From the NCBI GenBank assembly GCA_019187405.1, contig JABAQZ010000007.1, positions 62,001 to 126,000 of the forward strand: DNA of 64,000 bases, given 5' to 3'. Below the pieces are notes generated by a model that saw nothing but the letters and a program-made list of their open reading frames with translations, did no database searches and was not told the origin of the DNA. Shown here one piece after another: positions 1 through 64,000 of this stretch (position 1 is its first letter; each line of letters opens with the position of its first letter). This stretch comes from Ignavibacteria bacterium (lineage in GTDB: Bacteria; Bacteroidota; Ignavibacteria; Tepidaquicellales; Tepidaquicellaceae). The position numbers and the translations under genes were made by a program.

Positions 1-826
1 AATAATCTTTGTGGACGACGGATCAACTGATGATTCAATCCGGGTAATCAATTCAAACCGGCTCGACTCGAATTATAAAGTAATCAAACTTTCCAGAAAT
101 TTCGGTTCGCATCCTGCATTAAGAGCGGGAATATTAAATTCAAAAGGTGAGTTTACGACTTTTACTTATGCCGATCTTCAGGATCCGCTCGAGTTAATAA
201 TCGAACTTTATAAATTATCCAAAAAAGGTAACAACATCGTATGGGCTGCAAGAATTAATTCAAAGTCCGGATTAATCGAAAGCATTCTTTCAAAGACATA
301 TGCAGCGCTCATGAAAAAATTTGTTAACCCTGACTTTCCTTCAAAAGGGTTTGACGTAGTGATGTTTGACTCAAAAATAAAAGAAGAGCTTAACAGAAAC
401 ATTGAATCAAATTCCTCAATATTTCTTCAGATACTCGACCTCGGCTTTAAGCAGGATTTCATTGAATATGAAAAGCGGGAAAGGACTGCGGGAAAATCAA
501 AATGGACGCTGAGCAAAAAGATAAAATTGTTTGTTGATTCATTTGTTGCCTTTTCATTCATGCCTATAAGACTCGTTACGATTACCGGAATAACGCTTTT
601 CTTTATTGGAATTGTTTACGCTTTGTATATTATTTTGAGAGAGCTGATAGTGGGAGATCTTGCTCCGGGTTGGCCGACACTGATTTCCATTTTAATGATC
701 TGTTTCGGAGTTACAAATATTTCGCTCGGAATAATTGCCGAATATCTCTGGCGGACTCTCGATGCAAGCAGGCATAGACCTGTATTTATCATTGATGAAA
801 TTTCTGAAAAGACTGATAAGACATGA
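1..826 (+). CDS. GT2 glycosyltransferase with two C-terminal membrane helices (5' partial)
   Basis: This is a DPM1/ArnC/GtrB-type family 2 glycosyltransferase that most likely moves a sugar onto or from a polyprenyl phosphate at the inner membrane. The reading frame is open to the left edge and reads IIFVDDGSTDD there, so the GTG at 11 is internal and the true start lies outside the window. The nucleotide-binding VDDGSTDD motif, a YADLQDP acidic motif (DXD-like) and the C-terminal pair of hydrophobic helices followed by an EYLWRTL segment are all visible and typical of the family. It lies 40 bp before an epimerase and aminotransferase, suggesting a shared operon for a modified sugar. Family assignment is firm; the donor sugar is unknown. 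Confidence 0.85.
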   Translation, partial: IIFVDDGSTDDSIRVINSNRLDSNYKVIKLSRNFGSHPALRAGILNSKGEFTTFTYADLQDPLELIIELYKLSKKGNNIVWAARINSKSGLIESILSKTYAALMKKFVNPDFPSKGFDVVMFDSKIKEELNRNIESNSSIFLQILDLGFKQDFIEYEKRERTAGKSKWTLSKKIKLFVDSFVAFSFMPIRLVTITGITLFFIGIVYALYIILRELIVGDLAPGWPTLISILMICFGVTNISLGIIAEYLWRTLDASRHRPVFIIDEISEKTDKT

Positions 827-866
827 AGCAAGACGTTAAACATATTAAATAATATAGCTTTTACAT

Positions 867-1847
867 TTGCAGGAAAATAAAATCAAAAATAAAACAATTC
901 TGATAACAGGCGGAGCGGGATTTATTGGCTCTCATCTTGCCAGCGAGTTGATCGGATTTGATCCAAAAAAAATTATCATTTTGGATAACCTGATAAGAGG
1001 CACCAAAGAAAACATGAAGAAATTTATGAATAATCCTTTGGTTGAATTTGTTCAGGGCGATATAATAGATTTTGATTTAACAGACCGTCTTATAAAAGAA
1101 TCCGATTACATTTTTCATCTTTCGGCTTTAAGAATTAATGCTTGCACTGAAGATCTTACATATTCATTCAATTCAATGGTAAAAGCAATATTTGAACTTG
1201 CAGAATCAGCCGTCAGGAATGATGTTAAAAAAATAATTTTCAGCTCGAGCGCTTCTGTTTACGGTCTTGCACAAAACTTTCCCACCCCGGAATCAGATAA
1301 TCCTTACAATAACACTACTTTTTACGGAGCTGCAAAACTTTGGGGTGAACAGATATTGAGAAGTTATAAGAATTTGTTCGGACTTGATTATACAGCGCTT
1401 AGATATTTTAATGTTTACGGTCCGGGAATGGATGCAACTGGAAAATATACGGAAGTTATGATCAGATGGCTTGACAGTATTAGAAATAATACAAATCCCG
1501 TAATTCACGGAGACGGAAGCACGACAATGGATTTCGTTTATATCAGCGATGTAGTTAAGGCAAATATAGCGGCATTAAATTATGATGTATCAGATATGAT
1601 ATTCAATATCGGCAGCGGAAAAGAAACAAGCTTAAAAGAATTGCTGAATCTCATGCTTAAAGTAAACAACTGCGATTTAAAACCTCATTTTGCCGACAGC
1701 AATAATTATAATCCGGTGAGCAGAAGATTAGCAGATATTTCTCTGGCAAATAAACATCTGAATTTCAGCCCCGATGTATCTCTCGAGGAAGGGCTGAAAA
1801 AAACCAGTGAATGGTATTTTGAAACGAAACAAGAAAACAAAAAGTGA
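867..1847 (+). CDS. NAD-dependent epimerase/dehydratase (extended SDR)
   Basis: A nucleotide-sugar epimerase or dehydratase of the extended short-chain dehydrogenase family, 326 residues, expected in the cytoplasm. The Rossmann glycine motif GGAGFIG is at residues 15-21, a serine-rich FSSSASVYG strand precedes the catalytic Y153-x3-K157 pair (FYGAAKLWGE), and a YFNVYGPG segment follows, as in UDP-glucose 4-epimerase-like and WbpP-like enzymes. The only plausible start before the glycine motif is a TTG at 867, since an in-frame TAG lies 12 bases upstream of it. The 3' end overlaps the next gene by 4 bases, indicating translational coupling with the aminotransferase. The exact sugar substrate cannot be read from sequence. 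Confidence 0.85.
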   Translation: MQENKIKNKTILITGGAGFIGSHLASELIGFDPKKIIILDNLIRGTKENMKKFMNNPLVEFVQGDIIDFDLTDRLIKESDYIFHLSALRINACTEDLTYSFNSMVKAIFELAESAVRNDVKKIIFSSSASVYGLAQNFPTPESDNPYNNTTFYGAAKLWGEQILRSYKNLFGLDYTALRYFNVYGPGMDATGKYTEVMIRWLDSIRNNTNPVIHGDGSTTMDFVYISDVVKANIAALNYDVSDMIFNIGSGKETSLKELLNLMLKVNNCDLKPHFADSNNYNPVSRRLADISLANKHLNFSPDVSLEEGLKKTSEWYFETKQENKK

Positions 1848-2980
1848 TTCCAATTTCAAAACCATATCTTACCGAAGACGAAGCTGCATCTGCACATGAT
1901 ACAATTTTATCAGGCTGGGTAACGCAAGGTCCGAAAGTAGAAGAGTTTGAAAAAAAATTCTGCGAATATACCGGCGCTGAATTTGCCATTGCCGTTTCAA
2001 ACTGTACTACCGCATTGCATCTGGCAATGATTGTTTCGGGAATCGGCAGAAATGACGAAGTCATTTGTCCGTCAATGAGTTACATTGCTACAGCCAACTG
2101 CATCCGATATACAGGAGCCGTTCCGGTTTTTGCAGAAATAAATCCGATAACATATAACATCGATGCCGGTCATGCAGAAAAACTGATTAACAAAAAAACC
2201 AAAGCAGTACTAATTGCGCATCAGATAGGACTGCCTGCAGACATTGATGCATTTAGGAAACTCTGCGAAAATCATAGCCTTAAATTAATCGAAGATGCAG
2301 CCTGTGCCGCTGGATCATCTTACAAAGGAAAAAAAATCGGCTCGCATTCCGAGCTTGTCTGCTTTTCATTTCATCCAAGAAAAGTTATCACTACCGGAGA
2401 AGGAGGCATGATAACAACAAACAATGAAGATTATTACGATAGATTAAAAATTCTCCGCCAGCATGGAATGTCGGTCAATGCGATGCAAAGACATATCGCC
2501 GAAAAACAGGGTAAAGTAATTCAGGAAGACCACATTGAAACCGGATACAATTACAGAATGACAGATATACAGGCTGCTATCGGTATCAAGCAGCTAAAAA
2601 AGCTTGACTGGATTGTAAATGAAAGAAGAAAAATTGCTTTGAGATATATAAGCGAACTCAAAGACATTAACTGCATCAGACTGCCTGATGAAGAAGAAGG
2701 ATACTTTTCTAATTTTCAGTCTTTTAGCATTTATCTGAAAGAAAATTCGCCTTTAAAAAGAAATGAACTGATCGTAAAGCTGAATGAAAACGGAATAGCT
2801 TCGAAGAGAGGCATAATGACATCGCACAGGGAAACAGCCTACAAAAAAGAATACTCAAAAATAAAACTGCCCATATCCGAAAATACTTCCGATAACAGTC
2901 TGCTGATACCGCTGTTTATTCCGATGTCAGAAGAAGAAATTAATTTTGTTATTACGACATTAAGAAGACTGTTGTCCTGA
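1844..2980 (+). CDS. DegT/DnrJ/EryC1/StrS family sugar aminotransferase
   Basis: A PLP-dependent aminotransferase of 378 residues that would transfer an amino group to a keto-sugar nucleotide. The N-terminal IPISKPYLTEDE opening, the SNCTTALHLA loop, the EDAACAAGSSYKG stretch and the PLP-lysine motif FHPRKVITTGEGG (Lys near residue 180) are family hallmarks. Translation starts at a GTG that overlaps the stop codon of the preceding epimerase. Together the two enzymes could build an amino sugar that the neighbouring glycosyltransferase uses; that pathway link is an inference from gene order. No defect is visible. Confidence 0.88.
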   Translation: MIPISKPYLTEDEAASAHDTILSGWVTQGPKVEEFEKKFCEYTGAEFAIAVSNCTTALHLAMIVSGIGRNDEVICPSMSYIATANCIRYTGAVPVFAEINPITYNIDAGHAEKLINKKTKAVLIAHQIGLPADIDAFRKLCENHSLKLIEDAACAAGSSYKGKKIGSHSELVCFSFHPRKVITTGEGGMITTNNEDYYDRLKILRQHGMSVNAMQRHIAEKQGKVIQEDHIETGYNYRMTDIQAAIGIKQLKKLDWIVNERRKIALRYISELKDINCIRLPDEEEGYFSNFQSFSIYLKENSPLKRNELIVKLNENGIASKRGIMTSHRETAYKKEYSKIKLPISENTSDNSLLIPLFIPMSEEEINFVITTLRRLLS

Positions 2981-3061
2981 TTTTAATCTTTTTGAATAGT
3001 TTCTATACTGATTATTGTAAATAATAGAGTTAGCTTATAAATAATTTAATCACTGAAGACC

Positions 3062-3964
3062 TTGAAAATAAATATACTGTTACTTATTCCATTTGTTATT
3101 TTTGTTTTATTTGATGATTCTATTGCGCAGGAGCTTGAACCGCGCGCATATTCAAACCTTCCGGTTAATGCAAATTTTGCCGGACTTAATTATACTTTCA
3201 CAACTGGAAATATTATTACTGATCCGACTTCTCCTTTAAAAAATCTTGAAGTAAATACAAATAATATTATTTCAGGTTACACCAGATCATTTTCTTTATT
3301 CGGTCGGCTTGGACGAATACAGGTTCTGCTTCCTTATACATTTCTTTCCGGTACTGCAAAGTTTAACGGCGTTGATACGAGCGGAACCAGATCGGGTTTG
3401 TCGGATGCAAGATTCAGAATCGGGATTAATATTCTTGGCTCGCCAGCAATGACATTAAAAGAGTTTGTTAAGTACAAGGAGGAATTTGTTTTCGGAGCAA
3501 GTATAGTCGTTTCTGTTCCGACAGGTCAGTATTTCCCCGAAAAGCTTATAAATCTGGGTACAAACCGCTGGGGTATAAAACCCGAACTCGGTATATCGAG
3601 AAAATTCGATCACCTTTATGTTGAGCTGTTCACCGGCTTCTGGTTTTTCACTTCCAACAATGAATATTTTGGCTCAAAAAAATTAAAAATCGGTCCGATC
3701 TTTGCAGTTCAGACTCATCTGAATTACGTGTTTGATAATAAAATGTGGGTAGGTATAAATGGAGCGTATTCATACGGCGGTCAGGCTGAAATTGACGGAG
3801 TCAAATCCGGTGAAAAGCAGGATAATTACAGAATCGGCTTAACATATTCCACGCCATTGAGCAGTCACTTTTCTGTAAAGCTTCAATATCATACCGGAGC
3901 AATTGTTACGGGCGGTTCGGATTTTGATTTTTATGGGACTACGTTACAATACAGCTGGTTTTAA
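3062..3964 (+). CDS. Outer-membrane barrel-like protein (Phenol_MetA_deg-type)
   Basis: A 300-residue exported protein. It begins with a hydrophobic signal peptide ending near SIAQ, followed by alternating polar and aromatic strands, for example LGRIQVLLPYTFLSG, FGASIVVSVPTGQYFPEK and WGIKPELGISRKF, and it ends with an aromatic residue in a short strand (QYSWF), as outer-membrane barrels do. The strand pattern and the VPTGQY segment resemble the family named after the MetA pathway of phenol degradation, whose members are barrels of unclear role; the name says nothing reliable about substrate. The start is a TTG directly before a lysine-rich signal peptide. Function is unknown. Confidence 0.65.
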   Translation: MKINILLLIPFVIFVLFDDSIAQELEPRAYSNLPVNANFAGLNYTFTTGNIITDPTSPLKNLEVNTNNIISGYTRSFSLFGRLGRIQVLLPYTFLSGTAKFNGVDTSGTRSGLSDARFRIGINILGSPAMTLKEFVKYKEEFVFGASIVVSVPTGQYFPEKLINLGTNRWGIKPELGISRKFDHLYVELFTGFWFFTSNNEYFGSKKLKIGPIFAVQTHLNYVFDNKMWVGINGAYSYGGQAEIDGVKSGEKQDNYRIGLTYSTPLSSHFSVKLQYHTGAIVTGGSDFDFYGTTLQYSWF

Positions 3965-3991
3965 TTTCTATAAAAATATTTCTTATAATTT

Positions 3992-4864
3992 TTGAAAGAT
4001 ATATTATTAATAATACTTTCGATAAGTGTACTTTTAGGTGTACCTTCAACTACCTTTCTTATGGGAATGAATTTAGGAAGAATTTCCGTTTATCATTTAA
4101 CTAAAAATTTAGTAATGATTATCAAATATTCAGTTGCAATGTATATCATTATGCCGATAGTTGCTTTATTCATGCTGTTTTTATTGCCGGGATATCAGGA
4201 AATATGGTCGGGATTGTATCTTGTTTCCATAGCACCGGCTATGCCTCTGATACTTAAAGCTACTCTGAGAAATAAACATGAATCGGGATTTGCTCTGATG
4301 TGGTTTGTCATAGCAATAATTTTATCCGTATTTTTCATTCCCATAAATCTTGGAATTGCCGAAGTTTTACTTAAACTTGATTTTAAACTGGGCTTTCTGA
4401 AAGTATTATGGAAGCTGTTATCATTGTTTCTGCTTCCTCTTGCTGCGGGATATTTTCTGAAGCATCATTTCCCGGATATATCGGAAAGGATAAAGAAACC
4501 TGTGAATTTTATAAATAAAACCGGACTTACAGCTCTGACTGTATCTTTCTTTGCCATCTCCATTCCTGTGTTTTTAAAATCTGATCCCATTCTGATTCTG
4601 CTTGTTGTGTGCTTTCTCTTTGTCGCTTTAATAATAGGAATAATTTTCGGAATGAATGATAAAGTTAATTCCCCGCTGCTTGAAGCTTCGCTCCTGTTAA
4701 GGTTTCCCGCACCGGCAATAGTATTTATGCAGATAAACAATTCAGTGGAAAAACATGCTCCGGTTATAGTAATTTATACCTTAATGGGACTTATATTAAT
4801 GAACCTTTCAATGAAATTTTATTTTAATAAAAGACCTGCTGCAGATGTTTCACAATTAGCTTAG
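3992..4864 (+). CDS. Multi-span membrane protein, bile acid:sodium symporter-like
   Basis: A 290-residue integral inner-membrane protein with about eight to ten hydrophobic helices and very short loops. The pattern of helices, with APAMPLILKATLR early and EASLLLRFPAPAIVFMQ near the end, resembles the bile acid:sodium symporter/auxin carrier (BART) fold, in which two inverted halves form a transporter. The similarity is by eye and moderate, so substrate and even transport function are not established. The start used is a TTG; no ATG lies before the first helix. It follows the preceding barrel gene by 27 bp and may be co-transcribed with it. Confidence 0.55.
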   Translation: MKDILLIILSISVLLGVPSTTFLMGMNLGRISVYHLTKNLVMIIKYSVAMYIIMPIVALFMLFLLPGYQEIWSGLYLVSIAPAMPLILKATLRNKHESGFALMWFVIAIILSVFFIPINLGIAEVLLKLDFKLGFLKVLWKLLSLFLLPLAAGYFLKHHFPDISERIKKPVNFINKTGLTALTVSFFAISIPVFLKSDPILILLVVCFLFVALIIGIIFGMNDKVNSPLLEASLLLRFPAPAIVFMQINNSVEKHAPVIVIYTLMGLILMNLSMKFYFNKRPAADVSQLA

Positions 4865-5004
4865 TATCCGGATTTGTTTTAATCCTACAATATGAAAAAA
4901 AAAAGTAAATTGAATAATGTTTACGAATTATACAAATTGCTGATGAAAATCCCGCATGTGTTATTTAAAGATTGTGTTTAATTGTATTCATAAAGAAGAC
5001 TTCT

Positions 5005-6240
5005 ATGTTAAAATTTTTGAGAATTTTGTTTTTAACTTTTTCAATCGGAATATTTTTATCAATTCCGGCATACTCTCAGGATAAATCCCCTAAAGGCAAA
5101 CAAACTGATTTAAAAGATGTCTTAAAAGATTTATTCGGCTCGAAGAAAGATTCAAAAGATACAGGAGCTGTTAAGGATTACAGTAAGGTTTCATTTTCGT
5201 TGCTGCCCGGTGTGGCTTATTCTACTTCAACCGGTTTTCTCGTAGGTTTTAATCTGAGTATGAGCAAATACTTCGGTAATCCGGACAATACTTCTCTGTC
5301 AGCGGCAACATTGTCAAGTAATTATACTTCAAAAAATCAGTTTAATCTGAAATATAAAACTGACTTTTATACAAGCAAGAACAGCTGGTATATAGAAGGA
5401 GACTATAGATTTTCATTAACTTCTCAGCAGACATTCGGACTCGGAACTGCAACTCCCAAATCAAACGAACAAAGAGTTAACTATAATCAATTCAGACTTT
5501 ATCAGAAGTTTTCAAAAAGGACATTTGGGAATTTATATTTAGGCGCTGCATTTTATTTTGACAAGTATAACAAAATTAACACTGAAGACGAAAATGAGGC
5601 GGAAGTATATCCAAATTTTCATAATGAGTATAATAAAATATACAATTATGATACCGCATCATATAATAATACAGGTTTCGGAATTCAGGCTGAATTCGAT
5701 TCAAGAGATAATGTAATTAATCCATACAAAGGATTCTTTGTTAGCTTAAGATATAATTTTTATCAGAAATTTTTTTCGGCTCAATCAATCTGGCAGGGCT
5801 CACATGCTGAATTCAGAACCTATCAGTCCTTTGGCAAAGTTAATAAGCATGTTTTAGCTTTTTGGCTTTACGGAGATTTTGTAGTAAGCGGTAATCCGCC
5901 TTATCTTATTCTTCCCGCAATTGGCTGGGACAAATTTGAGCGTTCTGGCAGAGGCTACACAACGGGCAGATACAGAGGCAAAAATCTTGTTTATGGAGAA
6001 TTTGAATATAGATTTCCAATTACCTCAAACGGACTTTTCGGAGGTGTAACGTTTGTTAATGTTACTTCCGCGTCAGATCCATTGTCAAATGAAGAACTCT
6101 TTGAATATCTGAAACCTGCATACGGACTTGGTCTGAGGATTAAATTTGACAAGAATTCCAGAACAAACATCTGCGTTGATTACGGAAAAGCTTCTGACGG
6201 CTCGAGCAGCTTTCAGTTTAATCTTAGCGAAGTGTTTTAG
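5005..6240 (+). CDS. BamA/TamA-like outer-membrane barrel without POTRA domains
   Basis: A 411-residue Omp85-type surface antigen barrel. I chose the ATG at 5005 rather than the upstream GTG at 4972 because it begins a clean signal peptide (MLKFLRILFLTFS, cleaved after a YSQ-like site). A short lysine/aspartate-rich linker follows (residues 25-60), then a barrel with the EFDSRDNVINPYKGFF motif, the GRYRGK segment characteristic of the Omp85 lid loop, and EFEYRFP. The protein ends in phenylalanine after SFQFNLSEV, the standard outer-membrane insertion signal. No POTRA repeats are present, so it is more likely a stand-alone barrel than the BamA assembly factor itself. Its partner and cargo are unknown. 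Confidence 0.75.
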   Translation: MLKFLRILFLTFSIGIFLSIPAYSQDKSPKGKQTDLKDVLKDLFGSKKDSKDTGAVKDYSKVSFSLLPGVAYSTSTGFLVGFNLSMSKYFGNPDNTSLSAATLSSNYTSKNQFNLKYKTDFYTSKNSWYIEGDYRFSLTSQQTFGLGTATPKSNEQRVNYNQFRLYQKFSKRTFGNLYLGAAFYFDKYNKINTEDENEAEVYPNFHNEYNKIYNYDTASYNNTGFGIQAEFDSRDNVINPYKGFFVSLRYNFYQKFFSAQSIWQGSHAEFRTYQSFGKVNKHVLAFWLYGDFVVSGNPPYLILPAIGWDKFERSGRGYTTGRYRGKNLVYGEFEYRFPITSNGLFGGVTFVNVTSASDPLSNEELFEYLKPAYGLGLRIKFDKNSRTNICVDYGKASDGSSSFQFNLSEVF

Positions 6241-6314
6241 AAAAATATTTTCGATGTAGTATTTAAAAGAAAATTCAAATTATTTATTTTTACCAAAATT
6301 CAAATTATAGTAGA

Positions 6315-7907
6315 ATGATTTCAAAAAATGTTTACCTTTTAATCATTTTCCTTTTTTCATTCAGTACTTATTCTTATTCGCTTGATTTACCCGAATTAAA
6401 GCTTAACAACAGGCAAAAGAATACTTTATCATTAAAGAATTTAACAAAGGGATATGATTATAACAAAAAAAGTTTAAATACTTATGCTGACAGAAATTTT
6501 TTATCAAAATCGATATTAAATGACGGATATAAACTGGATAAGAATTCACGTGATTTATCAGCATATTTTTCTAATAAGCTCAACACTAAATCCAAAAAAG
6601 ATTATCAACCCTGGGATTCCAAAAAAAGATTCTGGGCAGGCGCAAGTGAAATTGCTTTGCTTGAATTTATTCCGTTTGCGTTCTCGGCTTATTTAAAAGA
6701 CTGGACAGGATCAACAGAGAAAAACTGGACAAAAATCTCTTTTAAAACCATGTGGCATAATATTAACAATGGATGGTTTTATGACGGAGATAATTTCCTT
6801 ACAAACTTTTTTGCACATCCGTATCACGGAAATTTATTTTTCAATGCAGGCCGAACTAACGGATATAACTTCTATGAGTCGTCTCTTTTTGCAATGTCGG
6901 GAAGCGCTATTTGGGAGCATTTCATGGAAACATGGGAACCGGCTTTCAATGACTGGATCTTAACCAGCATGAACGGAATCAACCTCGGTGAAATCACTTA
7001 CAGACTTTCAACTCTCGTAACTGACAATCAACTCAGAGGCTCAGACAGAGTCTGGACTGAAATTTTCGGCGCAATAATAAATCCGGTGAGAGGAGTTAAC
7101 AGATTATTAACTGGTGAAACTTACAGAATATTTCCAAATCCATCATGGAGAAATCCAAAGCATATACAGATCACTCTTAGCGGTGGCGCCAGAAGAATTA
7201 ACAAGACAAACACGGAAGAATTTGCGAACGGAATAGAAGAAGGTCTCTTTCAGCTAAAAGTAAATTATGGTGATTTCATTAATACGGATTATAAGACTCC
7301 TTTTTCCAGTTTCAATTTTTACTTCGACTTTTCCACAGGCGATCCTCATCTGACACAGGTTCAGGGATACGGACATCTATACGGTATTCATCTTACAAAA
7401 AATAAGAAGCATGCAATGTCTTTGATCGAATCAATGAATTATGATTTTTTCAATAATCCCGGATTTGTTTTCGGTGCGGCTTCACTTGTTACAAATTACA
7501 TTAATGCCTGGAAAGTCATGAAAGACGGCTATTTGATTTTAAATGTTAACGGAAGAATCATGCCGATGGCTGCCACGCCAAATGACTACTTTGCAGGACC
7601 CGAAGGAAGAAACTATGACTTCGGACCGGGTGTCGGAGGTGGTTTAAGTTTCGGATTAAAAGATGGAAGATGGGATATCTTTAATATTACCTATAATACC
7701 GGCTGGCTCTGGACTCAAAGCGATCCGGCAGAATCAAAACATCATCTGCATTTTGCGAATCTTCAACTTCAATATCCGCTTAAAGATTATTTTGCAATCG
7801 GGGTAGATCTCGGCACTTACTGGAGAAACAGCTATTACGTAAACTATGATGATGTTAATTTTGAGACTCCTGTAGTAAAATTATTTTTCAAAACCGCTAT
7901 TCTTTAA
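6315..7907 (+). CDS. DUF3943 domain-containing exported protein
   Basis: A 530-residue protein with a signal peptide (residues 1-22). Its middle section, about residues 150-240, carries the features of DUF3943: an FLTNFFAHPYHGN segment, ARG-like GRTNGYNFYES, and a WEHFMETWEPAFNDW block followed by a glycine-rich GEITYR. The C-terminal half consists of alternating strands rich in aromatics and glycines, such as LTYNTGW-like repeats ending in KLFFKTAIL, suggesting a membrane barrel. The role of DUF3943 proteins is not known. It is separated by 2 bp from the next barrel gene and probably forms an operon with it. Confidence 0.7.
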   Translation: MISKNVYLLIIFLFSFSTYSYSLDLPELKLNNRQKNTLSLKNLTKGYDYNKKSLNTYADRNFLSKSILNDGYKLDKNSRDLSAYFSNKLNTKSKKDYQPWDSKKRFWAGASEIALLEFIPFAFSAYLKDWTGSTEKNWTKISFKTMWHNINNGWFYDGDNFLTNFFAHPYHGNLFFNAGRTNGYNFYESSLFAMSGSAIWEHFMETWEPAFNDWILTSMNGINLGEITYRLSTLVTDNQLRGSDRVWTEIFGAIINPVRGVNRLLTGETYRIFPNPSWRNPKHIQITLSGGARRINKTNTEEFANGIEEGLFQLKVNYGDFINTDYKTPFSSFNFYFDFSTGDPHLTQVQGYGHLYGIHLTKNKKHAMSLIESMNYDFFNNPGFVFGAASLVTNYINAWKVMKDGYLILNVNGRIMPMAATPNDYFAGPEGRNYDFGPGVGGGLSFGLKDGRWDIFNITYNTGWLWTQSDPAESKHHLHFANLQLQYPLKDYFAIGVDLGTYWRNSYYVNYDDVNFETPVVKLFFKTAIL

Positions 7908-7909
7908 TT

Positions 7910-8527
7910 ATGAAAATTAATAACATGAAAAAAATAATAATTGTAGTTTTATTAATTGCATCCGCTCCTGTATTTTCACAGAGTAATTTTGTAAGCGGCA
8001 AATCCGAATCCGGAAAATCCAACTGGAAAAATTCTCTGTCCAGCATGATAATGGTTGAAGGCTCTTATTACAGAAATCTCAGTGATTTTGGGCAAGTATA
8101 TAATAAATCAACCGGTATTTATCTAAATTATGCAAGACGCCTTAACAATTCATATCAGATCTTATTAAAATCCGGCTACACTGAATACAAAACCAGAGAC
8201 GAATCTATTCAGGATAGTACTTCTTTGACATCCGTTCCGATACAGTTCGGTTTTAGATATTATGTCCTTCCCGACAGAGTCATGCCTTACTTTTCATTCA
8301 TGAATGGTTTCAATATAATTTCACAGCAAAGAGAGCTTGACGGAGATCCAAATGATGAAACTCTCGTGAGATATATGTGGCAGGTCGGATTCGGTATTGC
8401 TTTTAAAATTTTTAAGGAAGTAAACCTCGACCTTTGTGCAAAGTACAATAACAACTTTTATCACCCCGATGCAATGAATACAAGTTTTGAATATTCGGGA
8501 GGATTGTCGTATAATTTCGGATATTGA
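7910..8527 (+). CDS. Small outer-membrane beta-barrel protein
   Basis: A 205-residue predicted outer-membrane protein. A signal peptide is clear whichever of two in-frame ATGs is used (7910 or 7925; the second gives the tidier MKKIIIVVLLIASAPVFSQ). The mature part has about eight amphipathic strands, for example GIYLNYARRLNNSYQILL and PIQFGFRYYVLPDRVMPYFS, and ends GGLSYNFGY with a terminal aromatic residue. This looks like an OmpA/OmpW-sized barrel with no extra domains. It is the last gene of the run, only 2 bp behind the DUF3943 gene and 13 bp before a strong terminator. Confidence 0.65.
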   Translation: MKINNMKKIIIVVLLIASAPVFSQSNFVSGKSESGKSNWKNSLSSMIMVEGSYYRNLSDFGQVYNKSTGIYLNYARRLNNSYQILLKSGYTEYKTRDESIQDSTSLTSVPIQFGFRYYVLPDRVMPYFSFMNGFNIISQQRELDGDPNDETLVRYMWQVGFGIAFKIFKEVNLDLCAKYNNNFYHPDAMNTSFEYSGGLSYNFGY

Positions 8528-8540
8528 TTTTAAATTTAAA

Positions 8541-8570
8541 TAAAAAAACCGGTGTATGCCGGTTTTTTTA
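8541..8570 (+). terminator. Intrinsic terminator, usable in both directions
   Basis: A perfect stem of 11 bp (seven A then CCGG, paired with CCGG then seven T) closes a 6-base loop, TGTATG. It has a T-run on the plus strand and, by symmetry, on the minus strand, so it would end the 3062-8527 gene run and also anything arriving from the minus-strand remnant beyond it. Confidence 0.9.
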
Positions 8571-8594
8571 TTTGTAAAATTCTTTCTATACTCT

Positions 8595-9245
8595 TTATGG
8601 TCTGATGCTTGTTACAAAATTCGCCGCATTATTGTCAACATAAGCCATATCCAATCCATCTACAAAATTGTCACCGTCAATGTCGGTTGCAACATATCCT
8701 TGATAAAAAAATTAAACGTCATTATCGACCAAACTGAAATCAGCAGCGTCAATGATACTGTCCTGATTTACATCGCCGCTGTAAAAACACCACTTTCCGC
8801 TTTTGTATTTTAAATTATTGCCAAAAGCCTGTGTCAGAAAAGTAGTAAAATTATAAGTGTTTGGCTGACCTGAATTTAACTGCTGAACATTCTTTGTCCA
8901 TGTCTCAATTGAATTTCTGTGCTTCACAGTAATATAATAATAAATGCCTCCGTTAGCATTGAAAAAATTGGCAATACCGAATCCATTAGAGTTGAGTCTG
9001 AATTTGCTCGAATCGATTCTTCCATAAGGAGATAATGAACCTCTTAAGATTACATTTACCGTATCGTCTCTCATGTCAGTACCGTCCCATAATCCTTCAG
9101 TTAATGCCTTCAGTTCGAGTGACACAATTCCGTTTCCCCAAAAATTATTTTTTGTAGTATCAATTAATTTGTAAATAAGAGTATCCCGAAGCGTCGAGCT
9201 TCCTCCCATACTTGCTATTACTTTAAATTCTTTTTCACTTATGCT
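8595..9245 (-). pseudogene. C-terminal remnant of a secreted protein with dockerin-like tail, nonsense-mutated
   Basis: The minus strand encodes a fragment homologous to the last third of the subtilase gene at 11055: a LWDGTDMRDDTVNVILRGS strand region, then YITVKHRNSIETW, TQAFGNN, and a first Ca-binding-like repeat SGDVNQDSIIDAAD. An in-frame TAA at 8712-8714 follows DNDV; reading past it, in the same frame, recovers the second repeat (GYVATDIDGDNFVDGLD, then DNNAANFV and a final SIRP) up to a stop at 8595. The fragment has no upstream catalytic part: an in-frame TAG at 9246-9248 closes it. It is therefore a decayed tail of a lost exported protein. An ATG at 9209 could still give a 165-residue product, but I see no signal peptide. 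Confidence 0.75.
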
Positions 9246-9249
9246 CTAA

Positions 9250-9507
9250 TATGAACTCGGATATTTGGATTCTGCTGAATCACTACTGGTTTCTTACAGA
9301 CAGTATCTTAATCGAAACAACGGCTTTATCGGAATGTACGGCGAGTGGTATGATAATTTTCTTAAGACTTACTCAAATCTTCTCAAATTAGACAAGCACA
9401 GCAAAGAATCTGTCAGAAAATTCATGGATAATACCGACAATACGGATAAAATTTTATTTAAATACTGGTTTCTACAGAAAGCTGACGAGCTGATTAATGG
9501 AATCTGA
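9250..9507 (+). pseudogene. Orphan C-terminal-like protein fragment
   Basis: An 85-codon open stretch between stops with normal-looking residue composition (aromatics, leucines and charged residues: YRQYLNRNNGFIGMYGEW, FLKTYSNLLKLDKHS). It has no ATG at its head, only a TTG at 9265, and no recognizable family. Its position next to a truncated gene on the opposite strand suggests a leftover 3' end of a gene deleted by the same rearrangement. It could instead be a chance open frame. Confidence 0.3.
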
Positions 9508-9744
9508 AATTTTATGAATTCTTTTTTTTGCTAACTTACGTTAACTAAATCTCTATTATCACTTCTCTAAATCTATTCTAAAGAATCACTCGCATTTTAT
9601 AAATTCCTGTTTCAATAAATCAACTGCTGATTTAAATGAAAATTAGAATTGTTTGAAAGATGAAAAACAAATTTATAATTTTCTGATTTTTTAAATAGCA
9701 GTTACAAATTTGTATATTTACTTAGAAAATATTTATAAAAAAAA

Positions 9745-10227
9745 ACTTCTGTGAACAAAAGTTCAAATTCCCCCTATCAAAGGAACCTGTGTCCAAAACA
9801 ATGGACAGTGATTCCAAAACAATGGACAGTGAAAAGAATTCAGAGAGCAGTGTTATTAATTCAGACTGAAGTGAAAAAAATTCAGAGAGCCGGAGCAATG
9901 AATAAAAGTTCAGTATAACTGAATCAAAGTTCAGTGAAAAAAATTCAGTGCAAAGTGAAAACATTTCAGAGCCGGGTGATATTTATTCAGAGTGATGTGA
10001 ATAAAATTCAGAGAGCGGGTAGAGTGAAACATAGATCAGTGAAATTATTTCGAAGCAATGTGATAAAATTTCAGTGTCCGGTAAATAATATGCAAAGCTC
10101 GATGCAGATAATTCAAAGCTAAATGAAAAATTTTCACTGAACGGTGAAAATATTTCAGAGAGCAGGAAGAGTGATTCAGAGTTTTATGAGACTTTTTCGA
10201 AGCAATGTGAAAGAATTTCAATGTCCT
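9745..10227. repeat. Degenerate tandem array on an exact 21-bp lattice (about 23 units)
   Basis: Units beginning GTGA (or ATGA/CTGA), then an A-rich stretch and TTCAG, recur at 9787, 9808, 9829, 9850, 9871, 9955, 9976, 9997, 10060, 10081, 10102, 10123, 10144 and 10207, all separated by multiples of 21. Other units (9751, 9898, 9919, 10024, 10171) sit exactly 6 bases off the lattice, so spacings of 27 and 15 cancel back to 42 or 63. Individual units are only about 50-75% alike. Read on the plus strand in the GTG frame the units give a 7-residue pattern V-K-x-(I/F)-Q-x-x, but in-frame stops interrupt it. Nothing else in the stretch looks genic. Confidence 0.85.
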
Positions 10228-10394
10228 AATAACTTTCCGTCCTGGTTGAGTCAACAGCATTTAAACAACTTCAAATTTCTTTGTCTGTCTGAGCAGGGAA
10301 TCAGCATGAAAATTATTAGGTTGCAATTTCTTTGCAATCAAATGAATCCTCGAATACTTCATACTTTTTACTCCTGAATTTTTCAAAGGATTAA

Positions 10395-10562
10395 TCCATT
10401 AAGATAATTATTTACGATGCTCTCGGCAAAGAAGTGAATGTTCTTCTTAACCAAAAACTTCAGCCGGGGAAATATGAAACTGAGTTCAATGCATCGGGTT
10501 ATGCGAGCGGCATGTACTTCTATAAAATGTTTGCTGAAGGATATTTGAAACAAAGAGGATGA
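10395..10562 (+). pseudogene. Relic of a T9SS type-A C-terminal sorting domain
   Basis: This open stretch encodes the hallmark second half of a T9SS sorting tail: IKIIIYDALGKEVNVLLNQ, then LQPGKYETEFNASGYASGMY and FYKMFAEGY, ending KQRG where intact tails carry a lysine-rich strand ending near LK. There is an in-frame TAA immediately upstream and no start codon or passenger protein, so it is the decayed end of a lost cargo gene. It documents that this genome used the T9SS sorting signal. Confidence 0.75.
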
Positions 10563-10570
10563 TATTAATT

Positions 10571-10645
10571 AAATAGCGACAAATGTCCCTATAGTAAATA
10601 GCGTCAAATGTCCCTATAGTAAATAGCGTCAAATGTCCCTATAGT
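10571..10645. repeat. Three tandem 25-bp repeats
   Basis: Three contiguous copies of a 25-bp unit start at 10571, 10596 and 10621. Each begins AAATAGCG and ends with ATGTCCCTATAGT; the second and third copies are identical and the first differs at one base (A for T at unit position 9). A fourth copy begins (AAATA) and breaks off. There are no spacers, so this is not a CRISPR array. Clustered short repeats of this kind can be the multi-repeat end of an insertion sequence such as the IS21 family, but no transposase is present. Confidence 0.85.
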
Positions 10646-10671
10646 AAATAACCAGATTTAATATATCGATC

Positions 10672-10705
10672 AATAAAGGATTCCTAAAAACCGGAATCCT
10701 TTATT
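10672..10705. terminator. Perfect 13-bp hairpin, possible bidirectional terminator
   Basis: The arm AATAAAGGATTCC and its exact complement flank an 8-base loop (TAAAAACC). The stem is long and perfect, but the following sequence is only moderately T-rich (TTATTATTTA). It could end transcription from the left remnants or be part of a mobile-element end. Confidence 0.6.
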
Positions 10706-10777
10706 ATTTACATAAAGGTGGTTAGGAAGCTTTTTTAGCTGTTGATGTTTAGTGAATTTGTCAGCTACAATAACGGT

Positions 10778-10867
10778 GTTGTTTGTGAACGAGTTTTATG
10801 CAGGCAAACGAACTTCACCAACAACAATTCTTATTCCTATCCCTTTGTTGTTTGTGACATAAGTTTA
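10778..10867. repeat. Imperfect inverted repeat plus a direct copy of its left arm
   Basis: GTTGTTTGTGAA at 10778-10789 pairs with TTCACCAACAAC at 10814-10825 with one mismatch in 12. A direct copy of the left arm, starting GTTGTTTGTGA and again followed by an AGTTT, begins at about 10847. No coding capacity is seen. The arrangement resembles a decayed small mobile-element end. The rest of 10706-11054 is AT-rich and should contain the promoter of the protease gene, but I cannot point to a specific one. Confidence 0.45.
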
Positions 10868-11054
10868 ACTGCAAATTACTTTAATTATTTTATCTTAACT
10901 TATCAATGCTGTTAAACTCAATATACATCAACAACGGCAAAGCAAGACTTACAACTGCAAATAGACTCCCGAATTATTAAATGCAATTTTGATTATTTTG
11001 ATTTTGTGTTTATAATAAATTATTTTGAATCCTCAATAATTTAAATTTCGAATT

Positions 11055-14000
11055 ATGATTAAACTTATTCTTATTGCCTATCTTTTGGTATTTTCTGTTA
11101 GCTCTGTATTTTCACAAAGTGTTACTGTTACAGAAAGACTTTCATCTAAAATGAAAAGTCTTAATCCTCTTGAATATACAAGAGTACTGATTCTCTTAAA
11201 AGACAGGATTGATATAGAATCTCTTGACAAAGAACTTTATGAAAAAAGAGTTAATATAAAAGACAGGTCTGAAATTGTAATTACAGCTCTTCGAAAGAAA
11301 GCTGAAGAAACTCAAAAACCGATTTCCGACTATCTCTCTGACCAGCAAGCCGAAGGAAAAATAAAACAGATGATTAATTACTGGATTACTAATATGATTT
11401 TCATTGAAGCTACAACTGACGTAATCTTTAATTTAACTAAAAGAACTGATGTGGATGTAATGGATCTCGATGCTGAACTCGAAACTGATAAACCCTATGA
11501 TTTAAAACCCTCTCCCCGGATTACCGAATCCGTTGAAAACGGATTGAAAGTTATCAAGGCCGATTCTTTATGGAAACTCGGCATTACGGGTGCAGGCAGA
11601 ACTGTCATGAATATTGACGGCGGCGTAAATGGCTCTCATCCGGCTCTGTCTCCAAGATGGTGGGGAAATAACGGAAGGCAATGGTACCATTCTTGGTTTG
11701 ATCCGATTTCCCCAGTCAGCACTTCCCCTTTTGATTGCGCTTCAGGCGGAACTTATCACGGTACTCACACTATGGGAATTATGTGCGGAAGAAATACCGC
11801 AACCGGCGATACTGTCGGTGTTGCTCCCGATGCTTTCTGGATGGCCGCTGGCATAACGGATTGTCCCGGCGCATCATATCCCTCCATGAATATCGCCGCT
11901 TTCCAGTGGGCTATGGATCCCGATACAAATGTTTCCACAATGGATATGCCTGATGTTATAAACTGTTCTTGGAGAGACCCAAGTGCAACAGACGAATGCA
12001 CAACTTCCATTTACAGAACTGTTTTGACTGCTGTCGAAGCAGCAGGAATTGCTATTGTGTTTTCAGCAGGAAATTCAGGCTCAGGTGCATCAACTATCAC
12101 TCCTCCAAAGAATATTAACATTGATTCTGTAAATGTATTTTGTGTTGGAAATATAAACGGCAGTACTTTGGTTATCAGCAGTTCATCGAGCAGAGGACCT
12201 TCTTTATGCGGAGGTTCGGGTACTCTCCTCATTAAACCCGAAGTATGCGCACCAGGAACCAGCATCAGATCAACTTGGTCTGGATCAAGTTATTACTCAA
12301 TCAGCGGAACATCTATGGCTTCTCCGCATGTTGCCGGATGTATCGCACTGCTTAAACAAGCAGCTCCCGGTTTGACAGGTAAAGAACTCAAAGCAATCCT
12401 TTTGTCAACAACTACTGATCTCGGAACAGCCGGCGAAGATAATTCATACGGCAAAGGCTTGGTTAATGTCTACAAAGCTTATCAAATGCTCGGTCCCGTG
12501 ATTAATCATTCTCCGTTACCAAATACAGAAAATCTTTCAGGACCATATACAGTTAACTGTACCATTACTGCTACTACCGCAGGTATAGATCCTTCAAAAA
12601 CTAAGCTTCTCTGGTCAAGAAACAATCCTGTCATTACTGATAGTTTGCTTATGACAAATTCTGGCGGAAATAACTGGACTGCAAACATTCCCGGTAACGG
12701 CGCTTCGGCTACTTACAGATATTATATCAAAACTACCGACAGCTCCGGAAAAACCTCTGTTTCACCTGCAGGTGCTTCTGCAGTTCTTCATTCTTTTACG
12801 GCAGAACAGGATAATCAGGATCCGGTTATTTCTCACTCACAACTTCCGGATCAGTCAAAGCCAAACTGGCCTGTTACCGTTTCTGCAACCGTCACCGATA
12901 ATATCGGTATTGATTCGGCATGGGTAAGATGGTATATAAATTCTACAGGCACGGGTATTAAACACTTCAAACTGAATAATTCAGGCGGCAGTCTTTATTC
13001 GGCTTTGTTCAATTCATTAAATTCTGATGTTAGCATAGGCGACAAAATTTATTATAAAATATTTGCAAGTGATAATTCTCTTTCTCATAATTCTGATTCT
13101 ACTGCTTTGTTTAATTTTAACATTACTGAGGTTAAGCTCTGTGAAGGATTTACAAGCAGTACTTTCCCGCCGTCCGAATGGAATCTTGAATATAGCGGAA
13201 CGGCATATTGGACAAGAAATACCGTCAGCAGTTACGGCAACGGAAGCGGTTCGGCAAAATTCGATTTCTGGAGTGCGGCAACCGGTACTATTCAGTCCAT
13301 GTACACTCTGACTTTTTCACCGACTTTAAATTCCGATTCATTAAAGTTTGATCATGCTTATGCGCCATATTCATCCGGAACTGATTCGCTTGTTATAGAA
13401 ACTTCAACTAACGGAGGTTCTTCTTATTCCCAATTGGTAAGACTCCACGGAAATGCATCCGGCGGTGAACTGAATACGGCTTCAACTTCCACAACTGTTT
13501 TCACCCCGACAAATTCTCAATGGGCAACAAAGAAATATCCTTTGCCTATTGGAACAAACAAAGTAAAATTTAGAGCCAGAAGCGGTTACGGAAATAATCT
13601 TTATCTTGACAGTATCTGTGTTGTTAACAATGCAGCTGCATCTGTTTCAAACATATCATTCATTCAGGAAGGTTTCTTCAATACAGGAGCATCTGCCCTT
13701 AACAAATCCGATACGACAAAACTTTATCTTAGAAATTCTGCTTCACCATATAATATTATTGATTCATCCGTCGCCATTCTGGATTCGGTCTCTTTTACTG
13801 CATCAGCAATATTTGCAAATGCGCCGACTGGCGTTTTTTATGTTCAGATAAAACACAGAAATTCACTTGAAACATGGAGCAAACCGTCAGGTGAAAGTTA
13901 TATCAGAGGTAACATTTTCAATTATGATTTTACAACATCTCAAAGCCAGGCTTTCGGCAATAATATGATTTTCAAAAATTCAAAGTATTGTATTTTCAGC

Positions 14001-14183
14001 GGTGACCTTAACTATGACGGTATTATTGATGCTTCGGATAACGGAGCAATTGACAACGACGCGGCAAATTTTATGACGGGATATGTTATCTCTGATGTAA
14101 CCGGTGATGATATTACTGATGCAAGCGACCTGGCAATTGCCGGTAACAATGCCGCTAATTTTGTAATCCTCATCAGTCCGTAA
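11055..14183 (+). CDS. Secreted subtilisin-like (S8) serine protease with dockerin-like C-terminal tail
   Basis: A 1042-residue exported protease. A signal peptide (1-20, ending SVFSQ) is followed by an I9-like propeptide region (about 25-150) and an S8 catalytic domain (about 180-480). The triad is visible: Asp188 (VMNIDGGVNG), His235 (TYHGTHTMG) and Ser420 (ISGTSMASPHVAG), with the oxyanion Asn in FSAGNSGSG. Beyond it are beta-rich modules (about 490-900) with repeated ISHSQLP/INHSPLP openings. The last 65 residues hold two 12-residue Ca-binding-like loops, DLNYDGIIDASD and DVTGDDITDASD, as in dockerin repeats, ending NFVILISP. There is no T9SS tail, so surface retention or release must work another way. 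It stands alone between repeats and a convergent minus-strand gene. Confidence 0.93.
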   Translation: MIKLILIAYLLVFSVSSVFSQSVTVTERLSSKMKSLNPLEYTRVLILLKDRIDIESLDKELYEKRVNIKDRSEIVITALRKKAEETQKPISDYLSDQQAEGKIKQMINYWITNMIFIEATTDVIFNLTKRTDVDVMDLDAELETDKPYDLKPSPRITESVENGLKVIKADSLWKLGITGAGRTVMNIDGGVNGSHPALSPRWWGNNGRQWYHSWFDPISPVSTSPFDCASGGTYHGTHTMGIMCGRNTATGDTVGVAPDAFWMAAGITDCPGASYPSMNIAAFQWAMDPDTNVSTMDMPDVINCSWRDPSATDECTTSIYRTVLTAVEAAGIAIVFSAGNSGSGASTITPPKNINIDSVNVFCVGNINGSTLVISSSSSRGPSLCGGSGTLLIKPEVCAPGTSIRSTWSGSSYYSISGTSMASPHVAGCIALLKQAAPGLTGKELKAILLSTTTDLGTAGEDNSYGKGLVNVYKAYQMLGPVINHSPLPNTENLSGPYTVNCTITATTAGIDPSKTKLLWSRNNPVITDSLLMTNSGGNNWTANIPGNGASATYRYYIKTTDSSGKTSVSPAGASAVLHSFTAEQDNQDPVISHSQLPDQSKPNWPVTVSATVTDNIGIDSAWVRWYINSTGTGIKHFKLNNSGGSLYSALFNSLNSDVSIGDKIYYKIFASDNSLSHNSDSTALFNFNITEVKLCEGFTSSTFPPSEWNLEYSGTAYWTRNTVSSYGNGSGSAKFDFWSAATGTIQSMYTLTFSPTLNSDSLKFDHAYAPYSSGTDSLVIETSTNGGSSYSQLVRLHGNASGGELNTASTSTTVFTPTNSQWATKKYPLPIGTNKVKFRARSGYGNNLYLDSICVVNNAAASVSNISFIQEGFFNTGASALNKSDTTKLYLRNSASPYNIIDSSVAILDSVSFTASAIFANAPTGVFYVQIKHRNSLETWSKPSGESYIRGNIFNYDFTTSQSQAFGNNMIFKNSKYCIFSGDLNYDGIIDASDNGAIDNDAANFMTGYVISDVTGDDITDASDLAIAGNNAANFVILISP

Positions 14184-14307
14184 GAAAATGAAATCTTCCG
14201 GTGAGTTAATGTGCAATCCAATGCGAAGAAATTAAAATTTTAAATATAAAATGTTAGTTGTGATTAGAAAAAGGATGTAATTAGATTTTCTGAAATGTGA
14301 AATGTTT

Positions 14308-14322
14308 GTTTTTCGCGAAAAC
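14308..14322. other. Short palindrome between convergent genes
   Basis: GTTTTTCGCGAAAAC is a near-perfect 15-base palindrome in the 174-bp gap between the convergent protease and dehydratase genes. It lacks a following T-run, so it is only a weak terminator candidate. Confidence 0.3.
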
Positions 14323-14357
14323 TTAAACTGAAAAAAAGTATTTAAGAATATAACATT

Positions 14358-15347
14358 TTACATATTATAAATATCGCTTTTGTACATAGACTGGTTTTTC
14401 TTATCTGAAAACCAGTCTATTGTTTTTCTGATGCCTTCTTCAAAAGAAACTTTTTGTTTCCAACTCGTCAGTTTTTTTAATTTTTCATTCGAACCGAGAA
14501 GTCTTTTTATTTCGCTTTTGTCCGGTCTGATTCTTTCGTTATCTGTTTCGATTTCGCAATTCAATTTCATCTGCATGAATATTTCTCCGGCAATTTCATT
14601 TACTGATAGTTCGGTTTGTGTGGCAATGTTAATTTCTTCCCCAATGGTTTTATTGCTTTTAAATATTTCAACAAATCCATCTATCGTATCGCTTATATAA
14701 ACCATGTCCCTTGTCGGAGTTATATCGCCAAGTTTGATTTTAGATTTCCCTGAAAGCGCTTGAATAATTATTGACGGAATAATTGCTCTTGCTGATTGTC
14801 TCGGACCGAATGTATTAAAAGGACGAACAATTGTAACAGGAAGGTCAAACGATCTGTAAAATGATTCTGCAATTCTGTCTGCGGAGATCTTCGTTGCGCT
14901 GTATGGAGACTGTCCCTGAAACGGATGAACTTCGGTTATGGGAACAAACTGCGCTGTTCCATATACTTCTGAAGTAGATGTAATAAAGACTCTTTTAATA
15001 GTACTTAGTCTTCTGGCAGCTTGAAGAATGTTCAGTGTCCCTTTAATGTTGGTATCGACATAGCTGTCTGGCGAATGATAACTGAATGGAATGCCAATTA
15101 ATGCTGCAAGATGAAAAACTGCATCAACGCCTTTCATACTCTCATAGACTCCGTTTGGGTCTCTGACATCGCCGCTAAAAATCTCAATCTTATTTTTTAT
15201 TTCGGCGCTTAAGCTGTCTATCCATCCCCATGAATTAAATGAGTTATAAAAAACGAAAGCTCTGACTTTATATTCCTCTTTAATCAGCTTTTCTACCAGA
15301 TGGCTTCCAATAAAACCGTCAGCGCCGGTCACCAAAACTTTTTCCAT
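14358..15347 (-). CDS. legB: LegB-like NAD-dependent sugar 4,6-dehydratase
   Basis: A 329-residue extended SDR enzyme whose sequence follows LegB, the nucleotide-GlcNAc 4,6-dehydratase of legionaminic acid synthesis, closely along its length. Recognizable pieces are VTGADGFIGSHL with the NAD motif at residues 8-15, the LegB-typical YNSFNSWGW, HLAALIGIPFSYHSPDSYV, STSEVYGTA, catalytic Y149-x3-K153 (SPYSATKISAD), RPFNTFGPRQSARA and RIRPDKSE. It would convert a GDP- or UDP-GlcNAc to its 4-keto-6-deoxy form in the cytoplasm. The gene lies 61 bp downstream of a sugar nucleotidyltransferase on the same strand, which fits a pathway for making such a nucleotide sugar. Other leg genes (legC, legI, legF) are not in this window. 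The start is ATG. Confidence 0.8.
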   Translation of the reverse strand: MEKVLVTGADGFIGSHLVEKLIKEEYKVRAFVFYNSFNSWGWIDSLSAEIKNKIEIFSGDVRDPNGVYESMKGVDAVFHLAALIGIPFSYHSPDSYVDTNIKGTLNILQAARRLSTIKRVFITSTSEVYGTAQFVPITEVHPFQGQSPYSATKISADRIAESFYRSFDLPVTIVRPFNTFGPRQSARAIIPSIIIQALSGKSKIKLGDITPTRDMVYISDTIDGFVEIFKSNKTIGEEINIATQTELSVNEIAGEIFMQMKLNCEIETDNERIRPDKSEIKRLLGSNEKLKKLTSWKQKVSFEEGIRKTIDWFSDKKNQSMYKSDIYNM

Positions 15348-15408
15348 TAATATATTTGATTAAAAATTTGTCTGTAAATTAATCTGAAGCATCCGGCAAT
15401 TGAAAACA

Positions 15409-16134
15409 TCAGTTATCACTGTCCTGAAGTTCATTTCCGTTTTCCTGAAAATGCTCATTGTAAATTTCCTGCGCTTTTTCATAATCATCGAGCCTGCCGA
15501 TGTCGAGCCAGTATTCGCTGATTTCATATTTAGAAACTTCCGAATTCTCGTTCAGCATTTTCATTATCAGCTTATCCATTCCAAAGTATTCATCCTTAGG
15601 AAAAAATTTAAAAATCTCCGGTTTTAAAACATAAATGCCGGCGAGAATATACATTGTAATATTCGGCTTCTCCTGAATCTTTGTAACTCTATCACCTTCA
15701 AAAAAAATGTTTCCGAAATCAAACGGCGTAATTTCTTTTTTAATGGAAATGGTAAGTAAGGAATCCTGTTTTGCGGCAAAATCATACAACTTCGAAAAAT
15801 CAATGAGGCTCAAGATATCGCCGTTCATTACAATGAATGGTTCGGTAAATTTTTCTTTCAGCAATAAAAGTGGACCGGCTGTGCCGAGTGGTTTTTTTTC
15901 CTGGCTGATAAAAAGCTTAACGCCGTATCTCGAGCCGTCGCCGAAGAAGCTTTCAATGTATTGTGATTTGTAATTGGTTGCCAGATAAATTTCGTCAAAG
16001 CCGAATTTCTTCAGTCTTTCTATCTGAATTTCCATAACGGATTTCTCGCCGATTGGAAGCAGCGGTTTTGGAATAATTTCAGTAAAAGGTTTTAGCCTTG
16101 CTCCGAGTCCACCGGCAAGAATAACGGCTTTCAT
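15409..16134 (-). CDS. Sugar-phosphate nucleotidyltransferase
   Basis: A 241-residue NTP_transferase enzyme that joins a sugar 1-phosphate to a nucleotide. The N-terminal signature MKAVILAGGLGARLKPFTE and the IPKPLLPIG lysine motif are complete, GTAGPLLLL follows, and the metal-binding FIVMNGDIL and the late DIGRLDDYEKA match mannose-1-phosphate guanylyltransferase-like and PtmE-like proteins. It lacks a left-handed beta-helix domain and a CBS domain. Being upstream of the LegB-like gene, it may make the GDP- or UDP-amino sugar that LegB dehydrates. That link is inferred from gene order, and the nucleotide specificity is not readable here. Confidence 0.82.
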   Translation of the reverse strand: MKAVILAGGLGARLKPFTEIIPKPLLPIGEKSVMEIQIERLKKFGFDEIYLATNYKSQYIESFFGDGSRYGVKLFISQEKKPLGTAGPLLLLKEKFTEPFIVMNGDILSLIDFSKLYDFAAKQDSLLTISIKKEITPFDFGNIFFEGDRVTKIQEKPNITMYILAGIYVLKPEIFKFFPKDEYFGMDKLIMKMLNENSEVSKYEISEYWLDIGRLDDYEKAQEIYNEHFQENGNELQDSDN

Positions 16135-16404
16135 TTTTTAAAATTTTGTTTTACTAATTTAAATAGATATCTAAAGTATAATAAAATTATAATAACGTAT
16201 GAACAGAAGAATCTTTATTACTAAGAGCATACATACCATTCCACATTTCAGTTTTCCATTTTTAAAATAGCTAATGAAAGTGATTTTTTGAATGTTAAAA
16301 TGACTAATTGCAGAATATGTTGATTCATGGGATATTTAAATTGAAAATGATACTTAAAAATACTATTTTATATCAAATAATTTTTTCTAATTAGTATTTC
16401 TAAA

Positions 16405-17115
16405 ATGATTGTGCTAAAAGAACATCTTTATAATATCACATTTTTGGCTGTTGTATTCATTTCTTTATTCTTCTTTATGGGAGTTGAGGTAGTTCAAGAT
16501 ATGCATATAAAAGGAAATGGTGCAGGCAGCATGAAGTTGACATATTTTGTCTCCGAATCCGTAGCTCAAAAAAATAGTAATCTTATTGGTAATTTTCCGT
16601 TTGATGACGCACGAGTTAAAGAATATTTTACTGCGCCGGGAGTTACTTTAAAAAAATCACAGATAATTAAAAAGGATGGTAATATTTATGTGGTGGCAGA
16701 TATTGATTTCACCACTGTTTATAAAATCAAAGACCTGAAAGGATTTCAGGGCACTAATTCAAGTTTTCTCAAAACCGATAGTGGAATGGTTTTTTACTGG
16801 AATCTAAAAGGAAATGACCCTAAACAATCCGGTGTCCTTGATAAAATATCTTATTCTTTTTCTTTTGATGGAGACATAAAATCAACAACCGGACTTATTA
16901 AAGATAAGAAAGTTATATATTATAGAGATACAAAATCGGGAAGTTTCAATTCAGATCTTTTCTGCTCAGTCACAGTAACACCGTCCGAAGTAAAGTCAAC
17001 GGGCAGTGAGACAAATCAGGAAAAAACTGAGAATAAATCTTGTGGACTTTTCGGCATCGAATTACCGCTTATTCTTGTAGGAGGTTATTTTTTTACGAGA
17101 AAACTCCGAAAATAA
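16405..17115 (+). CDS. Membrane-anchored LppM-like protein with Cys-hydrophobic-basic C-terminus
   Basis: A 236-residue exported protein with an N-terminal hydrophobic segment (about 10-28) acting as signal or anchor. The ectodomain begins VQDMHIKGNGAGSMKL, a strand pattern like the LppM domain (a lipid-binding-type fold first named in mycobacteria), and continues with WNLKGNDP. After a polar linker (about 190-210, SETNQEKTENK) the protein ends SCGLFGIELPLILVGGYF then TRKLRK: one cysteine, a membrane-length hydrophobic run and a basic end. That layout is like MYXO-CTERM-type sorting tails. No neighbours support a function. It is a single-gene unit ending in a terminator. Confidence 0.55.
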   Translation: MIVLKEHLYNITFLAVVFISLFFFMGVEVVQDMHIKGNGAGSMKLTYFVSESVAQKNSNLIGNFPFDDARVKEYFTAPGVTLKKSQIIKKDGNIYVVADIDFTTVYKIKDLKGFQGTNSSFLKTDSGMVFYWNLKGNDPKQSGVLDKISYSFSFDGDIKSTTGLIKDKKVIYYRDTKSGSFNSDLFCSVTVTPSEVKSTGSETNQEKTENKSCGLFGIELPLILVGGYFFTRKLRK

Positions 17116-17138
17116 ATTAATACTTAGTTTCAATTTTT

Positions 17139-17172
17139 AAAGCATATTCATACTTTGAATATGCTTTTTTAA
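17139..17172. terminator. Bidirectional intrinsic terminator
   Basis: AAAGCATATTCA at 17139-17150 pairs perfectly with TGAATATGCTTT at 17156-17167 across a 5-base loop, followed by T-rich sequence. The plus-strand gene ending at 17115 and the minus-strand gene ending at 17184 converge on it. Confidence 0.88.
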
Positions 17173-17183
17173 TTTTTTAAATC

Positions 17184-18668
17184 TTAATCTTTTTTCCAGA
17201 AAATATTATAGGACAAAGGTTTTCCAAATTTATAATATGATTTGGAAGTATATTTTTCCCAGTTTTTTTTATAATACTTTTCTGACATTGTATATAAATC
17301 TTCATCCACCAAGACTTTCATCATAGGAATATATTCGTTTAAAGTATGTTGGTTGGAGAAAAAATACTCGAGTATCTCAGGTTTCCATATCAGAGGATCC
17401 TGATATAACAATACAAATGTAAACATACTATAACCGCCGGGTTTTAATAGATAATTGATATTGTCAAGTTTTCTTTTATATCCTTCAAAATCAGCTGAAA
17501 TTTCTTGACCGAATCCAGAAACTGAAAACACAAAATCAAATTCATTTCTGTTAACTTCAGCATTGTCCAGATAATTATCTATTGTCTCGATTCCCTCAGT
17601 AACAGCTGCAACATCATTTTCCCCTAATTTCATTAAATAGCATTGATGCTCTTTTTTAAAAAACTGTAAAACTTGAGACGGATTATTTCCTATTTCAAGA
17701 ATTTTTGAATCCGGTTTTAAATTATCTCTGACGTATAAATAAATGAGTAAATTCTGATAAATTTTAATGTCGCAGTCATCCATATTGATTTTTTTCCCAT
17801 ATAACATTTCATCAATATTTTTTTCGATAAGCGATTCCATAAAAGAGCGTTTAGAATAGGTAAAATCTCCTACATTACATTCAGAAATTTTTATTTCATC
17901 AGTAGTTTTCTCTGCTGATGCCGGCTCTTCAACTGATTTTTCGGGCTTTACAGCAGCATTCAATACAGTGACAAAATTTATCGGAGAATTTCTGTACTTC
18001 CTATCTTGCTGCCACATGTATTTTTCTGCAACTTCAATTGGATTCTCAAAAACTATTTTTTCGAAAAGATCATCTGTTAAATTTTCTTTATTTTTCACAT
18101 CAAGCCAATCTTCCCAAAAAACATTCATTGTATTTTTAGGTTTAAGCCATTTAAATCCGGCATTTTCATAAGCATTAAACACTTCTTTTGTACTTTGTTT
18201 ATAATAAACATCATAACTGTGTGATACTATCCCGCCAGGCTTAAGAATCCTATATGTATCTTTGAAAACTTCAGGGAGAATTTCATGAGGTATATGTTCT
18301 ATTACCGATACCGAATAGACGAGGTCAAAATAATTTTCCGGAAGCTCTGTTGAAAATCTCCCTAGAAGATCTCTTACAAAAGTAACCTGTGGATTCCATT
18401 TTCTGACATTATTAAGGTCTTCTTCGTAAACAGAACTGTCTTCGATAACATCATCTAAGCCCCACATTTCTATTTTGTCCGCAAATAATTTAAAAATAAA
18501 AGACATCGCCCCATGCCCTACTTCAAGAACTCTCTTTGGCTTGAAGCTTTCAATCAGGTTTACTATATGCGCATATCCGAGCGGTTTTAATGTATTTGGA
18601 TGATTAGATAAACTGGGATGACGTTTTGCAATTTCCCACCAGTGATCGGTTTTACCGAGTTCAAACAT
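17184..18668 (-). CDS. Two-domain SAM-dependent methyltransferase
   Basis: A 494-residue protein holding two class I methyltransferase domains. The first (about 1-240) has the SAM motif RVLEVGHGAMSF, an acidic GLDD, YSVSVIEHIPHE and YRILKPGG. The second (about 270-494) starts with a FTYSKRSFMESL signature and MLYGKKI, then a weakened SAM motif ILEIGNNPSQ, FDFVFSVSGFGQE and INYLLKPGGYSMF, ending SYYKFGKPLSYNIFWKKD. That second half is a paralog of the adjacent gene 18716-19447, so the protein probably arose by fusion. Substrate is unknown; glycan methylation is suggested by the surroundings. Transcribed with three further methyltransferase genes. Confidence 0.82.
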   Translation of the reverse strand: MFELGKTDHWWEIAKRHPSLSNHPNTLKPLGYAHIVNLIESFKPKRVLEVGHGAMSFIFKLFADKIEMWGLDDVIEDSSVYEEDLNNVRKWNPQVTFVRDLLGRFSTELPENYFDLVYSVSVIEHIPHEILPEVFKDTYRILKPGGIVSHSYDVYYKQSTKEVFNAYENAGFKWLKPKNTMNVFWEDWLDVKNKENLTDDLFEKIVFENPIEVAEKYMWQQDRKYRNSPINFVTVLNAAVKPEKSVEEPASAEKTTDEIKISECNVGDFTYSKRSFMESLIEKNIDEMLYGKKINMDDCDIKIYQNLLIYLYVRDNLKPDSKILEIGNNPSQVLQFFKKEHQCYLMKLGENDVAAVTEGIETIDNYLDNAEVNRNEFDFVFSVSGFGQEISADFEGYKRKLDNINYLLKPGGYSMFTFVLLYQDPLIWKPEILEYFFSNQHTLNEYIPMMKVLVDEDLYTMSEKYYKKNWEKYTSKSYYKFGKPLSYNIFWKKD

Positions 18669-18715
18669 TTTTTATTTTGTATAATTTTATTTTTTAAAAT
18701 TCTTTTTTATTTTCA

Positions 18716-19447
18716 TTAAAACTTTTTCCAAAGAAAATTATATGAAAAAGGCTTGCCGAAATTTTCATAAGTTACATTTGTTACCGGCAGCCAGAAATTA
18801 TTATAATATTCTTCCGGTACAACAAACAATTCAGGATCTTCTTCAGCAACTTTCAAAGGTATAAAGTTATTTATCATTTTTTCTTTTTCAAAAAAATATT
18901 GCAGTAACGGATTTGTCCATGCAATTTCTATTTCCTCGAGATGAAGATCGGTTGCATGGTCCATACAATGCACAGAGTATCCGCCTTTCTTTAAAATCCT
19001 GTTAATGTCGGAAAGGATATTTTCATAAATTGATTCATCGCCAAGCTGAACGTGTTCGAGCGCTGAAATTGAAAATACAAAGTCAAAATAATTTTCAGGT
19101 AATTCAGTATTGTGATTACCTATATAATCCAATACAATCCTGTACTTTTTTTCACTAAGCTCTTTCGGTCCGTTACCCAATCCTTCCAGCTTGTCTAGAT
19201 TCCAGCATTCACATTCATTCTTAAAATATTCAAGCAGTCTCGAATCTCCTCCTCCGATTTCGAGAATTTTGGCTCCCTTGAAATAATTTTCTAAAAGAAA
19301 AGAAAACATGAAAAGATCCTGATAAACTTTCAAATCGCAGTATAATGGATTTATGCTTTCACCGTAAAGCATTACATCAAACTTAAGACTCTTGAAATAA
19401 TCAAAATGTGGTTTTCTCGAATATGTAAATTCTTTCAGTGAAATCAA
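18716..19447 (-). CDS. SAM-dependent methyltransferase (FTYSRK family)
   Basis: A 243-residue class I methyltransferase. It opens with KEFTYSRKPHFDYF and MLYGESI, a signature repeated in the second half of the gene 17184-18668 and in the N-terminal half of the sulfotransferase at 25207. The SAM-binding motif ILEIGGGDSRLLEYF is intact, followed by FDFVFSISALEHVQ and INRILKKGGYSVH; the end NFGKPFSYNFLWKKF matches its neighbour. The start is TTG at 19447, five bases after the stop of the upstream gene, so translation is probably coupled. Substrate is unknown. Of the three copies of this domain in the window, this is the one with the best-kept SAM site. Confidence 0.82.
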   Translation of the reverse strand: MISLKEFTYSRKPHFDYFKSLKFDVMLYGESINPLYCDLKVYQDLFMFSFLLENYFKGAKILEIGGGDSRLLEYFKNECECWNLDKLEGLGNGPKELSEKKYRIVLDYIGNHNTELPENYFDFVFSISALEHVQLGDESIYENILSDINRILKKGGYSVHCMDHATDLHLEEIEIAWTNPLLQYFFEKEKMINNFIPLKVAEEDPELFVVPEEYYNNFWLPVTNVTYENFGKPFSYNFLWKKF

Positions 19448-19452
19448 AAAAA

Positions 19453-20271
19453 TTAAGTTTTCTTTTTAAGCAATACCGCAGTCTGATAACCGTAAGCTTC
19501 AGGTACAATATCCAGAATATCATAATACTGACTTATTTGATCTTTAAAAAATTCATCATCATAAAAGACTTGCGAATCAGGTCCTCTCATTGATATATAT
19601 ACACCGAATTTATTTTTATTTTCATTATAAACTGGATCAGCATTAATTCTCTTTGAAAGCCAGGAATTTTTCCAGTCAGGGCGCTCTTCACTGTTTAACA
19701 GTCTTAAAGAATTTTGATCATGTATAGTAATGTACAATCTTCCACCGGAATTAAGGATTCTTTTAAGCTCAAGAAACCAGGCATCTGTAAGATCATCTAT
19801 ATGTGTAAATACTGATCCGGCATAAATAAAATCAAAGTAGCTGTCTTCAAAAGGTAAATGAGGTATAGTTGTTGTTGTTGCAAATTTAAAATAGGGTCTT
19901 AAATATCTGCTTGCCCAGTAAATATGCTCTGAATTAATATCAGTTCCCCAGATTTCACATCTATCAGAAAGAGGTTTCAACCATCTAATCATTCTTCCCG
20001 TACCACATCCAAAATCAAGAATTCTTTTACCTTTAGAAAATTTAAATCCTGATTTTTCAGCAATTTCAATCATTGCTTTTACCTGAGGTTTTGCCCAATT
20101 CAGATAATTCTCCGTTTTCTTCACTGAACCGAGTCTAATTTCAACCGGTGGAACAGGTAATCCTTGCTCGCAGATTTCCATTTCTTCCTTTGATTTTGGA
20201 ATCATATAAGATTCAGCTTCGGGAAGATAAGGTAAAAAAATTATTGTATCGTTTATTTTTCCGTAACTCAT
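19453..20271 (-). CDS. Class I SAM-dependent methyltransferase
   Basis: A 272-residue methyltransferase with the SAM motif ILDFGCGTGRMIRWLKP, the IWGTDINSEHI acidic loop, LPFEDSYFDFIYAGSVFTH and ELKRILNSGGRLYITIHD. An N-terminal element ICEQGLPVPP precedes the domain and is shared with the gene directly upstream, as is the late RGPDSQVFYDDEFF segment. The two are tandem duplicates. The product is cytoplasmic, with substrate unknown. The start is ATG, and 35 bp separate it from its paralog. Confidence 0.85.
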   Translation of the reverse strand: MSYGKINDTIIFLPYLPEAESYMIPKSKEEMEICEQGLPVPPVEIRLGSVKKTENYLNWAKPQVKAMIEIAEKSGFKFSKGKRILDFGCGTGRMIRWLKPLSDRCEIWGTDINSEHIYWASRYLRPYFKFATTTTIPHLPFEDSYFDFIYAGSVFTHIDDLTDAWFLELKRILNSGGRLYITIHDQNSLRLLNSEERPDWKNSWLSKRINADPVYNENKNKFGVYISMRGPDSQVFYDDEFFKDQISQYYDILDIVPEAYGYQTAVLLKKKT

Positions 20272-20306
20272 AATTAAATTTTCTATTTTAAAATAATAAT
20301 TTGATT

Positions 20307-21209
20307 TTAGTTTTGATTTCTCTTTTTTAAAACGACTCCTGTCTGATATCCGTACGCTTCCGGAGTATAAGATATTATTTCAAATTTGTTTTTTATGCTC
20401 TTTTCAAAAAATTCCCTGTCATAGAATACCTGCGAATCAGGTCCCCGCAATCCCACAAACTTTCCGAAATTTTCTCTGTTGTTTTTGAATGTGTTATTGT
20501 TTTTTAATAGATCCGCAAGCAACGATTCTTTCCATTCAGGTCTATTTTCTATTAACTCAATTGAATATCTGTCATGTATGGTAACATAAACTCTTCCATT
20601 ATCGGTAAGAATTCTTTTAAGCTCAAGAAACCATGAATCGAATAGATCATCTATATGAGTAAAAACTGACCCTGCGTAAATGACATCAAAATAATTATCT
20701 TCAAAAGGTAAATGAGGAATAGTTGTTGTTGTAGCAAAATTCAAAGGCGGGTTTAGATAATTATTTGCCCAGTATATGTGCTCGGAACTAATGTCTGTTC
20801 CCCATATTTCCATCTTATCCGCAAAAGGTTTCAGCCATCTGATCATTCTTCCCGAACTGCAACCTAATTCCAGAATTCTTTTACACTTTACAAATTCTAA
20901 TCCGGATTTTTCAAGTAGTTTAATCATAATTTCTATTTGCATTTTACCTGAATACAAATATCCCTGAATATTACTACCATACTCGATCCAAAGTTTTTCG
21001 GGAGGAACAGGTAATCCCTGTTCACACATAATTAAATTTTCTTTTTCTTTTGGAATTATATATGACAAGGAATTTTTTGAATTGGGATAAAAAACTGTAA
21101 ATGGTAAATCTCGATTCTCTTTATCTTTTGAATCAATTTCTTTTATTAGTATTTCAATTTTATTTTTAAACCAATTCCGGAAAGGCTTGATAAAATAACG
21201 ACGAATCAT
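20307..21209 (-). CDS. Class I SAM-dependent methyltransferase, paralog of the next gene
   Basis: A 300-residue relative of the 19453-20271 product with an extra N-terminal basic/amphipathic stretch (residues 1-45, MIRRYFIKPFRNWFKNK). The SAM motif is slightly altered, ILELGCSSGRMIRWLKP in place of the usual GxGxG, while IWGTDISSEHIYW, LPFEDNYFDVIYAGSVFTH and RGPDSQVFYDREFF are kept. The DNA of the two genes is nearly identical over stretches such as 19840-19880 versus 20695-20740, pointing to recent duplication or gene conversion. As the first gene of the minus-strand methyltransferase run, its promoter should lie in the gap after 21209. Substrate unknown. Confidence 0.83.
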   Translation of the reverse strand: MIRRYFIKPFRNWFKNKIEILIKEIDSKDKENRDLPFTVFYPNSKNSLSYIIPKEKENLIMCEQGLPVPPEKLWIEYGSNIQGYLYSGKMQIEIMIKLLEKSGLEFVKCKRILELGCSSGRMIRWLKPFADKMEIWGTDISSEHIYWANNYLNPPLNFATTTTIPHLPFEDNYFDVIYAGSVFTHIDDLFDSWFLELKRILTDNGRVYVTIHDRYSIELIENRPEWKESLLADLLKNNNTFKNNRENFGKFVGLRGPDSQVFYDREFFEKSIKNKFEIISYTPEAYGYQTGVVLKKRNQN

Positions 21210-21634
21210 GTATAAATTTTGTGTTTCAATATGAATATAAAAATTTAAATCTTCAATCCAATATATTTATTTACAGATACATTTAAATTCATTTGTATCC
21301 AAAACATTTTTTCAATTCAATAAAAACTCTTTTTAAGAAATGATTTTCAATAATATTTCTCTACATTTTAAACAACCCAATCCCTGCTCCCCTCATCGCA
21401 AATGGGGTTTATAAAGAATAATTATGTTTTCAAATAATTAAATTTCTTAAAACTTTTGTTTAATTTTACAACTTCAAATTGCTTTCAACGGATGCGATTT
21501 AAAAATTCCAAAATATGCTCTGTGTAAATTTATAATTGAATAGACAAATCAATATCATTGTAAAAAATCATATTTAACATTATTTTAATCAAAACTTAAT
21601 AACCTAAATTATACCGGATACTTTTTACTTTTTA
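21210..21634. other. Divergent intergenic region
   Basis: This 425-bp very AT-rich gap separates the minus-strand methyltransferase run from the plus-strand sulfation cassette and must hold promoters for both. I see no gene, RNA or strong hairpin in it; a GC-richer patch near 21375-21410 with CCCC and GGGG runs could form only a weak stem. Confidence 0.5.
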
Positions 21635-22237
21635 ATGACAAGTAAAAACATTATTCCCCAAAAGCATTCTATCTCAAAAAAAGATCGAAGTAAATTAACC
21701 GGTAACAAACCGATTGTTATATGGTTTACGGGATTATCCGGTTCGGGTAAGTCTACGCTCGTAAATGTACTTGAGCAAAGACTTTTTAAAAGAAGAATTC
21801 TGACATATATATTGGACGGCGATAATATCAGAATGGGTCTGAATAAAGATTTAGGTTTTTCTGATATTGACAGAAAAGAGAATATCAGAAGAGTAAGTGA
21901 AGCAGCAAAACTCTTGACAGACGCCGGCGTAGTTGTGCTGACGGCTTTTATATCGCCATTCAGAGAAGACAGACTTAATGCTAGAAAATTATTCGGTGTA
22001 AATGAATTTATTGAAGTTTATGTCAAGTGTCCGATAGAAATCTGCAGAGAGAGAGACGTTAAAGGACTTTATAAGAAAGCAAAAGAAGGGAAGATTGAAA
22101 ATTTCACCGGCATTGACTCTGACTATGAAGAACCTGAAAATCCTGAACTGATTGTAGATACATCTATCATGTCAGTCGATGAAGCTGTAAACGTGATTGA
22201 AAAATTTATTGAACTTAAACTAATTGAACAAAACTGA
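21635..22237 (+). CDS. cysC: Adenylylsulfate (APS) kinase
   Basis: CysC phosphorylates APS to PAPS, the universal sulfate donor. The 200-residue protein has the P-loop GLSGSGKST at 33-41, LDGDNIRMGLNKDLGFS with the APS-binding Asp and Arg, the IDRKENIRRVSEAAKL helix, FISPFREDR and the VKCPIEICRERDVKGLYKKA lid. Length is normal for a stand-alone kinase. The next gene, cysD, begins on the base after its stop codon, so the two are co-translated. Here the cassette ends in a sulfotransferase rather than reductases, which points to PAPS used for sulfation. Confidence 0.96.
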   Translation: MTSKNIIPQKHSISKKDRSKLTGNKPIVIWFTGLSGSGKSTLVNVLEQRLFKRRILTYILDGDNIRMGLNKDLGFSDIDRKENIRRVSEAAKLLTDAGVVVLTAFISPFREDRLNARKLFGVNEFIEVYVKCPIEICRERDVKGLYKKAKEGKIENFTGIDSDYEEPENPELIVDTSIMSVDEAVNVIEKFIELKLIEQN

Positions 22238-23143
22238 TTGGAAAATTATAATTTAAATTATTTAAAAGATTTAGAATCCGAATCTATTTTTGTAATAAGA
22301 GAAGTGGCAGCGCAGTTTGACAGACCCGGACTGCTATTCTCGGGTGGTAAAGATTCAATAATCCTTACACATCTTGCAATGAAGGCATTTCACCCCGCAA
22401 AAATCCCTTTTCCGCTGATACACATCGATACCGGACACAACTTTCCGGAAACTCTGGTTTATAGAGACAATCTTATAAACAAACTCGGCGTAAAACTAAT
22501 CGTTGGATATGTCCAGGAATCAATTGATAAAGGCAGAGTAAAGGAAGAAACCGGATACAACGCCAGCAGAAACATGCTCCAGACTGTAACTCTTCTCGAT
22601 ACTTTGGATGAATATAAAATTGAAGCGGCAATGGGCGGCGCAAGACGCGATGAAGAAAAAGCCAGAGCAAAGGAAAGATTCTTTTCTCACAGGGATGAAT
22701 TTGGACAGTGGGATCCGAAAAATCAGAGACCAGAACTGTGGAATTTATTTAACGGCAAAAAAAATCCGGGAGAGCATTTCAGAGTGTTTCCAATAAGCAA
22801 CTGGACTGAAATGGACGTCTGGAATTACATTTACATGGAAAAAATAGAAATGCCGGTATTGTATTTCACTCACAAAAGAGAATGCATACGAAGAAACGGT
22901 ACCATACTTGCTCATTCCGAATATCTGAATCTACGTGAATCCGAAAAACCGGAAATACTTCAGGTAAGATTTAGAACCATCGGAGACATGACATGCACAG
23001 GAGCTGTAATTTCAGAAGCAAATTCGCTTGAAGACATAATAAAAGAAGTTTCCGTTTCAAGACAAACTGAAAGAGGCACAAGAGCCGATGATAAAAGATC
23101 TGATACAGCTATGGAGGACAGAAAGAAGGAAGGGTACTTTTAA
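22238..23143 (+). CDS. cysD: Sulfate adenylyltransferase subunit 2
   Basis: CysD is the catalytic subunit of ATP sulfurylase, forming APS from sulfate and ATP together with the GTPase CysN. The PP-loop FSGGKDS lies at 34-40, followed by HIDTGHNFPET, GGARRDEEKARAKER and the C-terminal SRQTERGTRADDK region with EDRKKEGYF at the end. All 301 residues expected for the family are present. The start is a TTG immediately after the cysC stop. Its usual partner cysN is displaced 789 bp downstream by an inserted repeat-flanked gene. Confidence 0.96.
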   Translation: MENYNLNYLKDLESESIFVIREVAAQFDRPGLLFSGGKDSIILTHLAMKAFHPAKIPFPLIHIDTGHNFPETLVYRDNLINKLGVKLIVGYVQESIDKGRVKEETGYNASRNMLQTVTLLDTLDEYKIEAAMGGARRDEEKARAKERFFSHRDEFGQWDPKNQRPELWNLFNGKKNPGEHFRVFPISNWTEMDVWNYIYMEKIEMPVLYFTHKRECIRRNGTILAHSEYLNLRESEKPEILQVRFRTIGDMTCTGAVISEANSLEDIIKEVSVSRQTERGTRADDKRSDTAMEDRKKEGYF

Positions 23144-23144
23144 T

Positions 23145-23333
23145 AGTTAACAGTTAGGAGTTAACAGTTAGGAGTTAACTGTTAACTGTTAACTGTTAAC
23201 TGTTAGGAGTTAACTGTTTACTGTTTACTGTTTACTGTTTACTGTTTACTGTTAACTGTTTACTGTTAACTGTTAACTGTTTACTGTTAACTGTTAACTG
23301 TTTACTGTTAACTGTTAACTATTAGGAGTTAAC
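23145..23333. repeat. Left heptanucleotide array: 27 in-phase 7-bp units
   Basis: The array starts one base after the cysD stop codon region and contains 27 consecutive 7-bp units with no indel: AGTTAAC, AGTTAGG, TGTTAAC, TGTTTAC and one TATTAGG. TGTTAAC and TGTTTAC make up most of it. The first five units alternate AGTTAAC and AGTTAGG, and the AGG variants recur near the middle and at the end. It is followed by about 100 AT-rich bases before the four-helix-bundle gene. Confidence 0.95.
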
Positions 23334-23432
23334 AAATAGCGTTTAACATTTAGTAATTTTTTTAAGAGAGACAAAGTTAAAGTTGGTAATATATTTTAGT
23401 AAATATAAATATGAAATAGATAAAAATATTAT

Positions 23433-23777
23433 ATGAAAGAGGTTATTATAAAGAAAAAATCTTTTGACTTTGCAGTTAGAATGGTTAAGTTGAGTATATT
23501 TTTAAGAGAAAAAAAGAAAGAGTATGTTATTTCAAAACAGGTTTTAAGATCAGGAACTTCAATCGGAGCAAATATAGAAGAAGCATCAGGTGGTGTTTCG
23601 AAAGCAGATTTTAGAAATAAATTATCATTAGCATATAAAGAGGCGCGTGAAACTCATTATTGGTTAAGACTACTCGCAGCAACGAGTTATATAGATAAGA
23701 GATTATACAATTCCATTGAAAATGATTGCACAGAAATCTTAAAAATATTATATACCATTATAAAAAAAACCAAATAA
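23433..23777 (+). CDS. Four-helix-bundle protein (23S rRNA intervening-sequence protein / Avd-like)
   Basis: A 114-residue helical protein of the bIVP/TIGR02436-type family, which shares its fold with Avd of diversity-generating retroelements. The signature is plain: SKQVLRSGTSIGANIEEA, then GGVSKADFRNKLSLAYKEA and RETHYWLRLL, with four helices predicted across the length. The family is often found inside 23S rRNA insertions or scattered at varied loci; its biochemical role is unsettled, with nucleic-acid binding proposed. Here it is in neither an rRNA gene nor a retroelement but inside the cysD-cysN operon, bracketed by two 7-bp repeat arrays. The start is ATG. It reads in the operon direction. 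Confidence 0.9.
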   Translation: MKEVIIKKKSFDFAVRMVKLSIFLREKKKEYVISKQVLRSGTSIGANIEEASGGVSKADFRNKLSLAYKEARETHYWLRLLAATSYIDKRLYNSIENDCTEILKILYTIIKKTK

Positions 23778-23793
23778 TTCGAAAACTGCTTGC

Positions 23794-23926
23794 ATTAACA
23801 ATTAACTATTAACTATTAACTACTAACTACTAACTACTAACTATTAACTATTAACTATTAACTACTAACTACTAACTATTAACTATTAACTATTAACTAT
23901 TAACTACTAACTACTAACTATTAACT
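23794..23926. repeat. Right heptanucleotide array: 19 in-phase 7-bp units
   Basis: Nineteen consecutive 7-bp units with no indel, beginning with one ATTAACA and otherwise only ATTAACT and ACTAACT. ATTAACT differs by one base from GTTAACT, the same-strand rotation of the main left-array unit, so the two arrays are related in direct orientation. The array ends six bases before the cysN start codon. Confidence 0.95.
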
Positions 23927-23932
23927 ATATAA

Positions 23933-25192
23933 GTGATCAATTTTAAAAATAACGAATTACTGCGATTTACAACTGCCGGTAGTGTGGATGACGGAAAGAG
24001 CACGCTTATCGGAAGGCTTTTGTATGATTCAAAATCGATATTCGAAGATCAGCTTGAAGCAGTAAAGAAATCGAGTGAATATAAAGGACTTGATTACGTA
24101 GATTTATCACTGTTGACTGACGGATTGAAAGCAGAGAGAGAACAGAGTATTACAATTGACGTAGCTTACAGATATTTTTCAACCCCTAAAAGAAAATTTA
24201 TCATAGCTGATACTCCCGGACATATTCAATATACAAGAAACATGGTTACCGGAGCTTCGACGGCAAACCTTGCGGTAATTCTTGTTGATGCAAGACATGG
24301 AGTTGTAGAGCAGACCTGCAGACATTCGCTTATTGCATCCCTGTTAAAAATCAATCACATCGTTTTGTGTATCAACAAAATGGATCTTGTAAATTATGAT
24401 AAGGAAGTTTATGAAAAAATTGTGAGTGATTTTAAATCATTTGCATCAAAGCTTGAAGTTAAAGATATTAATTTCATACCGATAAGTGCATTGCTCGGAG
24501 ATAATGTAGTGGACAGATCGGAAAATATGGAATGGTATGAAGGTTCAACCCTGCTCTATCTTCTTGAGAATGTTCACATTGCAAGCGACAACAATCACAT
24601 TGACTGCAGGTTTCCGGTTCAGTATGTCATCAGACCGCAGTCTGATCTGAATCATGATTACAGAGGATATGCCGGAAGAATTGCAGGAGGGATTTTCAAA
24701 CCGGGTGATGAAGTAATGGTTTTGCCTTCGGGATTTTCCTCAAAGATAAAATCCATAGACACCTACGACGGTCCTGTTGAGGAAGCCTTTGCTCCAATGT
24801 CCGTAACAATTACTCTTGAAGATGACCTTGACATAAGCAGAGGAGACATGCTTGTAAGACCTCACAATCAGCCTGAAGTTAGTCAGGATGTTGAAGTCAT
24901 AATGTGCTGGCTGAATAATAATCCGCTTAATCCTTCATCAAAATATATTTTATCTCACACATCAAAAGACGTTAAAGCAATAATAAAAGAAATCAATTAC
25001 AAGATTGACATAAATACATTGCACCGTATAGAAGATGATAAAAATATAAGAATGAATGATATTGCCAGAATGAAACTAAGGACAACACAGCCGTTGTTTT
25101 ATGACAGTTACGGGAGGAATAGAAATACTGGAAGCTTAATTTTAATAGATGAAGCAACAAAAGTTACTGTTGCTGCAGGTATGATAATTTAA
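23933..25192 (+). CDS. cysN: Sulfate adenylyltransferase subunit 1 (GTPase)
   Basis: CysN is the regulatory GTPase of ATP sulfurylase. The 419-residue protein has P-loop GSVDDGKST at 16-24, DGLKAEREQSITIDVAYRYF, DTPGH and the guanine motif NKMD, then EF-Tu-like beta-barrels ending VAAGMII. There is no fused APS kinase, which is consistent with separate cysC. The start is GTG; an in-frame TAA immediately precedes it, so no upstream start is possible and the whole initiation region consists of ATATAA and the right heptamer array. The gene is followed after 14 bp by a sulfotransferase. Confidence 0.96.
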   Translation: MINFKNNELLRFTTAGSVDDGKSTLIGRLLYDSKSIFEDQLEAVKKSSEYKGLDYVDLSLLTDGLKAEREQSITIDVAYRYFSTPKRKFIIADTPGHIQYTRNMVTGASTANLAVILVDARHGVVEQTCRHSLIASLLKINHIVLCINKMDLVNYDKEVYEKIVSDFKSFASKLEVKDINFIPISALLGDNVVDRSENMEWYEGSTLLYLLENVHIASDNNHIDCRFPVQYVIRPQSDLNHDYRGYAGRIAGGIFKPGDEVMVLPSGFSSKIKSIDTYDGPVEEAFAPMSVTITLEDDLDISRGDMLVRPHNQPEVSQDVEVIMCWLNNNPLNPSSKYILSHTSKDVKAIIKEINYKIDINTLHRIEDDKNIRMNDIARMKLRTTQPLFYDSYGRNRNTGSLILIDEATKVTVAAGMII

Positions 25193-25206
25193 AACTTAAA
25201 TGCCGA

Positions 25207-26769
25207 ATGCAAATTACAGATATTTATAATAAAGAAACTTCAAATAACGAGATAAATCAGAATCCGGTAAACGGATCAAATCCAAATTCAAAAAAAGAAT
25301 ATAGAACTTCAGAAATACCTTCCGATTTAAATGATTTTTTCTTTTCAAGAAAAAGACATTTGCAGTTTTTTTCAAATAACTTTTATGAATTTGAATTATT
25401 TGGAAACAGAAATGAAGAGTTTGATAATTCGGTAAAAAAATATCAAACTCAGCTTACATATTTTTATATGAAAAAATACATGAATAAAGATGCAAAGATA
25501 CTGTATATCGGAGACAATAAGGATAAATATTTTAGAACTCTTGTAAATAATACTGAATATGAGTATTGGTTTATTGAAGATCCTCGCTTGCTGTCTGAAA
25601 TAAAAGATACATCTGCTTTCAATATTGAAAAGTTGAACAATAGACAACTAAAACGAGCTTCTTACTATGGATTTTTTGATATGATAATTACAATTTCCGG
25701 TATAGATAAATTGAATTTAGATGAATATGAACATGAAAGAAGAGATTTAAATATAAATCTTTTCAGATTATTGAAGCCGGGTGGTATATTAAATTTGCAA
25801 TTTTCGGGTACTTCTATAAATGGGAAACCAAAAATTAACAATTTGTTTTTTTCATTTTTTAAAGATTACTTTAGATATATTAATTCGGTTTATTATTATC
25901 GCAATCCCATAAATGAAATAAAAAATGAGAATTCTCTTTTATTTGAAGAGAATAAAAATGATAATACAAGCAGTAAGAAGTATTTTGCAAAAGAGGATAA
26001 ACAAACATTTAAGTTCTCGTTTAATATTTTACAAAAAAAAGAATTCCCTCTTATCTCAAAACATACTATTACGAATAATGCTAATTTCAGATTGAAGCGC
26101 CCTACATATTTTTTTCATCATTTGATTAAATGCGGTGGATCTTCTCTTGGAGCTATTTTAACAAAATGGTTTAATTTCGAAAATGACCTTTACGATAAAA
26201 TCGGTGGTAAACTTGGGTTTGATTATGGTGGAAATCTGAATAATTTTCTTAAATATAAATTCAATATTGAAAATCTTTCTAGCGACTGCTGTATAAGAGG
26301 TCATTTTCAACATAAAGATATTTTTATTGACCAGAGATACCCCGAAATATTCAATAGAAAAAATGAATACAGAGTTTTTACATTTGTTAGAGATCCTTAT
26401 AAAGTTTTACTTTCACTATATTATTTCGGCAGAAAAAGGGAGTATGATTATAAAGATATTTCGCTTGAAACATTTTTTAAATCTACAAGAAACTTTTTAT
26501 CATATTTGTTAAACTGTAATGAAGATAATTATAAAGAAATTCTTGACAGATATTATTTCATTGGTATTGTTGACAATATGCAGGAATCTATTGACAAGCT
26601 GGCAGACAGAATTGGAAATAGAAGAATTAAAGTCCCGTTATACAACACAACTAAAAAAGATACACAGTTAGAAAAAATTACTCCGGAATTTAAAAAATTT
26701 ATAAAAGAATATAATTCCCTGGATTATAAAATTTATAATTACAGTATCGAAAAATTTAACAAGTTCTGA
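25207..26769 (+). CDS. Methyltransferase-like domain fused to a sulfotransferase
   Basis: A 520-residue two-domain protein. The N-terminal half (about 35-230) has the FFFSRKRHLQFF opening, a weakened SAM motif ILYIGDNKDKYF, FDMIITISGIDKL and LFRLLKPGGILNLQF, so it belongs to the same family as the genes at 17184 and 18716 but has lost the glycines for SAM binding. The C-terminal half (about 295-520) is a Sulfotransfer_2-type domain: the 5'-phosphosulfate motif HHLIKCGGSS (304-313) and the 3'-phosphate motif FVRDPYKVLLSLYY (from 393) that bind PAPS. Directly behind cysCDN, it should use the PAPS made there. The acceptor, sugar or protein, is unknown. No signal peptide or membrane helix is seen. 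Confidence 0.85.
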   Translation: MQITDIYNKETSNNEINQNPVNGSNPNSKKEYRTSEIPSDLNDFFFSRKRHLQFFSNNFYEFELFGNRNEEFDNSVKKYQTQLTYFYMKKYMNKDAKILYIGDNKDKYFRTLVNNTEYEYWFIEDPRLLSEIKDTSAFNIEKLNNRQLKRASYYGFFDMIITISGIDKLNLDEYEHERRDLNINLFRLLKPGGILNLQFSGTSINGKPKINNLFFSFFKDYFRYINSVYYYRNPINEIKNENSLLFEENKNDNTSSKKYFAKEDKQTFKFSFNILQKKEFPLISKHTITNNANFRLKRPTYFFHHLIKCGGSSLGAILTKWFNFENDLYDKIGGKLGFDYGGNLNNFLKYKFNIENLSSDCCIRGHFQHKDIFIDQRYPEIFNRKNEYRVFTFVRDPYKVLLSLYYFGRKREYDYKDISLETFFKSTRNFLSYLLNCNEDNYKEILDRYYFIGIVDNMQESIDKLADRIGNRRIKVPLYNTTKKDTQLEKITPEFKKFIKEYNSLDYKIYNYSIEKFNKF

Positions 26770-26860
26770 TCCCAAACATAACAATGTCTGATTATCTAAA
26801 TAATCAAATTTTCTTTTCACCCAGTTACTTGTATTCCAAATTCAGTAAAGTATAAATTCA

Positions 26861-27652
26861 ATGATTAGAAAAGTATTTTCACAAGCTGAAAGAAAATTCA
26901 AGAAATTGAAAAAAGCAATAAGTAAAAATAAGGATGATAAGAGAAATGTAAAAAATTCTGGGAATACCGCAATTACTGGAGATATTAATTCATTTTTCAA
27001 ATACCTTCATGAAAGAGGATTCAGACCGCGTATTTTACTTGATGTTGGAGCTCATTCAGCTTCATGGTCAAGAATGTTCAAAAAAATATTTCCTGACATC
27101 AAAGCCATTCTCATCGAACCTCTGTCTGAAATGGAAGAACATCTTAAAAAATTTCAAACTGAATTTCCCGAAACAAAATATTATCTAGCTTGCGCAGGAT
27201 CTGAAGCCGGTATTAAATATCTAACTACCAAGACCTCTCTTGAAGGAGCTACGCTTTTATTAAATAAAAATGAAAGATTGCTTTCTGAAAATAGTCAGAG
27301 GGAAGTAAAAGTGATTACGATTGATTCGCTGCTTGATGAAGGCGAATTTGAAATTCCTGATTTTGTAAAACTTGACGTTCAGGGATTTGAACTTGAAGTG
27401 TTAAAAGGCGCCGAAAAATTGTTCGGCAAGACTGAAGCTTTCATTCTCGAAGTTTCCTTTTATGAATATATGAAAGGAATGCCTGTCTTTTTTGATATCG
27501 TAAAGTTTATGTATGACAAAGGTTACGAGGTTTATGATTTCCCGGGATTTTTGAGAAGACCTTACGACAATGCCCTTGGACAAGCCGATGTCTGCTTTGC
27601 CAAAAAGAATGGTATTTTGAGATCTTCCAATTCTTGGTTTAAGTCAACTTAA
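26861..27652 (+). CDS. FkbM family methyltransferase
   Basis: A 263-residue SAM-dependent O-methyltransferase. A lysine-rich N-terminal stretch precedes the domain, which shows ILLDVGAHSASWSRMF, an acidic LIEPLSEM, VKVITIDSLL, and the FkbM signature FVKLDVQGFELEVLKGAE. Members methylate hydroxyls of polyketides, glycolipids or glycans; in this setting a glycan or lipid acceptor is likely. It lies 91 bp behind the sulfotransferase gene and converges on the beta-helix gene with only 5 bases between stops. Confidence 0.88.
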   Translation: MIRKVFSQAERKFKKLKKAISKNKDDKRNVKNSGNTAITGDINSFFKYLHERGFRPRILLDVGAHSASWSRMFKKIFPDIKAILIEPLSEMEEHLKKFQTEFPETKYYLACAGSEAGIKYLTTKTSLEGATLLLNKNERLLSENSQREVKVITIDSLLDEGEFEIPDFVKLDVQGFELEVLKGAEKLFGKTEAFILEVSFYEYMKGMPVFFDIVKFMYDKGYEVYDFPGFLRRPYDNALGQADVCFAKKNGILRSSNSWFKST

Positions 27653-27657
27653 CAATT

Positions 27658-29949
27658 TTATCTCGAAGATCCTGTAACTTTTACAGATTTTCCGACTTTT
27701 CCTGAGCTAATCTTAATGAAATTATAATAATTTTTTTCTTCTTCTGGATCAAACTTAACAAACAAAACAGTAAATACTTTTCCGGATCCAGGTATTAAAT
27801 TTACATTTTCGTAAAATGGTCCTTCTTCGTTTTTGCTGATTTTGAATCCTTCGGGTGCTGTAACGCTCACATATTCTTTTATATTTTCTCCAATAACTCC
27901 AAACCATAGTTTACCTTGAGTCGCTTCTCTTTTTATATTTCCGAAATAAAGCGGTCCGTTTATTAAATATATTTCCGGTGAATCATCTGTATTTTTGTCG
28001 GCAAATAAAATTTCTGTTGACCAGGGAGGTAATTTCGTCGAACCAAAAAGAGAGTTTCCCGAAATATCTTTAAAAGAAAATTCGGGTTCAAGCAAAACAT
28101 TACTGCTGTCTTCGGTCATATTCATCAAAATTTTCGGATGCATAAAATTTTTACCTGTCAGAAAAACAGAATTATTCTCCATTGCGGGATTAATTTCATT
28201 TTTCCACTGACTAAAACTTAAAAGATTTTTTTTACTCTTGTTTTCTATTATGAATAAATCTTCCGAATTGGGATTAACAAAATAATTATTAAAAAATTTT
28301 CCGGGATGAAAGTTTGCATTACGTGTAATAAGCTGAATAAAATATTGATATTCATTCCGACCAAGAAATATATTATCGTTTATATTATTATTTTTCATTT
28401 CGTCCGCTCCTTGATAAAAATTTAATCCTACTGCGTTCCCGAAACAAAAATTGTCATAAATCCGATTTGCCGAACATCCATTGTTAAGGTTTATTCCGCT
28501 TAGTCCGCATCCGGTAATGGTATTTCCGTAAACTTTTAAATTGTTTGTTTTATCATCAAGATAAATTCCGGATGCAGCTACATGATTGTATGTTTTGTTA
28601 GTTCCTTCAAGATTTCCCGGTGAATTGAAAATGAAATTGTATCTCCATGTTGAATAAGAAGAATTATCTCCATAACACTTTATTGCGCTGCCGTCATTCA
28701 GTAAAAGCATCGAATTAAAAAGAATGTTTTTTTCAAGAACGTTATTATTCCCAATCGAATTTATTCCGTCATGTCCAGTATTGACAAGCAAATTTTTAAA
28801 CAAGTGATTCGAGTCGCTATTCAAAATTACTATTCCCGACATCCCGAATGCATCTCCGGTAGTTCCATATCCTGCAACCATTCCGGTATTTGTAAAGATG
28901 TTATTTGAAATAATTGTCTTAAAAGATTCCAAAATGTAAATTGCTTTTCCGTTAATTCCGTAAAACCTGCAATTATTTATTTTACAGTTTCTCGTGATGT
29001 TTGAAAAATTTATCCCAATCTGAAATTGTCCGATAAATCTGCAATTGCTTATTTGTATATTATCTTTTAAACCGGTAAACCAAATCCCATTTTCAAACTG
29101 AAATTTTATATCAATGTCTTTGATTACAAGATTATTCAAATTAAGCTTTGAAAAAATGGCATAATCATATATGCATGCCTCTGCAATCACTTTATTAATA
29201 TCCTGATTCGGCTCGGGTTTAAAATATAAAATACCTTTTCCTTTTTCTGTTTTTTTGAAAAACCATTCTCCTGCCGTATCAAGAATGCTTAATTTATTAT
29301 CGAGATAATAACCCCAGCCCGTCTGTAAAGGAAATACAGTTTTATCCGAAAATACAAAAGTACCTTTGGAAAAATTTTTTATTGTAGAATATTCGTAAGC
29401 CCAGTTAATGCTTCTTACTCTTACAGTAGATCCATTCCAGTAACCGTCTTGCTGATTAAGACTTTTATCCGTAAAGCCTCGATGGGGATCAGGTAATGTT
29501 TTTGATATTGTTAACATACCTGTATTCGGATATCTAGCAATTGTCATTTGCTTCCCGTTTACAAATAAATTCTTTACTTCAAAATTCACTTCCGCTTTGT
29601 AAATATTGTCTTTGTACAAAGTCCAGCCCTCAATCGGAATTGCCGCACTTATCACAGGATTATTTCCTTTGCCGTATGCGCCGATGGTTAAAGGAAATCT
29701 TTCATTTCCCGATGAAGTAAGATTAATCTGTCCCGTAAAATATCCGCCTCTTTCAAAATATACTGCGTCACCCGGCTTCAGATTGGGCATGAAGGAATTC
29801 AGTTTTTCGATTGAACGCCAGGGATAAACGGGAGAAAGTCCTTCATTTCGGTCATTGCCAGAATTAGATATGTAATAATTTTCAGCTCTGACAATTCCAT
29901 AATTCAGGAAAAAAATCAAATGAAATAAAAATATAATGAAGAGATACAA
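27658..29949 (-). CDS. Secreted right-handed parallel beta-helix protein
   Basis: A 763-residue exported protein. After a signal peptide (1-22, FFLNYGIVRA) it shows the start typical of pectate-lyase-like and chondroitinase-B-like helices: YYISNSGNDRNEGLSP, PWRSIEKLN, LKPGDAVYFERGGYF. Residues about 270-600 are asparagine-rich coils such as IQISNCRFIGQFQIGINF and VYGNTITGCGLSGI, which build the beta-helix. The last 100 residues form a separate beta-sandwich (LYFGNIKREATQGKL, VSVTAPEGFKISKNEEGPF), a module common in secreted Bacteroidota proteins. It may bind or cleave a polysaccharide, but no catalytic residues can be assigned. Start is TTG; no ATG or GTG is available upstream in frame. Confidence 0.82.
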   Translation of the reverse strand: MYLFIIFLFHLIFFLNYGIVRAENYYISNSGNDRNEGLSPVYPWRSIEKLNSFMPNLKPGDAVYFERGGYFTGQINLTSSGNERFPLTIGAYGKGNNPVISAAIPIEGWTLYKDNIYKAEVNFEVKNLFVNGKQMTIARYPNTGMLTISKTLPDPHRGFTDKSLNQQDGYWNGSTVRVRSINWAYEYSTIKNFSKGTFVFSDKTVFPLQTGWGYYLDNKLSILDTAGEWFFKKTEKGKGILYFKPEPNQDINKVIAEACIYDYAIFSKLNLNNLVIKDIDIKFQFENGIWFTGLKDNIQISNCRFIGQFQIGINFSNITRNCKINNCRFYGINGKAIYILESFKTIISNNIFTNTGMVAGYGTTGDAFGMSGIVILNSDSNHLFKNLLVNTGHDGINSIGNNNVLEKNILFNSMLLLNDGSAIKCYGDNSSYSTWRYNFIFNSPGNLEGTNKTYNHVAASGIYLDDKTNNLKVYGNTITGCGLSGINLNNGCSANRIYDNFCFGNAVGLNFYQGADEMKNNNINDNIFLGRNEYQYFIQLITRNANFHPGKFFNNYFVNPNSEDLFIIENKSKKNLLSFSQWKNEINPAMENNSVFLTGKNFMHPKILMNMTEDSSNVLLEPEFSFKDISGNSLFGSTKLPPWSTEILFADKNTDDSPEIYLINGPLYFGNIKREATQGKLWFGVIGENIKEYVSVTAPEGFKISKNEEGPFYENVNLIPGSGKVFTVLFVKFDPEEEKNYYNFIKISSGKVGKSVKVTGSSR

Positions 29950-30089
29950 TCCGCGTTCAGTAATATTATGATACCACTTTAATATAATTTTTACAATAAT
30001 AATTCCTATTTTTTATTTTAAATAATTTACATATTGACAATAAATATTTTCAGCTAATAAATTTTGCATTCATATTCTGCAGGTTATTA

Positions 30090-30794
30090 ATGAGTAAAAA
30101 AGTAGCCGTGATGCAGCCGTATTTTTTCCCGTATATTGGGTATTTTCAGTTGATCAATTCTGCAAACGTTTTCGTTAATTTTGATGATGTGAATTTCATA
30201 AAAAAGGGCTGGATAAGCAGAAATTACATTCTCAATAAAGATAAACCGTTTTTGTTTTCCATTCCTTTGGAAAAACCAAGTCAAAACAGGTTGATCAGAG
30301 ATTTAAGCATCAACAATGTATCGGATTGGAAAATAAAATTTTTAAAAACAGTAAGTCATTTTTATAAAAATGCCGTTTGCTTCAATGATGTTTATAAAGT
30401 AATCGATGATGTAATAAATTTTGAAAGTAATAATTTATCTGAATTTGTATTAAACAGCATCAAAAAAATTGCCGGGTTCTTAAACATTAAAGTAAAATTT
30501 ATCGACAGCTCTTCAAAATATAATAACAGTGATCTTAAAAGAGAAAACAGGATTATCGATATTTGTAAAAAAGAAAAAGCCGGTGAATACATAAATCCCA
30601 TTGGCGGAGTCGCTCTTTATTCGAAATCAGACTTTGAATCCTGCGGCATTAAACTAAGCTTTCTTAAATCAGGTAAAATCAGATATAAGCAGTTTAACGA
30701 TAATTTCATTGACAATCTTTCGATAATAGATATCTTAATGTTTAATCCTAAAGAAAGAGTTTCGGAGTTGCTAAATAATTATAAAATAATTTAA
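30090..30794 (+). CDS. WbqC-like family protein
   Basis: A 234-residue protein with the WbqC family pattern: VAVMQPYFFPYIGYFQL at the start, FDDVNFIKKGWISRN, SIPLEKPSQ, YINPIGGVALY and LSIIDILMFN. WbqC-like proteins occur in O-antigen and amino-sugar gene clusters, but their activity is uncertain; a role in making or transferring an acylated or aminated sugar is suspected. The setting here, upstream of a FemAB-like acyltransferase and an aminosugar N-methyltransferase-like gene, agrees with that. It is divergent from the beta-helix gene with 140 bp between. Confidence 0.85.
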   Translation: MSKKVAVMQPYFFPYIGYFQLINSANVFVNFDDVNFIKKGWISRNYILNKDKPFLFSIPLEKPSQNRLIRDLSINNVSDWKIKFLKTVSHFYKNAVCFNDVYKVIDDVINFESNNLSEFVLNSIKKIAGFLNIKVKFIDSSSKYNNSDLKRENRIIDICKKEKAGEYINPIGGVALYSKSDFESCGIKLSFLKSGKIRYKQFNDNFIDNLSIIDILMFNPKERVSELLNNYKII

Positions 30795-30959
30795 TCTGAC
30801 ATTAAAGCTTTATTGATTTAATAATGTGTTTACTTAATGTTTTCTTTTATAAAAGCAAAAAGGTAAATGTATTTTCCCGGAAAAATTAAATATAAAAGTA
30901 GCATAATAGCTTTTGAATTTTTAAGTGAAAACAACGGGAAAACTTTCTGATTCATTTAT

Positions 30960-31292
30960 CGGGTTTTACTTTTGTTGAAACTCCCGATGATTTTTATGAA
31001 AATATTTTTGAATAACTCGGAATGATACAACCGTTTTGCACGAGACTTGCGTTGTATAGATCAGGATAATTTAAAAGAAGCTCTTAATACATCCAAAAGT
31101 TTTCATGAGTTGCCCGAAAACAGAATACTTATCTCAGGAATTGCTTTGAGTGTTTGTTTAAAATATGTAAAGTTGTTTTTTTCATGATCATTGATTACTT
31201 CACGAAAGAAATGCTTACTTTACTAGCAAACCGGGCGGAAGAAATCTGGTCAAAGGAGCATTTACTTAAAAATCAACTGGTTAAAATTTGAA
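30960..31292 (+). pseudogene. Decayed coding relic in an intergenic gap
   Basis: The 565-bp gap after 30794 contains short coding-like stretches in shifting frames: VETPDDFYENIFE before a stop near 31015, DQDNLKEALNTSKSF and HELPENRILISGIAL at about 31059-31185, and TKEMLTLLANRAEEIW at about 31202-31290. They read like pieces of one protein broken by frameshifts and stops. I do not recognize the family, and no intact gene is present. The rest of the gap shows nothing. Confidence 0.35.
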
Positions 31293-31359
31293 ATAATAAA
31301 TACAGTAAAATTTAGTTTGAACGATTTGATAGATATGACTTTTACAGAAATTTTTAATT

Positions 31360-32343
31360 ATGCATAAATGTATTGATCTTTCTTCGGAAAATGAATGGGA
31401 TGATGCATTAAAAGGAATTAGACATTCTATTTTCCATACCCGAGAATACTGCAAGGCAATTCAGCTTTCCGGAGAATCTAAAATATTTCTTTACTGTTTT
31501 GAAAAAGATGACGCAAAAATAATTTGTCCGTTAATTGAAAAGGAATATGTAGGTTATAAAGATATTTGTACGCCTTACGGATTTTCCGGATTTACGGGAA
31601 ATAAAGATTTTCCCGATTTTCCGAAATACTGGGATGAGTTTTCACGTGGAAAAAAATATGTCTGCAGTTATATCAGCATTAACCCTTTGTTCCAAAATAA
31701 TAGTTATTTTTCTGATAATGACGCATTCAGTAAAGCCAGTTTGTATTTTATTGATTTAAATGTTAGTCTTACCGAACTTTTTGAAAATCTTAATTCGAAC
31801 AGAAAGAGACAGTTGAAGAATTATAAAAAAACAGAGGCATTCTTTACGTATGACAAAACAGAAATAACGGAATTTTTAATTAAAAATTATTATGATTTTT
31901 TGAAAAGAATTAATGCATCGCAGGCAAATTATTTTAAAACGGAAACACTAAAACAAATATGCTCATTGGAAAACACATTCGCCGTTGGTTACAAATCAGA
32001 TGAAGAAATTATTTCCGTTTATATTTTTGGTTACACCAAATATTGTGCCGACTGTCTCTTTAATGTTTCGGTAGTCGAAGGAAGGCAATACACTCCTTTT
32101 TTATTATGGTGTGGAGTTAAATATTTCCGGACAAAGAAAATTCCGGTTATAAACCTTGGCGGCGGCAGTAACACTGGTGATAACATTGAACAGTCAAAAA
32201 TAAGATACGGAGCGTATGGATTGCCTTTTGTAAATCTGAAACAGATTTATTTTCAGGATATTTATGAAAAACTCTGCATGGAAAAAAAAGTATCTTCTGA
32301 TAAATCCGGATACTTTCCGGCTTACAGAAAAGTTATAACTTAA
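31360..32343 (+). CDS. FemAB/GNAT-type acyltransferase (Acetyltransf_6-like)
   Basis: A 327-residue protein of the BioF2-like/FemAB-like branch of the GNAT fold. It has the N-terminal FHTREYCKAIQLSG (target-region helix), an IICPLIEKEYVGYKDICTPY strand, NSNRKRQLKNYKKTE, and the late NLGGGSNTGDNIEQSKIRYG motif followed by PFVNLKQIYFQDIYEKL. Such enzymes acylate or aminoacylate sugars or peptides. The gene sits between a WbqC-like gene and an aminosugar methyltransferase-like gene, suggesting modification of an amino-sugar, though which acyl group is involved is unknown. Confidence 0.78.
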   Translation: MHKCIDLSSENEWDDALKGIRHSIFHTREYCKAIQLSGESKIFLYCFEKDDAKIICPLIEKEYVGYKDICTPYGFSGFTGNKDFPDFPKYWDEFSRGKKYVCSYISINPLFQNNSYFSDNDAFSKASLYFIDLNVSLTELFENLNSNRKRQLKNYKKTEAFFTYDKTEITEFLIKNYYDFLKRINASQANYFKTETLKQICSLENTFAVGYKSDEEIISVYIFGYTKYCADCLFNVSVVEGRQYTPFLLWCGVKYFRTKKIPVINLGGGSNTGDNIEQSKIRYGAYGLPFVNLKQIYFQDIYEKLCMEKKVSSDKSGYFPAYRKVIT

Positions 32344-32352
32344 TGAAAAATA

Positions 32353-33066
32353 ATGTATAAAAAATCAGCTTTATTTTATGATGCATTGTATCATTTCAAA
32401 GATTACGCAAAAGCGTCCGAAAGACTATTAAAAATCATAAACAAACATCATCCTGAAGCAAAAACCCTTCTCGATGTAGCTTGCGGTACGGGAAAGCATA
32501 TTGAACATATCAGAAAATTCATTAAGCCTGAAGGTCTTGACTTAAGCGATGAATTAATTGCAATCGCAAAGGAAAGATGTCCGGAATTAAACTTCTACAA
32601 AGGTGATATGACTGATTTCAATCTTGAAAAGAAATACGATGTAGTAACATGTCTTTTCGGCTCGGTTGCTTATTCAGGCACATTTGATAAACTCAAGAAG
32701 GCAATGAAATGTATGTCAGATCATTTAAATAAAAACGGATTGCTGATCATAGAACCATGGTTTAGCAAGGAACAATTCTGGCTTAACAGAGTAACAGCAA
32801 ATCATTATGATCATAAAGATCTGAAAATAACATGGATGTATACAAGCAAGCTCGAAGGAGACTGTGCTTTGCTCGACATAAATTATCTTGTAGGTACTCC
32901 GGATGAAGTATCCTGCTTCAATGAAAAACATTTGATAGGATTATTTACCGATTCAGAATACCGGAAGGCAATGACAGATGCAGGGGTCAGCGTAACTTTT
33001 GACGAAGAGTGTTTATTCGGAAAAGGAGTTGGCAACGGAATTTACATAGGCAATAAAATTTTATAG
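32353..33066 (+). CDS. Aminosugar N,N-dimethyltransferase-like protein (TylM1/DesVI type)
   Basis: A 237-residue SAM-dependent methyltransferase resembling TylM1 and DesVI, which dimethylate the 3-amino group of dTDP-amino-dideoxyhexoses. Matching elements are ALFYDALYHFKDYAKA at the start, LLDVACGTGKHIEHI, GLDLSDELIAIAKER, YKGDMTDFNL, VVTCLFGSVAYSGT, LLIIEPWFSKEQFW and HLIGLFTDSEYRKAM. The gene begins 9 bp behind the acyltransferase gene and 22 bp before a glycosyltransferase, so an unusual N-modified sugar is probably made and attached by this group. The exact sugar is inferred only by family. Confidence 0.82.
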   Translation: MYKKSALFYDALYHFKDYAKASERLLKIINKHHPEAKTLLDVACGTGKHIEHIRKFIKPEGLDLSDELIAIAKERCPELNFYKGDMTDFNLEKKYDVVTCLFGSVAYSGTFDKLKKAMKCMSDHLNKNGLLIIEPWFSKEQFWLNRVTANHYDHKDLKITWMYTSKLEGDCALLDINYLVGTPDEVSCFNEKHLIGLFTDSEYRKAMTDAGVSVTFDEECLFGKGVGNGIYIGNKIL

Positions 33067-33088
33067 ATTTAAAATTATTTTATACAGC

Positions 33089-34042
33089 ATGAAGGTCAGC
33101 GTTTGGATGACGGCATATAATCACGAGAAATACATTTGTCAATGTCTTGACAGCGTACTTATGCAGAAAACAAATTTCGAATTTGAAATCATTCTTGGCG
33201 AAGATTTTTCTTCCGACAACACAAGAGATATTGTAATTAATTACAAAAATAAATATCCGGAAAAATTCAAACTGTATTTACCCGATAAAAATATCGGCAT
33301 GATGAAAATGGACATGGCAACAAAACAGCTTTGCAGCGGCGATTACATTGCATTGCTCAATGGCGATGATTACTGGACTGACGATAACAAACTTCAGCTG
33401 CAGGCTGATTTGCTGGATAAAGACAGTGATGCAATAATGTGTTTTCATAAAGCAAGTTTAATCAATGAAGAAACCGGCGAAAACTTTGAATCTTATTTTG
33501 GAGAAGAAACAAATGAGCTTCCCATTGAATCATTGTTAAACGGATATAATCCGATAATGACGCCGACGGTAATGGTTAGAAATTGTTTCGAGCTTGAAAG
33601 CTGGTATGAAGAACTGCCTTACGGCGACATGCCTTTGTACTTAATGTTAGCTCAAAAAGGAAAAATAATGTATATTGACAAAAACATGAGTGTTTACAGG
33701 ATACATTCCAGCGGCAACTGGCAAGGCGAATCGGCTTATAATAATTTGCTTAAAGATCTTGATTTTTATAAGTTTATAAATGAAAAGCTCGATTATAAAT
33801 TCGACAAAAAAATTGATGATATATTTGCACAAAGATATTATGAACTTATCAAAGTATGTATTATGGCTGATAAAACCGATGAATCAAAAAAATTCTTTGA
33901 ATTGCTGGAAACCGGCTATAAAGATTTTTTTAATAAAAATGCCGATGATATGAAAACATTTTCAGAAATCATTTACAACGGTATTTACAAGAATAATCAC
34001 AGCGAATTATTGTCAAAGCCAATTAAGTGGAAAGTAAATTGA
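33089..34042 (+). CDS. GT2 family glycosyltransferase
   Basis: A 317-residue inverting GT-A enzyme: VSVWMTAYNHEKYICQCL, ILGEDFSSDNTRDI and the acidic YIALLNGDDYW, then FHKASLINEE and late YRIHSSGNWQG. It lacks membrane helices and would act at the cytoplasmic face. The C-terminal 60 residues are helical and variable. Its 3' end overlaps the giant glycosyltransferase gene by 16 bases, indicating coupled translation. Donor and acceptor are unknown. Confidence 0.88.
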   Translation: MKVSVWMTAYNHEKYICQCLDSVLMQKTNFEFEIILGEDFSSDNTRDIVINYKNKYPEKFKLYLPDKNIGMMKMDMATKQLCSGDYIALLNGDDYWTDDNKLQLQADLLDKDSDAIMCFHKASLINEETGENFESYFGEETNELPIESLLNGYNPIMTPTVMVRNCFELESWYEELPYGDMPLYLMLAQKGKIMYIDKNMSVYRIHSSGNWQGESAYNNLLKDLDFYKFINEKLDYKFDKKIDDIFAQRYYELIKVCIMADKTDESKKFFELLETGYKDFFNKNADDMKTFSEIIYNGIYKNNHSELLSKPIKWKVN

Positions 34043-37000
34043 CTTACAAAATTAAATACGATTTAGAAAATACAAATGTAATACCGCCCGTTGAAGAAGG
34101 GATTGTCAGACCTTTATGGTCAGTTATGATTCCTACTTTTAATCCCAAAAATTTTATCTTCGAAACATTAGAAAGCGTTTTAAGTCAGTTTCCTGGTAAA
34201 GATAAAATGCAGATCGAGATAGTTGACGATTGTTCCGATAAAGTCAACATACCCGAATTGATAGGCGATATTGGCAAAGGTATTATCGGATATCACAGAC
34301 TTCCAAAAAACGTAGGACATTCTTTTAATTTCACCGAAGCATTAAGAAGATCGAAAGGCAAATATATACATATACTTCATGATGATGATTTGGTCAAACC
34401 CGGATTTTATAAAAAGTTTGAGGAAATATTCGAGGCTTATCCTGATATCGGAGCTGCATACTGCCGTCAGGAATACATCGATGACAAAGGAAAATTCATG
34501 TTTAATTCTGTACCAGACAGAAAAGACACCGGGATTTTGGAAAATGCTTTGATAAAACTTGCCGAAAGACAGCGGATCCAATACTGTGCGATGGCAGTAA
34601 AACGCAGCACTTATGAAAAAACAGGCGGATTTATCAGAAAGAATATTGGATGCGAAGACTGGGAAATGTGGGTGAGAATTGCGAGTATGTTTAAAATAGC
34701 ATACGAACCTGAAATATTTGCGACATATAGAATTCACAGAACTTCGATGACGCTCAATGACATGCGCACCGGACAGGACATGAGATTTTTAAGAGAAGCC
34801 GTAGATATATTTAATAAATACCTGCCTAAAGAAAAACAAAAAGAAGTTAAAGAATTTACAAGAAAATATTATGCAGGTTATTCATTCCGAAACGCAATGA
34901 TGCTTTTGAATGAGCAGAAGGATGAAAAAGGCGCAGCGGAGCAGATCAGCGAAACCTTGATGCTTGATTCAAGTCATGTTTATAACAATATTGACGTTAT
35001 TAGAAATTTCAAATTACCTATAAAAAATGCTGGAGTATCAGCGCTTGTGTTTACAAAGAACTCTGCTGATAAAATAATTTATACTCTTAGAAGCATAATC
35101 CGTCAAAAACTTCCGGCATATATTCCATTTGAAATAATTATAGCTGATTCTGATTCAACCGACGACACTGTACAAACTGCAGAGAGATTTTTAAATCTTT
35201 ATTCCGAAGTTGTAAAATTTAAAATCAGAAATTACGGATCGGATAATGAATTTGAAAAATTTAAAAAAGCAGTAAGTGAAGCCGAATACAACAATCTTGT
35301 ACTCTGCAAACCGGGAAACAAGCTGGATGAAAATTACCTGAAAAATGTTTCGGAAAACATGATGATGGAATCTGATACCGGAATTATCGGCGGATATTCA
35401 TCATTTGATGCCAACAATTCACTTCCACCATGGGCAAACGATTTCGGTAAAAGTATTTACCATACCGGCGAACAGTTTGAATATAACAGCGACATTACAT
35501 GGAGCAGGGGTTTTGTATGGGAAGACAGCATGGCAATCCGAAAAGAAGCCTGGCAAGATTTGCTTAAAAGTGATTTTGAACCTTTAACTGTGAATAATAA
35601 CAACGAGACAAATTCTTTTTTTAAAGAACTTTGTTTTGCACTAAGATTTAAAGGTTGGCGGCTAAAGTACCGTGTTGAGTTAAAGATAGAAAAGTTTTTC
35701 ACACATAGAGACCTTAGTTGGGAGAAGTTAAGAGAGGCAAGCCGTTTAAAAGGCGAAGAATTCGTAATTCTGAATTCATACAACAATCCACTCAATAAAA
35801 GAGGAGACAGTTTTAAAAAAATTAGACCATACATTTCCGTAAGAAAATTATTAAGAAAGTCCGCAGTAAAATTAAGGAGCTTTTCCGGAAATAGGCTACA
35901 TGATTTTTCCTATCAAAATCTTAATGATAAAGAAATCATATCCATTGAATATCAGCTTGGGAAATTAAAAACACTGCTTAACAACTACAGCACATACAAC
36001 AAAAGAATCAGAATTTTAAAAAGGTATTTCAGAAAAAGAGATTTCGGATTTCTTAAATACGCAGCTGGCATTCCTTATTTTAGATATCCACAATACAAAG
36101 TTAGAAATGACAAGAGAGGTGTATCCGTAATTTTAAATTACAGTCATACCGGCGACGGATTTTTACAGAAAAGCGTTGAAAAAATTTCAGAGCAAGTATT
36201 GCCTAAAGATTTTCAATGGGAAGTAATATTAAACGGACCATTCTTATCAAGTTTTGACAAAGAGAATCTGAAAAAAATCTGGAAGAGATCCGGAAGCAGC
36301 GCTAAGTTTATTTTTCAGAAGGAAATCAATCTAAAGCCGTTTGCGCAAAAAAAATCCGGTTTAACAAGAAGCCGTTATGACTGCATCATTTTTCTGAATG
36401 AATACAATTTCATCAATCCGGATTATGTCAGGATAGCATACAAAATAATTAAAGAAAAAAAACACATTGGTTTGATTGGCGGTTGTGCAGACCTGGAAAC
36501 CGGGGTTAGGCCTCCGAAATGGTTTGTAATGCATAAAGAGTTATTCGGAATTAATGTAAAGTATCCCGGAAATGGGAATCTGACATATATGGACAAGACA
36601 TTATGGGATCACGGAATGGTTGTCAGAAGAGCGGCAATTCAGAAAGTGCTTGAGAAAGATTTTTATCTCAGTTCAGACGATGTTGCAGATAAACGCAATC
36701 CGAATTACGAAGGCAAAGTATTAACAAATTTTATAAAGTCCTCCGGCTGGGAAATCTTTTATGAACCGAGGCTCAGGCTTAAAAAATTCATAACTATTAA
36801 TCAGTTTAAATGGAATAATCTCAGAGAAATACATCACATACTTGGTACGGAAAAGGAGAGAAAAGAAATTGATCTGTTGTTTGAAAAGCCGTATAAAATC
36901 ACTGCAGAAAAACGTGAAGTTAACTGGATTTTTAAAGCAAGCAGCATTATCGGAGAGATATCGCGGTATCCGTTGAGAAAAATATTTTCTTCAAAGGATA

Positions 37001-40000
37001 AATTCAAAAATGATGCTGATGTGCTTGAAATTGAAGAACTTCAGGGAAGATTGGGTGAAGTTTACAAGAGCAGAGATTTATACAATAAACTCAAAGATTA
37101 CAAAATAAGATTCGAGAATAATGGAAAATCCGTAGTTCAGATAAGTAAAAACAGCCTCTCGGCTGCAGATACTAGTAATTACGGCGTATCCGTCGTGATA
37201 TGTTGTTTTAACAGCTCGAAGGTAATAGAAAAAACACTAAAGAGCATTATCAAACAGAAGGTTCCTGATTTCATCCCTTGGGAAGTAATCATAGTTGACA
37301 ATGCATCTACCGATAATACAACTGAAATAATCAGACGTTACTGGGAAAATCACAATTGCCTGGCTCCATTAAAAATTGTTAAGGAAAAAAATCCCGGATT
37401 GAGCAATGCGAGGAAAACGGGATTTGAAAATGCAAAATATGAATTCATGATTTTATGTGACGATGATAACCGGCTTGATGAAAATTTCATCTATCGAGTT
37501 TTTGATTTAATGAGCAGGGATAGAATGATTGGAGCGCTTGGAGGACAGAGCAGAGCAGAATTTGAAATTTTACCGAAGGATTGGTTTTATGATTGGCAGA
37601 ACAGTTTTGCAATAGGAAGGCAGTCAGAATCAAGCGGAAACATAACCGGATTAAGAGGATATGTCTGGGGAGCTGCCATGACAGTGAGAAAAAATGCGTG
37701 GAATTTTCTTTTAAAAAGCGGATTTAAATCCATTTTATCAGATCGGAAAGGAAATGTTCTCACAGCCGGAGGAGATACTGAAATCTGTTATGCATTAAGA
37801 AATCTTGGCTGGAAAATCTGGTATGATGAGGAGCTGAAATTCACGCATTACATAACCAAAGAAAGAATAAACTGGAAATATCTCAGAAAACTTTTCAGAG
37901 GATTTGGTGAGGCATCGGCTGGACTGGATAAATATCTACGGTTTTATAGTAACATGAGAGGAATAAAGAAAACTTCTCTGATACCGGGAAATGTAAGACG
38001 TGAATTAAGAAAGGCAATTTCAATTTTAAGAAAGACGCGATATGAAAAACTACTTGACATTAACCGTAGAAGAGAGGGCGATACTGACATACCGATGCTT
38101 GAATACTGTATCGGCAGAATAAATTCTATAATTAAAACAAGGAAGACATACAACCGCGGCATGCATCTTCTTAAAAAAAGTGCAAAGAAGCATGACATAA
38201 AGATTCTGAAAACATCATTGAGCGGAACAGGCAAAAATTTCCCTTCATATAATATTCAGAAAAAGTTTAACGGAGTTTCCGTAATCATCTGTACGTTTAA
38301 TGGAGAAGACAGACTTCCTGATACCATTCGACACATTGCAAAGCAGAAAGTTAGCCCCGAGATTTTATGGGAAGTTATACTTGTGGATAATGCATCCACA
38401 GACAATACAAAAGAAGCTGTAATAAACGAGTGGCAGAAACATAAATGTAAAGCAAAACTAAAAATTGCGGATGAGTTTGAACAAGGTTTAAGCGCGGCAA
38501 GGCAAAAAGGCTTTGAGGTTTCCAGTTACGAATATCTTGTATTATGCGATGACGATAATTGGCTTGATGAAAATTTTGTTCAGACGGCGTTTGAAGTAAT
38601 GAGCAGTAATGATAAAATCGGAGTACTCGGCGGACCTAACAAAGCTTTATGTGAAACCGAACCTCCCGATTGGTTTAAGTATTTTCAAAAAGGATATGCA
38701 GCTGGTGAACAAGGAGACATTCACACAGGTAAAATCACAGAGGAAAATATAACCTGGAAAAGAGGTTTCGTATGGGGTGCAGGTATGATACTCCGGAAAA
38801 AAGCTTTGGAAGAATTATATAAATCGGGCTTTGCATCTATTATGTCTGACAGGAAAGGTTATCATCTATCTTCCGGAGGCGATTCAGAATTATGTTATGC
38901 TTTGGTACTTTCGGGATGGCAGGTTTGGTATGACAATCGTCTGAAGCTGATTCACTGCATGCCATCGGGAAGACTTACATGGGATTATCTGATACGATTA
39001 TTTGCCGGCTTCGGCATTACATCTGTTGGGTTGGATTATTATGAAAAGACCGTAAAGCTGGGCAGGTCGGATTATCTCGAATCGGAAATTCTCGAACAGG
39101 ATTGGAAGTACGAGTTTAAAACTACATTAAAAAATGTTAGAAAATACGGAATAAAAAAATTACTTTCATTAAGGCACAGGCAGGAAAACAACACCGGAGT
39201 TCCGATGATGGAATATTACATTGCCAGACTCGCCGAGCTATGGCGTGTAAGAAATGAATATGACAGAAATTTTGAGAAAATCCGTAACGCTCGATGGAAG
39301 AAGAATAATAAAGAGCTGAAAAATGAATTTAGAAATTTCATTGAAAAGGAAAATGATTATAGATACGGCTGGCCTTGGATCAGCTTTAACGGAAAACAAA
39401 CCGTTACTTCATTCTCTGAAGAGGAATTTCCAAAAATCAGCATACTTACGCCTTCATTTAATTCGGTTAATGTTATTGAAAAAGCAATCTTAAGTGTTTT
39501 AAATCAGGGTTATCCGAATTTCGAGCACATAATTTGTGACGGAGGTTCGAAGGACGGCACTGTAGAGATACTCAAAAAATATCCTCACCTCAAATGGATT
39601 TCAGAAAGAGATAACGGTCAATGCGATGCAATGAACAAGGCATTCAGCATGAGCAATGGAGATATTATATCTTACCTTAATGCTGACGATTATTATCAGC
39701 GCGGTGCATTTGATAAAATAATAGAAGCATTCAGAAAAAATCCCGATTCCGGTATTGTGGTAGGAAATCTGTTCTTTGAGTACGATTATTATACATTCAT
39801 GAGAAAGCCAGAAGCTGAGTACAGAAAAATAATGCTTCCTTTCAGATACATATTTCCCATTAATCCAGTTAGCTACTTTTATAAGCGCGTGGTTCAAATC
39901 GATACCGGACCGTTTCCTTTGGACAATCATTACACTATGGATTATTGGTTTTTGTTAAAGGCGTATCAGAATTTCAAAGTTACAAAGATCGAAGATTTTC

Positions 40001-41451
40001 TCGGTACATTCTGGATGAACGGATTAAACAAAACTTCTGCTGCAGATAACAGAAAGAACACACATTACCGGGTATTGGAGCATTGCTGGAAGCAAGATAG
40101 AAAAAACTTGCTTTATTACTTGTATAATTATTACAAGCATTATTATTATGAAATTAAGCCGTATAACCTTTCTAAAATCGGTTATAAGTTTAAAAAGAAT
40201 CTTAAGAGAATTTATTCTGTAATTACATTCAAGAAGAATAAATATTATAACGAAAGGTTATACCAAAAAGCAAGATCCGATTTTTATTTGAACAAGAGAT
40301 TTAAATCCTCTCTTATTCTAATGGGTTCATACTTGATATATCCAAAAGCCGTCAGTAAAAAATCCAGAGCTGTACTTCTTGGATATTCGGTTTTAGGTAT
40401 TAAATACACGGAGAAGCTAAAATGGTTTTACTTTTTCCTTACAACACCTCCGGGACTTCCGCTTGCAAACAAGCTGCATTATTTTGGAACCAGCTTTAAG
40501 GATGAAAAAAAATATTCAAAGGGATATTCATTGCTGGCATTAACATTTATAGTTTCGCCGAGGTTTATGTTCAGACAAGTTTTAAAATCTCAATCTTATG
40601 ATACGCCCAAAGGCTTTTGGTATTACATAAATCCGATCAACTGGATTATTAGTATTTACGGTTTTTTTGCAAACAAAAATTATAAAAGTATTTCAAACAA
40701 CTTATACATAAAAGCTTGTGAACATTATTATTTTAAGAGAAACTTCAGATCGGCTCTGAGTCTGATTTCCGGATTTATCTTTTATCCTCCATCGGCTTTT
40801 AAGAAGTCACGATTAAATCTCCTTATGTATTCATCATTAGGAGAAAAATATTCAGAAAAGCTAAATTTCATATATCATATTTACAAAGATAATCCGGAGT
40901 ATTCTTTCGCTCATAAGCTTGATTTTTATGGTAATGAACTGCGCAATGAAGGAAAGTCACTGAAAGGAAATATGATACAACTGTTTGCATACATTTTAAA
41001 TCCAAAGTATGTTTTAAAAAGAGAAAAAGTAAAGAAATCTAACATAGTTTATGCTTCTGATTTCAAACTTCCTAAAAGCAGAACTTCCTATTCGCCGGAA
41101 ACAATTTTAAAAAATACCGGACAATTAATTACTAAAATAAAAAACACTGATCTGGATTTAGGAACAAAGATAAAAAATTCCGCATTGATATCGAAATATA
41201 AAGTCGAACAGGTTTATCATTATTTCAGATACAGAAAGTTTAAAGCCAGATCAAAAGAGTTGTATGAGCTTGCACAAAAGAGTTATTACGAAAAAAGGAG
41301 ATATGACACGATTAAATATATGATCCCGTCATTTCTCCTTTATCCGGTATCAATATTCAAAAGAAATAAAATCGGAATGTTTGTAAATTCAATACGCGGC
41401 ATTTCAGCCATGAATAAGTCAGAAAGAAAAAACAGTAAAAACTCCGGTTGA
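34027..41451 (+). CDS. Giant six-domain GT2 glycosyltransferase with C-terminal repeats
   Basis: A 2474-residue protein in one uninterrupted frame. GT2 domain openings lie near residues 30, 336, 697, 1052, 1414 and 1801. Domains 1 (HDDD, 118-121), 4 (CDDDN, from 1144), 5 (CDDDN, from 1507) and 6 (NADD, 1885-1888) keep acidic motifs. Domain 2 reads CKPGNKLDENY and domain 3 FLNEYNFINPDY at that place, so both are probably inactive. Linkers between domains 2-5 share an IEYQLGKLKTLLNNYSTYN-type helix. Three repeats start near 2078, 2226 and 2412 (LYQKARSDFY, LYIKACEHYY, LYELAQKSYY), TPR-like. It may build a repeating glycan or act as a scaffold. Start GTG is coupled to the previous gene. No signal or membrane helix is evident. 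Confidence 0.88.
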   Translation: MESKLTYKIKYDLENTNVIPPVEEGIVRPLWSVMIPTFNPKNFIFETLESVLSQFPGKDKMQIEIVDDCSDKVNIPELIGDIGKGIIGYHRLPKNVGHSFNFTEALRRSKGKYIHILHDDDLVKPGFYKKFEEIFEAYPDIGAAYCRQEYIDDKGKFMFNSVPDRKDTGILENALIKLAERQRIQYCAMAVKRSTYEKTGGFIRKNIGCEDWEMWVRIASMFKIAYEPEIFATYRIHRTSMTLNDMRTGQDMRFLREAVDIFNKYLPKEKQKEVKEFTRKYYAGYSFRNAMMLLNEQKDEKGAAEQISETLMLDSSHVYNNIDVIRNFKLPIKNAGVSALVFTKNSADKIIYTLRSIIRQKLPAYIPFEIIIADSDSTDDTVQTAERFLNLYSEVVKFKIRNYGSDNEFEKFKKAVSEAEYNNLVLCKPGNKLDENYLKNVSENMMMESDTGIIGGYSSFDANNSLPPWANDFGKSIYHTGEQFEYNSDITWSRGFVWEDSMAIRKEAWQDLLKSDFEPLTVNNNNETNSFFKELCFALRFKGWRLKYRVELKIEKFFTHRDLSWEKLREASRLKGEEFVILNSYNNPLNKRGDSFKKIRPYISVRKLLRKSAVKLRSFSGNRLHDFSYQNLNDKEIISIEYQLGKLKTLLNNYSTYNKRIRILKRYFRKRDFGFLKYAAGIPYFRYPQYKVRNDKRGVSVILNYSHTGDGFLQKSVEKISEQVLPKDFQWEVILNGPFLSSFDKENLKKIWKRSGSSAKFIFQKEINLKPFAQKKSGLTRSRYDCIIFLNEYNFINPDYVRIAYKIIKEKKHIGLIGGCADLETGVRPPKWFVMHKELFGINVKYPGNGNLTYMDKTLWDHGMVVRRAAIQKVLEKDFYLSSDDVADKRNPNYEGKVLTNFIKSSGWEIFYEPRLRLKKFITINQFKWNNLREIHHILGTEKERKEIDLLFEKPYKITAEKREVNWIFKASSIIGEISRYPLRKIFSSKDKFKNDADVLEIEELQGRLGEVYKSRDLYNKLKDYKIRFENNGKSVVQISKNSLSAADTSNYGVSVVICCFNSSKVIEKTLKSIIKQKVPDFIPWEVIIVDNASTDNTTEIIRRYWENHNCLAPLKIVKEKNPGLSNARKTGFENAKYEFMILCDDDNRLDENFIYRVFDLMSRDRMIGALGGQSRAEFEILPKDWFYDWQNSFAIGRQSESSGNITGLRGYVWGAAMTVRKNAWNFLLKSGFKSILSDRKGNVLTAGGDTEICYALRNLGWKIWYDEELKFTHYITKERINWKYLRKLFRGFGEASAGLDKYLRFYSNMRGIKKTSLIPGNVRRELRKAISILRKTRYEKLLDINRRREGDTDIPMLEYCIGRINSIIKTRKTYNRGMHLLKKSAKKHDIKILKTSLSGTGKNFPSYNIQKKFNGVSVIICTFNGEDRLPDTIRHIAKQKVSPEILWEVILVDNASTDNTKEAVINEWQKHKCKAKLKIADEFEQGLSAARQKGFEVSSYEYLVLCDDDNWLDENFVQTAFEVMSSNDKIGVLGGPNKALCETEPPDWFKYFQKGYAAGEQGDIHTGKITEENITWKRGFVWGAGMILRKKALEELYKSGFASIMSDRKGYHLSSGGDSELCYALVLSGWQVWYDNRLKLIHCMPSGRLTWDYLIRLFAGFGITSVGLDYYEKTVKLGRSDYLESEILEQDWKYEFKTTLKNVRKYGIKKLLSLRHRQENNTGVPMMEYYIARLAELWRVRNEYDRNFEKIRNARWKKNNKELKNEFRNFIEKENDYRYGWPWISFNGKQTVTSFSEEEFPKISILTPSFNSVNVIEKAILSVLNQGYPNFEHIICDGGSKDGTVEILKKYPHLKWISERDNGQCDAMNKAFSMSNGDIISYLNADDYYQRGAFDKIIEAFRKNPDSGIVVGNLFFEYDYYTFMRKPEAEYRKIMLPFRYIFPINPVSYFYKRVVQIDTGPFPLDNHYTMDYWFLLKAYQNFKVTKIEDFLGTFWMNGLNKTSAADNRKNTHYRVLEHCWKQDRKNLLYYLYNYYKHYYYEIKPYNLSKIGYKFKKNLKRIYSVITFKKNKYYNERLYQKARSDFYLNKRFKSSLILMGSYLIYPKAVSKKSRAVLLGYSVLGIKYTEKLKWFYFFLTTPPGLPLANKLHYFGTSFKDEKKYSKGYSLLALTFIVSPRFMFRQVLKSQSYDTPKGFWYYINPINWIISIYGFFANKNYKSISNNLYIKACEHYYFKRNFRSALSLISGFIFYPPSAFKKSRLNLLMYSSLGEKYSEKLNFIYHIYKDNPEYSFAHKLDFYGNELRNEGKSLKGNMIQLFAYILNPKYVLKREKVKKSNIVYASDFKLPKSRTSYSPETILKNTGQLITKIKNTDLDLGTKIKNSALISKYKVEQVYHYFRYRKFKARSKELYELAQKSYYEKRRYDTIKYMIPSFLLYPVSIFKRNKIGMFVNSIRGISAMNKSERKNSKNSG

Positions 41452-41484
41452 TAATTTCTTAAATTCTTTATCACAAAATTTTTT

Positions 41485-42510
41485 ATGGAAAATGGGGTCT
41501 CGGTGGTATTGTGTTGTTATAACAGTTCCAAAATGCTTCCCGAAACTCTCGAGCATTTATGCAATCAGAATGTTAATCCCGAAATTAACTGGGAAATTAT
41601 AATAGTTAATAATTCTTCAACCGACGAGACAGTTGAAATTGCGGAAAAAATACTTAGACAAAAAAGTCCAGTTGCATACAGAATTATAAACGAAAGCAGA
41701 CCTGGACTTTCATTTGCAAGAAAATCCGGTATAGAAAATGCAGTATATGCATTTATCATTTTTTGTGATGATGACAATCATTTGAATCCTGATTATGTAA
41801 ACGTTTCTTATGAAATTATGAGCAGCCGGCAGGAAATCGGTGCAGCCGGTGGAATCAGCGAATCTAAAAGCAGAATTAAACTGCCAGCCTGGTTTGAAGA
41901 ACACAAGCAGAATTATTCAGTCGGAAAGCAAGCTGAAGTCAGCGGTGATATTACTAATGTTAATATTGCTTTATGGGGAGCAGGAATGGTGATAAGGACT
42001 GAAGCCGCAAAATATTTATACTCAAAAGGATTTAAATCAATGTTAACAGACAGGAAACAGGGCGAGCTTTCATCCGGAGGCGACAGTGAATTTTGTTTTG
42101 CATTTAGACTTGCCGGTTATAAAATCATTTATGATGAAAGACTTAATCTGAAACATTTTCTTCCCGATTTCAGGTTGAACTGGAATTACTTAAGAAAATT
42201 AAGCAGAGCATTCGGCGCGCAAAAAATTTATTTTGAACCATATTTAAAAAAACTTAATGTAAATTCTTCAATTCCTTTTAAAGAGAATCATTGGAGTAAA
42301 GAGGCTTTCAGACTATTGAAGAAATTACGTCAATATGGATTAAAAAAACTTTTGAAAATGAATAAATTAAGCGAGGGTGACTGGGAACAGCTCAGAATTG
42401 AAAAGACCATTGGCAGATTACAGGAAATACTAAAAATTAGAAATAGATATAATAAAAATTTTATTCTGTTGGAACAAGCTGAATGGATGAAAAAAATAAT
42501 TCTCAAATAA
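41485..42510 (+). CDS. GT2 glycosyltransferase, single-module paralog of the giant protein
   Basis: A 341-residue protein equivalent to one module of the preceding gene: VSVVLCCYNSSKMLPETL, NNSSTDETVEIAEK, CDDDNHLNPDYV, ALWGAGMVIRTEAA, SSGGDSEFCFAFRLAGYK and HFLPDFRLNWNYLRKL, then the linker-type helix IEKTIGRLQEILKIRNRYN at the end. Its acidic motif is intact. The same order of motifs in domains 4 and 5 of the giant protein shows a common origin by tandem duplication. It follows after 33 bp and is probably co-transcribed. Confidence 0.88.
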   Translation: MENGVSVVLCCYNSSKMLPETLEHLCNQNVNPEINWEIIIVNNSSTDETVEIAEKILRQKSPVAYRIINESRPGLSFARKSGIENAVYAFIIFCDDDNHLNPDYVNVSYEIMSSRQEIGAAGGISESKSRIKLPAWFEEHKQNYSVGKQAEVSGDITNVNIALWGAGMVIRTEAAKYLYSKGFKSMLTDRKQGELSSGGDSEFCFAFRLAGYKIIYDERLNLKHFLPDFRLNWNYLRKLSRAFGAQKIYFEPYLKKLNVNSSIPFKENHWSKEAFRLLKKLRQYGLKKLLKMNKLSEGDWEQLRIEKTIGRLQEILKIRNRYNKNFILLEQAEWMKKIILK

Positions 42511-42530
42511 AATAAGAGTTTGGATTTACA

Positions 42531-43514
42531 ATGCCAAAAATCTCCGTCATAACAACCGTCTTCAATTGTGAAAAATATATTCGTGATTCTGTCTTAAGTA
42601 TATTAAATCAGACATTTGAAGATTTTGAATATGTTATAGTAAATGACGGCTCGACAGATAACACAACCGAAATTTTAAGAGAGCTTGCAAAAAAAGATAA
42701 CAGAATAATTTTAAAGGAGCTCGATAAGAATTATGAAAGAGTAAGATCGCTGAACATTGCTCTCGAATCGGCATCCGGTGACAACATTGCCATACAGGAT
42801 GCAGATGATATCTCGATGCCTGACAGACTGGTTAAACAAAACGAACTGCTTGATAAAAATCATGATATTGTATTAACAGGATCAGACATTTTAATAATAA
42901 ATGAAACCGGTGAAATAATTTCAGCTCCAAAGAGACCGGTATATAATAATGAAATTCAGTTTAGTCTTATTTTCAAATGCACTCTTGCAAATCCAAGCTT
43001 AATGTACAGAAAAAATATTCTTGATAAATATGGCATTTGTTACGAAGTCGATTACCTGCATGCCGAAGATTTCCGATTAATTACCCGGATGAGTAAATAC
43101 GGAAAAGTATTTAACATTGAGAAACCACTTGTAAAGTACAGGAAACACGGGCAAAACAACAGCAAAATAAATTATGATTATCTAAACAACGGCAGTATAA
43201 TGATAGTTAAGGAGAATCTGATTAATCTCGGACTCGATGTCAGTGAAGAGCAGATTTTCAGAATCAGAAATCTCATGTCTTCTAAGGGCATACGAAAGGA
43301 ATTTGTTTACGACGACGTTAATCTTGTATTTAATGTCATAAAAAAATATAGAAGCAAACATGATAAAGAAAGAAATGAAGTAATTATTCAGACTCTTAAA
43401 AGAATGCTCAACTGGCTTGGCAGAAAGAATCTGCTGTTCAAATTAAGTCATGCATCCTTATATAAAAGCATTTTGGGATACTATTTTAAAGAAGCAGTTT
43501 TAAGGAGAAATTGA
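42531..43514 (+). CDS. GT2 family glycosyltransferase
   Basis: A 327-residue GT-A enzyme with a classical N-terminus: ISVITTVFNCEKYIRDSVL, VNDGSTDNTTEIL, NIAIQDADDISMPDRL, then LANPSLMYRK and AEDFRLITRMSKYG with KYRKHGQNNS near residue 210. The full canonical motif set suggests an active enzyme. It is a more distant relative of the modules in the preceding two genes and lacks their linker helix. It starts 20 bp after the previous stop. Sugar specificity is unknown. Confidence 0.9.
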   Translation: MPKISVITTVFNCEKYIRDSVLSILNQTFEDFEYVIVNDGSTDNTTEILRELAKKDNRIILKELDKNYERVRSLNIALESASGDNIAIQDADDISMPDRLVKQNELLDKNHDIVLTGSDILIINETGEIISAPKRPVYNNEIQFSLIFKCTLANPSLMYRKNILDKYGICYEVDYLHAEDFRLITRMSKYGKVFNIEKPLVKYRKHGQNNSKINYDYLNNGSIMIVKENLINLGLDVSEEQIFRIRNLMSSKGIRKEFVYDDVNLVFNVIKKYRSKHDKERNEVIIQTLKRMLNWLGRKNLLFKLSHASLYKSILGYYFKEAVLRRN

Positions 43515-43727
43515 GATTCTTTTTTCATATATTTGATAAAATTTAAGAATAAGTCATATCGAGATTCTCTACATTTTGTAAAAAAGTTTAGATTAAACTA
43601 ACAATTGGCTTAAAGTCAATTGAGGCTGATTTACAATGCTTTTCGGATATTAAATTACAATTTTAATTCAAAAATAGATTGGTTTTTTGTTTGAATTCTT
43701 TTATTATTAAATAAAAATAACCATTTG

Positions 43728-44711
43728 ATGAATAAGCTCGTTTCGGTCATAATTCCATTTTTTAACAGGCTTGATCTGCTTAAAGCATCTTTAAAATCAG
43801 TAATTGACCAGACATACAAGCCAATTGAGCTGATACTTGTGGATGATTTTTCTTCGGAAAGTTTTGATGAAACTATTATTAATAAATATAACACAAAAGA
43901 TTTCAGAATAAAACTGATCAGGAATGAAAAGAATCTTGGTCCGGGATTGTCGAGAGAAGTTGGACGTTTAATTGCAAAAGGAGATTTTCTGGCTTACCTC
44001 GATTCAGACGATTTTTGGCACAGACTGTTTTTAGAAAAGCTCGTAATGCATCTTGAAACAGACAAGAATGCAGGAATGGCATATAGTAAAACGCTTTTGA
44101 TCCGGAATACGGGAAATTTTTTAAGGAATAAAAATGATAAATCTTATGACAGCATAATTCCTGTTTTATTTGACGTTCACGGAAGACCCTGGGCAACTGG
44201 CGCTTGTTTATGGAAGAGGGAAATGGTCAATAAAATCGGGAATTGGACCGATTCAAGAATATGGGAAGATTATGAATACGATGTTAGAGCAGCAATAATT
44301 AACAATCATATAATACATGTACCGGAAGTATTATTTTATGTAAACATGGATTCTAAACAGAAGATATCTCTGGTCAAGAATACAAAAAAAATGATTATCG
44401 ATAAAGCAAATTCAATTTTAAATATAGCCAAGCATTTAAGAGGATCAAAATATTTTAAAGACTTGGAAATTAAAAAAAGAATTACGTATTATTTGCTTAC
44501 TTCTTGTGCCACTTTATCTGATTTTAAATCCGACAAAAATCTAATTCAAGAGCTTTTCAAGGAATATAATAAATGGATAGGTAATAATATTTTACCGGTA
44601 AGTGTTGTCACTCCCGTAATTCCTTCGCGTATTAATTCAAAATTATTCAGAAAAATCCGTCAGTATTATGCATTAATTTTTTTAATTATAAATTTTGCGG
44701 TTAATGTATAA
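43728..44711 (+). CDS. GT2 family glycosyltransferase
   Basis: A 327-residue GT-A enzyme: VSVIIPFFNRLDLLKASL, LVDDFSSESFDE, FLAYLDSDDFWHRLF and a WEDYEYDVRAAI segment, all expected for family 2. I use the ATG at 43728 rather than the TTG one codon earlier. The last stretch, LIFLIINFAVNV, is hydrophobic and could touch the membrane. A 213-bp gap with no gene precedes it, so it may have its own promoter. It is the last sugar-transfer gene before the C25 peptidases. Confidence 0.87.
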   Translation: MNKLVSVIIPFFNRLDLLKASLKSVIDQTYKPIELILVDDFSSESFDETIINKYNTKDFRIKLIRNEKNLGPGLSREVGRLIAKGDFLAYLDSDDFWHRLFLEKLVMHLETDKNAGMAYSKTLLIRNTGNFLRNKNDKSYDSIIPVLFDVHGRPWATGACLWKREMVNKIGNWTDSRIWEDYEYDVRAAIINNHIIHVPEVLFYVNMDSKQKISLVKNTKKMIIDKANSILNIAKHLRGSKYFKDLEIKKRITYYLLTSCATLSDFKSDKNLIQELFKEYNKWIGNNILPVSVVTPVIPSRINSKLFRKIRQYYALIFLIINFAVNV

Positions 44712-44751
44712 TAATTTAATTTTAAAGATAAATTAATTCATTTATATACAA

Positions 44752-47700
44752 ATGAAGCTGAAGTTAATTGTATTGATAATAGTTTCTTTTCTTTTTGTGG
44801 ATATTGTAATATCGCAAAGTTATGACTGGATCATTCCCAATAAAGTATATCTTAAAATGTATGCAGCCTCAGACGGGATGGTGAGAATTGACAGAGCAGA
44901 TTTTACCGGCGCAGGAATAAACACTTCTATAATAGACCCGAGAACCGTAAAAGTTTACAATAAAGGTGTACAGATTCCGATTTATTTCAAAGGTCAGATT
45001 GACGGAGTATTTAATGACAATGATTATATTGATTTTTATGCACAAAGAAATTACGGTGGCAGAGTAAATACGTATGATCAGAATAATACAATTGCATATG
45101 TTACCGATGAATATTTCAACCAATATTCGGATACAAATATTTACTGGATAGGATGGGACGGAAGCGCAGGGATTAGATATGACTCTTCTGTATATTCTGT
45201 TTCTGCTTTATACCCGGATAATTTTTATTCCGACAAAATGCATTTTGAAAGAGAACAGCTTTATTCACTCGGTGAAAATGCTTCGGCTTCGGATTATCGT
45301 TTTCTTTCTAACGAAAAATTCAAAGGTGAAGGATGGTACAGGCAGCTTTTAAATAACGGGCAATCGGCAACAGATACATTTAATTTGCCTCTGCTGAGTC
45401 CGAATATTCAAAACGTTTCTTTAAAACTTTTTGCTTATCCGATGAACAGCTCATCCTCGATCTTCAACGAACATAAACTCGAGATAAGCATTAATGGTAC
45501 TTTGGTTATTACAATTTTTGCTAATGATTTTAATAAAATTGATTCCACTGTCTATTTTAGCAGTTCGTTATTATCCGCAAGTTCATCAAATGTTGTAGAA
45601 GTAAAATACGTATCGGAATCAGGTTTCAGCGGCTCAATGTATTTTGATTATTTTGAAATTCAGTATCCGAAAGTTTTCATGTTAAGCAATGATAAGATAT
45701 CATGGAATTTAAATTCTACGGATACTTCATCAAGAAAATTTAAAGTAACCGGCTATAATTCGGCAAATCCGGTATTTATATATGATATAAAGAATAATCT
45801 GCGAATTACGAATTTTTCCTTTTCTGCAGATACTTTGATTTTTACCGCAAAAGGAAATTCTCAAATTGAAATAGTAAATAACACAATAATAAAAAAACCA
45901 TTCCGAATAAAACAGAAATCTGTTCCGGATTTAATTTCAGGATCAAACGGTGCTGATTATATTTTAGTTTATCACGATTTATTTGCAAATCAGGCTGAAC
46001 AGTTGCGGGCATACAGAGAATCAGCCGATAATTATAGATCTGTGAAAGCGAAAACCGAGGACTTATTTGATATATTTAATTACGGCATTGAAGATCCGTC
46101 AGCATTGAAAAGATTTATAAAATATGCTTATGATAACTGGCAGCTTCCAAAACTTAAATTTGTGTGTTTATTCGGCAGAGGTTCGCTCGATCCAAAGAAG
46201 AATCTAAGTAGTTCTGTATATTACAATAATTTTGTCCCTACATACGGAAATCCAAATTCGGACGGTTATTTTGTTCATCTGAATGAAGGAGGATTTTATT
46301 ATTCCACAGATATTGCAGTCGGAAGAATTCCAGTTACGCAAACTGCAGAGGCGCAATCGGTCGTAAATAAAATTATTTCATACGAAAGCCAGCAGCCGGA
46401 ATCATGGTGGAAAAATTTTACTTTCATAACGGGAGGCGGAACGTATTCCGAACAGCAGTCTCATCAGCTAAGATCTAATTATGAAGTAAATACTTTTGTA
46501 TTGCTGCCATCCATAAGCGGAATGGCAACTAAGATTTACAGAACTGACACATCGGGAACTTTAACTTATAACGTTGCCGATTCGGTTAAGAATGTCTTCA
46601 ACAGGGGTACGTTTTTTGTTAATTTCAGGGGGCATGCAGGCAGTCATGACTGGGAAGTAATTATGAATGATCCGAATACTCTTAACAATGGCAGCCGTCT
46701 GCCTGTAATCTTAAGTTTAACCTGCTTTACCGGAGAAAATGCAAGAGCTGATTTCCGCGGATTTGGTGAAGAGATGTATTATCTTGAAAATAAAGGAGCA
46801 ATAGGTTTTATAAGTACAACCGGCTGGAGCTTTGGTAATTCGGGAAATGATCTCGGGACTTACATTATACAGAATATAAAACGGGATTCAAGCAGAAGAA
46901 TAGGAGATTTTATGTCTGAGGCAGGCTTAAGAATGAAATCAGATTCCGGTTCTTTCAGCGTAAGACATACAATAAATTGTTATTCATTAATTGGTGATCC
47001 GGCATCGAAATTACTCCTCCCGGAATATCCGGAGTTTGTAATTTCACAAAGCGATTACAAGCTTTCAAACGAAACACCATTGAAAAATGAACCGGTAACA
47101 CTTACAATATTTCCAAAAAACTTTGGACTGTATGCCGATTCATGCAAAATAAGATTTAAGCTGAGAAAAAATAACCAAGATTATTCAATTAAGGATACAG
47201 TTTACAGAGCATTTAAATATCTGGACACGGTAAAATATAATTTCAAACTTGACTCTTCAGGTATTTATGATATGACAGTATCTCTTGACATAGATAACAG
47301 ATTTCCATTTGAAATTGAAAATAATAATTCCATAACAATTAATATTCCATCAAAAGACAATACTTTCATTACTATAAAGCCTGTTGATAATTCTATAGTG
47401 TACAGCGACAGCATAAATTTTTCGGGTTTGAATCCGAATTTCCATTACGGCGCTGTACCCGTAAAGGTACTTTTGAAATTTGACACGACAGCAAATTTCA
47501 ATTCACCTCTTTTGAGAACACTGGTAAACAACAATGCAGCTTCTCCCGTAACATCTTTCAAAACACTTTTACCGCTGCTTAAAAACAATACAATTTATTA
47601 CTGGACAACAGCTTCAGTTGTAAATAACGATACTTCAGGATGGTCAAAAGTTCAATCAATTATCTATAATAACGGCGCGTTAACTGTTAATCCTCAAATG

Positions 47701-49608
47701 CGTTATATTAATTCTCTGCAGAATGTAAATCTATTGAAACTCAAACCTGGACAATATTCTGAATCGGAATTTTTCAATACGGGATTTGTAAACGGAGAAA
47801 TTAAATTGACCGAAAAATTAACCCGGTTGTTTGTAAGATCTTACGGCAGCAATGCAGAAGAAGCATCTTATTTTTCGGTTGGTAATAAAAACATTTTTAT
47901 TGATGCAGGTCTGAATTCCGGACTTAACATGTTGAAAGTCAGCAGACTAACCGGAGATATTTACCATTTCAAAAATTTCAAAGTAAACAATGCCGCTTCA
48001 TCGGATTCAATCATAGCATTTTTAAATACATTTGATACCACTCACATCCTAATGCTTCTTAATGCATCTTATGATCCGGGTACAAGTACTTTAACTGCTG
48101 CAGCTAAAGCTAAAATCCGGCAGTTTGGAAGCGTTTATTGTGATTCAATTCATCTTGTTGGTTATTTTCATACATGGAGCTTCATTGGTTTTCTCGGTGC
48201 AGAACATTCAGAAGTATCAGAAATGTTTGATCCATGCTGCAGAACTTCGCCTACTTGCACGGCTTGCAGCCACTGGACTCAGTCTGTCAGTTCAATGGAT
48301 TTAAAATTCAAACAGCCTTCAGGCACTGTTTCTTATCACATCGGACCCGCATCTGCATGGACTGATTTTTCATGGACGCAGACACTGCCGCCGGGTGGAA
48401 GAATTTCGTTTGATGTTTACGGTATTGATGTTAATAACAATTATAATCTGATTTATGCGGGGCTTGTGAATAATTCATTCAGCGATATCGGACAGATAAA
48501 TCCCGGAATTTATCCAAACCTTTTGCTGCTTGCTAAACTTGAAATAGATACTTTAACCGGGTTTGAATCTCCTTCTCTTAAATCCGTGAAAATAAATTAT
48601 TCACCGGCAAATGAACTTGTTCTTGATGCAAATTCATTTTCAATTAACACATCGCAAAAAAGTTCAGCTTCTGTATTTTCATTTGACTGTCTGAATCCGG
48701 GATATTCATACATTTACGGTTCCGTAATCAAAGTATTCCGAATTCAGAACAATGACTCAAATTTATTATTCACTGATACTGTTAATAAAACACTTGAAAC
48801 CGATGCTTCATTAAATTATTCGGGAAGCTTCACAATGCCGTCTTTTCAGGATAGCACAAGACTGTCATTTCATGTCAAAGGCAAGGACGGTAACAATGAA
48901 TTTTATTATTATAATAATTTCGTTGAATTCACTCAAAAGAAAGTAGGAAATCCAAAAATAAATCCTTCCATTGAAGTATATGCCGACGGAAATAAAATCA
49001 GCAGCGGCGATGAAGTTAGAAAAAATCCTGAATTAAAGATTAATCTTACTGGTATTGAAATCGATAATAATATCAGCGATACTTCGTCTGTTATGTTCAG
49101 GATTAATCAGTACAGCATCCCGTATTTTATCGGCGGTAAAATTAATCCGAAACTCACAGCAGTAATAAATAATGATAAAGGAATGAAAGTTCTGCCTGAA
49201 TTTGTTTTGTATCCGGATTTGAATTCCGGTAAAAATAATTTTTCGATTATAATTAAAACAGAAGCTGATGTGTATGATACTGTAAATTACGATTTAAATG
49301 TTGCTGAAGGTATATCGGTTTCAGAAATTTACAATTATCCTAATCCGATGAAGTCAGAAACTGACTTTGTATTCAGCTTGTCGGGAAGTGTCATTCCGGG
49401 AAAAGTTAAAATCAAAGTTTACACTGTCTCGGGAAGACTTATCAGAACATTAGAAATTCTTCCTGCAATTGGTACGAACCAGATAAAATGGGACGGCAAA
49501 GACAACGACGGAGATTATCTTGCAAACGGAACATATCTTTATAAACTGGTAATTGAAGAATCGGATTTTAAAGAAACACAGATTCAGAAACTTGTTATTT
49601 TAAAATAA
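44752..49608 (+). CDS. Giant gingipain/PorU-like C25 cysteine peptidase with T9SS-type tail (copy 1)
   Basis: A 1618-residue secreted protein. After a signal peptide (1-21) comes a PorU-like N-terminal region (KMYAASDGMVRIDRADF, RNYGG, IYWIGWDG). The C25 domain spans about 400-750 with His628 (NFRGHAGSHDW) and Cys658 (LSLTCFTG) as the catalytic pair. Residues about 1040-1150 look like an ILEI/PANDER domain (NMLKVSRLTGDIYHF, HILMLLNASYD, HTWSFIGFLG), followed by a Cys cluster from 1162. The tail (about 1520-1618) has YNYPNPMKSETDF, VKIKVYTVSGRLIRTL, WDGKDNDGDYLANG and a lysine-ending strand, the T9SS/FlgD-like sorting form. It may be cargo exported by T9SS or a PorU relative; PorU itself normally lacks this tail. 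Confidence 0.88.
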   Translation: MKLKLIVLIIVSFLFVDIVISQSYDWIIPNKVYLKMYAASDGMVRIDRADFTGAGINTSIIDPRTVKVYNKGVQIPIYFKGQIDGVFNDNDYIDFYAQRNYGGRVNTYDQNNTIAYVTDEYFNQYSDTNIYWIGWDGSAGIRYDSSVYSVSALYPDNFYSDKMHFEREQLYSLGENASASDYRFLSNEKFKGEGWYRQLLNNGQSATDTFNLPLLSPNIQNVSLKLFAYPMNSSSSIFNEHKLEISINGTLVITIFANDFNKIDSTVYFSSSLLSASSSNVVEVKYVSESGFSGSMYFDYFEIQYPKVFMLSNDKISWNLNSTDTSSRKFKVTGYNSANPVFIYDIKNNLRITNFSFSADTLIFTAKGNSQIEIVNNTIIKKPFRIKQKSVPDLISGSNGADYILVYHDLFANQAEQLRAYRESADNYRSVKAKTEDLFDIFNYGIEDPSALKRFIKYAYDNWQLPKLKFVCLFGRGSLDPKKNLSSSVYYNNFVPTYGNPNSDGYFVHLNEGGFYYSTDIAVGRIPVTQTAEAQSVVNKIISYESQQPESWWKNFTFITGGGTYSEQQSHQLRSNYEVNTFVLLPSISGMATKIYRTDTSGTLTYNVADSVKNVFNRGTFFVNFRGHAGSHDWEVIMNDPNTLNNGSRLPVILSLTCFTGENARADFRGFGEEMYYLENKGAIGFISTTGWSFGNSGNDLGTYIIQNIKRDSSRRIGDFMSEAGLRMKSDSGSFSVRHTINCYSLIGDPASKLLLPEYPEFVISQSDYKLSNETPLKNEPVTLTIFPKNFGLYADSCKIRFKLRKNNQDYSIKDTVYRAFKYLDTVKYNFKLDSSGIYDMTVSLDIDNRFPFEIENNNSITINIPSKDNTFITIKPVDNSIVYSDSINFSGLNPNFHYGAVPVKVLLKFDTTANFNSPLLRTLVNNNAASPVTSFKTLLPLLKNNTIYYWTTASVVNNDTSGWSKVQSIIYNNGALTVNPQMRYINSLQNVNLLKLKPGQYSESEFFNTGFVNGEIKLTEKLTRLFVRSYGSNAEEASYFSVGNKNIFIDAGLNSGLNMLKVSRLTGDIYHFKNFKVNNAASSDSIIAFLNTFDTTHILMLLNASYDPGTSTLTAAAKAKIRQFGSVYCDSIHLVGYFHTWSFIGFLGAEHSEVSEMFDPCCRTSPTCTACSHWTQSVSSMDLKFKQPSGTVSYHIGPASAWTDFSWTQTLPPGGRISFDVYGIDVNNNYNLIYAGLVNNSFSDIGQINPGIYPNLLLLAKLEIDTLTGFESPSLKSVKINYSPANELVLDANSFSINTSQKSSASVFSFDCLNPGYSYIYGSVIKVFRIQNNDSNLLFTDTVNKTLETDASLNYSGSFTMPSFQDSTRLSFHVKGKDGNNEFYYYNNFVEFTQKKVGNPKINPSIEVYADGNKISSGDEVRKNPELKINLTGIEIDNNISDTSSVMFRINQYSIPYFIGGKINPKLTAVINNDKGMKVLPEFVLYPDLNSGKNNFSIIIKTEADVYDTVNYDLNVAEGISVSEIYNYPNPMKSETDFVFSLSGSVIPGKVKIKVYTVSGRLIRTLEILPAIGTNQIKWDGKDNDGDYLANGTYLYKLVIEESDFKETQIQKLVILK

Positions 49609-49631
49609 ATAATTAATACTTTTATACCCAA

Positions 49632-52600
49632 ATGAAAACAATATTTTTGACATTATTTTTGTTCTTTACAGTCATACATGTAAATGCTCAAAATTATAAC
49701 TGGATTACTCCCAACAAAACATATCTAAAACTTTATATTGCAGAAGACGGAATATATAATGTTTCTTATGAGGATTTTGTAAATGCCGGGATTACTCCAA
49801 ATTTCATTAACCCTGCTACGATAAAACTTTACAACAAAGGAACAGAACTTCCTGTATATTTTCAGGGCGATATAGATGGTAAATTCACTAGCGGGGATTT
49901 TTTTGAATTCTATGGCACAAGAAATTACGGCGGAGTTACAAAAACTTATGATCAGAATAATGTAGTTCTTTGGACAACAGATGAATATTATGATAATTTT
50001 TCCGATACAAATGTTTACTGGGTTGGATGGGACGGCAGCAATGGATTAAGATACTCTTCTTATAATTATTCCGTAATCACGCCATACTCAAATCAATACT
50101 ATTTTCATAAACTAAGACTTGAAAAAGATACATTTTACTCTCAGGGTGAAAACATAAGCGCTAATGATTTCAGATTTCTTACTTCTGAGAAATTCAGGGG
50201 TGAAGGCTGGTTTTGGACGACACTAAATTCAACACAATCCTTTTCTGATACATTTTCACTTCCGCAGCTTTATACCATTCCTCAAACTTCTACGCTGAAA
50301 CTGTTTGCTTATCCTACAAACAGAAACACTCTGGTATTAAACGAACATAAGCTCGAAGTGAGAATAAACGGTAATCTGATTTCCACTTTATTTTCAAATG
50401 ATATGAATAGAATTGACACGTCTATTTCGTTTTCATCTTCCTTATTATCAAATATATCCGTTAACAATATATCTGTAACTTATACATTCAAAGATTCTCT
50501 TGTTTCTGTTTCTTCTTCATTGAAATTAGATTTTTTTGAAATCAGTTATCCCAGAATTTTTAAACTTAACAGTAACCGGATGTCAACATCTGCATTAGGG
50601 ATTGATACAGTTTCAAAATTGTTTTCAGTATCGGGATTCAATAATTTAAATCCGTTAACTATTCTGGATGTTGCAAACAATTACAGAATAACAAATAACA
50701 CATTCATTGCAGATACATTAAAATTCACGGGAAAAGGCAATGGTAATTTTCAGATTTCAAACAGCAGTTCTCTTAAAAAGCCTTTTAGGATAAAGCAAAA
50801 ATCAGTACCTAACCTGACTTCTGTTTCAAACGGAGCAGACTACCTGCTTATCTATCACAAGCTCTTTAATTCTCAGGCAGAGCAGTTAAGAGCTTACAGA
50901 GAATCACATGACGGCTTCAGATCTTTTAAAGCTGAGATTGAAGACATTTACGATATTTTCAATTATGGAATTGAAAATCCTGTTGCCGTAAGAAATTTTA
51001 CAAAATATGTTTATGACAATTGGCAGCTTCCAAAGATGAGCTATATTTGTCTTATGGGAAGAGCTTCACTTGATCCAAAGAAAAACCAGACAAGCTCTTC
51101 TTACTACATTAATTATCTCCCAACTTACGGATATCCTCCTACCGACGGATATTTTGCAAATTTTTATATCGGAACATTTTATTATTACCCCGTTGTAGCA
51201 ATTGGAAGATTACCTGCTTATTATCCAGAAGAAGCTCAGTCTATGGTGGATAAAATTATTGCTTATGAAAATCAACAGCCGGATAAATGGATTAAGAATT
51301 ATACATATATCACAGGAGGCGGAACTACATCAGAACAAAATTCTCATCAATCAAAATCTAATTCAGAAATAAATACTTATGTCTTGCCATATCCACTTTC
51401 CGGTGAAGCTCATAAAATATACAGATCAGATATATCCGGCAACACTACATTTGACATGAAAGATTCATTAATTAACGATATCAATAGAGGAACTGCATAT
51501 TTGAATTTCCGCGGTCATGCGGGCAGCCATGACTGGGAAGTTACACTCGATGATCCGGACTTATTGAGCAATGGTTCCAAACTTCCGATTATATTAAGCC
51601 TTACCTGCTTTACGGGAGAAAATTCTCTTGCTTATTACAGAGGCTTTGGTGAAAGATTTGTTTATCTGCAAAACAAAGGAGCAATTGGTTTTATAGGAAC
51701 AACGGGATGGAGCTATGCACAGCAAGGAAATGATTATGGTACTCATATAATTAACACTGTTAAGTTTGATACTGCAAGAAGAATCGGCAGCTTTACAAAA
51801 TATGCCGGCAAAAGGATGAGTGTTGATTCCAATTCATTTAATGTAAGACATACGGTAAACTGTTATTCCTTGATTGGAGATCCTGCCGTAACTCTGAAGA
51901 TTCCAAAATTTCCGGAGTTTTCCCTTTCAAGTGAAGATTATAAATTGTCAAATGATTTTCCGGAAGTTAACGAAGATGTAAGTTTTACTCTTTATCCCAA
52001 AAATTATGGACTCTTTGCTGATTCATGTAAAATAAGATTTGAACTAAAAAAGAATAATCAAAACTTCATTACGATAGATACAATCAGGAGAAATTTTGCT
52101 CATAAGGATTCACTGATATTTAAATTTAACATAGATACTACAGGAGTTTATAGCATTACTGCAACTTTGGATGCCGGAAATTATTATCCAAATGAAATCA
52201 AATCTAATAATGTTCTGAATATCAGCTTACCTGTCAAAAATAATTCTTTTGTTGCTTTGCATCCGGTTGACAATTCGGTAGTATCTGGTGATTCGGTAGA
52301 GTTTGTAAACTTAAATCCGCTTGTAAATTCTGCTTCCAATTCTGTCAGTATAATTCTCCAGTTAGATACAACGTCAACATTTGGTTCTGCCGTTAACAGG
52401 ACATTTATGACAAAAATAACAGGCGGCGTTACCACAAAAATTAAAACGAATATTCCCAATCCGGTTGCCAATAAGGTCTATTATTGGAGAACTAATACAT
52501 TAATTAACGGAGACAGTGCAGGATGGTCAGGAGTTAAAAGGTTTGTTTATGTTTCTATGTCAAAAAGCAGCGCTGAAAATGACAAAGGTACCCGAACAGG

Positions 52601-54518
52601 AAAATCCGTGGAAATTCTTAAAGTATCTTCCGGTCAGTATTCACAGACTGATTATGATAATACAATATTTTCTTCAAACGGAATTCAACTGTATAATTAT
52701 CCTGCAGAGTTATTCATTAGATCTTTCGGCAGTAATGCAGAAGAAGCATCCTTTTTCAGTGTAGGTAATAAGAATGTTTACATTGACGGTGGTCAAAACG
52801 GCGGTATAAATATTCTCAAAGTTAAAAAACTTACAGGCGCGATTCTTATGTTTAAAAACCTGAAAATGAACGCTGCTTCTTACAATGATTCGCTTGTTAA
52901 TGTTTTAAATACTTTTGATTCCACCCATTATCTAATGCTGTTAAATGCTTCTTATGTCCCAGGTGGTATTACGCTTAATGCAAATGCAAAAAATAAACTC
53001 AAACAATTCGGAAGCGTTTACTGCGACTCAATTGGTCTTCTTTCTTATTTTCATACATGGAGTCTGATAGGATATCTCGGAGCTAATTCATCACAGACTT
53101 CCGAAATGTTTGATCCATGCTGCAGACCTGCACCCGGATGCTATTCATGCAATCACTGGACAGAATCAATAAGTTCTAAAAATGTTACGTTTTCAAAAAC
53201 ATCAGGAACAGTTTCTACGATAGCCGGACCGGCTCACTCATGGGAAAGTTTTTCATGGACGCAAACTCTAACTTCAAACAGCTTCGTAAAATTTGATGTA
53301 TATGGAATTGATAAATCAAATAACCAGACTCTCTTATTATCTGAGATTCAAACATCGAATTTCAATGATTTGTCTTTCGTTAATGCTTATCAGTATCCAA
53401 GATTAAAATTCATTGCAAAGTTAAGTATTGATACTGCTGTTGGAACAGCTTCATCCGTTCTCAACTCTCTTAAGATTAATTATATTAAACCTGCGGAAAT
53501 AACTTATGTTGTCAATTCACTTGATTTTTCTTCTTCGTATAAGACTAATCAGGAGTTTAAATTTTCATGTGATTATTTTAACGCAGGAAATATTGAAATC
53601 CCCGGCATAATTACCAACATATACAAAAAATCCGTTAACTCGGCAAACTTACTTTTGTCAGATACATTAGCCAAACCATTCCCATACAACATGCAGGCTA
53701 AACAGTATTTCAAATTCACTATTCCATATTTCAGAGACAGTATGAAAACGATTGTTGAGTTTAAACCTATCGGACAATATAATGATTGTTATACATATAA
53801 CAACCTTTTAATATTCAGTATGAAAAATGTTTCTCTGAATTCACCTTCAGCCGGTATTATCATCTACAGTGACGGAAGCATTTTACACGGAGGCGAAACA
53901 GTTAGACAAAATCCTGAAATTAAAATTCAAATTGAAAACCATGACAACCTGCTTCAGTCAGGAAGTTATCAATCTAACAATCTTTCCATCAGGTTAAATG
54001 ATGAGGTCATTCCTCTTAACGATAAACGTATTGCTTCTTTGGTTTCAAGCTTATCCAATAAAGAAAACAAAGCTGAAAACAAAGCTGAAAACAATAATGG
54101 TATAACTATGATGTTTTATCCGCAGCTGCAAAATGGTCAGAATAAAATATCCGTAGTTTATGATGACAATACGGGTTATTCTGACTCTGCTGTAGTGGAT
54201 GTTGTTGTTAACACCGAGTTTTCTGTCAAAGATCTATACAATTTTCCAAATCCGATGAAGTCTGAAACTACATTCATCTTTGAAATTACAGGCGCAGATT
54301 CTCCCGGTAATAATGTCAGGTTAAAAATTTATACTGTGTCAGGAAAACTTATCAGAGAAATAGAGCATCCGGTAGTTATTGGAGTTAATCAGATACTTTG
54401 GGACGGTAAAGACAGTGACGGTGATTTAATTGCAAATGGAAATTATTTTTATAAAATCATTGCGGATAATGACGAGAAGATCGAAACACAAACTCAAAAA
54501 CTTGTCATTCTGAGATAA
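49632..54518 (+). CDS. Giant gingipain/PorU-like C25 cysteine peptidase with T9SS-type tail (copy 2)
   Basis: A 1628-residue tandem paralog of the preceding gene, alike along its whole length. Signal peptide 1-19; C25 catalytic residues His629 (NFRGHAGSHDW) and Cys659 (LSLTCFTG) are kept, so both copies look active. The ILEI-like region (about 1040-1145: NILKVKKLTGAILMF, HYLMLLNASYV, HTWSLIGYLG) and Cys cluster (DPCCRPAPGCYSCNHW) are also retained. The tail has YNFPNPMKSETTF, RLKIYTVSGKLIREI and WDGKDSDGDLIANG. A small duplicated ENKAENKAEN run near residue 1480 is unique to this copy. It starts 23 bp after copy 1 and ends before a terminator. Confidence 0.88.
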   Translation: MKTIFLTLFLFFTVIHVNAQNYNWITPNKTYLKLYIAEDGIYNVSYEDFVNAGITPNFINPATIKLYNKGTELPVYFQGDIDGKFTSGDFFEFYGTRNYGGVTKTYDQNNVVLWTTDEYYDNFSDTNVYWVGWDGSNGLRYSSYNYSVITPYSNQYYFHKLRLEKDTFYSQGENISANDFRFLTSEKFRGEGWFWTTLNSTQSFSDTFSLPQLYTIPQTSTLKLFAYPTNRNTLVLNEHKLEVRINGNLISTLFSNDMNRIDTSISFSSSLLSNISVNNISVTYTFKDSLVSVSSSLKLDFFEISYPRIFKLNSNRMSTSALGIDTVSKLFSVSGFNNLNPLTILDVANNYRITNNTFIADTLKFTGKGNGNFQISNSSSLKKPFRIKQKSVPNLTSVSNGADYLLIYHKLFNSQAEQLRAYRESHDGFRSFKAEIEDIYDIFNYGIENPVAVRNFTKYVYDNWQLPKMSYICLMGRASLDPKKNQTSSSYYINYLPTYGYPPTDGYFANFYIGTFYYYPVVAIGRLPAYYPEEAQSMVDKIIAYENQQPDKWIKNYTYITGGGTTSEQNSHQSKSNSEINTYVLPYPLSGEAHKIYRSDISGNTTFDMKDSLINDINRGTAYLNFRGHAGSHDWEVTLDDPDLLSNGSKLPIILSLTCFTGENSLAYYRGFGERFVYLQNKGAIGFIGTTGWSYAQQGNDYGTHIINTVKFDTARRIGSFTKYAGKRMSVDSNSFNVRHTVNCYSLIGDPAVTLKIPKFPEFSLSSEDYKLSNDFPEVNEDVSFTLYPKNYGLFADSCKIRFELKKNNQNFITIDTIRRNFAHKDSLIFKFNIDTTGVYSITATLDAGNYYPNEIKSNNVLNISLPVKNNSFVALHPVDNSVVSGDSVEFVNLNPLVNSASNSVSIILQLDTTSTFGSAVNRTFMTKITGGVTTKIKTNIPNPVANKVYYWRTNTLINGDSAGWSGVKRFVYVSMSKSSAENDKGTRTGKSVEILKVSSGQYSQTDYDNTIFSSNGIQLYNYPAELFIRSFGSNAEEASFFSVGNKNVYIDGGQNGGINILKVKKLTGAILMFKNLKMNAASYNDSLVNVLNTFDSTHYLMLLNASYVPGGITLNANAKNKLKQFGSVYCDSIGLLSYFHTWSLIGYLGANSSQTSEMFDPCCRPAPGCYSCNHWTESISSKNVTFSKTSGTVSTIAGPAHSWESFSWTQTLTSNSFVKFDVYGIDKSNNQTLLLSEIQTSNFNDLSFVNAYQYPRLKFIAKLSIDTAVGTASSVLNSLKINYIKPAEITYVVNSLDFSSSYKTNQEFKFSCDYFNAGNIEIPGIITNIYKKSVNSANLLLSDTLAKPFPYNMQAKQYFKFTIPYFRDSMKTIVEFKPIGQYNDCYTYNNLLIFSMKNVSLNSPSAGIIIYSDGSILHGGETVRQNPEIKIQIENHDNLLQSGSYQSNNLSIRLNDEVIPLNDKRIASLVSSLSNKENKAENKAENNNGITMMFYPQLQNGQNKISVVYDDNTGYSDSAVVDVVVNTEFSVKDLYNFPNPMKSETTFIFEITGADSPGNNVRLKIYTVSGKLIREIEHPVVIGVNQILWDGKDSDGDLIANGNYFYKIIADNDEKIETQTQKLVILR

Positions 54519-54535
54519 ATTATTTCTAAGCTTTG

Positions 54536-54572
54536 AAAAGGGATGCAGAAAATATTCTGTATCCCTTTTTTC
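54536..54572. terminator. Intrinsic terminator between convergent genes
   Basis: AAAAGGGATGCAGAA at 54536-54550 pairs, with one G-T pair, with TTCTGTATCCCTTTT from 54555, around a 4-base AATA loop, followed by more T. The C25 gene and the minus-strand peroxidase gene converge here. Confidence 0.85.
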
Positions 54573-55185
54573 ATTCAAATAAAGTTTTTTCCAAAGCTGA
54601 AACCAGTTCATCCGATTCGGGCTTTATGTTACTCCTGAATCTGTAAACTATATCCCCTTTTCTGTCAATGATAAATTTTTCAAAATTCCATTCGACATCT
54701 CCTGCAGGATCAGAATTCTTTGTAAGTCTTTCATAAAGCGGGCTTTGATCTTCTCCAAGAACTTTTATCTTATCAAATAGTGTAAAGGTAACATCATATT
54801 TCGATTCACAGAATGTCCTGATTTCATCATTTGTACCCGGTTCCTGTCCGCCGAAATCATTGCACGGAAAACCGAGGATCTCAAATCCCTTTTCTTTATA
54901 TTTTCGGAAAATATTTTCCAATCCTTCATATTGTTTTGTATAACCGCATTTGGATGCAACATTGACAATCAATAACACTTTATCTCTGTAATCCGACAGA
55001 TTTTTTGATTCACCTTCCATCGTTTTAACGTTTAAATCGTATATGTTTTTGTTCATTTCGGATTTTGAATTTTGATTGAGTGAATTTTTTCCTGAAGCTG
55101 TATTTGAAGGCTGATTATCTGAATTTGAACATCCGGCATATACACAAATTGCCAATATCGGAATAATAAGTAATGATGTTTTCAT
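54571..55185 (-). CDS. Glutathione peroxidase-family lipoprotein
   Basis: A 204-residue thiol peroxidase. An N-terminal lipobox-like AICVYAGCSN indicates a lipoprotein anchored in the envelope. The GPx core begins near residue 48 with YDLNVKTMEG, then VNVASKCGYTKQYEGL with the peroxidatic Cys80 (cysteine rather than selenocysteine), GFPCNDFGGQEPGT with the Gln and second Cys, and VEWNFEKFIIDRKG with the Trp. Cys-GPx enzymes of this kind usually take electrons from thioredoxin and remove hydroperoxides. A linker of about 25 Ser/Asn-rich residues separates anchor and domain. It follows the symporter gene by 27 bp. Confidence 0.9.
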   Translation of the reverse strand: MKTSLLIIPILAICVYAGCSNSDNQPSNTASGKNSLNQNSKSEMNKNIYDLNVKTMEGESKNLSDYRDKVLLIVNVASKCGYTKQYEGLENIFRKYKEKGFEILGFPCNDFGGQEPGTNDEIRTFCESKYDVTFTLFDKIKVLGEDQSPLYERLTKNSDPAGDVEWNFEKFIIDRKGDIVYRFRSNIKPESDELVSALEKTLFE

Positions 55186-55212
55186 TTTAAAGAAATTTTA
55201 ATTTATTCTAAA

Positions 55213-56718
55213 TCATATCAAATCATTATTCGCTTCTTCATCTTTTATTTCTCGCAAAGATTTTTCACTGCTTGCAACTACAACGCATGCAAGTGAATCT
55301 GCAATAACATTTGGCACAGTCCTGCACATATCGAGCAGCCTGTCAACACCGATTATCAACGCAATCCCCTCTTCGGGAACTCCAACTGATTTCAAAACTA
55401 TGATAAGCATTATCAATCCTACTCCCGGAACAGGCGCCGTACCTACTGCCGCTAATGCAGCAGTAAGGACAATTGTAAGCTGCTGTGTCAGATTTAAATC
55501 AAATCCGTAAACTTGCGCAATGAACATAGCCGCAACCGCCTGATACAATGCCGTACCATCCATGTTAACTGTAGTACCAAGAGGAAGTACAAAACTTGCT
55601 ATCCTGTTTGGCACGCCGAGTTTCTTTTCACAAATATCCATTGTAACAGGCAGCGTTGCCGCGGAAGAGCTTGTCGAAAATGCAACGGCAATTACCTGTC
55701 TCTGTGTCTTAAAAAATTTTACAACGGGAAATTTCGTGAATATTTTCAACAATGCCGGATACTCGACAAATGTCAAAATTGTCAAGCCAAGTATTACGGT
55801 TAAAGAATAAAGCAGCAGAGTCTGAAGTATGCTGAATCCGAATTCTGCTACGGTTGCTGCTATCAGCGTAAACACCGCATAAGGAGCAATATACATTACT
55901 TTTTCTACCATCAATATCATTGCATTACCGAGTCCTTCAAAAAAATCGATTACAACTTTTGCTTTTTCTGTTTTGAGCTGTGAAAGGAATATTCCCGTCA
56001 TAATTGCAAAAAATACAATCTGCAGAAAATCTCCTTCGCTTATTGCCTTAAATGGATTCCTGGGTACAATGTTCACCAGAAAATCAACAATATTCATTGA
56101 GACATTTTGATCAATTTTACTTTGTGCATCTTCCTGAAATGTTTCTAACAGCCTCTTCTTATTTTCCTCCGGCATGAATTTACCCGGTTGAATTATGTTT
56201 GCACATATTAATCCGATTGTAATGGCTATCACAGCAGTCATTGCATAAAACGCTATGGTTTTACCTCCGATTTTTGCAATGTGCTTGAGATCGGATAATG
56301 ACGATGCTCCGGCAATTAACGAAGCCAGAACCAAAGGAACAGCTATCATTGTTAACAGCTTAATAAACAAGTCCCCTATAGGTTTTAGCAGTAAAGCAAT
56401 TGTTTTAACTTTACTGACTTCGACGACATCGCTAAGTATTTTTTTGTTTCCGTCTGGAAAAATAATTTCAATCTTAAGTCCGGAAATTTCCTTTTTGTTT
56501 TTAAGTAAACTGAAATATTTAATAATTGATAACTGTGAATTGCCGTCAAATTTATTTATAACTGAATCTTTTTTAATGAAGGAAACTTCATTCCAGTTTT
56601 CAGCAGTATATTCTTCCAATATGGTCTTTATCTGTATCTTGCGCTGATTTACATGAAATATCGATCCAAATACCGCGCCGAGAATTAATGCCAATACTAT
56701 TTGAGTATGAAGTTTCAT
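55213..56718 (-). CDS. Dicarboxylate/amino acid:cation symporter (DAACS) with soluble insert
   Basis: A 501-residue inner-membrane transporter of the GltP/DctA family. Core motifs are present: LLTMIAVPLVLASLIAG, the serine-rich AFSTSSSAATLP, NMDGTALYQAVAA, and GVDRLLDMCRTVPNV. The likely substrates are glutamate, aspartate or C4-dicarboxylates with Na or H. Unusual is a polar region of about 80 residues (roughly 24-105) between the first helix and IALLLKPIGDLFIKL, much longer than the usual loop. The start overlaps the P-type ATPase stop by 4 bases, so the two are translationally coupled. Confidence 0.9.
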   Translation of the reverse strand: MKLHTQIVLALILGAVFGSIFHVNQRKIQIKTILEEYTAENWNEVSFIKKDSVINKFDGNSQLSIIKYFSLLKNKKEISGLKIEIIFPDGNKKILSDVVEVSKVKTIALLLKPIGDLFIKLLTMIAVPLVLASLIAGASSLSDLKHIAKIGGKTIAFYAMTAVIAITIGLICANIIQPGKFMPEENKKRLLETFQEDAQSKIDQNVSMNIVDFLVNIVPRNPFKAISEGDFLQIVFFAIMTGIFLSQLKTEKAKVVIDFFEGLGNAMILMVEKVMYIAPYAVFTLIAATVAEFGFSILQTLLLYSLTVILGLTILTFVEYPALLKIFTKFPVVKFFKTQRQVIAVAFSTSSSAATLPVTMDICEKKLGVPNRIASFVLPLGTTVNMDGTALYQAVAAMFIAQVYGFDLNLTQQLTIVLTAALAAVGTAPVPGVGLIMLIIVLKSVGVPEEGIALIIGVDRLLDMCRTVPNVIADSLACVVVASSEKSLREIKDEEANNDLI

Positions 56719-59153
56719 TTCACATGATTATTTAATTTGAAAAATCTTAACCTCAGCCGCTGAAGCACAAATAAGACTGCCGAACTTATTAAACTAATTG
56801 TCAGTATTATAGGCCATAAATCCTTCCTTATATATTCAATTTCATAGAATAATTTAATGTAATAAATAATACCGCTGTTTATGCCTGTCGATGCAAGAAA
56901 AATGAAAAGCAGAAGTATCATAAATCCGTAAAGCAGGTAAGTCAGTTGTTCTTTGTTAATTTCATATTTAACAAGCACGATAGAAAAATAATTGGCTATG
57001 TTTGTAATTATCATTATCGTCAGCATGACCATCTGCAGCTCTGTCTCTGATACTCCATGTCTTTTCTGCACGAATGCAATTCCTGAATATCCCGCTGCTA
57101 CTATGATCAGTGCGGATAATAAAACAAATGATATCAGATCTTTCATGAAATGTTTTGTCTTTTCAGTATTGGTATTTTTTAATGCAATTATAAATGCCGG
57201 CAGTCCTATCCCGAAAATATTTATTAGCGAAACCCTTCTCGGTGTGAGCGGAAACTCAAGCAAAAAGAAAATTGATAACAGCGATATATATATAACAAAA
57301 AAGTTTTTTGTAATGAATAATTTCCCAACGGATTTTACTGAATTAACAATCCTGTTCCCCTCTTCAAATATTGATGGGAGCAGTGAAAATTTGTTTTTTA
57401 GAAGTACAATATCCGCAACTTCCTTTGTTATTGCACTGCCTTCTTCCATTGCGATTCCCATATCGGATTCTTTTATTGCAGGAAGATCGTTTACTCCGTC
57501 GCCTATCATGGCTGTGTAAATTTTTTCTTTCTTTAGCGATTTAATTATGCGAAGCTTATGCTCCGGTTTTAATCTTGCAAATACTGTTTTGCTCATTACC
57601 GTAACAGCTAAATCACTATCGCCGATTTTATCCAGATCATTTCCCGTTATGAGCTCATTATCTGATATATTCCAACCGATTTGATTTGCAACCTCCTGAA
57701 CGGCTTTTGCCGAATCGCCCGATAATATTTTGATTTTGATGTCATTATCTTCAAATAGTTTAATTGCATCAAATACATCATCTCTGATAATATCTTTAAT
57801 CGATATTATGCATAAAGGTGTAATATCAGTTGAAGCGGAAGAAACTGCCGTTTGCTCAAGGTCAATTTTATTACTGAGAGTTCCGAAAAGCAGATTTCTG
57901 TATATCTGAAGATTACTTTTTTCAAACTGATTTATTGCTTCCTTTTTTTGAAAGTCGCTTGTTCTCTCAATTAAAACATCAAACGCTCCAAGTATGTAAG
58001 TTTGTACCGATTCACCGACTTGCATTTTTATGATACTCAATTTTCTTTCCGAGTTAAATGGGTATTCATCAACAAGTTTATAATCATCATAATAGCTGAA
58101 TTCAGTCAGTGCAATTGCGGTGGCATTTTTATCTGTAGTTAAATGAGCATACGTGCCGATCAGCATCTTAATATTTTCTTCAGTTAGTCCCGAGTCAAGG
58201 ACAGTTAACTTATGAACGCTAAGCTTGTTTTGAGTAAGTGTGCCTGTCTTATCTGTACAGACAATCTGCACGTTTGAAAAAGATTCGATGGCATTTAGCT
58301 TTTGTATAATTGCTCCAAGTTTGCTGATCCTGAAAACGCCGAGTGCAAATGTAATTGTCGCAGTAAGCACAAGCCCCTGAGGAACAAGCGATATTAATAT
58401 TGTGGATACCTTTCGTACAAAATCCGCCGTGAACCCGGATTGATCAAAAAGAATCTCAAGCAAAACCAATACGATAGCAATGGCAAATAAAATTTTTACA
58501 ATCAAATTTATTCTCTTTTGTAGAGGAGTAAGATCAAACTTATATTTTTTTGCCGTGCTTGTAATTTGTGCAGCAAAGCTATCGTCTCCGATCTTTTCGG
58601 CAGTATAATACCCGTTCCCTGAAATGCAAAAACTTCCCGATAAAATCTCATCATTCTCTTTTTTCTGAATCGGATTGGATTCTCCGGTAAGAAGTGATTC
58701 GTCAATCTCGAGCCGGTTTGACAATAATACTTGTCCGTCAACTACTACCTGATCGCCTCTGCTGATTTTTATCACGTCATCCTTTACGATTTCTGCTGGT
58801 TCAATCTGTACATCGATTCCGTTTCTGACAACGGTAACCTCCTTTTTTAAAAGCAGATTTACTTTATCCAGAGCTTTCTTTGCTCTGATTTCCTGATAAA
58901 TTCCGAGAAATGTATTTATAAATGCAATTGTAAGTATTCCTATACTGTCGAGAACTAATCTTTGGTCGGATGATTTTAAATAAAAGTAGAGAAGGAAAAT
59001 AATTATTGATAAAATTACAAGATTAAATACAGAAAAAATATTTTCGATAAATATTTCGCTTATCGTTTTTGTTTTCGGCTTGGAAGATCGATTCTGCAAA
59101 CCGCGATGAATTCTATCGGAAACTTCAGCCGTACTTAGACCCTGTATTATCAA
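56715..59153 (-). CDS. P-type cation-transporting ATPase (CtpE-like)
   Basis: An 812-residue ATP-driven cation pump. It shows the A-domain LTGESNPIQKKE, the membrane segment SLVPQGLVLTATITFALG, the phosphorylation site CTDKTGTLTQNK (Asp301), the late MIGDGVNDLPAIKESDMGIA hinge, and about ten membrane helices. The VPQGLVL helix in place of a PEGL-type or CPC motif and the overall length resemble CtpE, a calcium-uptake ATPase, and argue against heavy-metal (CPx) pumps. Ion specificity remains a family-based guess. ATG start; the gene overlaps the symporter gene downstream by 4 bases. Confidence 0.88.
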   Translation of the reverse strand: MIIQGLSTAEVSDRIHRGLQNRSSKPKTKTISEIFIENIFSVFNLVILSIIIFLLYFYLKSSDQRLVLDSIGILTIAFINTFLGIYQEIRAKKALDKVNLLLKKEVTVVRNGIDVQIEPAEIVKDDVIKISRGDQVVVDGQVLLSNRLEIDESLLTGESNPIQKKENDEILSGSFCISGNGYYTAEKIGDDSFAAQITSTAKKYKFDLTPLQKRINLIVKILFAIAIVLVLLEILFDQSGFTADFVRKVSTILISLVPQGLVLTATITFALGVFRISKLGAIIQKLNAIESFSNVQIVCTDKTGTLTQNKLSVHKLTVLDSGLTEENIKMLIGTYAHLTTDKNATAIALTEFSYYDDYKLVDEYPFNSERKLSIIKMQVGESVQTYILGAFDVLIERTSDFQKKEAINQFEKSNLQIYRNLLFGTLSNKIDLEQTAVSSASTDITPLCIISIKDIIRDDVFDAIKLFEDNDIKIKILSGDSAKAVQEVANQIGWNISDNELITGNDLDKIGDSDLAVTVMSKTVFARLKPEHKLRIIKSLKKEKIYTAMIGDGVNDLPAIKESDMGIAMEEGSAITKEVADIVLLKNKFSLLPSIFEEGNRIVNSVKSVGKLFITKNFFVIYISLLSIFFLLEFPLTPRRVSLINIFGIGLPAFIIALKNTNTEKTKHFMKDLISFVLLSALIIVAAGYSGIAFVQKRHGVSETELQMVMLTIMIITNIANYFSIVLVKYEINKEQLTYLLYGFMILLLFIFLASTGINSGIIYYIKLFYEIEYIRKDLWPIILTISLISSAVLFVLQRLRLRFFKLNNHVK

Positions 59154-59230
59154 ATATTATTAAATGTTTCCAGCAAATTATTAAATTTCCTTTTTAAAGG
59201 ATATATCCGAATAATTCTTGCTGAATAAAA

Positions 59231-59262
59231 AAAACATTACCCTGTTGTTTGAGTAATGTTTT
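59231..59262 (-). terminator. Intrinsic terminator of the small lipoprotein gene
   Basis: AAAACATTAC (59231-59240) and GTAATGTTTT (59253-59262) form a perfect 10-bp stem with a 12-base loop. On the minus strand it is followed by a run of T, so it terminates the gene ending at 59299. Confidence 0.85.
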
Positions 59263-59298
59263 CTTTAAATAATCTTAATGAAGTCAGTCTGTGATAAA

Positions 59299-59718
59299 CT
59301 ATTTTGTCAGGCTTTTCTTATTTCCTGTAAGATATACCGTCAGTTCAATGGACTTCTTTGATCTATTGTTGATTTCCACTGAATACAAAGCGATATTAGA
59401 CGCGCTGCAGTTTATCAACATTAATAAATCATCCGCATATCCGATTATCTCGAGTGATTTGTCAAGCTCTTTGCAGTTATCAAAATAAATCCAGTCAATT
59501 ATCTTGAAACCTGTATTTTCATAATTCAAATAATACTTTTCGCCGGGCATCAGTTTCAGATTTAATTTCAATGGAATCTTTCCGCTGATTTCTGAACTTT
59601 CAGTATCTTGTGCTTCTTGTGAATTGACTCCAAATTGTGAATTTTGATTTCCGCATCCGGTAAATATAATAAGAAATAATAAAAGTGCGCTTGCGAGTGT
59701 TAATGATATATATCTCAT
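59299..59718 (-). CDS. Small hypothetical lipoprotein
   Basis: A 139-residue protein with a signal peptide and lipobox-like LIIFTGCGN, so probably anchored to a membrane by Cys near residue 22. A short Gln/Ser/Glu-rich linker follows, then one compact beta-rich domain (IPLKLNLKLMPGEKYYLNY, LEIIGYADDLLMLINCS, KSIELTVYLTGNKK). I do not recognize the family. It is a single-gene unit with its own terminator and is divergent from the glycoside hydrolase gene. Confidence 0.7.
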   Translation of the reverse strand: MRYISLTLASALLLFLIIFTGCGNQNSQFGVNSQEAQDTESSEISGKIPLKLNLKLMPGEKYYLNYENTGFKIIDWIYFDNCKELDKSLEIIGYADDLLMLINCSASNIALYSVEINNRSKKSIELTVYLTGNKKSLTK

Positions 59719-59919
59719 TTTCTTAATTTCCTTTCTTTTTTTATTTAAGTTTTATTAATAATTTTTAATTAATAATTTGCATTCCATAAACCTGTTTAAA
59801 CTTCTTAATTTTCATTTTTTTTTCAAATAGGTTGATTTACCGATAAAGTATGGGGGAATACATATATTAAGTTTATTTATATACTCATACTAATTATCTA
59901 ATTTTTAAAATTTTATTGA

Positions 59920-63105
<3,186 letters not shown>

Positions 63106-63113
<8 letters not shown>

Positions 63114-63846
63114 TTTTATTTGCTAAATTAAGATCTTCTTCTGTATCAACGGAAAAAGAATCCTTATTTGTAATTATAACTTTTATCTTCTCATGATTTT
63201 CCAAAATTCTAAGCTGTTCAAGTTTTTCAGCTTCTTCAAGTTTCCCCTTTTTCATTTTGCAAAATGCCAATAAAAATTTTTTCCTGAATACATATAATCC
63301 AATGTGTTTATAATATGCCGTTTCTGTTATCCCTTTTGATTTTTTTACAGTCTGATTCAGATAATATGGAATGCAGCTCCTTGAAAAATACAGAGCATAT
63401 CCGTCTTTATCTAAAACAACCTTTACTTTGTTTATATTACTTAAATCTGATTTATCTTTAATCCTTACTGCAAGCGTTGAGACATTAAGTTTTCTGTCGT
63501 CAATCAAGGGTCTTACAGCCCTGTCAATGTTTTCAGGATCAATAAAAGGTTCATCTCCCTGAATGTTTACTACAATGTTACAATTTATTTTAGCTGCTGC
63601 TTCGCAAATCCTGTCCGATCCTGACTGATGTTTCGCTGATGTCAATATTGCAATTCCACCATAGCTGTTCACACACTCCTCAATTCGTTTGTCATCAGTT
63701 GCCACAATCACTTTATCAAGCAATTTTGATTTCAAAGCTTGTTCATAAACTCTTACAATCATCGGCTTTCCCTTTATTAGAGAAAGAGGTTTTCCGGGTA
63801 ATCTGACTGATGCATATCTTGACGGAATAACTCCGATGATTTTCAT
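63106..63846 (-). CDS. kdsB: 3-deoxy-manno-octulosonate cytidylyltransferase
   Basis: KdsB activates Kdo with CTP to CMP-Kdo for the lipopolysaccharide core. The 246-residue protein has IPSRYASVRLPGKPLS at the N-terminus, VIVATDDKRIEECV, TSAKHQSGSDRICEAA, VVNIQGDEPFIDP, then YYKHIGLYVFRKKFLL and EKLEQLRILENHEKIKV near the C-terminus, complete for the family. Its presence implies a Gram-negative outer membrane. The ATG overlaps the gatC stop as ATGA, so the two are coupled. Confidence 0.97.
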
Positions 63847-64000
63847 TTATCTATCACTTTCGGCACTTTAAAAAACTTACCTGTCTTGGATGGAGCATTG
63901 CTTAATGCCAATTCAGTATCCATGCTCTGCTTTACTTTATCCTCTCTCGATACATTTTCCGTTTCATTTATATTTTCGAGTGGATTAACTTTTTCAAGAT
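63843..64000 (-). CDS. gatC: Asp/Glu-tRNA amidotransferase subunit C (partial, start beyond window)
   Basis: The minus strand reads LEKVNPLENINETENVSRED, then MDTELALSNAPSKTGKFF and KVPKVIDK before TGA, matching the C-terminal half of GatC, including the alanine/asparagine-rich segment before the conserved F-(F)-x-VPKV ending. GatC helps convert misacylated Glu-tRNA(Gln) or Asp-tRNA(Asn). Only about 52 codons are in the window; the start lies beyond the right edge. The stop overlaps the kdsB start by 4 bases. Confidence 0.85.
   Translation of the reverse strand, partial: LEKVNPLENINETENVSREDKVKQSMDTELALSNAPSKTGKFFKVPKVIDK

Follow-up and report, generated by a model that had tools for sequence, protein, structure and literature searches.

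A degenerate tandem array in exact 21-bp register in an Ignavibacteria genome, and its relatives in five genera

The window, that is, the whole stretch of DNA analysed here, comprises 64,000 nt (positions 62,001-126,000 of contig JABAQZ010000007.1) of the genome of an Ignavibacteria bacterium (GCA_019187405.1; G000 in our coding). At window positions 9745-10227, on the plus strand, it carries a degenerate 21-bp tandem array, detected by autocorrelation, matrix scan and profile alignment, that sits in a long gap; upstream of it lie a DUF3943 gene and one that is weakly outer-membrane-like, and downstream of it a subtilase gene. The frames around the array are short, as are the ORFs within it; no tRNA was found on the nearby stretch L005, and Rfam gave no matches in the window at gathering thresholds. 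A stretch at 10400-10560 that resembles a type IX secretion C-terminal domain and a minus-strand fragment at 8712-9209 with a GDVNQDSIIDAADF motif are both, we presume, gene remnants, and they suggest that the neighbourhood is decayed. At 10570-10650, Tandem Repeats Finder (TRF) called a near-perfect 25-bp repeat of TAAATAGCGTCAAATGTCCCTATAG, in three full copies and a partial one; from its likeness to IS21-type ends, an insertion sequence that has since been lost may have had its binding-site end here.

Autocorrelation of 9745-10227 at lag 21 was 0.554, as compared with a mean of 0.284 for dinucleotide shuffles (z 12.9), a value reached by none of 500 shuffles. Lags 42, 63, 84, 105 and 126 were also raised, with the top at 126 (0.566), and among lags 3-129 none outside the multiples of 21 rose above z +3. 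A scan with a 21-bp weight matrix placed 20 successive units, from 9808 to 10227, in a single phase without shift. The strict 21-base grid and the peak above shuffled sequence anticipated in the preliminary description were thus borne out; its count of about 23 units is about right, 20-21 being placeable with confidence, and the subset that it had found offset by exactly 6 bases corresponds to 4 of the 20 units, in which the core is displaced by +6 (two adjacent units, at 9892 and 9913, covering 9892-9933, and those at 10018 and 10165). An origin from a heptamer (3 x 7) was discarded, as lags 7 and 14 are not elevated; true 7-bp arrays (GTTAACT, ATTAACT) were called by TRF elsewhere in the window, at 23140-23334 and 23794-23928. 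The peak at lag 126 corresponds to a repeat of six units called by TRF at 9828-10076, and three consecutive higher-order copies can be delimited (9829-9954, 9955-10080 and 10081-10206, plus strand) that differ pairwise at 37-59 positions per 126. The array head (9751-9828, plus strand) is homologous to that of a paralogue on contig C35; it includes two near-identical units (TRF 9792-9832), and its part at 9751-9807, which fits the unit poorly, was assigned to the array by this homology. With head-to-tail units of constant length, repeated beyond chance, the array is a minisatellite in the bacterial sense (units of 10-100 bp).

A blastn search of the whole genome with the window array identified a single further array of this kind, at C35:9206-9800 (minus), which has the same head and 68% identity over 475 bp and lies ca. 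0.5 kb upstream of a tRNA cluster and the tRNA-Tyr gene belonging to it. When both arrays are aligned, 126 of 450 columns carry a substitution, the gaps consist of two of 1 bp and a cluster netting one unit, and identity amounts to 68-72% overall. A profile based on the sequence of these two arrays alone (R1) also matched loci on contigs C15, C5 and C7 of the same genome and in genome G022, and the arrays so matched proved to be 21-bp lattices as well. R1 and two profiles built from those further arrays (R2, R3) were used to search 44 genomes of the order; matches were found in G000 and G022 with R1, in G000, G001, G021, G022 and G028 with R2, and in G000 and G016 with R3. Arrays were present in 6 of the 44 genomes and 5 of the 19 genera; all six belong to the bacterial family from which the window comes, represented by 29 of the genomes searched, and the 15 from the sister family yielded no array. 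The arrays of G001, G016, G021, G022 and G028 that were printed or profiled are all 21-bp lattices; in G021 only the array on C67 was counted, those on C12, C57 and C16 being seen by autocorrelation only (C12 and C57 contain masked stretches), and the lattice counts likewise exclude an uninspected match at G022:C44. No strong 21-bp arrays appeared in 400 kb of G006 and G013, and two blastn matches in relatives (L007, L008) were dismissed as chance, showing no lattice on inspection. Related arrays, on whose existence the preliminary description had made its proposal depend, therefore occur both in the same genome and in others. We found no description of this family in the open-licence papers searched. 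The arrays are a real, recurring variant of the bacterial minisatellite, unusual in the exactness of their register, in polarity and, for some genomes, in an anchor at the flank.

Wraparound profile alignment of the window array (450 bp, 21.4 units) opened no gaps although gaps were permitted, and counted 148 mismatches to the array's own consensus, so that 67% of the bases agree with it. The 13 family arrays together gave 18 gap events against 2055 mismatches, and direct comparisons of C5 with C15 (467 bp, 85 mismatches) and of C7 with C15 (469 bp, 98 mismatches) required no gaps. Six control minisatellites of the same genome gave 188 gap events against 928 mismatches, or 179 against 856 without L116, for which the unit was badly chosen. 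Two 22-bp controls (86/204 and 77/309, jointly 163/513) and a 29-bp control (16/287) account for most of the gaps; a 61-bp control, with a poorly specified unit, gave 9/72, and two 16-bp controls (0/26 and 0/30) had too few changes to tell. The difference between family and controls is large with respect to the 22-bp arrays and about sixfold with respect to the 29-bp array, and it is given here as a ratio because mismatches shared via duplication are not independent, which precludes an exact probability. That spacing is better conserved than sequence, as claimed from the window alone, holds and recurs in arrays of other genera. Drift in unit length can be seen elsewhere in the genome in two long arrays with a 22-bp CGCAGATT-bearing unit that varies between 21 and 23 bp, one of 2.4 kb (G000:C1:109956-112387, L119) and one of 2.8 kb (G000:C8:16571-19375, L180).

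It is possible, although we would put it well short of an even chance, that the window array is an ordinary neutral minisatellite that was never coding, originated by slippage and made of drifting units, and that its register only seems exact since indels are rare and the stretches broken by them go unrecognised. The array has no clear present coding signal, and minisatellites of many different periods abound in its own genome, as seen in a repeat scan that covered 1.67 Mb of the 3.78 Mb. A degenerate intergenic array found at the same place in three species of Marinifilum (L031, L070, L076), a 21-bp lattice like that of the window with ATTCAG units between two genes, speaks in the same sense: variation in it is no lower than in its flanks (27 of 377 columns, as compared with 14 of 290), and an indel of exactly 42 bp has occurred in it, which suggests that 21-bp lattices extend beyond the window family and that their sequence is not strongly conserved. 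Against a neutral origin stand the scarcity of gaps in the family relative to the variable 22-bp and 29-bp minisatellites of the same genome, and the absence of any shift across window units that differ from each other at about half of their positions. The positions of the unit also change at unequal rates in the window (P 0.003), a value to be read in the light of the units having been chosen by phase, and four of them re-phased, which favours conserved positions.

An exact spacing of 21 bp, two helical turns, would also be expected if a protein bound each unit on one face of the DNA, with the spacing under selection and the bases loosely constrained, as contemplated in the preliminary description. 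The window core, TGAA-N5-TTCA, does show dyad symmetry (P 0.0165), with arms that rank among the positions of the unit that change least. The dyad is, however, not significant in the other arrays of the genome (P 0.09-0.48) nor in G022, AT content shows no 10.5-bp phasing (combined P 0.998), the displacement of 6 bases in four units would turn the core by about half a turn, and there is no candidate protein. A nucleoprotein site of this kind is thus unlikely, and curved DNA was ruled out for lack of second-harmonic AT phasing. Loci with 21-bp spacing in other phyla look palindromic, but they were fetched with the pattern GTGA...TTCA, which itself favours palindromes; since in the arrays found without this pattern the dyad was significant in the window alone, the idea of a palindromic unit as the defining feature was dropped. 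Of 90 stretches so fetched, the lattice was printed for 17 and covariation was run on 22, many of the rest having little 21-bp periodicity. In four of them, L079, L024, L038 and L039, all from other organisms, the units switch sequence while dyad symmetry is kept on one lattice (covariation z 3.4-3.8); this differs from the window family, which they resemble in the 21-bp lattice alone, and they may constitute a separate kind of element.

Identity between neighbouring units declines along the array, from uniform to degenerate, in 7 of the 12 arrays analysed in this respect, a set without C35 (Spearman p < 0.02). When arrays are oriented by the strand on which the unit reads ...TTCAG or ...TGCAA (here the heptad strand), the uniform end is the 3' end in six of these seven (C15, C277, C220, C306, G001 and G021); the array of G016, located within a gene, is polarised oppositely, with its uniform end at 5'. 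The window array has no significant polarity (rho -0.24, p 0.33). The 3' flanks of three G022 arrays are 91-95% identical over 43-51 bp and those of C5 and C7 are 77% identical over 119 bp, with no comparable similarity at the opposite flank of these arrays; the window and C35 have no flank in common with other arrays. Searches of the 44 genomes with these anchors gave strong matches beside arrays only, three in G022 and two in G000, the remaining matches having E values of 3e-5 or worse and lengths of 19-50 bases.

CRISPR arrays have repeats of constant length, a young end beside a conserved flank and a degenerate far end. It could be that the family is a spacerless polar element of a comparable kind, in which units of exactly 21 bp are added beside a conserved anchor by a process dedicated to this, and the array would be a time-ordered record with its register enforced independently of sequence and coding. 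Such a reading is compatible with the uniform end lying on the same side in six of the seven polar arrays, with flanks that are shared there and not strongly matched elsewhere, and with a register that outlives the sequence, but we consider it very unlikely. The analogy concerns polarity alone: CRISPR arrays have spacers between their repeats, while the units of the family are contiguous and spacerless, and the window array consists of contiguous degenerate units instead of near-identical repeats with unique spacers. About 1.1 kb from the C7 array, G000:C7:135631-139962 (L178:15631-19962) holds ca. 65 repeats of ca. 65 bp, with varying stretches between constant ones, and by eye looks like a CRISPR array.

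The 21-bp unit is also seven codons long, and the best forward heptad frame of the window array contains three in-frame stops, which interrupt any heptad gene. Stops are not significantly depleted in any frame with respect to column-shuffled arrays (3 seen, 5.1 expected, P 0.16), and the differences between the window and C35, whose copy is itself interrupted by stops and 1-bp deletions, are spread evenly over codon positions (42/150, 38/151 and 46/149). These results support, for the window copy, the earlier view of a non-coding or decayed state. They also make it highly improbable that a heptad-repeat gene is still translated there, in spite of two plus-strand open stretches in the same heptad frame, without frameshift, in the ORF list (the longest, 62 codons plus TAA, at 9934-10122, presumably a piece of an earlier reading frame, and one of 77 codons at 10144-10377 that leaves the array into unique sequence) and of the differences among the three 126-bp copies, 51/36/63 over codon positions 1/2/3, which come from three pairs that are not independent. 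The translated 62-aa stretch matched neither Pfam nor plasmid sequences, and its single-sequence fold, the structural prediction that the preliminary description had proposed, is a low-confidence helix (pLDDT 62) that decides nothing. Tandem RNA hairpins, suggested by a folding of the window array better than that of dinucleotide shuffles (z -3.57), are scarcely credible and were rejected, since against column-permuted arrays that keep the lattice this folding is ordinary (z -1.56, 4 of 40 as good; other strand -1.48, 2 of 40), as is that of six other arrays save for the plus strand of C15 (1 of 40).

A related heptad consensus is visible in most arrays of the five genera: RAVKIIQ in the window, SSEQVIQ in C5 and C15, KRMKVPQ in G001, RRLNELQ in C277 and C306, and SIVNVIQ in C130. 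When the consensus units of ten arrays are aligned on the CAR codon, they differ by 0.40, 0.32 and 0.58 at codon positions 1, 2 and 3, with a third-position excess of P 0.025 and a second-position deficit of P 0.076 (column permutation); when units are compared inside each array, position 3 varies most in only 5 arrays of 12. The number of heptad-frame stops is 3 in the window, 1 in C5, 9 in C7, 0 in C15, 18 in C277, 10 in C220, 6 in C306, 3 in C130, 0 in G001, 7 in G021, 2 in G028 and 2 in G016, and in C7 and C277 they are present in some of the youngest units. The heptad frame cannot, therefore, be the present keeper of the register. In C15 and in G001, one of the many frames tested is poorer in stops than expected (P 0.001 and 0.013), and the G016 array is read, in a different frame, within an ORF of 319 codons in which unique sequence flanks it on either side. 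Family DNA is thus able to form part of a coding frame, which the window copy most likely does not do at present. Pfam matches to the C5 and C15 frames were weak, all under cut-offs, and were set aside as they look like compositional noise. Judged by their sequences, common descent of the arrays from heptad-coding DNA is plausible, and the former coding array put forward in the preliminary description stands to that extent: the shared frame, the third-position excess and the pattern of the 126-bp copies speak for it, and the stops in the youngest C7 and C277 units against it.

REP elements adjoin their RAYT genes, and in this genome matches to Y1-type transposases (PF01797), at C1:70036, C6:98370 and C10:26685, adjoin arrays with units of 44-66 bp, some of them visibly hairpin-forming (G000:C1:64135-65654 and 69458-69928, L117; C6:98986-99736, L169; C10:24691-26564, L187). 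No PF01797 match was found on the contigs of the window array or C35, and a REP/RAYT link was set aside for them. As far as the portions of the literature considered here go, the closest published kind to the window family is BrickBuilt, whose 23-nt minisatellite forms part of a MITE in Porphyromonas gingivalis (PMC4596501). Both are intergenic tandem arrays of imperfect units of ca. 20 nt found at multiple loci per genome, at least five in the case of the window's genome (window, C35, C5, C7 and C15), and the conserved segment that flanks the repeats in BrickBuilt (PMC4596501) may have a counterpart in our family in the flank shared at one end in C5/C7 and in G022, though not in the window and C35. 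The family differs in having units of 21 instead of 23 bp that are far more divergent and almost free of indels, the values in the part of the BrickBuilt account considered being 0-11% mismatches and 0-6% indels within elements; that part makes no mention of array polarity (PMC4596501). No convincing pair of inverted-repeat ends, as would be expected of a BrickBuilt-like element, brackets the window array in 9200-11000. In the parts considered of a survey of prokaryotic satellites by Subirana and Messeguer (2019), lengths that are multiples of 3 are described as common and taken as a sign of coding, and some satellite families as dispersed, transposition of non-coding satellites being called rare (PMC6749651). 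The window family is like the surveyed satellites in forming short tandem arrays and, differently from most of them on that account, appears to show non-coding transposition; arrays as degenerate as that of the window might be missed by the survey, which, from those parts, required internal regularity (PMC6749651).

The explanation that we favour, with about an even chance of being correct, is that the window array represents an old copy, untranslated now, from a 21-bp minisatellite family that is dispersed and belongs to its own bacterial family. Tandem duplication would add new units near the uniform end, older units would drift by substitution with the 21-bp register kept, and the array would occasionally be copied to a new locus together with its flanking anchor, one such event having probably given rise to the window and C35 copies. 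With less certainty, the register may be exact as a consequence of descent from seven-codon DNA coding for a heptad-repeat protein, coding that may persist in some genomes and that the window copy would since have lost through its three stops. No function is supported for the array in the window, and our best guess is that it is a decaying copy.

The usual reading of bacterial minisatellites is that they arise by slippage or encode protein repeats. A family that spans several genera and keeps an exact 21-bp register despite ca. 50% divergence among units would allow a clear-cut test of what keeps such a lattice together. Moreover, its apparent growth at one end, next to a short anchor in some genomes, with a coding frame in one genome and many stops in others, would inform on the birth and death of repeat genes.

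Follow-up and report, generated by a model that had tools for sequence, protein, structure and literature searches.

What lies between cysD and cysN in the genome of this Ignavibacteria bacterium, and how could it have come to be there? In the window, i.e. the whole 64,000-nucleotide stretch of DNA that was analyzed, cysD, a 7-bp array, an ORF for 114 amino acids, a second 7-bp array and cysN are collinear, all on the + strand, with the array-gene-array unit filling positions 23140–23932. A cysC-like adenylyl-sulfate kinase gene (window 21635–22237) lies directly 5' of cysD, so that the insert splits the gene order cysC-cysD-cysN. The unit (789 bp) is probably one copy of a widespread type of miniature mobile element, here called ‘IVP cassettes’, in which a gene of the PF05635 family is enclosed by inverted arms built of ~7-nt units, the arm sequence being private to each element lineage. 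The features of the locus are as follows.

22238–23143, + strand: cysD, sulfate adenylyltransferase small subunit (NCBIfam CysD, E 2.8e-133)
23141–23143, + strand: TAA stop codon of cysD, the insertion point
23140–23334, + strand: left arm, ~27 heptamers (AGTTAAC/AGTTAGG/TGTTAAC; GTTAACT type), overlapping the cysD stop (TRF; lag-7 scan signal at 23140–23324; sequence)
23335–23432, + strand: spacer between the left arm and the gene, with the ribosome-binding region of the PF05635 gene presumed from the sequence
23433–23777, + strand: PF05635/TIGR02436 gene (23S_rRNA_IVP, four helix bundle protein), 114 amino acids (profile matches; fold model)
23794–23928, + strand: right arm, ~19 heptamers (TAACTAT/TAACTAC; ATTAACT type), in kind the inverted complement of the left arm (TRF; sequence)
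23933–25192, + strand: cysN, sulfate adenylyltransferase large subunit, with a GTG start 4 bases past the right array (NCBIfam CysN, E 4.1e-182)

The insert between cysD and cysN

The arrays of 27 and 19 heptamers around a four-helix-bundle gene, which the initial annotation had described between cysD and cysN, are confirmed by TRF and by profile matches. The left array had been placed one base after the cysD stop codon; the adjacency holds, whereas the offset does not, because the 7-bp periodicity is already present at 23140 and includes the stop codon, so that the array abuts the stop instead of starting after it. The C-terminus of CysD (GYF followed by the stop) is identical in relatives with and without the insert. 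At a score of at least 16, the 64-kb window contains no period-7 array other than the two that flank the PF05635 gene; the lags 5, 6, 8 and 9 yield no arrays in the window at this score, and ten shuffled copies of the window contain no period-7 array. Tandem arrays with units of 21/126 bp and 25 bp, periods unrelated to the heptamers, are located at 9792–10076 and 10570–10650.

The mutual inversion of the two arrays is a feature that had gone unseen. GTTAAC being a palindrome, the arms of the window copy score higher when aligned directly (41.5) than when inverted (24), and since this palindrome is the unit of the window copy itself, the inversion is plainest in the copy of another genome, G021 (L115).

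The window protein matches PF05635 (E 3e-28, 98.6 bits, cut-off 33.8) and TIGR02436 (E 3.6e-32, 110.8 bits, cut-off 24), and its AlphaFold2 model is a four-helix bundle (pLDDT 95.4). The nearest structure is BT_0352 (2RLD; TM 0.90–0.95, 59% identity), followed by 2GSC (TM 0.73–0.82), and the Avd protein of a diversity-generating retroelement (DGR; 4DWL) has a TM of 0.77–0.81 to the model. A profile search found no recombinase domain in this protein, and PADLOC found no defence-system match. Proteins of the PF05635 family are small and common in bacteria, and insertions in 23S rRNA have made them known since the 1990s; to our knowledge, their function has never been settled. Among the polar conserved positions, S43, N47 and E50 are invariant and Y18, Q36, R39, S70 and E73 nearly so, so that these residues may form a working surface of the protein. 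The genome of the window has no intact PF05635 gene besides the window copy; the two others (on contigs C13 and C5) contain in-frame stops and are accompanied by decaying arrays.

Anatomy of the cassettes in relatives and in other phyla

PF05635 is represented in 86 of the 99 genomes, with a maximum of 15 matches per genome. The flanks of 114 distinct PF05635 genes from relatives were compared, in a selection that favors strong PF05635 scores. Within 250 bp, 36 of the 111 genes have a period-7 array on the upstream side and 31 of the 111 on the downstream side, compared with 2 of 104 and 7 of 102 for windows located 1.2–1.4 kb away. At other lags, the surroundings of these genes contain essentially no arrays (2–6 and 10–13), few arrays (8–9) or a harmonic (14). 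The expectation in the initial annotation that other copies of the family carry the same arrays thus holds for the arrays but not for their sequence: the heptamer varies from one element to the next, so that not every copy is flanked by the same arrays, the common properties being period 7 and inverted matching arms.

When the left arm of each locus is compared with the reverse complement of its own right arm (score of at least 16), a match is found at 68% of the 110 loci of relatives, against 1.6% for cross-locus pairs and none for 204 mock genes; in the direct orientation, the fraction is 4.5%. The second set consists of 81 loci from organism-named records, found by a GTDB scan with an alignment of 9 proteins, and covers diverse phyla (Bacteroidota, Clostridia, Planctomycetes, Nitrospirota, Chloroflexi, Alphaproteobacteria, a Methanophagales archaeon and others); here, inverted arms are present at 49% of the loci, against 0.7% for cross-locus pairs. 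The loci that lack arms at this threshold, about a third in the relatives and half in the second set, may reflect decay, draft contig ends or exceptions, which are indistinguishable. The relatives are mostly represented by draft genomes, with assemblies that break at the arrays, and the neighboring ORFs were called mechanically, with the orthology of junctions derived from protein matches. Within arms, a period of 7 fits best in 74 of 90 cases, and what the heptamer units have in common is limited to a loose AGT-like core, which slightly exceeds the permuted null. The median length of the cassettes is 499 bp in the relatives and about 495 bp in the second set.

At one and the same junction, the heptamer drifts between species, yet the left and right arms remain matched: the pairing of an element's own arms exceeds ortholog-cross pairing in 24 of the 30 informative, although non-independent, pairs. 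Upkeep of the arms as an RNA stem through tolerance of G-U pairs was considered and rejected, given that the arm mismatches show no excess of G-U over A-C in either set (128 vs 140 in the relatives; 51 vs 73 in the second set), in a test the power of which is limited by variation in unit order. The lack of a G-U bias argues for DNA-level homogenization or a common binding protein, and against the arms being kept up solely for an RNA stem. The arms were also considered as a supply of stop codons in all three frames, 7 and 3 being coprime, but this candidate found no support (45% of the left arms vs 39% after phase permutation, p 0.1); because pairs and loci of related genomes are non-independent, the quoted probabilities are indicative.

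Occupied junctions, empty junctions and the stop-codon rule

Among the 59 genomes searched, cysD was found in 7, one of them the window's own. The empty junctions that the initial annotation had looked to relatives for do exist: cysD and cysN are separated by 55 bp in G022, 28 bp in G012 and 3 bp in G009, none of which contains the insert. The cysDN junction of G011 spans roughly 146 bp and consists of two inverted TAGTTAA-type arms, with the gene absent. Other cassettes occupy this junction in G021, a congener of G011, where a similar cassette has its PF05635 gene between TAGTTAA-type arms with assembly gaps within the arrays, and in G016, where both cysDN copies contain an unrelated cassette, with another PF05635 gene enclosed by arms of the TTTGGAA type. 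The cysDN gene tree is poorly resolved, so that gain and loss cannot be polarized at this junction.

Two further junctions display the same alternation. The paaA/paaB cassette is present in six genomes (G029, G030, G035, G034, G031 and G033); of four genomes of the same family, G032 and G038 have an empty junction (stop codon, ten bases, ATG), and G037 and G043 have no PF05635 gene there. Branches with and without the cassette alternate in the paaA tree, the deep forks of which have weak support. A TTTGG-type cassette resides between livG and livF in G001, G003, G012, G022 and G024, whereas G006 and G009 have an 8-bp overlap of the two genes, and G011 and G021 hardly any gap between them. In G017, the right arm alone remains at this junction and the congener G003 has the complete cassette; G013 and G018 contain other cassettes and G016 a decayed one. 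Two different PF05635 cassettes (L087 in G001; L121 in G024) are found in the same operon, one before and the other after livF.

That such units move with the arrays as their ends is supported by a cassette found in two unrelated operons. The copy between cysD and cysN of G016 (L117) and the copy between livG and livF of G024 (L121) align over 492 bp with 78% identity, and the homology extends precisely to the outer limits of both arms and no further. Among different-site pairs, arm similarity rises with protein identity, from 1.4% of the pairs at 30–40% identity to 30% at 60% or more, and therefore the gene and the arms travel together. No target-site duplication was seen at the cysDN, paaAB and livGF junctions, where the empty sites have diverged so far that a short duplication could have escaped notice. 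The unit contains no transposase ORF, PF05635 being its only gene. The dN/dS of this gene is 0.01–0.19 for same-site pairs and 0.03 and 0.10 for two different-site pairs; at about 0.01 at paaA/paaB, the many copies that have long stayed at one site look more like a maintained function than like a hopping parasite. The proposal of a passive mobile cassette, with the arrays as its ends, is thus largely supported with respect to the array-bounded mobility but not to the passivity, the gene being under strong purifying selection and perhaps needed.

The neighbors of the cassettes are ordinary conserved operon genes, such as gatB/tpiA, ftsY/mutL, livG/livF and paaA/paaB (gene names read from the sequence). 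The cassettes are in the sense orientation relative to both neighbors in 57 cases and antisense in 4, and the second set gives 31 vs 1. For 48 of the 75 elements, a frame of at least 80 codons has its stop codon within 10 bp of the left end; this is true of 3.2% of random positions. The gap between the left end and this stop is smaller than the gap between the right end and the next start in 47 of the 57 elements, and in several pairs of convergent neighbors both ends of the cassette abut stop codons. Derivatives without the gene obey the same rule. Solo TTTGG left arms number at least ~10 per genome among the matches listed (G001, G016, G022 and G024), and 12 of 20 start within 10 bp of a sense stop codon, against 0 of 20 for antisense stops and 2% at random. 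The position at stop codons cannot be put down to a shortage of space, since some of the solo arms are located there with the next gene 170–420 bp away. The anchoring of the left end at stop codons, in cassettes and in solo arms, is a new observation. The sense orientation, for its part, could reflect selection for expression instead of targeting.

Three gene-less AGTTAGT-type arrays in the genome of the window (on contigs C4, C9 and C15) are located at stop codons as well. The array on C15 (L162, G000:C15:58000-61700, about 1653–2230), ~560 bp long and of the AGTTTGTAGTTTGCAGTTAAC type, lies between an xseA-like and an xseB-like gene and starts at the stop codon of the former. Between convergent genes, an array with 14-nt units (ATTGATAATTCAAC) adjoins a heptamer array (L160, G000:C4:38300-41500, about 1750–1920). 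The solo TTTGG arms (L302, L305, L307 and L309 in G001; L312 in G016) are often directly followed by other heptamer arrays, with the units CAATACT, TTTAACT, TTCAACT and TTAACTA, as if elements had piled up behind one stop.

Mechanism and relation to known systems

The PF05635 protein would recognize the arms of its own element, and it may be kept either for its part in spread or because an operon insert without the protein would harm the downstream gene. Insertion would be directed to the 3' ends of genes, probably via a transcription-linked, translation-linked or single-stranded DNA step. The arms may pair in the operon mRNA, which would turn the insert into a putative processable stem-loop between cistrons, by analogy with the intervening sequences (IVS) of 23S rRNA. 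The window transcript folds better than its shuffles (z -2.6), and it may form a stem that RNase III could process, like that of the Coxiella IVS. No recombination enzyme of known chemistry is encoded in the unit. RVT_1 is missing from the PF05635-rich genomes G001, G008, G016, G045 and G053, and the single RVT_1 match of the window's genome lies on another contig (C33); Y1_Tnp is missing from the PF05635-rich genomes G006, G014 and G047. Within the limits set by draft genomes and old insertions, neither the reverse transcriptase nor the Y1 transposase is a general requirement because there are cassette-rich genomes without each of them.

A transposase acting in trans, which the initial annotation had recommended seeking elsewhere in the genome, was not identified. 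A cassette of this kind, the arms of which would be the ends for a transposase or recombinase encoded elsewhere, by the host or by a foreign element, with PF05635 as cargo or regulator, accords with the lack of a catalytic enzyme in the unit and with the MITE-like dispersal of arms-only derivatives. It is possible but doubtful: the heptamers differ between elements, so that a single transposase serving all of them would have to be largely indifferent to sequence, the PF05635 gene is strongly conserved, and the two classes examined, RVT_1 and Y1_Tnp, are each missing from PF05635-rich genomes. An element that acts at the RNA level, with arms forming a processable stem in the operon mRNA (putatively a substrate of RNase III, as in the 23S rRNA IVS) and with insertion through RNA, would account for both the sense orientation and the placement at stop codons. 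The sense bias, shared by the gene-less arms, the folding of the window RNA, the fold relation to Avd and the family members inside 23S rRNA, where RNase III excises the Coxiella IVS in vitro (PMC4990558), are all compatible with such an element, but the lack of G-U enrichment among the arm mismatches and the several cassette-rich genomes without an RVT_1 reverse transcriptase make it rather unlikely.

Very low dN/dS at fixed sites and the sense placement between conserved partner genes could also point to a domesticated regulatory module, i.e. an intra-operon gene the product of which binds its own arms and tunes the downstream gene, with movement being incidental; the patchy presence at each junction, the unrelated operons, the decayed copies and the arms-only remnants render this interpretation improbable. 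Local repeat expansion, in which heptamers arise by slippage after stop codons and the PF05635 gene enters later, would fit the gene-less single arrays at stop codons and the intergenic TAACTGA heptamers known in Bacteroidetes and others (PMC4679880). It is hardly credible, given that the arms match within an element and not between elements, that the same arm sequence, non-repeat stretches included, recurs at unrelated sites and that the 64-kb window contains no further period-7 array. The mobile IVP cassette remains the preferred reading of the window unit.

Several known systems resemble this cassette in part. Intervening sequences with an S23p/IVP ORF occur in the 23S rRNA of Leptospira, Coxiella and Salmonella. 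They share with the cassettes the protein family, the small size (about 0.4–0.7 kb), complementary ends around the ORF and a location at which RNA continuity is dispensable, so that the insert is tolerated; in the cassettes, ends able to form such a stem are the inverted arms at 68% of the loci, plain in G021. Unlike the IVS, the cassettes lie between protein genes at stop codons and end in element-specific heptamer arrays; conserved 23S motifs revealed no cassette inside 23S rRNA among the loci fetched up to that test. In REPIN/RAYT systems, a gene lies between inverted repeats and gene-less derivatives are dispersed (PMC3116915). The cassettes have the inverted terminal repeat units flanking a gene, the dispersed gene-less hairpin derivatives, the extragenic location and the variation of repeats by lineage, but not the Y1/HUH transposase gene: they encode a four-helix bundle that lacks Y1/HUH chemistry, the repeats are 7-nt arrays and the left end is anchored at stop codons. 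With the DGRs, the cassettes share the fold and family relation to Avd; unlike in DGRs, there is no reverse transcriptase and there are no template/variable repeats beside the window gene, and several cassette-rich genomes lack RVT_1.

A literature search, with subscription papers and preprints outside its reach, found no published description of the association between PF05635 genes and heptamer arms. The cassettes may, tentatively and at somewhat less than even chances, form a new class of mobile elements: half-kb units that encode only a four-helix bundle, with private inverted heptamer ends, sense insertion at stop codons, chemistry unlike that of known transposases and retroelements, and gene-less derivatives, found in much of prokaryotic life, with the 23S rRNA IVS as their rRNA branch. 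The PF05635 genes now have a common anatomy, a target rule (a co-directional stop codon, often in an operon) and presence/absence pairs, so that their function and mobility become directly testable. The cassettes open operons between partner genes (cysD/cysN, paaA/paaB, livG/livF), and, if the insertion step involves new chemistry, stop-codon-directed insertion would be of interest to genome engineers.

The cassettes would also be one source of long heptamer arrays behind genes of bacteria, the TAACTGA repeats being an example. Intergenic TAACTGA heptamers have been described in Beggiatoaceae, Cyanobacteria and Bacteroidetes, mostly before start codons, with translational regulation or rearrangement proposed as their role (MacGregor 2015, PMC4679880). 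Like the arrays studied here, these repeats are intergenic, nearly identical to the TAACTGT/TAACTAT units of the window, and relatives with shorter, repeat-free intergenic regions have been noted (PMC4679880); unlike them, they were reported mostly before starts and without a link to a four-helix-bundle gene, which that paper does not mention. In the window's genome, short TAACTG-like runs also fall inside an apparent repeated C-terminal coding segment with an NYPNPFNP motif (L163 and L164, G000:C3, about 1480–1515; L165, G000:C10, about 1471–1508), so that heptamers of this type can be coding as well.
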